This document shows, piece by piece, positions 1 through 32,558 of a stretch of DNA of 32,558 nucleotides. The stretch's first letter is position 1; each line of letters opens with the position of its first letter. The notes beneath the pieces were generated by a model that was not told the DNA's origin, made no database searches, and saw nothing but the letters and a program-made list of their open reading frames with translations. Source of the DNA: Thermoanaerobaculia bacterium (GTDB lineage: Bacteria > Acidobacteriota > Thermoanaerobaculia > Multivoradales > JAHEKO01); contig CALZJC010000001.1 in the NCBI GenBank assembly GCA_945787525.1, positions 1-32,558 of the forward strand, given 5' to 3'. Made by a program: the position numbers and the translations under genes.

Positions 1-471
1 GTAGTTGTAGCCGTCGCGAACCGCGCGGGTGGTCATCGAGCCCACGTCCGAGCCGGCCTCCGGCTCGGTCATGGCGAAGGCGGCCATCGCCTCGCCGCTG
101 GCGACCGCGGGCAGCCAGCGTCGACGGACCTCCTCGCTGCCGGCCAGCGCCAGCGGCATCGCGCCGAGGCACTGCAGGGCGAACACGGCGTCGGCCAGCG
201 GTGAGGCGGCAGCCAGCGCCTCGCGGATCAGGCAGCAGGCGCGCAGGTCGATCTTCTCGGTAGCGCCGCCGTGCTCGGCGGGCACCGCGTAGCGGCTCCA
301 GCCGGCCTCGCCCAGCAGGGCCAGGATCTCGCGCGCCTGCCGGCGGGCCGACCCGTCGTCCTCGGGCGGGGCCAGCCGGCGCAGGCGCTCGGCGGCGAAG
401 CCGTCGACCTCGCCGGCGAGAGAGCGGTGCGGCCCGTCGAGAAAGGCGCGGATGGTGGCGACGTCGGTCAT
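1..471 (-). CDS. acyl-CoA dehydrogenase, N-terminal part (C-terminus runs off the left edge)
   Basis: Reverse-strand translation MTDVATIRAFLDGPHRSLAGEVDGFAAERL...AMAAFAMTEPEAGSDVGSMTTRAVRDGYNY; FAMTEPEAGSD is the acyl-CoA dehydrogenase signature. Confidence 0.85.
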   Translation of the reverse strand, partial: MTDVATIRAFLDGPHRSLAGEVDGFAAERLRRLAPPEDDGSARRQAREILALLGEAGWSRYAVPAEHGGATEKIDLRACCLIREALAAASPLADAVFALQCLGAMPLALAGSEEVRRRWLPAVASGEAMAAFAMTEPEAGSDVGSMTTRAVRDGYNY

Positions 472-478
472 CGGTCGC

Positions 479-1279
479 TCAGGCGAAGTTCGGCCGGCGT
501 TTCTCGGAGAACGCCTCGTAGGCCTCGCGAAAGTCCGAGTGCTCCATGCAGGCCGCCTGGATCTCGACCTCCGCGGCCAGCGCCGACTCCATGTCCATGG
601 CCGCCTCGCGCAGCACCAGCTTCTTGGTGATCTCGAGCCCGAAGGCGGGCCCCCGGGCCAGCCGCTCGGCCCAACCGCGGGCCTCGGCGGCCAGCTGCCC
701 GCCGGCCACGACGCGGTTGTAGAGGCCGATGCGCCAGGCTTCTTGCGCGTCGATGAAGTCGCCGGTCATCAGCAGCTCCATCGCCCGGCCCATGCCGACG
801 ATCTTGGGCAGCAGCCACGAGGCGCCCATGTCGGCGCCCGACAGGCCGACCTTGGTGAACAGAAACGCGATCTTCGCCTCCTCGGCGGCGATGCGCACGT
901 CGCAGGCCGAGGCGATCACCGCGCCGGCGCCGGCGACGGTGCCGTTCAGCGCGCCGACGATGGGCCGTCGGCAGCGCAGCATCGCCAGGATCAGCGCGCC
1001 GGTGTCGCGGGTGAACTCGAGCAGGCCGCGGTAGTCGCGCTCGAAGAGCGCGCCGATGATGTCCTCGACGTCGCCGCCCGAGCAGAACGCCTTGCCGGCG
1101 CCGGTCAGGAGGATCGTGCGCACCCCCGGCTCGGTGTCGAGGGCCAAGAAGGTCTCGCGCAGCTCGCGGTAGACCTCGAAGGTCAGCGCGTTGAGCCGCT
1201 CGGGCCGGTCGAGGGTGATGGTGGCGACGCCGGTGGCGGTGTCCAGGTCGTACTGGAAGCTCTTGGGGTCCAGGGGCAT
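479..1279 (-). CDS. enoyl-CoA hydratase/isomerase family protein
   Basis: ORF 479..1300; ATG at 1279 preceded by GGGAG; crotonase-fold motifs (ATITLDRPERLNAL, GKAFCSGGDVED, GTVAGAGAVIASACDVRIA). Confidence 0.9.
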   Translation of the reverse strand: MPLDPKSFQYDLDTATGVATITLDRPERLNALTFEVYRELRETFLALDTEPGVRTILLTGAGKAFCSGGDVEDIIGALFERDYRGLLEFTRDTGALILAMLRCRRPIVGALNGTVAGAGAVIASACDVRIAAEEAKIAFLFTKVGLSGADMGASWLLPKIVGMGRAMELLMTGDFIDAQEAWRIGLYNRVVAGGQLAAEARGWAERLARGPAFGLEITKKLVLREAAMDMESALAAEVEIQAACMEHSDFREAYEAFSEKRRPNFA

Positions 1280-1309
1280 TGTCGGAGTCTCCCGTGGCAA
1301 ACCGGGCTG

Positions 1310-1714
1310 CTAACCGGGCTGGGGCAGCGCGGCGGTGCCCTCGATCTCGACCTTGGCGCCCGGCTCGAGCAGGGCCTTGACCTCGACCAGCGCCATCGCC
1401 GGATAGTGACGGCCCATGATCCCACGGTAGGCGGCGCCGACTTCGTCGAGCGCCGCCAGGTACTCCAGCCGATCGACGACGTAGATGGTCAGCCGCGCCA
1501 GGTGCTGCGGGCTGCCGCCGGCCTCTCGCACCACGCTGACGACGTTGGCCAGGGCGCCGGCGAACTGCTCGACGAAGCCGTCGCCGACCAGCCGCTGCTC
1601 CTCGTTCCAGCCGACCTGCCCGGCAATGAACAGCAGCTGCGCGCCGGGAGGCGCCAGCATGCCGTTCGAGTAGCCGCGCGGCGCGCCGAGCTCGGCGGGG
1701 TTGATCGGCCTCAC
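1310..1714 (-). CDS. RidA (YjgF/YER057c/UK114) family protein
   Basis: Frame of ORF 1310..2131; GTG at 1714 overlaps the SDR stop (GTGA); LLFIAGQVGWNEEQRLVGDGFVEQFAGALANVVSVVREAGGSPQHLARLTIYVVD. Confidence 0.85.
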   Translation of the reverse strand: MRPINPAELGAPRGYSNGMLAPPGAQLLFIAGQVGWNEEQRLVGDGFVEQFAGALANVVSVVREAGGSPQHLARLTIYVVDRLEYLAALDEVGAAYRGIMGRHYPAMALVEVKALLEPGAKVEIEGTAALPQPG

Positions 1715-2487
1715 GACTGCACCCCGCCGCCGTCGATCACCACCGCCTGGCCGTTCATGCCCCTGGCGCCCGGGTCGCACAGGTTGACCACCACCAGGGC
1801 GATCTCCTCCGGCTCCATGAGCCGGTTCTGCGGGCTGGTGCGGCGCATCGTCTCGCGCACGCTCTCGGGATCGGCGCCGGTCTTTTCCACGATACGTTCC
1901 ACCGAGCGGTCGGTCATCGGCGTGTTGACGTAGCCCGGGCAGACCGCGTTGACGGTGACGCCGCTGGTTGCGACCTCCGCCGCCACGGAACGGGTGAAGC
2001 CGATCACCGCGTGCTTGGACGCCGAGTAGGCCGAGATGTACGGCCCGCCGGTCTTGCCGGCGATCGAGGCGATGTTGACCACCCGGCCCCAGCCGCGCTC
2101 GACCATGCCGGGCAGCAAGGCCTTGGTGCACAGAAAGACGCCGGTGGCGTTGACCGCCAGGGTGCGGTTCCAGGTCTCGAGCGTCAACGACTTGAGCGGC
2201 GCCGAGGTGACGGTGCCGGCGTTGTTGATCAGGATGTCGACCTGGCCGAGGTGCTCGGTGGCGGTCTCGGCCAGGCCGGAGACCTGCGTCGGGTCGGTGA
2301 CGTCGCAGGGCACCGCCCAGGCGGCGTGGCCGCGGCTGCGCAACTGCTCGGCAACGGCGTCGATCTCGGACTCGCTGCGGGCGCTGACCACCACCGAGAC
2401 GCCCTCTTCGGCGAGGCTGCCGGCCACCGCGGCGCCGATGCCGCGGCCGCCGCCGGTGATCACCGCCGTCTTGCCTTCGAGCTTCAT
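1711..2487 (-). CDS. short-chain dehydrogenase/reductase (SDR)
   Basis: TAVITGGGRGIGAAVA (TGxxxGIG), NNAG, YSASKHA catalytic motif. Confidence 0.93.
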   Translation of the reverse strand: MKLEGKTAVITGGGRGIGAAVAGSLAEEGVSVVVSARSESEIDAVAEQLRSRGHAAWAVPCDVTDPTQVSGLAETATEHLGQVDILINNAGTVTSAPLKSLTLETWNRTLAVNATGVFLCTKALLPGMVERGWGRVVNIASIAGKTGGPYISAYSASKHAVIGFTRSVAAEVATSGVTVNAVCPGYVNTPMTDRSVERIVEKTGADPESVRETMRRTSPQNRLMEPEEIALVVVNLCDPGARGMNGQAVVIDGGGVQS

Positions 2488-3311
2488 GCCGTTGTCCTCT
2501 GGTGGTCGCCGTCCGGTGCGGCTTCGATCTCCGCCAGGACCGCCTCTTCTAGTATGGCGCCCAGCTCGCTGACGGTCGCCGCTCCCTCCGCGGAGCTGGC
2601 GGCTGCCGGATCGCCGAAGTAGGCCTGAGGCCCGCCCGCCTCGGCGAAGGTGCGGCGGCCTTCCCGGATCGCGGCGGACAGCGAAGACGGGTTGGGCTCC
2701 AGGGTCCGGCTCACCTCGCTACGCACCAGCTGCGGTCGCTCGGCCAGAACCACCGAGCCCTCGAACCGGCCGGCGTGGCAGGCGCCCGAGCGGAACTCCT
2801 CACCCAGCCGGGGGGCCAGGGAGCCGCTGCTGAGCACCGGGAAGGCGATGCGGATCGAGCCGGAGTCGCGCAGGGTCGCGACGGCCTGCCGGACCGCGCC
2901 CAGGTGCGCCGGGTCCAGGTGGGCGTTGGCGATGGCCAGCACCGGCACACCCCAGCCAGCGACCGTCGAGCCGATGTCCTCGATCAGCGCCGTGGTGGTC
3001 TCGGGGCGCAGCGAAACGGTGCCCGGGAAGCCGGCCGCGAAGGGCGCCGCCGAGTAGTCGATAGCCGGCAACCGCAGGGTCGTCCAGCCCCTGACCGCCA
3101 GCCGCCTCGCCGCCTCGCCGGCCATGGCGCCGGCGATGATGCCGTCGGTGGACAGGGGCAGATGGGGCCCGTGCGCCTCGACCGCGCCGAGCGGCAGGAT
3201 CGCCACCGAGCGCGAGCGGTCCAGCGCCTCGACCTCGGTCCAGGTCATCTCGGAGAGCTTCAACAGGCTCTCGCGGGCCATCTGGTGGGCCTCCTCCCAG
3301 GTGATGGGCAT
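2484..3311 (-). CDS. creatininase family protein (putative amidohydrolase; candidate formylkynurenine formamidase)
   Basis: AILPLGAVEAHGPHLPLSTDGIIAGAMA matches the creatininase-family metal-binding motif; ATG at 3311 (MPITWEEAHQ); overlaps the SDR start by 4 nt. Confidence 0.82.
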   Translation of the reverse strand: MPITWEEAHQMARESLLKLSEMTWTEVEALDRSRSVAILPLGAVEAHGPHLPLSTDGIIAGAMAGEAARRLAVRGWTTLRLPAIDYSAAPFAAGFPGTVSLRPETTTALIEDIGSTVAGWGVPVLAIANAHLDPAHLGAVRQAVATLRDSGSIRIAFPVLSSGSLAPRLGEEFRSGACHAGRFEGSVVLAERPQLVRSEVSRTLEPNPSSLSAAIREGRRTFAEAGGPQAYFGDPAAASSAEGAATVSELGAILEEAVLAEIEAAPDGDHQRTTA

Positions 3312-3349
3312 GGCGCCGCAGGATAGCACCGGGTAGCATCGATCGATGC
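3312..3349. promoter_or_regulatory. divergent promoter/operator region between creatininase and tryptophan 2,3-dioxygenase genes, with perfect 14-bp palindrome GCATCGATCGATGC (3336-3349)
   Basis: Only 34 bp separate the two divergent start codons; the palindrome is perfect and contains the TDO ATG (3346-3348); -10-like TAGCAT 3334-3339 (+) and TATCCT 3320-3325 (-). Confidence 0.5.
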
Positions 3350-4152
3350 CCTTCTCAGAAGCCAGCGACAAGCCGATCACCTACGCCGGCTACCTCAGGA
3401 TCGATGAGCTCCTCCGCCTGCAGCAGCCGCTGTCGGACGATCCCGAGCACGACGAGATGCTGTTCATCATCATCCACCAGGTCTACGAGCTGTGGTTCAA
3501 GCAGATCGTGCACGAGATGCGGAAGCTGCAGGAGGAGCTGGTGGCCGGCAACACGACCTCGGTGCTGGCCACCTTGAAGCGCATCCTGACCATCCTCAAG
3601 ATCCTGGTCGCCCAGGTGGACGTGCTCGAGACGATGACGCCGATGTCGTTCAACGCCTTCCGTGAACGGCTGGAGTCGGCCAGCGGCTTCCAGTCGGCCC
3701 AGTTCCGCGAGGTGGAGTTCCTGCTCGGGCACAAGGACCCGAAGAGTCTGCGGAACCATCCGCCGGACAGCCCCGGCCGGCGGCGGTTGGAGGTCCTGTT
3801 GACGCGACCGGCGCTGCAGGACTCGTTGCTGCGCTATCTCGCCGGGGCCGGCTACCAGGTGCCCGCCGACCTGCTCGATCGTGACGTCAGCCGGCCGTAC
3901 TCGGCGTCGCGCGAGCTGCAGCTCGTGCTGCTGGATCTCTACCGGCAGGATCCGCTGCGGCAGATGGTCTGTGAACGCCTGGTGGACCTCGACGAAGGTT
4001 TCCAGGAGTGGCGCTACCGGCACGTCAAGATGGTCGAGCGCACCATCGGCGACAAGACGGGTACCGGCGGCTCCTCGGGCGCGGCCTATCTCAGGTCGAC
4101 CCTCCACCGCCCGTTCTTTCCCGACCTCTGGGCGATCCGGGGCGAGCTCTAG
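3346..4152 (+). CDS. kynA: tryptophan 2,3-dioxygenase
   Basis: ITYAGYLRIDELLRLQQPLSDDPEHDEMLFIIIHQVYELWFKQIVHEM is characteristic of bacterial TDO. Confidence 0.95.
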   Translation: MPFSEASDKPITYAGYLRIDELLRLQQPLSDDPEHDEMLFIIIHQVYELWFKQIVHEMRKLQEELVAGNTTSVLATLKRILTILKILVAQVDVLETMTPMSFNAFRERLESASGFQSAQFREVEFLLGHKDPKSLRNHPPDSPGRRRLEVLLTRPALQDSLLRYLAGAGYQVPADLLDRDVSRPYSASRELQLVLLDLYRQDPLRQMVCERLVDLDEGFQEWRYRHVKMVERTIGDKTGTGGSSGAAYLRSTLHRPFFPDLWAIRGEL

Positions 4153-4193
4153 CAGGCTAGTTCAGCCAGCCAGACCGACGCCCGGCAGCCAGC

Positions 4194-5402
4194 ATGCCCT
4201 TCACCTGCGAAGATCTCACCGCCAGCCCCAACCCGCTGGCCGACCACTATCGCCGGTTTCGGGTCGCCGACCGGCTGCTCCTCACCGGTCACTCGCACCA
4301 GGCCTGGCCGGATCGGGCGTTGGCGGGTCAGACGCGGGCCTGGGAGGACGCCGCCGAGCTGGTGGACGCCAAGTGGGAGCGGGCGTTCGAGCGCGCCGAG
4401 CGTGTGCGCGACGGGCTCCGCCGGCTGATGGGCGACCCCGACGGGCGCTACTCGCTGGCCGGCAACACGCACGATCTGCTGGTGCGCTTCCTCTCCGCCC
4501 TGCCGCTGGGCGAGCGGCCGAAGCTGGTCAGCACGGACGGCGAGTTCCACTCGCTGCGCCGCCAGCTCGACCGGCTCGAGGAGGAGGGCATCGAAGTCAC
4601 CCGGGTCGCCGCCAGGCCGGCCGAATCGGTGGGGGAGCGGCTCGCCGCGGCGGTCGACGACCGCACCGCGGCGGCGTTCGTCTCTACCGTCTTCTTCATC
4701 ACCGCCGAGATCGCCGGCGGTCTCGACCGGTTGGCGGAGGCCTGCCGCCGGCACGGCGCGCCGCTGCTGCTGGACACCTACCACCACCTGAACGTGGTGC
4801 CGTTCTCGCTGCGCCAGGCCGGTCTCGAGGATGCCTTTGCCGTGGGTGGCGGCTACAAGTACCTGCAGCTCGGTGAGGGCAACTGTTTTCTGCGCTACCC
4901 CCCCGACTGCGCCCTGCGGCCGGTGGCCACCGGCTGGTTCGCCGAGTTCGGAGAGCTGCGGCGGCCACCGGATGGCGGCGTTGCCTACAACGCCGGAGAC
5001 GACCGGTTTGCCGGCGCCACCTACGATCCCACCAGCCACTACCGGGCCGCCGAGGTGTTCGACTTCTTCGCCGAGCACCGCCTCGAGCCGGCGCTGCTGC
5101 GCCGGGTTAGCCAGCACCAGGTCGGCCGGCTGCGGCGGCTGTTCGATGATCTCGACATCGATCCGCAGCTCATCGACCGCGACCGTCACGCGCCGCTCGA
5201 ACGGCTGGGCGGTTTCCTGGCGCTACGGGCGCCGGGCGCCGCCGAGCTGCAGGCAGGACTAACCGCCGCCGGCGTCGCCACGGACTTCCGCGGCGGGGTG
5301 CTGCGTTTCGGCCCGGCTCCCTACCTGAGCGATCGTCAGCTGGAGGAGAGCATGAGGCTGCTGGGCGAGGTCGCCCGGTCGCCAGCCATGGAGGCGTCCT
5401 GA
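4194..5402 (+). CDS. kynU: kynureninase (PLP-dependent, aminotransferase class V fold)
   Basis: YSLAGNTHDLLVRFLSAL, AFAVGGGYKYLQLGEGNCFLRYP (PLP-Lys region); directly downstream of TDO. Confidence 0.88.
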   Translation: MPFTCEDLTASPNPLADHYRRFRVADRLLLTGHSHQAWPDRALAGQTRAWEDAAELVDAKWERAFERAERVRDGLRRLMGDPDGRYSLAGNTHDLLVRFLSALPLGERPKLVSTDGEFHSLRRQLDRLEEEGIEVTRVAARPAESVGERLAAAVDDRTAAAFVSTVFFITAEIAGGLDRLAEACRRHGAPLLLDTYHHLNVVPFSLRQAGLEDAFAVGGGYKYLQLGEGNCFLRYPPDCALRPVATGWFAEFGELRRPPDGGVAYNAGDDRFAGATYDPTSHYRAAEVFDFFAEHRLEPALLRRVSQHQVGRLRRLFDDLDIDPQLIDRDRHAPLERLGGFLALRAPGAAELQAGLTAAGVATDFRGGVLRFGPAPYLSDRQLEESMRLLGEVARSPAMEAS

Positions 5403-5407
5403 CCACC

Positions 5408-6016
5408 ATGCCCAGCGTCTATCAGCTGAAGCCCGCGTTCCAGGCCCTGCTGCGGCCAATGATCGGCGGCCTGGTGCGCCTCGGCGTCACGGCGAACATG
5501 GTCACGGTCTCGGCGCTGCTGCTCTCGCTGGCGGTGGGCGGGACCATCGCCGTCCAGCCGGCGGCCCGATGGCCGCTGTTGCTGCTGCCCGCGACGCTGC
5601 TCGTGCGCATGGCTCTCAACGCCATCGATGGCATGATGGCCCGCGAGCACGATCAGAAGTCGCGTCTCGGCGCCATCCTCAACGAGTTGGGCGACGTGGT
5701 CTCGGATGCGGCGCTCTACCTGCCCCTCGGCCTCGTGCCCGGATTGGAGCCGTGGCTCATCGTGCCGGCCGTGGTTCTGGCGGTGGTCAGCGAGATGACC
5801 GGCGTCGTGGCGATCCAGATCGGCGCCGAGCGGCGCTATGACGGTCCCATGGGCAAGAGCGATCGAGCTTTCGTCTTCGGCCTCGTTGGACTGCTTCTTG
5901 GCCTGGGCGTGCCGACGGGTCGCTGGTTGGACGCGGTGCTGGCGGTGGTGCTGTTGCTGCTCGTCCTGACCGTCGGCAACCGGGCGCGGCGCGCCCTCGC
6001 GGAGGCCGCCGAGTGA
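5408..6016 (+). CDS. CDP-alcohol phosphatidyltransferase family protein (YnbA-like)
   Basis: ALNAIDGMMAREHDQKSRLGAILNELGDVVSD, a variant of the DxxDGxxAR(x8)GxxxDxxxD signature; multiple TM segments. Confidence 0.85.
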   Translation: MPSVYQLKPAFQALLRPMIGGLVRLGVTANMVTVSALLLSLAVGGTIAVQPAARWPLLLLPATLLVRMALNAIDGMMAREHDQKSRLGAILNELGDVVSDAALYLPLGLVPGLEPWLIVPAVVLAVVSEMTGVVAIQIGAERRYDGPMGKSDRAFVFGLVGLLLGLGVPTGRWLDAVLAVVLLLLVLTVGNRARRALAEAAE

Positions 6017-6948
6017 TCGGAAGCCTGAAGCCGCCCGTCGTCTGGGCCCTCGGCGCCATCTTCGGCGTGCTGCTGCTGGCGACGGTCGTCGTCGCGATCC
6101 TCAAGTGGCGCCGGCCCGGCAAGGCCAGCGACGAGCTCGGCGTGCGCATCCGCTCCTGGTGGGTGATGGCCACGGTGTTCACGCTGGCCCTGGTCCTGAG
6201 CCGCAGAACCTCGCTGGTCTTCTTCGCCTTCCTGAGCTTTCTGGCTCTCAAGGAGTACCTGTCGCTGATCCCGACCCGGCGGGCGGACCGGCGCGTCCTC
6301 CTGTGGGCCTACCTGGCGATCCCGCTCCAGTACTGGTGGATCGCCACCGACTGGTACGGCATGTTCATCATCTTCATCCCGGTCTACATGTTTCTGCTCT
6401 TGCCGCTGCAGATGGTGCTGGTCGGCGATACGCGGGGCTTCTTGAAGGCGGTGGGCACGCTGCACTGGGGGCTGATGGTGACTGTCTTCGCGATCAGCCA
6501 CGTCGCCTGTCTCCTCGCCCTGCCGGAAGGCACCAACCCGGTAGGCGGCGGTCCGGCGCTGGTGCTGTTCCTGGTGCTGCTGACCGAGTTCAACGACGTG
6601 GCCCAGTTCATCTGGGGCAAGCTGCTCGGCAAGCGCGCGGCGGTGCCCACCGTGAGCCCCAACAAGACGGTGGCCGGCTTCGTCGGTGGGGCGCTGACCA
6701 CGGTCGGACTGGCGCTTCTCATGGCGCCGTGGCTGACGCCGTTCAGCCGCCGCGAGGCGGTGGTGGTGGGCCTGATCCTGGGCGTGGGGGGCTTTATCGG
6801 TGACGTGATCATCTCGGCGGTCAAGCGGGATCTGGGGGTCAAGGACAGCGGCGCCATGCTGCCCGGTCACGGCGGGGTGCTGGACCGGATCGACAGCCTG
6901 ACCTTCACCGCACCGCTGTTTTTTCACTACGTGCGCTACTTCCACTAG
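6013..6948 (+). CDS. phosphatidate cytidylyltransferase (CdsA family)
   Basis: SAVKRDLGVKDSGAMLPGHGGVLDRID matches the CdsA signature; GTG start overlaps the upstream stop. Confidence 0.92.
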   Translation: MIGSLKPPVVWALGAIFGVLLLATVVVAILKWRRPGKASDELGVRIRSWWVMATVFTLALVLSRRTSLVFFAFLSFLALKEYLSLIPTRRADRRVLLWAYLAIPLQYWWIATDWYGMFIIFIPVYMFLLLPLQMVLVGDTRGFLKAVGTLHWGLMVTVFAISHVACLLALPEGTNPVGGGPALVLFLVLLTEFNDVAQFIWGKLLGKRAAVPTVSPNKTVAGFVGGALTTVGLALLMAPWLTPFSRREAVVVGLILGVGGFIGDVIISAVKRDLGVKDSGAMLPGHGGVLDRIDSLTFTAPLFFHYVRYFH

Positions 6949-6972
6949 GCGGACTGCCAGAGACTCCTTGCC

Positions 6973-7629
6973 GTGGCGGCGTTTCTCAAGCACCTGTTCT
7001 TCTGGCTGGTGGTGCGGCCGATCGTGCTGGTGCTGCTGGGCCTCAACGTGCGCCGGCGCGAGCTCCTGCCCACCGACGGCCCGGCGATCCTGGTGGCCAA
7101 TCACAACAGCCACCTCGACACGCTGGTCCTGATGGCGCTGCTGCCGGCCGGGCTGCTGCCGCGCGTGCGTCCGGTGGCGGCGGCCGACTACTTCCTGCGC
7201 AATCGCCTGATGGCCTGGTTCTCGCTGCGGGTCATCGGCATCCTGCCGGTGAGCCGCCAGGGCAGAAAGCCGGGCACCGACCCCCTGGCGGAGGCGGACG
7301 CCGCTCTGGACCGGCGGGAAGTGGTTATCCTCTTCCCCGAGGGCACCCGCGGCGAGCCCGAGTCGCTGGCCCATCTCAAGAGCGGCGTGGCGCACCTGGC
7401 GTTGGCGCATCCCGAAGCGCCACTGCTGCCGGTCTTCCTGCACGGACTGGGCAAGTCTCTGCCCAAGGGCGCCTTCCTGCCGGTGCCGTTCTTCTGCGAC
7501 GTGTTCGTCGGCGAGCCGCTCTACGGTGGTGAGGAGCGTTGGGCAGGCGACGCCCATCGGCTGCTCGATGGCCTGAACGGCAGCCTCAAGGAGCTGGCCT
7601 CCGAAGGGAGCTTTCCCGAGTGGACTTAG
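6973..7629 (+). CDS. 1-acyl-sn-glycerol-3-phosphate acyltransferase (PlsC family)
   Basis: ILVANHNSHLDTLVL (HX4D) and ILFPEGTRG motifs; GTG start. Confidence 0.9.
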   Translation: MAAFLKHLFFWLVVRPIVLVLLGLNVRRRELLPTDGPAILVANHNSHLDTLVLMALLPAGLLPRVRPVAAADYFLRNRLMAWFSLRVIGILPVSRQGRKPGTDPLAEADAALDRREVVILFPEGTRGEPESLAHLKSGVAHLALAHPEAPLLPVFLHGLGKSLPKGAFLPVPFFCDVFVGEPLYGGEERWAGDAHRLLDGLNGSLKELASEGSFPEWT

Positions 7630-8198
7630 GCTCCGGGGACCGGCGCCGGGGAATCGAAGCGCTGGTGTTGCCGATCGTGGCCCTCTGGGGCTTTGCCGAG
7701 GCGACGCTGTTCTTCGTCGTGCCGGACGTGGCGATCAGCTTTCTGGCGCTGCGTTGCCGCAAGATCGCTCTGTTCGCCTGCCTTTGGGCCTTCGCGGGAG
7801 CGCTCGCCGGCGGCGCGGTGATGTACTCCTGGGGCCGCGGGGCTTCGGCCATGGCCGAGGCGGTCCTGGAGAAGGTGCCGGGAGTGAATCGAGCGATGGT
7901 CGTGCGCGTTCGCGGCGAGCTCGAGGAGACGGGCGCCGGGGCGGTGGCCCTGGGGCCGCTCAGGACCACTCCGTACAAGATCTATGCAGTCGAGGCGGGA
8001 TCGCTGGGTACCTCGCCGCTGGCGGTACTCGCGGCCAGTGTACCGAGCCGCCTCCTCAGGTTTCTGCTGACCGCGCTGATCATCAACTGGCTGGCGCGAC
8101 ACCCCTTGAAACGATGGTCGCTCGATCGCCAGCGGTTGGCGGTGGGCCTTTTCTGGGTGGCGATCTACGTCGTCTTGACGCTGCGCACTCCGAGCTAG
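7620..8198 (+). CDS. small DedA/YqaA (VTT-like) membrane protein
   Basis: GTG at 7620 overlaps the PlsC stop; WGFAEATLFFVVPDVAISFLALR..., GALAGGAVMYSWGRG; hydrophobic. Its TAG stop is part of the 8.2-kb repeat. Confidence 0.65.
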   Translation: MDLGSGDRRRGIEALVLPIVALWGFAEATLFFVVPDVAISFLALRCRKIALFACLWAFAGALAGGAVMYSWGRGASAMAEAVLEKVPGVNRAMVVRVRGELEETGAGAVALGPLRTTPYKIYAVEAGSLGTSPLAVLAASVPSRLLRFLLTALIINWLARHPLKRWSLDRQRLAVGLFWVAIYVVLTLRTPS

Positions 8199-8377
8199 CC
8201 TGACCTTCTCACCAATCGTCTACGAAACGCCGCATCTTCCTGAATCTGCAGCGTTACGCTCTTGTCGGGCATCCTCAGCGTGCTTCGAGCACGCTTGCGG
8301 TGCCCTCGGTCGCAAGCCTCGCATCTTCAGGCAGCTGCGACGTTTCGCTACAACGATCGGTGAGAAGGTCAGGCTAG
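8195..8377. repeat. 183-bp inverted-repeat (REP/BIME- or MITE-like) element, double unit
   Basis: Ends CTAGCCTGACCTTCTCACCAATCGTCTACGAAACGCCGC and GCGACGTTTCGCTACAACGATCGGTGAGAAGGTCAGGCTAG are reverse complements with few mismatches; internal hairpins AGCGTGCT-TCG-AGCACGCT and CTTGCG...CGCAAG. Confidence 0.88.
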
Positions 8378-8386
8378 AATCGGTCG

Positions 8387-10054
8387 GTCATCAGCAGCAA
8401 AGACACAGAGCTTCTGCGGCGCTTTGAGCCGGTTCTGGCGTTCGCCGGCAAGGAGCGCTTTCACCCGCTCGCCATCGAGGCCTACCTCGCCTGCTGCGAT
8501 CTTTTCGAGCGCCTGAGCGGCTGGCAGCGCTGGCTTGGGCGATCCCGCAAGGTCACCGCGGAGTGGGACGAGCGGGCCGACTCTGCGGTGGCGGTGGGTA
8601 CCGGTGGGAGGGGGGCTCGGCGCGCCGCGGTGCTCAGCAGCTTCGATGCGCGACACTTTCTGAGGTTCCTGGACCCCGCGGCGAGAAGGGCACAGAAGGT
8701 CGGACGGGAGGGCGAGAGCGCCGGGCCTCCGTGGTTTGGCTTTGTCGCCATGGCGGCGCTTCTCGGTCTTGGCTGTTGGTTGGCGTACAGTCACTCATGG
8801 ATCTGGCCGGGGCGCGTGCTGCTTGTCCTCCTGGCTCTGGTTCTGGGGGCCATGCTCTTCGGCTGGCTGGAGCAGCGATTCGACGCCGACCGGGCGATGG
8901 CCGTTTTCATGGTGCTGCTGGCGACCACCGTCCTGGTGGTCGTTGCGTGGAGTTGGAGCGAGCAGGCCTGGTGGCGCTGGTGGGCGGCGTTGGTCGGTGG
9001 CGTCCTGGTCGCGGGCGGCATCCAGATCTGGGGGCGGGTCTTTCTCTCCTCGCGTGCCGCTGTGGGGTTGAACAGGCTCTCGGCGGCGCCGGTCATTCTG
9101 TCGGTGATCTGGCTGCTCCTCTCGATATGGCTGGGAGTGGTCCCGGTGGCGCTGCTCTGTGGATCGTTGGCGATCGTAATGCTGTTGGTCCTGAGCGACG
9201 ATCTCGCGGCGGCCTATATGGCCGTCTTCTCCCCATTGCGCCGTGAGGCGAGCGCCCAGGCTGTGGTCAATGAGAGACGGCTGAGGGAGGCCGGCGAGAA
9301 ACAGGTCTTCCCCTACTACGGCCGCGTGTGGAGGGATCCCGACGGCCGGCGAGTGGCTCTCCAGTACTTCTACTTCTACGCCTTCAACGACTGGCGTGGC
9401 CAGGGAGGGCTCAACTTCCATGAGGCCGACTGGGAGTGGGCGACGCTGTTCCTGCGGCGGCAAGACGACGGGTATGTGCCCCACGAGGTGGCGCTCTCCC
9501 AGCATCATTCGATCGGCCGACGGTTCTGGGACGAGGTGGAGAAGGCCGGCCCCGGGCGCGAGCATCCGGTGATCTACGTCGCGGTGGGGTCCCACGCCAA
9601 CTACTTCGAGCCCGGCAAGGTCGGCCTGGCGGATCTGGTTCGCGAGTCGTGGCTCAAGAGGGTCCTGAAGTTCGTCCTCGAATCCCGGCGCAGAAGCCGG
9701 CAGGCTGCGGACGAAGGGGTGGCGATATCCCAGAGCTGGATGGACCGCAGAGCGCCACAGCGATCCGAGGACCTGACGACTGCGGACGACCCCGATGGCA
9801 AGGGCTTGGTGATCGGCCCCGCAATGCCGCAAAGCGGCCCGCCGGATCAACGGCCAGCCGAGTGGACCGCGGCGATACTGGATGGCGGCCAGAGCTGGAT
9901 CGACTACCAGGGACTCTGGGGTCTACGCTCCCTGCTGCGCAACGAGTCCGGGCCGCCGGGGCCGCAGTGGGAGCGGGAGGAGAACCTGTTGCGGAGCGAG
10001 CGAGAGAGCGGACGTCGTCGGCTCGCCTGGGAAAACCCGCTGGCCCCCCAATAG
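8387..10054 (+). CDS. membrane protein with C-terminal Vps62-like (DUF946-like) domain; start codon uncertain
   Basis: Open frame from the in-frame TAG at 8375; convincing coding sequence upstream of the ORF-track GTG at 8588 (VISSKDTELLRRFEPVLAFAGKERFHPLAIEAYLACCDLFERL...); TM segments; C-terminal LQYFYFYAFNDWR...NFHEADWEWATLFL...ALSQHHSIGRRFWDEVEKAG...HPVIYVAVGSHANYFEPG. Confidence 0.7.
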   Translation, partial: VISSKDTELLRRFEPVLAFAGKERFHPLAIEAYLACCDLFERLSGWQRWLGRSRKVTAEWDERADSAVAVGTGGRGARRAAVLSSFDARHFLRFLDPAARRAQKVGREGESAGPPWFGFVAMAALLGLGCWLAYSHSWIWPGRVLLVLLALVLGAMLFGWLEQRFDADRAMAVFMVLLATTVLVVVAWSWSEQAWWRWWAALVGGVLVAGGIQIWGRVFLSSRAAVGLNRLSAAPVILSVIWLLLSIWLGVVPVALLCGSLAIVMLLVLSDDLAAAYMAVFSPLRREASAQAVVNERRLREAGEKQVFPYYGRVWRDPDGRRVALQYFYFYAFNDWRGQGGLNFHEADWEWATLFLRRQDDGYVPHEVALSQHHSIGRRFWDEVEKAGPGREHPVIYVAVGSHANYFEPGKVGLADLVRESWLKRVLKFVLESRRRSRQAADEGVAISQSWMDRRAPQRSEDLTTADDPDGKGLVIGPAMPQSGPPDQRPAEWTAAILDGGQSWIDYQGLWGLRSLLRNESGPPGPQWEREENLLRSERESGRRRLAWENPLAPQ

Positions 10055-10127
10055 AATCAGTCGGGGCGGACAGAGACGCTCCAGCTCACCATCGGAATCT
10101 CGAGAAGCTCGGCGAAGGAGGCATGGG

Positions 10128-11327
10128 TTGCGTTCAGTAGCTGTCCTCGGTGCGGGAATCCAGGGAACGTGCGTGGCGCTCGCCCTGCGTGCCGCGGGTT
10201 GGCGAGTGTCGTTGATCGATCAGGCTCCCGCCGTGATGCGCCGAGCGAGCTTGAGGAACGAAGGCAAGATCCACCTGGGTTTCACCTACGCAAAGGACTC
10301 GAGCCTGAGCACCGGCCGCCTGATGCTGCGTTCGGCGCTGAGCTTCGCGCCGCTGATCGACCGGTGGATCCCCGACGGCCTCGACTGGGAGCGAATCCGT
10401 GCGCGACCCTTCACCTATCTGCTCATGCGTGACTCGGCGCTCGAGCCCGAGGCGCTCTACTCCTACTACGAGCGGCTGGAGCTCGAATACCGTGCGCTTC
10501 GCGAGCCTTGGCAGCACTACCTTGATACGCGTCCGGACAGCCTGTGGAGTAAGGCGCCGCTGCCGCCGGAGGTTTCGCGGGCCGCCGTGGCAGCGGCCGT
10601 CGAGACCGCCGAGATGCCGCTCGACCTCGTCGAGCTGCGCCGCCAGCTGGCGCGAGCGGTTGGAGAGTCCGCGGTCAGCTGTCAGTTCGGGCGCCGGGTG
10701 GAGGCGGTGCGGCGTCGCGCCCACGGCTTCTCGGTTGCCGGCGTCGAAGGCGGCGGCGAGAGCTGGCGGCTGGCGGCCGACGCCGTGGTCAACTGTCTGT
10801 GGGAGGGGCGGCTCAAGATCGACGCCGAAATGGGGATGGCACCGCAACAGCCCTGGACCTACCGGCTCAAGTACCGCGTCCTCGGCCGGCTGCCGCGAGC
10901 GCTTGCAGATCTGCCCTCCCTGACCCTCGTCCTGGGCTCCTACGGCGACATCGTGCCCCTTTCAGGAGGCTCCTACATCTCCTGGTACCCGGAGTGCCGG
11001 CGCGGGTGGTCGAACGACCTGGAGGTCCCGCAATCATGGCATCGGGCCTGTGCAGGGGAGGTCGATCCCACCGAGGCGCGCGAGGTCTCGAGCCGGGTCT
11101 ACGAGGCGCTCGAGCCGATCACTCCGGGGATCGCGGCGACCTCGACCGTGGCGGTCGATGCCGGCATCGTGGTGGCCTGGGGCGATACCGACATCGATCA
11201 CCCCGACAGCGGCTTCCACCAGAGGTCCGCGGTCGGGGTCGCAGCCGATGATGGCTACTTTTCCATCGACACCGGAAAGCTCAGCTGCGGGCCTCTTTTT
11301 GCAGCCGAGCTGGCGGCCAGGATCTAG
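10128..11327 (+). CDS. FAD-dependent oxidoreductase (DAO/GMC-like Rossmann N-terminus)
   Basis: TTG start at 10128 with GAAGGAGG 6 nt upstream; SVAVLGAGIQGTCVALALRAAGWRVSLID dinucleotide-binding motif. Confidence 0.85.
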   Translation: MRSVAVLGAGIQGTCVALALRAAGWRVSLIDQAPAVMRRASLRNEGKIHLGFTYAKDSSLSTGRLMLRSALSFAPLIDRWIPDGLDWERIRARPFTYLLMRDSALEPEALYSYYERLELEYRALREPWQHYLDTRPDSLWSKAPLPPEVSRAAVAAAVETAEMPLDLVELRRQLARAVGESAVSCQFGRRVEAVRRRAHGFSVAGVEGGGESWRLAADAVVNCLWEGRLKIDAEMGMAPQQPWTYRLKYRVLGRLPRALADLPSLTLVLGSYGDIVPLSGGSYISWYPECRRGWSNDLEVPQSWHRACAGEVDPTEAREVSSRVYEALEPITPGIAATSTVAVDAGIVVAWGDTDIDHPDSGFHQRSAVGVAADDGYFSIDTGKLSCGPLFAAELAARI

Positions 11328-11329
11328 CT

Positions 11330-12229
11330 GTGCCGGTACCTCCGGCCCCGCTGGTCACCGTCGGCATTCCGCTCTATCGAGCCCGGCCGTTCGTCGACCG
11401 GATCGTCCGCAACATCGAGGAGATCGGCTATCCGGCGGTCGAGTTCATTCTGGCCGACCAGCATGGGCTGGATGATGCGCTCGAGGTCCTGCAGGAGCGT
11501 CTTGGGGATCGACCCGGAGTCAGGTTTATCGCCACACGAGACGAGCTGACCTGGTTCGACAACTACAGCTTTCTGTTTCGGCAAGCCTCGGGCACCTACT
11601 TCCGGCTCCTGTCCCAGGACGACCGGATTCTGCCGGGATCGATCTCCCACGCGGTGGAGGCCCTGGAGGCGCAGCCGAGCGCGGTGTTGGCCTACGGCCC
11701 GGTCGAGGCGGTGGATGTCGACGGGCGACAGCTAACGCCCGATCTGTGGTGCGCCGGTCACTCGACCGCCTTCACCCGGCGCTGGAACCGCTTTCACTCG
11801 GTAGCCGTATACGCAGGCTCCCGCTACCGCGGCGCGACGTTCGGCCTGATCAGGAGGTCGGCGTCGCCCACGGAAGATCCTCTTCTGCCGGAGACCTACG
11901 GCCATACAGGCCTGTCTTTTCTCGTCTGGGTCTTCGGGCTCTCGCTGCGCGGCCCGTTCTGCCTGGTGCCCGGCTATGTGAGCGCCAGGTGCGTGCATCC
12001 GGAGAGCTTCACCTCCCAGAACCTGACCCGCAGCGTCAAGGACCGAGCGCTGATTCTCTGGAGCTACTTTCGGGCCGGACTCGAGATCTGGCGCGGGATC
12101 GCCAGCGGCTTTTTCGAGCGCTGGATCACGGCGCCGATCTTGCTAGCGCTGGCGACGATCGCCATCCCGATCCTGCGCCTGGTGCGGCTGGATCGGGCCA
12201 AGACACTGCGGCGCCTGCGGCTCCGGTAG
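11330..12229 (+). CDS. glycosyltransferase family 2 protein
   Basis: PLVTVGIPLYRARPFVDRIVRNIEEIGYPAVEFILADQ...GTYFRLLSQDDRILPGSI (GT2-A fold, DD motif). Confidence 0.87.
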   Translation: MPVPPAPLVTVGIPLYRARPFVDRIVRNIEEIGYPAVEFILADQHGLDDALEVLQERLGDRPGVRFIATRDELTWFDNYSFLFRQASGTYFRLLSQDDRILPGSISHAVEALEAQPSAVLAYGPVEAVDVDGRQLTPDLWCAGHSTAFTRRWNRFHSVAVYAGSRYRGATFGLIRRSASPTEDPLLPETYGHTGLSFLVWVFGLSLRGPFCLVPGYVSARCVHPESFTSQNLTRSVKDRALILWSYFRAGLEIWRGIASGFFERWITAPILLALATIAIPILRLVRLDRAKTLRRLRLR

Positions 12230-12306
12230 CTCGATTCGCAGTCTGGTCGTGCGCCGAGCTGCGCCGGTTCCGCCAGCACCCGGCCAGGATGAGGCTGCGG
12301 GGTGCC

Positions 12307-12831
12307 CTACTCGGCTTTCCTGTCCAGCTCCATGGCGAAGAACTGGTTCCACTGCTCGCCGTCGGCCGAGAACTCGCCGGTCTCGCTCCAGTGGCCGTCG
12401 GCGATGCGGATGGTGAAGCGGACCTTGCCTTGGGGCATCTCATAGCCCCAGATGAAGGCGCCATCCTCCAGCTGCCCCTCGTGGTCGCCGGACCGGCCGT
12501 TCTCGAGGTGGCTGAGGAAGCGGTAGCCCGAGGTCTCGGGGTTGTAGGAGATCGTTGCCACGGCGTGGTGCACCACGTCGCCGGTCTCCTTGTCGTGGTG
12601 CAGTCCCTCGACGATCAGCAGCCGGCCGTCGAGCCGGCTCTCGACCGTCTCCGTGCTACGGAAGTGGCTCGGCTCGGCGGGGCCGCGGCGCATCCAGCCC
12701 TCGCCCTGCCATTGGCCCTCGAAGAACGAGATGGCGTGCATCGCTTCGAGGCCCGGATCGGCGGCGCGCTCTTCGGACAGACCGGGCGCGGCGATGGCCA
12801 GCAGCGTCAGAACGAGTGTGAGTCTCTGCAT
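12307..12831 (-). CDS. secreted DUF1579-like hypothetical protein
   Basis: Signal peptide MQRLTLVLTLLAIAAPGLSEE; FFEGQWQGEGWMRRGP...TVESRLDGRLLIVEGLHHDKETGDVVHHAVATISYNPE. Confidence 0.7.
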   Translation of the reverse strand: MQRLTLVLTLLAIAAPGLSEERAADPGLEAMHAISFFEGQWQGEGWMRRGPAEPSHFRSTETVESRLDGRLLIVEGLHHDKETGDVVHHAVATISYNPETSGYRFLSHLENGRSGDHEGQLEDGAFIWGYEMPQGKVRFTIRIADGHWSETGEFSADGEQWNQFFAMELDRKAE

Positions 12832-12893
12832 GTTCGAGATCGTATCTTCGACCCTCGGTGGCTTGCCAGGGTGTCCCCTCCGCGCCGGCCGAG

Positions 12894-14141
12894 CTATTCG
12901 TAACCCAAGGCGTCGATGGGAGCCAGCTTCGAGGCCTTCATCGCCGGCCAGAGACCGAAGGCCAACCCGACGCTGCTGCAGAAGACGACGCCGATCACCG
13001 CCCAGTTCAGGGGTATGTTGACCGCGAAGTCGGTGAACAGGGTGACGATGTTGCCGAGTCCGAAACCGACCGCGACGCCGATGACGCCGCCGACGTTGCA
13101 CAGCACGATCGCTTCGAGCAGGAACTGCAGCAGGATGTGACGGCGCTTGGCGCCGATCGCCTTGCGGATCCCGATCTCCCGGGTGCGCTCGGTGACCGAG
13201 ACCAGCATGATGTTCATGATGCCGATGCCGGCGACGACGAGGGCGACGATGCCGATGACGAAGGCGCCGATCTTGACCCCTTCGGTGGCCTGGTTGAAGG
13301 AGCGGATCAGGCTGTCGGTGGTGAAGATGGTGAAGTCGTCCTCGTCCCGCGGCGCCACGCCGCGCTCCAGCCGGAGAACCGCCCGGGTCTCCTCGATCGC
13401 GGCGTCGACCAGCTCGGCAGAGATGGCGTTGACCGTCATGTTGACGGAGCGCTCGCTGCCCCGCCCTTCGTCCCACATGCCGTAGCCGCGCTGAAACGTG
13501 GTCACCGGCAGCAGGATGTAGTTGTCGTAGTTGCCGCCCAGGGCCGAAGTCTTCTCCTCGAAGACGCCGATCACGGTGTACCTGCGGCCGTCCACCTTGA
13601 TCACCTGTCCGATGGGATCTATGAAGGGGAAGAGCTCTTCCGCCACCCGGTAGCCGATGACGACGACCTTGCGGCCGATGCGGACGTCCTCGTCGGTGAT
13701 GTTCTTGCCGAACTCGACGTAGTGGGTGTTGTTGGGCGGGTACTCCTTGGTGCCGCCGCAGAGTGTGAGGTTGGAGTTGGTCGACCTGTCCTTGAATCTG
13801 GCGGTCGAGCCGAATCGCCACAGCTCCGCCCCTACCAGGTTGACGGTCTTGACCTTCGCCCGGACCGCGTCGGCGTTGGCGATCGTGATCGGCCTGCGTT
13901 GCTGGATCTTGCGCCAGTCGACGTCGGTGTTGACTCCCGCGGGCCATTTCTGCACCTGGAAGGTCGTCGAGCCGAGGACGGTCATCTCCTGCTCCATGGT
14001 GGTCTGGATGACCGAGATCCCGGTCATGACCGCGATGATCGACGCCACCCCGGCGATGATCCCCACCAGGGTCAGGGAGGATCGCAGCTTGTGCGCCCGG
14101 ATCGCTCCCATCGCCATCTTGAACGCCTCGATCCAGATCAT
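12894..14141 (-). CDS. ABC transporter permease (MacB/FtsX type), paralogue 1
   Basis: Four-TM MacB_PCD-like; [32 protein letters not shown]...APIDALGYE. Confidence 0.93.
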   Translation of the reverse strand: MIWIEAFKMAMGAIRAHKLRSSLTLVGIIAGVASIIAVMTGISVIQTTMEQEMTVLGSTTFQVQKWPAGVNTDVDWRKIQQRRPITIANADAVRAKVKTVNLVGAELWRFGSTARFKDRSTNSNLTLCGGTKEYPPNNTHYVEFGKNITDEDVRIGRKVVVIGYRVAEELFPFIDPIGQVIKVDGRRYTVIGVFEEKTSALGGNYDNYILLPVTTFQRGYGMWDEGRGSERSVNMTVNAISAELVDAAIEETRAVLRLERGVAPRDEDDFTIFTTDSLIRSFNQATEGVKIGAFVIGIVALVVAGIGIMNIMLVSVTERTREIGIRKAIGAKRRHILLQFLLEAIVLCNVGGVIGVAVGFGLGNIVTLFTDFAVNIPLNWAVIGVVFCSSVGLAFGLWPAMKASKLAPIDALGYE

Positions 14142-14151
14142 CCCCGTCGCC

Positions 14152-15383
14152 TCACTCGTAGCGCAGAGCCTCGATGGGGTTCAATCGCGAGGCTCGCCAG
14201 GCCGGCAGGAAACCGAACAGCACGCCGACCACCGTGGAGACGACCAGCGCCACGACGACGATTCCGGGCGAGATGCTCGCCGGCATCACCAGGCGGTCGA
14301 TCAGCGCGGTGACCCCGAATGCGCCCAACAGCCCGACCAGCCCGCCGAAACTGCAGATGGCGATCGACTCGAAGAGGAACTGGGCCAGGATGACCCGCCG
14401 CTTTGCGCCGATCGCCTTGCGGATGCCGATCTCCTTGGTCCTCTCGGTGACCGACACATACATGATGTTCATCACCCCGATGCCGCCGACGAAGAGCGAG
14501 ATGGTGGTGATCACCAGGCCGATCATGACCACCACTCCCATGACGTTGTTGAACATGCCCACCAGGGCGTCCATCTGATTGATCGAGAAGTCGTCGCCGT
14601 CGCTCGGCCGGAGCTTGCGGATCTTCCGCATCTCGCCCACCAGCTCGAACTCGAAGTCGGCCAGAGACTGTTGCAGGGGAGCCTTGACGGCAACGTTGAT
14701 ATCGCGGCTGGCGCCACCGAACGCCTTGGTGAAGCTGGTGACGGGCACGAAGACCTGGCTGTCGAAGTCGGGTCCGCCGAAGAACCCGGCGCTGCCCTGC
14801 TTCTCCATCACGCCGACGACGCGGAATCGCCCGCGCCCGATCTTCAACGTCTTGTTCAGCGGGTCGACGTCCTCGAACAGCCGATCCCGGACGGTGGAGC
14901 CGATCACGCAGACGTCTTTCTTGAACTGGACGTCGAACCGGGTGAGGAAGCGGCCGAGCTCCGGCACGGCGCTGGACACCAGCATCTGCTGGTCGGTGGT
15001 GCCGATGATCGCCGCGTTGTCGATCACCGCTGAGCGGTACTTGAGGCTCTTGGTGGTATCGATGGTGGGATTGACCGCCCGCGCCGAGCGCAATCGCCGG
15101 GCCAACAGCTCGGCCTCGCCGAGGGTCAGATTGGGCCGGTTGCGGAACTCGAAGAAGTTGCCGGTGACGATCCACGGCATGCGCGAGACGTAGAGAACGT
15201 CCGAGCCGAGGGCCGACACGCTCTCCTTGAAGTTGTTCGACAGCCCGTTGGCCGCGGTCATGGTGGTGATCACGGCGACGATGCCGATGATGATCCCCAG
15301 GGTCGTGAGCACGCCTCGGCCCTTGTTGGCGCGCAGCGAGTCGAAGGCGATCTTGAGCGCCTCGACGAGCTGGCGCAGCGACT

Positions 15384-15387
<4 letters not shown>
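14152..15387 (-). CDS. ABC transporter permease (MacB/FtsX type), paralogue 2
   Basis: [36 protein letters not shown]...NPIEALRYE. Confidence 0.93.
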
Positions 15388-16106
<719 letters not shown>

Positions 16107-16112
16107 GGCGCC

Positions 16113-17372
16113 CTACGATTCGTCGCCCGATTCGTCGTCGTCGCTCTGGATCACGACCGTGGAGCCGTTTTCGAGGTCCTTGCTGATGGCCCGGTAGTTG
16201 CCGATCACCACCTGCTCGCCCTCCTCGAGCCCCTCGAGGATCTGGATGTGGGTCTCACTCTGGATGCCGACTCCGACCTGCCGGGCGACCGCCTTGCCGT
16301 CCTCCACCAGCCAGACGATCTCGACAAAGCCGTCCTTGTCCGCCGCGAACTCTTCGTCAGAGCTCGCTTCGCCGTCTTCGCCCTCGTTCTTCGTCAGCTG
16401 TTCCGGGGTGCGGACGGCGACACTCTGGATGGGCACGGCCAGGACGTTCTCGAGGGTCTCGGTGACGATCTCGGCGCTGGCCGTCATGCCGGGTCGCAGG
16501 TCGGCATTGGCCTCGGTGATAGCGATCTGGACCTGGAACTCGGTCCTCTGATCGGTGGAGCCGTCGGCGCTGATCTTGGCGGTGTTGGCGATCTCGGTGA
16601 CCTTGCCGCCCAGCACCACGTCGGGCAGGGCGTCGACCTCGATCGAGGCGCGATCCCCGACGGCGACCGAGACGATGTCGTTTTCGTCCACGTCGACCAG
16701 CGCCTCCATTCCCGAGAGGTTGGAGACCACCAGGATGACGTCCTCCTGGAACTGAGAACCCAGAGCGATCTCGCCGAGCTCCTTGTTGAGCTGGCTGATG
16801 GTCCCCGACATGGGCGCGTAGATGGTCGTCTTCGACAGGTCGTCCCGCGCCTGCTTGAGGGCGGCTCGGGACTGCTCCACCCGGTCCAGCGCCGACTGGT
16901 GCTGGGCCTTCCCGGCCTCGGCGGTGGCGTAGGCGGCATCCAGCTCGGCCTGGGTCTCGAGCCGCTGATCGAAGAGTGCCCGAGAGCGCTCGAAGTCCTT
17001 GGTCGCTTTGTTCCGGTTCTCGGCCGCGACGTCGACGTTGGACAGCTGCGAGCTCAATGCCGCCTGGGCGCTCTCGACGGCGGCCAGGTAGCTCGCCCGG
17101 TCGAGCTGCAGCAGCAGGGCGCCCTTGTCGACCCAGTCGCCCTCGTCCACCTCCAGGCGGGTGATCTTGGCGCTGACGTCGGCGCTGATGTTGACCTGGG
17201 TCTTCGGCTGGATCCGGCCGGTGGCATCCACCGTCTCGACGACGGTCATCTTGGCCACCGGCGCGACCTCCACCTCGACCCCCTCGGGGCCGCCGTTCCT
17301 GAGCTTGAAGAAGAGCCAGGCTCCGCCCCCCAGCAGCACGACGACGGCGAGAATGATGAGCGGTTTCTTCAT
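16113..17372 (-). CDS. efflux transporter periplasmic adaptor (HlyD/MacA-like)
   Basis: MKKPLIILAVVVLLGGGAWLFF signal anchor; VDATGRIQPKTQVNISADVSAKITRLEVDEGDWVDKGALLLQLD; SD AGGAGTT upstream of ATG 17372. Confidence 0.93.
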   Translation of the reverse strand: MKKPLIILAVVVLLGGGAWLFFKLRNGGPEGVEVEVAPVAKMTVVETVDATGRIQPKTQVNISADVSAKITRLEVDEGDWVDKGALLLQLDRASYLAAVESAQAALSSQLSNVDVAAENRNKATKDFERSRALFDQRLETQAELDAAYATAEAGKAQHQSALDRVEQSRAALKQARDDLSKTTIYAPMSGTISQLNKELGEIALGSQFQEDVILVVSNLSGMEALVDVDENDIVSVAVGDRASIEVDALPDVVLGGKVTEIANTAKISADGSTDQRTEFQVQIAITEANADLRPGMTASAEIVTETLENVLAVPIQSVAVRTPEQLTKNEGEDGEASSDEEFAADKDGFVEIVWLVEDGKAVARQVGVGIQSETHIQILEGLEEGEQVVIGNYRAISKDLENGSTVVIQSDDDESGDES

Positions 17373-17494
17373 CGAGCCAACTCCTGGTCTGCGAGTTTGA
17401 ACCGACCGGACAGCGGTCCGCCGCGCCACGACGCCCGCCGATCGGGCTAGCCTTGTTGCACGTTCTCAACTACGCAGAGCGGCGGCGGAAGTTC

Positions 17495-18151
17495 CTACAG
17501 AGAGGCCACGAAGACCGCGTGCCGGGCGCCGCGACCTGCTCTCGCCCGCACCGTGTGGCGACGCGCGTTGAAGCCGCTCTTGCGCAGCGTCTTGAGGAAT
17601 CGTGGATCGGCCTGCGCCGCCCAGAACGCCGCGACGCCCCCCGGCGCCAGCGCCGCCCGGATCCGTTCCAGGCCCGGCCGGTCGTAGAGCCGGCTGTTCG
17701 ACTCGAAGCACCAGGCCTCGGGGCCGTTGTCGACGTCGAGCAGGATGGCGTCCCAGGGGGCCTCGCGCCGCACCAGCTCCCAGACGTCGGCCTGGGCGAT
17801 GCGTGTCCGGCGGTCGGTGAGCGCGCCGCCCTGCAGGTCGGCCAGCCAGGTCCGGTTCCACTCGATGACCCTGGCGAACAGCTCGGCGACCACGACTTCG
17901 GCGCTGTCGGGCAGGACGTCGAGCGCCGCCCGCAGCGTGAAGCCGAGTCCCAGCCCGCCGATGAGGACCCGCGGCCGGGCGCCCAGCCCGTCGCAGGCCA
18001 GCTCTGCCAGGGCCCTCTCCGAGCCGGGGGCGCGGCTCGACATCAGCTCGTCGCCGTCGAGATAGACGAAGTAGTCCCCGTCCCGCCGATGCAGGGTCAA
18101 CTGGTGGCCTTCCGGGGTGGTGAACCGGTCCAGCGTCTCGAACGCCTTCAT
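17495..18151 (-). CDS. spermidine-synthase-like class I SAM-dependent methyltransferase fold protein
   Basis: RVLIGGLGLGFTLRAALDVLPDSAEVVVAELF...WDAILLDVDNGPEAW. Confidence 0.85.
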   Translation of the reverse strand: MKAFETLDRFTTPEGHQLTLHRRDGDYFVYLDGDELMSSRAPGSERALAELACDGLGARPRVLIGGLGLGFTLRAALDVLPDSAEVVVAELFARVIEWNRTWLADLQGGALTDRRTRIAQADVWELVRREAPWDAILLDVDNGPEAWCFESNSRLYDRPGLERIRAALAPGGVAAFWAAQADPRFLKTLRKSGFNARRHTVRARAGRGARHAVFVASL

Positions 18152-18237
18152 GGGAAGATCCTAACCGCCACAGTAGACTCTGATTGCCTCGGATGAACTC
18201 ATCCGCGCAAAAAGGCCAACTCAAAGGAGGCGCCGTC

Positions 18238-18786
18238 ATGAAGAGCCGAATCTCCAACCGGAGAGCTTCCGCCATTCTGCTCGCCGCGATCGTGCTCGGA
18301 GGCCTGTGTGCCGCGGGGAGCGCCACCGCCCAGGGGCGGCCGATCAAGATCGCGGTGGTCGATCTCGATCTCGTCGCCACCCAGTCATCCGCTGGCCAGG
18401 CCCTCCGGGCGAAGTTCCAGGAGTACCAGAGAGAGGCGCAGACAGAACTGGCCTCCCGCCAGGAGATTGCCAACCTCATCCGCCAGCGGGCAACCGAAGG
18501 CGCCGGCGCTCTCTCCGAGGAGAAGCTCGCCGAGCTGCAGCAGAAATACGAGGACGCCCTGGTGGACCTCCGTCGCCTGCGGGACGAGAAACAGCGGGGC
18601 GGCCAGAGGTTGCAGCAGGAAGGGCTGCAGGAGATCGAAAAGCAGCTCGCGCCGGTGTTCGAGAAAGTGCGCGACGAGGGCGGCTACGACCTGATCCTCA
18701 ACAACGCGCCCGGTGTCGTGGTGATGGCGAATGAACGGGTGGATATCACCCAGAAGGTGGTCGAAGCGCTCAACGCCGCCGGCTGA
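18238..18786 (+). CDS. OmpH/Skp-family periplasmic chaperone
   Basis: Signal peptide; IKIAVVDLDLVATQSSAGQALRAKFQEYQREAQTEL coiled coil; GYDLILNNAPGVVVMANERVDITQKVVEALNA; SD AAAGGAGG. Confidence 0.9.
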   Translation: MKSRISNRRASAILLAAIVLGGLCAAGSATAQGRPIKIAVVDLDLVATQSSAGQALRAKFQEYQREAQTELASRQEIANLIRQRATEGAGALSEEKLAELQQKYEDALVDLRRLRDEKQRGGQRLQQEGLQEIEKQLAPVFEKVRDEGGYDLILNNAPGVVVMANERVDITQKVVEALNAAG

Positions 18787-19013
18787 CGCCTCGATGCGCC
18801 CCGGTGCCGGTGCCGGCGGGTTTGGCGCCGGAAACGCGGCGTCGGTGCCAGGACAAGGCCGTGCCCGGCGGTTCCAGGCGGCCAGGATGGCCCCACCCTC
18901 CCGGGTGGCGGCAGACACGAGGGCGCTGACGTAGCGTTTGCTTTCGGAGCGGTGCCCGCAGGGGGACCTGATTCGCGCCACGAACGGGCGCGCGCAGCGG
19001 GCCGGGGCCGACG

Positions 19014-19910
19014 ATGAGCGAGCAGGCAGCAACCGTGACCTCGAAGCCGAACGGCCCCTACGAGCTGGTGGCACGGCGGACCTATCCGGAATACCGGCGG
19101 ACGACCCGCTGCCGAGTGGTCAACGTTGCCGGAGTCGCCGTCGGCACCGGGTGTCCGGTGATCATCGCCGGTCCCTGCGCGGTCGAGAGCCGGGACCAGA
19201 CCCTGGCGATCGCGCGGGCCGTGAAGGCCGCCGGCGCCGATCTGCTGCGTGGCGGCGCCTTCAAGCCCCGCACCAGTCCCTACGAGTTCCAGGGGATGGG
19301 GGACGAGGGACTGGAGATCCTGGCCGAAGCCCGGGCTCGAAGCGGGCTGCCGGTGGTCACCGAGGTGCTCGATCCGCGAGACGTGGAGCGCGTCGGCCAG
19401 GTGGCTGACTGCCTGCAGGTCGGCGCGCGCAGTATGCAGAACTTCCCGCTGCTGCGCGAGGTGGGCCGCTTCGGCCTGCCGGTGCTGCTGAAGCGGCACT
19501 GGGCAGCCACCCTGACCGAGTGGTTGTGCGCCGCCGAGTACATCGCGGTCGAGGGCAATCTCGACATCCTGCTCTGCGAGCGGGGGATCCGCACCTTCAC
19601 GCAGGGTGACTACAACCGCAACACCCTGGACCTCAACGTGATTCCGGCCGCCCGCCGGCGAACGATCCTGCCGATCATCGCCGACCCGAGCCACGCTACC
19701 GGCGACGCCGCCATGGTTCCCGACGTTGCTCGGGCGTCGATCGGCTGCGGCGTCGACGGGCTGATCATCGAGGTCATCGCCGACGACAGCCAGCGCTGTC
19801 GCACGCTGTGTGACGGCCCGCAGGGCATTCTGCCCGCCGAGCTCGAGGCCATTGCCGACGATGCGCGAGGGTGGTGCAGGAGGCCGCAGGCGAAGCTGGC
19901 TCCCCGGTGA
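19014..19910 (+). CDS. aroF: 3-deoxy-7-phosphoheptulonate synthase (AroF/AroG-Bsu type)
   Basis: [66 protein letters not shown]. Confidence 0.96.
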
Positions 19911-19932
19911 TGCGTTACTGCTAGGAGAGATC

Positions 19933-20517
19933 ATGAACGTCATCGATGTCGAAAAGAAAGTCATCGGCCAGGTGGACGGGAGCTTCTCGGCCGCGGAGCG
20001 CTACGAGATGGGCGAGATGGGCCTCCTCGACGAGGAGGGCTCGATCCTGGCCTGGGAGCCGGTGGCGCCGCAGGTACCCCGGTTCGCCATCGAGGCCCAG
20101 AGCGTTCTCAACGAGGCCTACGACTACGGCCTGCCCTCCTCGTTCACCCGCGGTCTGGGTCTCGAGATCAAGAGCGGGCAGAGCATCCTCTGGCTGTCCG
20201 GCACTTCCGCTGTCGACGAGACCGGCGCGACGGTCTACGCCGGCGACTTCCGGGCCCAGACCTGGCGCACCTACCGCAACTTGACCCGGTTGCTCGAGGC
20301 CCGCGGCGCCACCTGGCACGACATCGTGCGCACCTCCAGCTACCTGCGCGACATCGAGCGCGACTACGACGACTTCAATCGCATCCGCACGCTGTTCTTC
20401 AAGTGCGCCGGCCTCGACCCGCTGCCGGCCTCGACCGGCATCCAGGCGCGGCTGTGCCGCAGCGATCTGCTGATCGAGATCGAGGCGTTCGCCGTCGTCG
20501 CCGCGGCCGCCGGCTGA
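19933..20517 (+). CDS. RidA/YjgF-like protein with N-terminal extension
   Basis: LWLSGTSAVDETGATVYAGDFRAQTWRTYRNLTRLLEARGATWHDIVRTSSYLRDIERDYDDFNRIR...STGIQARLCRSDLLIEIEAFAV; SD TAGGAGAG. Confidence 0.8.
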   Translation: MNVIDVEKKVIGQVDGSFSAAERYEMGEMGLLDEEGSILAWEPVAPQVPRFAIEAQSVLNEAYDYGLPSSFTRGLGLEIKSGQSILWLSGTSAVDETGATVYAGDFRAQTWRTYRNLTRLLEARGATWHDIVRTSSYLRDIERDYDDFNRIRTLFFKCAGLDPLPASTGIQARLCRSDLLIEIEAFAVVAAAAG

Positions 20518-20573
20518 TATCGCCGGCCGTGCCCGGCCTCAGCCGCTGAAAACCGATGGTGACAGGGGGAAAA

Positions 20574-20650
20574 TGGCGCACCCGGGAGAACTCGAATCCC
20601 CAACCTCCTGATCCGTAGTCAGGTGCTCTATCCAATTGAGCTACGGGTGC
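20574..20650 (-). tRNA. tRNA-Arg (anticodon ACG), CCA encoded
   Basis: Reverse complement GCACCCGTAGCTCAATTGGATAGAGCACCTGACTACGGATCAGGAGGTTGGGGATTCGAGTTCTCCCGGGTGCGCCA folds as a cloverleaf; anticodon loop CT-ACG-GA. Confidence 0.97.
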
Positions 20651-20735
20651 GCGGTGTCCCCGAGTGGGGAGGCTAAAGCCTAGGGCAAAAGCGGGGCGGT
20701 GACAAGAGTTCGGCGGCGCGCGTTCGGGCGGCGGC

Positions 20736-21188
20736 CTATTCGGAACGGGCCAGCGCGCGAGCCTCGTTGAGCAGCTCGAAGACGCGCTCCTGACGCCGCG
20801 CGGGGTTGCCGATCCCCATCGGGTTGCCGCGTGCGATGTCGTCGAACTCGTCGAACATGCCGCGCAGCTCTTGTACCGCTTGATTGCCCTTGCCGCAGGC
20901 CGCGGTGGGGCAGCTGCAGGCGTTCTCGGCCCGGGCCAGATCGCCGCCGACGCGCACCAGGACGGTGCCCCAGACCGCCGCGTCCACCGGTGGACGGGCA
21001 TTGGGGATCAGCTCGTCGGCGATGGCGTCGCTGGCCGCGTTGGCCTGCGCAACACAGTAGGAGGACTCGCTGTCCCCGGTCGAGCCCCCGGCACCGGAGC
21101 CCATCGCCGTCTTGAGCCACGGCATGCCCTGGGTGAGTGCGAAGTAGATGACAACGGCTACGATGGCAAGAGCTAGTAGGCGACCCAT
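20736..21188 (-). CDS. hypothetical protein, N-terminal TM anchor, Cys-containing extracytoplasmic domain
   Basis: MGRLLALAIVAVVIYFALTQGMPWLKT...SSYCVAQANAA...ENACSCPTAACGKGN. Confidence 0.65.
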   Translation of the reverse strand: MGRLLALAIVAVVIYFALTQGMPWLKTAMGSGAGGSTGDSESSYCVAQANAASDAIADELIPNARPPVDAAVWGTVLVRVGGDLARAENACSCPTAACGKGNQAVQELRGMFDEFDDIARGNPMGIGNPARRQERVFELLNEARALARSE

Positions 21189-21212
21189 GGGGGCATCCTA
21201 TAGCGATCCGGG

Positions 21213-21307
21213 CTAGCCTGACGCTGAGGATGCCCGACTAGAGCGTAACGCAGCAGATTCAGGCACCTACGGCGTTTCGTAGAGGATTGGTGAGAAGGTC
21301 AGGCTAG
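21213..21307. repeat. 95-bp single-unit copy of the CTAGCCTGAC inverted-repeat element
   Basis: By hand count 79/86 identical to the reverse complement of 8195..8280; terminal CTAGCCTGAC / GTCAGGCTAG. Confidence 0.9.
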
Positions 21308-21310
21308 GGG

Positions 21311-21649
21311 CTAGAGCCCGAGCACCAGTCGTACGCCGTCCTCGACGCGGGCCAGGAGCCGTCCGCTGATTCGTCCGGCCTTCTCCAGCAACTGCTTCTT
21401 GTCGGCCGTCGCGACCTGCGACACGTTGACCACCGAGGGCTTGCCGAGGCCGGTCTCCTGCGGCCCGCAGCGTACGTTCCCGGGTGCCTCGGCCAGACGT
21501 AGGTTGGAAGTGATCGCGGCAACCACGACGGTGCGGAGCCGGCTCTCGTTGAACGTGTTCGTCTGCAGGATCAACACGGGACGGCGGTAGCCGGGCCGCG
21601 AGCCCGCCGGCGAGCCGAGCGCTGCCCACCAGATTTCGCCCCGGCGCAC
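21311..21649 (-). CDS. mazF: MazF/PemK-family endoribonuclease toxin
   Basis: MRRGEIWWAALGSPAGSRPGYRRPVLILQTNTFNESRLRTVVVAAITSN...SVVNVSQVATADK. Confidence 0.92.
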   Translation of the reverse strand: MRRGEIWWAALGSPAGSRPGYRRPVLILQTNTFNESRLRTVVVAAITSNLRLAEAPGNVRCGPQETGLGKPSVVNVSQVATADKKQLLEKAGRISGRLLARVEDGVRLVLGL

Positions 21650-21883
21650 CTACCAGTCCTCTCTCAGCGCTTCAGCCTGCAGCTGGCTCAGGACCGGGTC
21701 CAGGCCGGAGTCCTCCGAGCCGTAGACCTCATCCAGGGCCTCACGGATCTCGTCCGCCTGATAGGTCCGTACGTGGGCTTCGACCGCCTTGGAGTAGAAC
21801 CGGCTGCGCGGGATTCCCAGTCGTTTGCAGACGGTTTCGGCGGCCTCGAAGATCGGGTCGGGTAGGGAGATCGCCACCTTCAT
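21650..21883 (-). CDS. ribbon-helix-helix antitoxin (MazE-like partner)
   Basis: MKVAISLPDPIFEAAETVCKRLGIPRSRFYSKAVEAHV; stop abuts the toxin GTG. Confidence 0.88.
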   Translation of the reverse strand: MKVAISLPDPIFEAAETVCKRLGIPRSRFYSKAVEAHVRTYQADEIREALDEVYGSEDSGLDPVLSQLQAEALREDW

Positions 21884-21907
21884 ACCCTGAGTATGACCGG
21901 GTATGAA
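21879..21907. promoter_or_regulatory. inverted repeat TTCATACCC-N11-GGGTATGAA overlapping the antitoxin start codon; putative autoregulatory operator
   Basis: Perfect 9-bp arms at 21879-21887 and 21899-21907, with a third GTATG half-site at 21891-21895. Confidence 0.65.
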
Positions 21908-21994
21908 ATCTGCGTCAACCTCCTATCACTTCCGGTGCCCTGCCGCAGTTCGGAGCCGCGGGTCCGTGAGGAGCCGACGAAGAGGACTGTCGGG

Positions 21995-22642
21995 CTACTG
22001 GTTGCCGCGCGGCACGTAGTACTTGGTGCCCTTGATCGGCCGCGAGAGCTGGAGGATCAGCTCTTTGAAGTCCTCTTCGCGGTCGACGAAGTTCAGGTGG
22101 CGCGTGTCGACGACCAGCAGAGGCGTGCGGGTGTAGTAGTGGTAGTAGTGGTTGTAGGCGTCGATCAGCTCCGACATGTACTCCTCGGACATGTCGCGCT
22201 CGAAGTCGCGGTGGCGCTTCTTGATGCGGCCCATACAGGTGTCGAGATCGGCCACCAGGTAGAGCACCAGGTCCGGGTCCGGCACCTGCGGCTCGAGCAG
22301 CGTGAAGAGCTTGTCGAACAGCAGCAGCTCGTCGTCGGAGAGGTTGAGGTAGGCGAAGATGCGGTTCTTGGGGAAGGTGTAGTCGGAGACCAGGAAGCGA
22401 TCGAACAGCTCGGGCTGGGCGATCGCCTGCTGCTGTTTGTAGCGCGACAGCAGGAAGTAGAGCTCAGTCTGGAACGCGGCGCCGGGCCGGTCGCTGTAGA
22501 AGTCGGGCAGGAACGGGTTGGTGACGTCCTCGAGGATCTTGACCCCCGAGAAGCGCTCGGTGAGCATCTCCACGAGGGTCGTCTTGCCGACGCCGATCGG
22601 CCCGTCGACGGCGAGGTAGCGAAAGGGAAGCGAGCCCGCCAC
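21995..22642 (-). CDS. deoxynucleoside kinase (dNK family)
   Basis: YLAVDGPIGVGKTTLVEML (P-loop), DRFLVSDYTFPKNRIFAYLNL, RIKKRHRDFERDM (lid). Confidence 0.9.
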   Translation of the reverse strand: MAGSLPFRYLAVDGPIGVGKTTLVEMLTERFSGVKILEDVTNPFLPDFYSDRPGAAFQTELYFLLSRYKQQQAIAQPELFDRFLVSDYTFPKNRIFAYLNLSDDELLLFDKLFTLLEPQVPDPDLVLYLVADLDTCMGRIKKRHRDFERDMSEEYMSELIDAYNHYYHYYTRTPLLVVDTRHLNFVDREEDFKELILQLSRPIKGTKYYVPRGNQ

Positions 22643-22645
22643 TGC

Positions 22646-23773
22646 TCAGGCCGTCGCCGCCACGGGGCGGCTGAGAGGGTTGTACAGGGTATCGCGCTCG
22701 ATCGGCCGGTAGCCCGCCGCGCGCACGATGCGCTCGAGCTCGGCGCGCCCGATCTGCTGCTCGGTCTCGGCGCCGGCCATGTGGTAGATGGTCTCCTCGA
22801 CCACCGTGCCGTCGATATCGTCGGCACCGAACGAAAGCGCCACCTGGGCCAGCTTGGGCGAGATCATGATCCAGTAAGCCTTCAGGTGCGGCACGTTGTC
22901 GAGCACCAGCCGGGCGGTCGCCAGATGGCGCAGATCGTCGGTTCCGGAGGTGTGGAACTTGAGGCCCATGTAGTTGTTCTCGGGATGGTAGGCGAGCGGG
23001 ATAAAGCAGTTGAAGCCGCCCGTGTCGTCCTGCAGCGCCCGCAGCCGCAACAGGTGGTCGACCTTGTGCTCTGGCCGCTCGACGTGGCCGTAGAGCATCG
23101 TGCAGTTCGACGGGATGCCCAGGCCGTGGGCGATGCGGTGGACCTCGATCCACTCGCCGGCATCGAGCTTGCCGTCGCAGATGATCTCGCGCACCTCGCT
23201 GTGAAAGATCTCGGCGCCGCCGCCGGGCAGCGAGCCCAGCCCGGCGTCGCGCAACCGCAGCAGCACCTCTTCGATGGAGATCTTCTCGTGCTGCGCGAAC
23301 CAGCCGATCTCGATGGCGGTGAACGCCTTGAGGTGGGCGTCGGGGAAACGCTCCTTGAGGCCGCGCATCATCTCGAGGTACCACTCGAGCGACAGGTCGG
23401 GGTGCAGGCCGCCGACGATGTGGAACTCGGTGACCTCGTTGCCGCCCTGCTTCGCGGCGTGCTCGTAGACCTCGTCGTGGGTCATCGCCCAGGCGTGGTC
23501 CTCGCCTGGCAGCGCCGCGAACGAGCAGAACTTGCAGTTGTAGGTGTAGACGCAGATGTTGGTCGGGTTGATGTGCCGGTTGACGTTGAAGTAGGCCACG
23601 TCGCCGTGCAGCCGACGCCGCACCTCGCCGGCCAGCCGGCCGAGGTGCAGCACGTGCGGCGTCTCGAAGCAGGCGAGCGCGTCCGCCTCGTCCAGCCGCA
23701 CGCCGTCCCGTACCTTGGCGGCGATTTCGCGTAGGGGCTCTGGAAACCGGGACGGTTCGAGGGCAGTGGTCAT
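22646..23773 (-). CDS. mqnE: aminodeoxyfutalosine synthase-like radical SAM protein (MqnE family)
   Basis: FNVNRHINPTNICVYTYNCKFCSFAALPGEDHAW; EFHIVGGLHPDLSLEWYLEMMRGLKERFPDAHLKAFTAIEI; LGSLPGGGAEIF. Confidence 0.88.
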   Translation of the reverse strand: MTTALEPSRFPEPLREIAAKVRDGVRLDEADALACFETPHVLHLGRLAGEVRRRLHGDVAYFNVNRHINPTNICVYTYNCKFCSFAALPGEDHAWAMTHDEVYEHAAKQGGNEVTEFHIVGGLHPDLSLEWYLEMMRGLKERFPDAHLKAFTAIEIGWFAQHEKISIEEVLLRLRDAGLGSLPGGGAEIFHSEVREIICDGKLDAGEWIEVHRIAHGLGIPSNCTMLYGHVERPEHKVDHLLRLRALQDDTGGFNCFIPLAYHPENNYMGLKFHTSGTDDLRHLATARLVLDNVPHLKAYWIMISPKLAQVALSFGADDIDGTVVEETIYHMAGAETEQQIGRAELERIVRAAGYRPIERDTLYNPLSRPVAATA

Positions 23774-23927
23774 TGGTTGAACGGCCTAAAAGAGGGGGCT
23801 TGGGCGAAGGCGAAGTATATCAACGCCCCGCGGTGCCGATGCCTGGGGCTCTAGAGGGTCATCCAGTTGTTGAGCTAGCGCGAAGAGAACAAAAACGGCC
23901 TGCAGGTGGCCACCAGACAGGCGGGGG

Positions 23928-24800
23928 ATGAGCGACTCGGCGCGGCCCTCGCAAAGCGAGGATCAGCTGATGTCGAGCCAGAAGGAATCCGGTCGAGCAG
24001 AGATCAACGGCAACCAGATCCACTACGAAGAGTACGGTGAGGGAACGCCCCTGGTGTTCATCCACGGCGCCTTCAATACCTGTGACATGTGGCGGCCTCA
24101 GATCGAGCGCCTCTCGCGGCGCAACCGCTTGATCGTCTATGACCTGCCGGGCCACGGTCGGTCCGGACCGACTCGCGGACGCTTCTCGATGGACAACCTG
24201 GCGCGCGACCTCGACGCGCTGCTCGGCCACCTCGAGGTGGCTTCGGCGGTGGTCTGCGGCTTCTCGCTCGGTGGCTGCGTGGCGCAGGAGTACGCCTGGC
24301 GCCATCCAGCCAAGCTGCGAGGTCTGATCGTTTCGGATTCGATAGGCGGCTCACTGGCCGGTCCCGCGCGAGGCCTGGCCCGCAGTGCGGTCCGACTCTC
24401 GACGCCTTTCGTCAGCCGGCGGCGGATGCTCGGCCTGGCCGGCTTTGCGACCAGCGCCATGCAGAAGGACGTTCAGGAGTACTTCATGAGGGTCGCCGGA
24501 GAGAACCTGAAGAGGATGAGCAAGCGCGAGATCCTCGAAATCGCGACGTCACTCATCGACTTCCGAGGGCGCGATCTGTCGCGCTTCGACAAGCCGGCCC
24601 TGATCATCGCCGGCGCTCGCGAGCCGCGCAGGATCCTGAAGGAGGCCCGCCGGCTCGTGGCGAGAATTCCGGCCGCCACTCTCGAGGTGATCGAGGACGC
24701 GCAGCATGGACCGAACCGTGAGAACCCCGCGGCTTTCAACGCGGCGATCGGGCGGCTGCTCGAGCGGGCCGAAGCGGTAGATTTGCCCGCCGCGTCCTAG
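23928..24800 (+). CDS. alpha/beta hydrolase
   Basis: PLVFIHGAFNTCDMWRPQIERLSRRNRLIVYDLPGHGRSG; GFSLGG nucleophile elbow; AQHGPNRENP catalytic His. Its TAG stop lies in the 24.8-kb repeat. Confidence 0.93.
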   Translation: MSDSARPSQSEDQLMSSQKESGRAEINGNQIHYEEYGEGTPLVFIHGAFNTCDMWRPQIERLSRRNRLIVYDLPGHGRSGPTRGRFSMDNLARDLDALLGHLEVASAVVCGFSLGGCVAQEYAWRHPAKLRGLIVSDSIGGSLAGPARGLARSAVRLSTPFVSRRRMLGLAGFATSAMQKDVQEYFMRVAGENLKRMSKREILEIATSLIDFRGRDLSRFDKPALIIAGAREPRRILKEARRLVARIPAATLEVIEDAQHGPNRENPAAFNAAIGRLLERAEAVDLPAAS

Positions 24801-24821
24801 CCTGACGTTCTCACCGATCGT
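24797..24821 (+). repeat. partial copy (one terminus) of the CTAGCCTGAC element
   Basis: CTAGCCTGACGTTCTCACCGATCGT versus CTAGCCTGACCTTCTCACCAATCGT at 8195, differing at two positions. Confidence 0.75.
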
Positions 24822-24852
24822 CGTCGCGCCGCTACGGAAGGAGATGGATGAG

Positions 24853-25491
24853 ATGACACGAACCTACGAACAGTTCGAAGAGGCCCGCGAGATCCGACGT
24901 GAGACCCTGGAGCTGGTCGAGGGGCTCGACCAGAAGCAGTCCGAGTTCCGGCCGAAGGCGGACAAGTGGTCGGTCGGGGAGGTGCTCGATCACCTGATCA
25001 AGCTCGACGGCCTGATCGTCCGCGAGCTCGAGGTGGCGATCAACCAGCGGCGCGGTGGGCTGCCGTTCGTCTACCGGGGGGTCGCCGACATCGACACCAC
25101 GGTGCCCTGGCTGCTGCGCCCGGTCCTGCCGTTCTTCGAAGTCCCCTTCGCCGTCTTCAACGCCGTGGTGCCGCTGTCGCTGCGCAACGCCTTCACCGGC
25201 AACCGCGACATTCCGCTGCAGGCGCCCGGGGTCATCCGGCCGCGCTCTCGCCGGCCGATCGGCACCCTGCGCGCGGAGCTGGGCGGGACCTTCGACCGGC
25301 TCGAGCAGCAGCAGAAAGACGACCCGGACATCGATCTCGACGGGGTCTACTACTACAATCCGATCACCGGGCTGAACTCCGTGGCCGGGCTCTACAAGTT
25401 CGTCTCCAACCACGAGCAGCGGCACCAGAAGCAGCTCCGCGAGATCCTCGGCGACGAGTCGTTTCCCAGCGCGAGGCCCAAGAGCCGCTAG
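24853..25491 (+). CDS. DinB/DfsB-like four-helix family protein
   Basis: KADKWSVGEVLDHLIKLDGLIVREL...SNHEQRHQKQLREI; SD AAGGAG favours ATG 24853 over 24844. Confidence 0.8.
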   Translation: MTRTYEQFEEAREIRRETLELVEGLDQKQSEFRPKADKWSVGEVLDHLIKLDGLIVRELEVAINQRRGGLPFVYRGVADIDTTVPWLLRPVLPFFEVPFAVFNAVVPLSLRNAFTGNRDIPLQAPGVIRPRSRRPIGTLRAELGGTFDRLEQQQKDDPDIDLDGVYYYNPITGLNSVAGLYKFVSNHEQRHQKQLREILGDESFPSARPKSR

Positions 25492-25567
25492 CGGCCGGGC
25501 TCTGCGTCGCAGGGCACGACGCGGTAATCTGGAGGCTGCGGTTCCACAACCCGAAGGAGAGAGAGAC

Positions 25568-26074
25568 ATGAAAGCAAAGATTTCGGTCCTGATCGTCGCT
25601 GCGGCGCTTCTTGCCCTGCCGGCGGCCGCCCAGGAGACCCCGCAGAGCATCGTCACGGCCTACGACGCCCTGGCCGACACGATCCTGTCGGTGCGCGATG
25701 CCGAGCTGGGATTCGTGGCCGCCATGCTCGACGGTCACCTGCACGCCGCCAAGACCCTGATGAGCAAGGGCGACGTTGAAGGCGCCGCCGCCCAGATGGC
25801 CCTGTTCGCCAACGAGGGCGACAACAACATCGGCGGCGTGCGCAAGAGGCTGCTCGAGGGTGGGCATCACTTCAACGCCGACGGGGAAGAGCAGGGCATC
25901 TACGAGCCCGGCTACGTGATCGTCACCCGCGAGGCCAAACAGGCCCTGCTGGAGGCCTCGAAGGAGCTGCGTCTGGCCGCCGGTGATGTCGAGCGGCTGG
26001 CGGCCTGGGACAAGTTCGCGACCATGGCCAAGGCCCTGCTCGGGGGCGCGGCGAAGACGCTCGGGGCCGGTTGA
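25568..26074 (+). CDS. secreted hypothetical protein
   Basis: Signal peptide MKAKISVLIVAAALLALPAAAQE; SD AAGGAG; helical composition. Confidence 0.75.
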   Translation: MKAKISVLIVAAALLALPAAAQETPQSIVTAYDALADTILSVRDAELGFVAAMLDGHLHAAKTLMSKGDVEGAAAQMALFANEGDNNIGGVRKRLLEGGHHFNADGEEQGIYEPGYVIVTREAKQALLEASKELRLAAGDVERLAAWDKFATMAKALLGGAAKTLGAG

Positions 26075-27762
26075 GGCCGAGCGCGCCGGCGCTCCGAGAG
26101 CGCTTGTCGCCGGGCCATCCAGGCGTCCACCTCGGGCTGCTGGCAGCGGCGGTCGGCCTCGCGCTGGGGCCCGCCGCCTTCACCGCGGGTGACGCGGCGG
26201 CGGCCGAACTGCGTTTCGTGGACATCGCCGCGCCGGCCGGGGTCACCGCGCCAACCTGGTGCGGGCGCCCCGAGAAGCCCCACATCATGGAGTCGAACGG
26301 CACGGGGCTGGCGGTCCTCGACTATGACGGCGACGGCGACCTGGACCTCTATCTGGTCAACGGCTGGCGTCTGGAGGGCAACCGCGTCGCCGAGCGGGGG
26401 GTGAACCGTCTCTACCGCAACGAGGGCGACGGCACTTTCGCCGACGTGACGGCCCGCGCCGGTGTCGGCGATGACGGCTGGGGCAGCGGGGTTGGCGTGG
26501 GCGATGTCGATGGCGACGGGGCGCCCGACCTGATGGTCACCAACTTCGGTGCCGACGTGCTCTACCGCAACCGTGGCGACGGCACTTTCGAGCCGCTGGC
26601 CGACGGCCCCGGTATCGACGGCTGGTCGGCCGGCGCCATCCTGTTCGATGCCGACGGCGACGGCGACCAGGACGTCTACCTCACCGCCTACATCGACTGC
26701 ACGATGGAGGAGGTCCTGGAGGCGCAGCCGGAGCTGGACTGGGAGGGGCTCAAGGTCATGCTCGGCCCGTTCGGTCTGGCGGGGCTGGGCAACGGCTACT
26801 TCGAGAACCTGGGCGGCGGTCGCTTCCGCGACGCCACCGTCGAGGCGGGGCTGGCGGACGTCGGGCGCTACTACTCGTTCGGCGTCGCGGCGGTCGACCT
26901 GGACGCCGATCTCGATCTGGATCTCTACGTCGCCAACGACTCGAACCCCAACTACGTCTATGACAACCAGGGCGACGGGACCTTCAAGGAGGTCGGTCTG
27001 TGGAGCGGCGCCGCCCTCGACGCCATGGGCAACGCCCAGGCCGGCATGGGGCTGGCGGCGGGCGACCTGGACAGCGACGGGCTGCCGGACCTGCTGGTGA
27101 CCAACTTCCACAAGGACGTCTCCACCATCTATCGCAACCTGGGCGACTTCATCTTCGAGGACGTGACCCGGCAGATGGCCCTGTCCGAGGCCACCTACAT
27201 GCCGCTCTCCTGGGGCACGACGCTGTCCGACCTGGATCTCGACGGCGACCTGGACGTCTTCGTCGCCAACGGACACATCTACCCGCAGGCCGATCTGGCG
27301 CCGCAGGCCGGCACCTCGTTCCGCCAGCGCAATCTGCTGCTGGCCAACGAAGGCGGCGTCTTCCGCGACCTGAGCGCCGCCGCCGGGCCCGGCCTCGAGG
27401 TGCTGGAGGCGAGCCACGGGCTGGCGGTGGGCGACCTGGACGGCGACGGCGACCTGGATCTCGCGGTCAGCAACGTCGACGCGCCGGCTACCCTGCTGCG
27501 CAACGACTCACCGCCAGCCGGGGCCTGGCTGATGGTGTCGGCGCCCGCGGCGATGCGGGTGGGCGTGGTAGCCGGCCAGCGCCGCTGGGTCCGCCACCGG
27601 ATCGTCGGCGGCTCGTTCCTGTCGGAGAGCGACCCGCGGTTTCATTTCGGGCTCGGCCACGTCCAGGCGATCGATCGACTGACGGTCGTCCTGGCCGGCG
27701 GCGCACGCTCTCGCCACCACGGCGCTCCGATCGGGCGGCAGCTGGTCTTCCAACGGCATTGA
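26071..27762 (+). CDS. CRTAC1-like FG-GAP/VCBS repeat protein with ASPIC/UnbV C-terminus
   Basis: Multiple DxDGDGDxDL-type repeats (DYDGDGDLDLYLVNGW, DVDGDGAPDLMVTNFG, DADGDGDQDVYLT, DLDSDGLPDLLVTNF, DLDLDGDLDVFVANGH, DLDGDGDLDLAVSN); TTG start overlaps the upstream TGA. Confidence 0.9.
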   Translation: MRPSAPALRERLSPGHPGVHLGLLAAAVGLALGPAAFTAGDAAAAELRFVDIAAPAGVTAPTWCGRPEKPHIMESNGTGLAVLDYDGDGDLDLYLVNGWRLEGNRVAERGVNRLYRNEGDGTFADVTARAGVGDDGWGSGVGVGDVDGDGAPDLMVTNFGADVLYRNRGDGTFEPLADGPGIDGWSAGAILFDADGDGDQDVYLTAYIDCTMEEVLEAQPELDWEGLKVMLGPFGLAGLGNGYFENLGGGRFRDATVEAGLADVGRYYSFGVAAVDLDADLDLDLYVANDSNPNYVYDNQGDGTFKEVGLWSGAALDAMGNAQAGMGLAAGDLDSDGLPDLLVTNFHKDVSTIYRNLGDFIFEDVTRQMALSEATYMPLSWGTTLSDLDLDGDLDVFVANGHIYPQADLAPQAGTSFRQRNLLLANEGGVFRDLSAAAGPGLEVLEASHGLAVGDLDGDGDLDLAVSNVDAPATLLRNDSPPAGAWLMVSAPAAMRVGVVAGQRRWVRHRIVGGSFLSESDPRFHFGLGHVQAIDRLTVVLAGGARSRHHGAPIGRQLVFQRH

Positions 27763-27867
27763 GCAACGGCTCGGCGAGCGAGCCGAAGTCGTTGCGGCCG
27801 GGTCCAGGCTAGAATCGGGCCGCTTTCACCCACCGAGACGGGAAGCGGCGCGACGCCGTCCGGACCG

Positions 27868-29865
27868 ATGCCGGCCGAGGCCAAGACCACAACCTGCCCG
27901 CTGGACTGCCCGGACGCCTGCGCCCTGGACGTCGAGATCACCGACGGCCGGGTCACCCGCGTCGGTCCCGACGCCGGCAGCGACTACACCGCCGGCTTCA
28001 TCTGCGGCAAGGTGGCCGGCTTCCCCAGACGGCTCTACCACCCGGAGCGGATCCGCCATCCGCTGCGGCGAGTCGGCCCCAGGGGTGAGGGCGGCTTCGA
28101 GCGCATCTCCTGGCAGGAGGCGATCGACACCGTGGCCGGCAATCTGCGGGCGATCGCCCAGCGCTGGGGCGGCGAGGCGATCCTGCCGTTCCACTACGGC
28201 GGCTCGAACGGGCTGCTGACCGACGAGTTCCTGGACCACCTGTTCTTCTCGCGGCTCGGCGCCTCGCGGCTGGCGAAGACGATCTGCGCCCTGCCGGCCA
28301 CCGAAGTGGCGCTGGGTATGTACGGCAAGATGCCGGGCGTCGCCTTCAGCGACTATCCGCACGCCAGGGCGATCGTCGTCTGGGGCGCCAACCCGCGGGG
28401 CTCCAACATCCACCTGGTGCCGTATCTCAAGGAGGCCCGGCGACGCGGCGCCTGGGTCGCGCTGGTGGACCCGCGGCGCACTCTCGGCGAGGGCGAGATC
28501 GACCTCCACCTGCCGGTGCTGCCGGGCCAGGACCTGCCGCTGGCTTTGGCGCTGATCCATCGCTGGCGGGAGGCCGGACAACTCGATCGAGAGTTCGTCG
28601 CCGGCCACGCGGACGGCCTCGACCCGCTGCTCGAGCGGGCCGCCGAATGGCCGCTCGAGCGGGCCGCCGGAACCACCGGTGTCGGTGTCGAGGCGATCGC
28701 CGAGCTGGCCGACCGGCTGGCGGAGAGCGATCCCGCCCTGGTGCGCTGCGGCTGGGGTCCGGAGCGCAACCGCAACGGCGCCCAGGCGATCGCCGCGGTG
28801 CTGTCGATCCCGAGCCTGCTGGGCAAGTTCGGGGTGCGCGGCGGCGGCTACACGCTGTCCAACAACGGCGCGGTCAAGTTCGACCGCGACGCGATCATCG
28901 GGCGGCTCGACTGGCGCACTCGGAATCTCAACATGAGCCAGCTCGGCCGGCTGCTCTGCGGTGACCTGGATCCGCCGATCAAGGCGCTGTTCGTCTACAA
29001 CGCCAACCCGGCGGCCAGCGTGCCCGACCAGCGGGCGGTGCTGCGAGGGCTGGCGCGAGACGACCTGTTCACGGTCGTGCACGACCAGGTGATGACCGAC
29101 ACCGCGCGCTGGGCCGACATCGTGCTGCCGGCGGTGACCTTCCTCGAGGGGCATGACCTGCGGGCCGGCTACGGCAACTACATGCTGGGCGGCGTGGTGC
29201 CGGTGGTGCGGCCCGAGGGCGAGGCGATCTCCAACATGCAGCTCTTCTCGCGGCTCGGCCGAGCACTGGGCTTCGACGACGAGGCGTTCCTGCTGAGCGA
29301 CCCCGAGCTGCTGCGGCGGGCGGCCGCGGCGGTGTCGCTGCCGGGGGTCGAGGTCGACCTCGAGCTGATCGCGGCCGGCGGCCAGCAGGGCTACGACTTC
29401 GACGGCGCGCCACCGGTGCAGCTCGCGACCAGCCATCCGCTGACTCCCGACGGCAAGATCCACCTGACCCCGCCGGTTCTCGGCGCCGAGCCCTATCGTT
29501 GGCTGCCGCCCGACGATGACTGGCCGCTGGCCCTGGTCAGCCCGGCCAGCCAGCGGCTGACCTACAGCACCTTCGGCGAGTGCAGCCTCGAGCGGCTGAC
29601 GATCACGCTGCACCCGGACGAAGCCGCCGCCCGCGGACTGGCCGCCGGCGACTTCGTGCGTGTCCTGAACCAGCGCGGCGAGGTGCACTGCCGGCTCGCG
29701 ACCAGCGCCGCGATGCGGCCCGGTGTCGCCGCCATGCCCAAGGGCGCCTGGTCGCGGTCATCCCTCAATGGCGAGACCAGCACGGCGCTCTGCCCCGACG
29801 ACGGCCAGGTCGTCGGCGGCGCCGCCTGCTTCAACGACGCCCGGGTCGAAGTCGAAGCGCTCTGA
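27868..29865 (+). CDS. molybdopterin-dependent oxidoreductase (formate dehydrogenase/BisC-like, 4Fe-4S)
   Basis: TTTCPLDCPDACALDV...FICGKVAGFPRRLYHPERIRHPLRRVG; molybdopterin dinucleotide-binding C-terminal domain (HPDEAAARGLAAGDFVRVLNQRGEVHCR). Confidence 0.95.
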   Translation: MPAEAKTTTCPLDCPDACALDVEITDGRVTRVGPDAGSDYTAGFICGKVAGFPRRLYHPERIRHPLRRVGPRGEGGFERISWQEAIDTVAGNLRAIAQRWGGEAILPFHYGGSNGLLTDEFLDHLFFSRLGASRLAKTICALPATEVALGMYGKMPGVAFSDYPHARAIVVWGANPRGSNIHLVPYLKEARRRGAWVALVDPRRTLGEGEIDLHLPVLPGQDLPLALALIHRWREAGQLDREFVAGHADGLDPLLERAAEWPLERAAGTTGVGVEAIAELADRLAESDPALVRCGWGPERNRNGAQAIAAVLSIPSLLGKFGVRGGGYTLSNNGAVKFDRDAIIGRLDWRTRNLNMSQLGRLLCGDLDPPIKALFVYNANPAASVPDQRAVLRGLARDDLFTVVHDQVMTDTARWADIVLPAVTFLEGHDLRAGYGNYMLGGVVPVVRPEGEAISNMQLFSRLGRALGFDDEAFLLSDPELLRRAAAAVSLPGVEVDLELIAAGGQQGYDFDGAPPVQLATSHPLTPDGKIHLTPPVLGAEPYRWLPPDDDWPLALVSPASQRLTYSTFGECSLERLTITLHPDEAAARGLAAGDFVRVLNQRGEVHCRLATSAAMRPGVAAMPKGAWSRSSLNGETSTALCPDDGQVVGGAACFNDARVEVEAL

Positions 29866-29868
29866 GCG

Positions 29869-30408
29869 CTACTGCAGGCTGAACGGCGGTAGGAACACCG
29901 ACAGGTCGGTGACCTGGATCGCCGGCTTGGCCGCGATGCTGCCGCTGCCGTCGGCGACGCAGCTGCCGGTGTCACGGTCGACCTTCGAGACCCGGTTGAG
30001 GGCGACCGTCGCCGCCGTCACGTCCGGGATGAAAGCCAGGTCCGCCTGGCCGATGGCCGCGATCGGCAGGAGGTTGTCGAACGCCGCCGGCGCCCAGATG
30101 AAGGGGGTCCCGGTGCAGCCCGAAGCGGTATAGAAGAGCTCGACCCGGCCGAAGAGCCTGGGCCGCTGAACGCCGACGGAGAAAGTGTGGCCGCTGTCCT
30201 GGATGAGCACGTCCTGGGAGTGCAGGTAGCTGCCCACCACCTGCGGCGTGGGTGCGGTGGAGTCGATCACGTCGAAGCCACCACCGCCCGGCGGTCCAGG
30301 CGGTCCGGGTGGTCCCGCCGGCCCCTGGGGTCCGGCCGGGCCCTTGCAGGAGGCGAGGAGAACGGCACAGGTCATCAGACCGATGGCGAGGATCTTCCGG
30401 CTTCTCAT
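29869..30408 (-). CDS. lipoprotein with short collagen-like Gly-X-Y tract
   Basis: MRSRKILAIGLMTCAVLLASC lipobox followed immediately by KGPAGPQGPAGPPGPPGPPGGGG; SD AGGAG. Confidence 0.82.
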   Translation of the reverse strand: MRSRKILAIGLMTCAVLLASCKGPAGPQGPAGPPGPPGPPGGGGFDVIDSTAPTPQVVGSYLHSQDVLIQDSGHTFSVGVQRPRLFGRVELFYTASGCTGTPFIWAPAAFDNLLPIAAIGQADLAFIPDVTAATVALNRVSKVDRDTGSCVADGSGSIAAKPAIQVTDLSVFLPPFSLQ

Positions 30409-30439
30409 TCGAGGCTCCTATGTGGTGTCCATGGCGAAG

Positions 30440-31054
30440 CTAGCACGGCGGCAGCAACAGGCGCCGCTCCAGCTCGCGCCGGCAGTCGCCCGGTCCTCGT
30501 GCCCTGCAGGCCTGGAAACCGAGAGCATGCGCTGCCTCGACGTTGGGTGGCGCGTCGTCGAAGAAGAGGATCTCGCCGGGGGTCAGGTCCAGCTCGCGGC
30601 AGACATGCTCGAACGCCTCCGGGTCGGGCTTGAGCAGACCCGTCTCGAACGAGGGGAAGGCGCGGTGGAGGCGGCGGTCGAACTGCATCTTGCGGGAGAC
30701 CCGGGGCCAGTGCAGCCGGTTGGTGTTGCTCAGACAGGCCACCAGGTAGTGTGGCCGTAGCTCGTCGAGGAGCTCGGTGGCGCCCTCGAGCGGTCCGCCG
30801 ACGAAGCCTCGCAGCTCGTCGAGCACGGCCCCGGGCGACAGGTCGAGGCGGAACTCCTCGAGGAAGCCGATGGCGAACTGCTCTGGGCTCAGCCGGCCGC
30901 GCTCGAAGTCGCGCACGCTCCCTGAGCCCAGCCAGCGGCGCCAGTGCTCTTCGCCCACCTCGGCGTCGCCGAGCCACTCGGCCACCCGCTCGACGCCGCG
31001 AAAGCGGACCAGCACGCCGCCGAGGTCGAAGAGGATGCAGCGGATGGCGCTCAC
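30440..31054 (-). CDS. HAD-family hydrolase
   Basis: IRCILFDLGGVLVRFRG, ACLSNTNRLHW, KPDPEAFEHV, ILFFDDAPPNVEAA; GTG start at 31054 overlaps the UbiX stop. Confidence 0.92.
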   Translation of the reverse strand: MSAIRCILFDLGGVLVRFRGVERVAEWLGDAEVGEEHWRRWLGSGSVRDFERGRLSPEQFAIGFLEEFRLDLSPGAVLDELRGFVGGPLEGATELLDELRPHYLVACLSNTNRLHWPRVSRKMQFDRRLHRAFPSFETGLLKPDPEAFEHVCRELDLTPGEILFFDDAPPNVEAAHALGFQACRARGPGDCRRELERRLLLPPC

Positions 31055-31659
31055 TCGCCCCAGCGCAGCCCGTCCTCGCCAGCCTCGTCGATGCCCAGCC
31101 GGTCGAGGATGCGCAGGCAGTAGTGATCGAGAAAGCGATCGAACGACTCGCCGCCGATGTAGAAGGCGGGCAGCGGCGGCAGGATGACCGCGCCGGCATA
31201 GGCCAGCCGGCGCAGGTTCTCGAGATGGACCACGGTCAGCGGCGTCTCGCGGAAGCCGAGGACCAGCGGCCAGCGCTCCTTGAGCGCCACCGCGCCGGCG
31301 CGGTGCACCAGGGTGCGCGCCGAGCCGGTGGCCAGCGCCCCGAGGGTGCCGGAGCTGCAGGGTAGGACCACCGTGCCGTCTAGGCGGTGCGAGCCCGAGG
31401 CGATGCTCGCATCGAGCTCGCTGTCGCGGTGCACGGTCACACGTGCCGTCTCCTCGGGCGTCAGATCGCAAGCCGCCACCAGGTCGGCCGCGCCGGTCCG
31501 CTTCTCGCCCAGCTCGTGGCGCAGCACCTGGCTGGCGCCTGCGGAGACCACCAGATGGACCCGCTCCACTTCGTCGCGCAGCGCCAGCACCTTGAGCAGA
31601 TGCCGCGGCAGCTGCATGCCGGAGGCGCCGGTGACGAGCAACGCGATGCGGTGCGGCAC
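31051..31659 (-). CDS. ubiX: UbiX-family flavin prenyltransferase
   Basis: HRIALLVTGASGMQLPRHLLKVL; VVLPCSSGTLGALATGSARTLVHRAGAVALKERWPLVLGFRETPLTVVHLENLRRLAYAGAVILPPLPAFY; GTG 31659 with GGAGG. Confidence 0.93.
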   Translation of the reverse strand: MPHRIALLVTGASGMQLPRHLLKVLALRDEVERVHLVVSAGASQVLRHELGEKRTGAADLVAACDLTPEETARVTVHRDSELDASIASGSHRLDGTVVLPCSSGTLGALATGSARTLVHRAGAVALKERWPLVLGFRETPLTVVHLENLRRLAYAGAVILPPLPAFYIGGESFDRFLDHYCLRILDRLGIDEAGEDGLRWGE

Positions 31660-31676
31660 GGCGCCTCCAGCCCGTA

Positions 31677-32558
31677 CTAGGAGGCGAGCTCGCCCAGGGT
31701 GGCGGTCAGCAGCTTCCAGAACCGTCCCACCGAGTCGATCTTCACCCGCTCGTCGGGCGAGTGGGGAAACTCGATCTGCGGTCCGAACGAGATCATGTCC
31801 ATGCCCGGGATCATCTCGCCGATGAGGCCGCACTCGAGACCGGCGTGCACCGCCTCGACCTTCGGGTCGACGCCCAGCTCGCGCTCGTGCAGCGCCTTGA
31901 CCACGCGCAGCAGCTCGGACTTCATGTCCGGTTCCCAGCCGGGGTAGCCGTCGTGCTCGTCGGCCGCGGCGCCGGCCAGCTCGGCGGTAGCGCGGATCTT
32001 GCCGCGTAGCGCCTCGAGCGCCGAGGCGACCGAGCTGCGCGTCGACATACAGATGTCGAGCTTGCCGTCGGCCACCTGGGCGGTGGCCAGGTTGGTGCTC
32101 GTTTCCACCAGTCCGGGGATGTCGTAGCTCATGGTCTCGATGCCGTGTGGCAGCGCGGCCAGCAGGCGCATGATCGCCTGGCTGCTCGCATCGTCCCAGC
32201 ACTCGGCCGGCGCCTCGCCGGCGCTGATCGAGATGGCGACGTCCGGCTCGACGGTCTTGAGCTCCCTGGCGATCGCCGTGACCTGCGCCTCGAGAGCGGC
32301 GGCGACGGCATCGCGATCGGCGGCCGCGACCACCGCGGTAGCGAACGACTCGCGCGGGATGGCGTTGTGGGCGGTGCCGCCGGCGAACGACGCCAGGCGG
32401 ATGGCGTGGTCGCGCGAGACCGCGTGCAGCGCCCGCGCCATGAGCTGGATGGCGTTGCCACGCTGCAGAAAGATGTCGCTCCCCGAGTGGCCGCCCTTGA
32501 GGCCGCTGAGCTTGAGGTCGAGCGCCGCGGCGCCCTGCGGCGCCGGCGCCGCGGTCAG
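31677..32558 (-). CDS. pepD: aminoacyl-histidine dipeptidase (PepD, M20 family), N-terminus beyond the right edge
   Basis: GHSGSDIFLQRGNAIQLMARALHAV; FAGGTAHNAIPRE; VEAVHAGLECGLIGEMIPGMDMISFGPQIEFPHSPDERVKIDSVGRFWKLL. Confidence 0.93.
   Translation of the reverse strand: MTAAPAPQGAAALDLKLSGLKGGHSGSDIFLQRGNAIQLMARALHAVSRDHAIRLASFAGGTAHNAIPRESFATAVVAAADRDAVAAALEAQVTAIARELKTVEPDVAISISAGEAPAECWDDASSQAIMRLLAALPHGIETMSYDIPGLVETSTNLATAQVADGKLDICMSTRSSVASALEALRGKIRATAELAGAAADEHDGYPGWEPDMKSELLRVVKALHERELGVDPKVEAVHAGLECGLIGEMIPGMDMISFGPQIEFPHSPDERVKIDSVGRFWKLLTATLGELAS

Follow-up and report, generated by a model that had tools for sequence, protein, structure and literature searches.

A CTAG-targeting foldback MITE with IS1380-type ends, recurrently placed at TAG stop codons in Thermoanaerobaculia and probably moved by IS1380-family transposons

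Overview

The window analyzed here, the 32,558-nucleotide contig C1 of a 550-contig, 4.43-Mb Thermoanaerobaculia MAG (completeness 89%), carries at 8195–8377 a full copy of a short palindromic element that, with high probability, is a CTAG-targeting foldback MITE with IS1380-type ends, moved in trans by a putative IS1380-family transposase. On this reading a repeat can reach high copy number and leave genes unbroken, the target word being a stop codon on both strands and its use therefore silent for both neighbors; the reading also connects IS1380 transposons, and a strict CTAG target, with a family of MITEs.

Architecture of the element

The sequence at 8195–8377 is a near-palindrome of 183 bp in which two similar inverted arms flank a small hairpin. 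Its termini (8195–8219 and 8353–8377) form a 25-nt inverted repeat with 96% complementarity, and one arm, 8195–8281, recurs in inverted orientation at 21221–21307 with 92% identity over 87 nt. The element proper is best written as the 175 bp at 8199–8373 (plus strand), a full two-arm, non-autonomous copy devoid of any ORF, with the outer CTAGs at 8195–8198 and 8374–8377 representing the duplicated target, an assignment that draws on the comparison of filled and empty sites at other loci. The left terminal inverted repeat, CCTGACCTTCTCACC, has an IS1380-type tip and occupies 8199–8213 on the plus strand; its counterpart on the right lies at 8359–8373 on the minus strand, and between them stands the central hairpin GCGTGC-TTCGA-GCACGC (8278–8294, plus strand), the stem of which (helix 4) covaries across the order. 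The TAG at 8196–8198 is the stop codon of ORF 7539–8198.

Two further copies lie in the window, and both had been listed as related copies in an earlier, sequence-only reading of this DNA. That at 21213–21307 (minus strand) is indeed a copy, yet not a full one: it is internally deleted and consists of a 10-bp CTAGCCTGAC tip joined to one half-unit, with CTAG at both ends. The other, at 24797 to about 24821 (plus strand), is a truncated copy reduced to a lone end, and its TAG at 24798–24800 is the stop codon of ORF 23928–24800. Possible relics that had been proposed at 17447 and 27801 find no support on comparison with the end motif, sharing only CTAG and carrying at least six mismatches, which is the background of the window. 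Of the two kinds that the sequence-only reading had named as context, MITEs are supported and RAYT-mobilized REP/BIME elements are not; that reading missed both the CTAG target and the overlap with the stop codons of ORFs 7539–8198 and 23928–24800. A MazF-like toxin ORF, recognized by eye and preceded by a probable antitoxin ORF, occupies 21311–21649 on the minus strand; the CTAG at which it ends lies within a few bases of the copy at 21213–21307.

Copy number and distribution

Genome-wide copy counts are lower bounds, taken among the matches listed. In the genome of the window the 183-bp query found at least 41 direct-orientation matches of 100–183 bp (40 of 212 candidates were scored), and at least 28 copies are near full length, with 85–95% identity to the window copy. 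The end motif CTAGCCTGACNTTCTCACC, allowing up to two mismatches, occurs 119 + 108 = 227 times in this MAG, compared with 0 + 1 for a reversed-pattern control, from which we infer roughly 110 elements, complete or truncated. The 96% complementary ends, the near-full-length copies and the 227 end motifs against a single control match confirm that the inverted-repeat family first proposed from 8195–8377 is real and far above chance.

Among 198 genomes searched, 28 match the 183-bp sequence, the genome of the window included, and these comprise 15 of the 17 other members of the same family; weaker matches extend to several other families within the order, and in two genomes that are more distant the match covers the central hairpin only. 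Between genera, copies are only about 70–82% identical to the window copy, as opposed to the 85–95% seen within the genome, a difference to be expected of lineage-specific amplification. The earlier description of a lineage-specific, non-autonomous palindromic family holds. The exact end motif, among named genomes, belongs to Acidobacteriota MAGs, one of them labeled Thermoanaerobaculia. A phylum-wide pattern scan returned mostly single, chance-level matches outside the class, where the distant, low-GC genome G297 provides one clear homolog. An Rfam covariance-model search of the element matched no family, and the element was likewise unmatched in the plasmid collection searched.

Many of the copies in these genomes are truncated. 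Contigs of related MAGs (L088–L181, many of them contig starts) often end about 122–123 bp from an element end, so the repeat interrupts assembly at a constant position within its own sequence. Elsewhere in the phylum, a several-copy repeat at L085 and L086 (G180 and G152) has nothing but the motif of the central hairpin, TCCTCAGCGTAC..GTACGCTTGCGG, in common with the element and is possibly a distant relative.

CTAG as target and stop codon

CTAG is the target of the element and is duplicated on insertion. At a convergent GDH/AmrS-like gene pair in the genome of the window (L258), the element sits exactly at the GDH stop, and GDH orthologs align with the query through its last residue; in another genus (G006), where the same pair is likewise convergent, the CTAG of the GDH stop is empty. 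Within genus g5, the filled site of G015 reads GACACGG TTAG-element-CTAG GCA, and G004 and two loci of G010 have a single CTAG at the point that is filled in G015. Adjoining tandem copies have one CTAG in common. Of 83 full copies, 58 have CTAG as the outer tetramer on either side, and most of the others deviate at one end only. The empty sites, the shared tandem CTAG and the outer tetramers together favor writing the mobile unit as 175 bp plus a 4-bp duplicated target. In strict terms, a duplicated CTAG and a single CTAG carried by the element yield the identical product; the CTAG shared by tandem copies fits duplication. At the GDH stop codon in G012 (L261), further CTAGs come after CTAGCCCGACC, possibly the relic of an independent insertion at that site.

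Placement at TAG stop codons is recurrent. From the genomes, 289 non-redundant ends with an outer flank of at least 300 bp were extracted, and for each it was asked which coding frame, if any, enters the end. A coding frame reaches 125 of these ends, and the TAG of the end is the in-frame stop in 103 of the 125, the other frames accounting for 13 and 9. Six full copies each close both genes of a convergent pair at once, and LpxC proteins end at similar length, their native protein ends retained. At loci of the window's genome, gene stops fall at 27 of 63 element CTAGs as against 29 of 142 other CTAGs, a per-strand comparison that is rough because the loci were chosen for carrying elements. Since CTAG holds TAG on both strands, neither protein is altered when the element enters the stop codon of one gene or a CTAG common to two convergent genes. 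The word is rarer than expected in the window (24 seen against 58 expected), and with the word this scarce, selection against other insertions would concentrate the surviving copies at gene ends.

Foldback structure and its maintenance

In an alignment of 26 diverse copies, both sides of the foldback have changed in 17 of 38 pairs, and two-sided compensatory cells number 72, compared with 19.8 in shuffled and 5–12 in slid controls. This excess indicates that the foldback structure is maintained. Maintenance is by selection or by palindrome correction, and the data fit either; the conserved, covarying interior may help the ends to pair or may simply be kept by correction of the palindrome.

We regard as rather doubtful, if conceivable, a composite history in which an IS1380-borne, CTAG-targeting element had its folded interior selected across the order and is now a mobile 3'-end module, supplying an intact stop and a structured bidirectional 3' end. 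Unlikely, too, is that the sequence is first of all a functional structured element at gene ends (a bidirectional terminator, an mRNA 3'-end stabilizer or an RNA), its mobility being secondary or extinct. Such a role would suit a covarying foldback conserved across the order and in one distant genome, as well as copies that sit between convergent genes, but palindrome correction could equally produce the covariation, copy positions vary among genomes as the empty sites attest, many copies are truncated, and the tips match those of an IS.

Relationship to IS1380 transposons

Comparison of the ends points to IS1380-family transposons as the probable movers of the element, those of the same order bearing 19-bp tips nearly identical to its own. 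A 1.75-kb IS1380-family IS in G042 has CTAGCCCGGATTTCTCACC at its left, and its right end is the same to within two bases; similar IS1380-family transposon ends occur in G028, G035, G030 and G043, and in G099, from another order of the class. NCBIfam model NF033539 names as IS1380 the three end-bearing transposases tested and one transposase of G015. Scored against the MITE motif, eight IS sides reach 15–17 of 19 and exceed every shuffle, compared with 1 of 35 Y1 sides, and a MITE end in G020 equals the right IS end of G028 at 19 of 19 positions, both genomes belonging to family f4.

The element and the IS1380 ISs (NF033539/PF13701) are thus alike in their outer 19 bp, CTAG CCYG... TTCTCACC, CTAG included; they differ in that the element is without a transposase gene, spans 175 bp rather than about 1.75 kb and has an unrelated interior. 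As similarity stops beyond these roughly 19 bp, simple internal deletion of such IS copies does not account for the MITE. With no PF13701 transposase between its ends, the element is not itself an IS1380 insertion sequence. It is short, non-coding and multicopy, with terminal inverted repeats, a target-site duplication and ends common to an autonomous IS, all features of a MITE. The sequence-only reading had named MITEs among its candidates, and the inverted ends, CTAG duplication and IS-type tips bear this out; it had also held that repeats matching a known IS end would refute its proposal, and the ends do match IS1380.

The main gap in this explanation is the partner transposon. A PF13701 gene is absent from the window's own MAG (89% complete) and was not found in most element-carrying f1 genomes, where the IS1380 partner is unassembled, lost or diverged; G015 has an f1 IS1380 copy with readable ends, the tips of which are more divergent. 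Among the lone ends examined for long autonomous copies sharing the element interior, there were none. A divergent IS1380-like group (about 530 aa; G001, G009, G010 and G046) was considered as a source and rejected, such ends being absent from it.

Two other mobilizers have been weighed against an IS1380-family enzyme. A different DDE family that duplicates CTAG or YTAR, for example the IS5 group, is a very improbable source: the bacterial MITE MITEPsy1 of Pseudomonas syringae enters CTAG or YTAA with a 4-nt duplication (PMC3189936) and so offers a precedent for CTAG as a MITE target, but its ends are unrelated, it is not known to show stop-codon placement or a conserved fold, and of the two transposase families compared for ends, IS1380 and Y1, it is IS1380 transposons within the order that match the 19-bp ends of our element. 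The other candidate, a family of REP/BIME type with a RAYT (Y1/HUH) transposase as its mover, recognizing a CTAG-footed hairpin, is largely refuted and retains only the slimmest chance, for despite a palindromic, intergenic, multicopy element with double-unit and tandem copies at gene 3' ends, Y1 genes that are common among relatives, and the precedent of GTAG REPs reported to supply TAG stops to flanking ORFs (PMC3733652), the element measures 183 bp rather than 20–40 bp, carries a CTAG rather than a GTAG (or CGTC) tag, duplicates its target and has IS1380-type tips, the MAG of the window yielded no Y1_Tnp, and at about 50 Y1 loci in related genomes there are no linked ends.

Under IS1380-mediated mobilization, the transposase acting in trans would move the element by cut-and-paste, and such a reaction at CTAG would resemble that of piggyBac at TTAA. 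The eukaryotic piggyBac targets TTAA and excises seamlessly (PMC7351741), and IS1380 serves as its outgroup (PMC10140906, PMC10813416). Our element and piggyBac, itself a distant relative of IS1380 (PMC7351741, PMC10140906), are alike in a strict, palindromic 4-nt target that is duplicated; they differ in host domain and target word, and a likeness in mechanism is putative. The findings suggest that the bacterial IS1380 family, too, uses a palindromic tetranucleotide in the manner of piggyBac, and the filled and empty sites described above are suited to testing this. For IS1247, a member of that family, a 5-bp duplication is on record (PMC3281130), and the strict CTAG may therefore be the trait of a subgroup. 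The literature searched, which covers few subscription journals, held no description of an IS1380-type MITE. Finally, an IS1380-family transposon in G112 (L294, approximately 1266–2964) has a perfect inverted repeat of 35 bp in which GTTAACC recurs, and TTAA lies directly outside CCCGGATTATTCAC, like the TTAA target of piggyBac.
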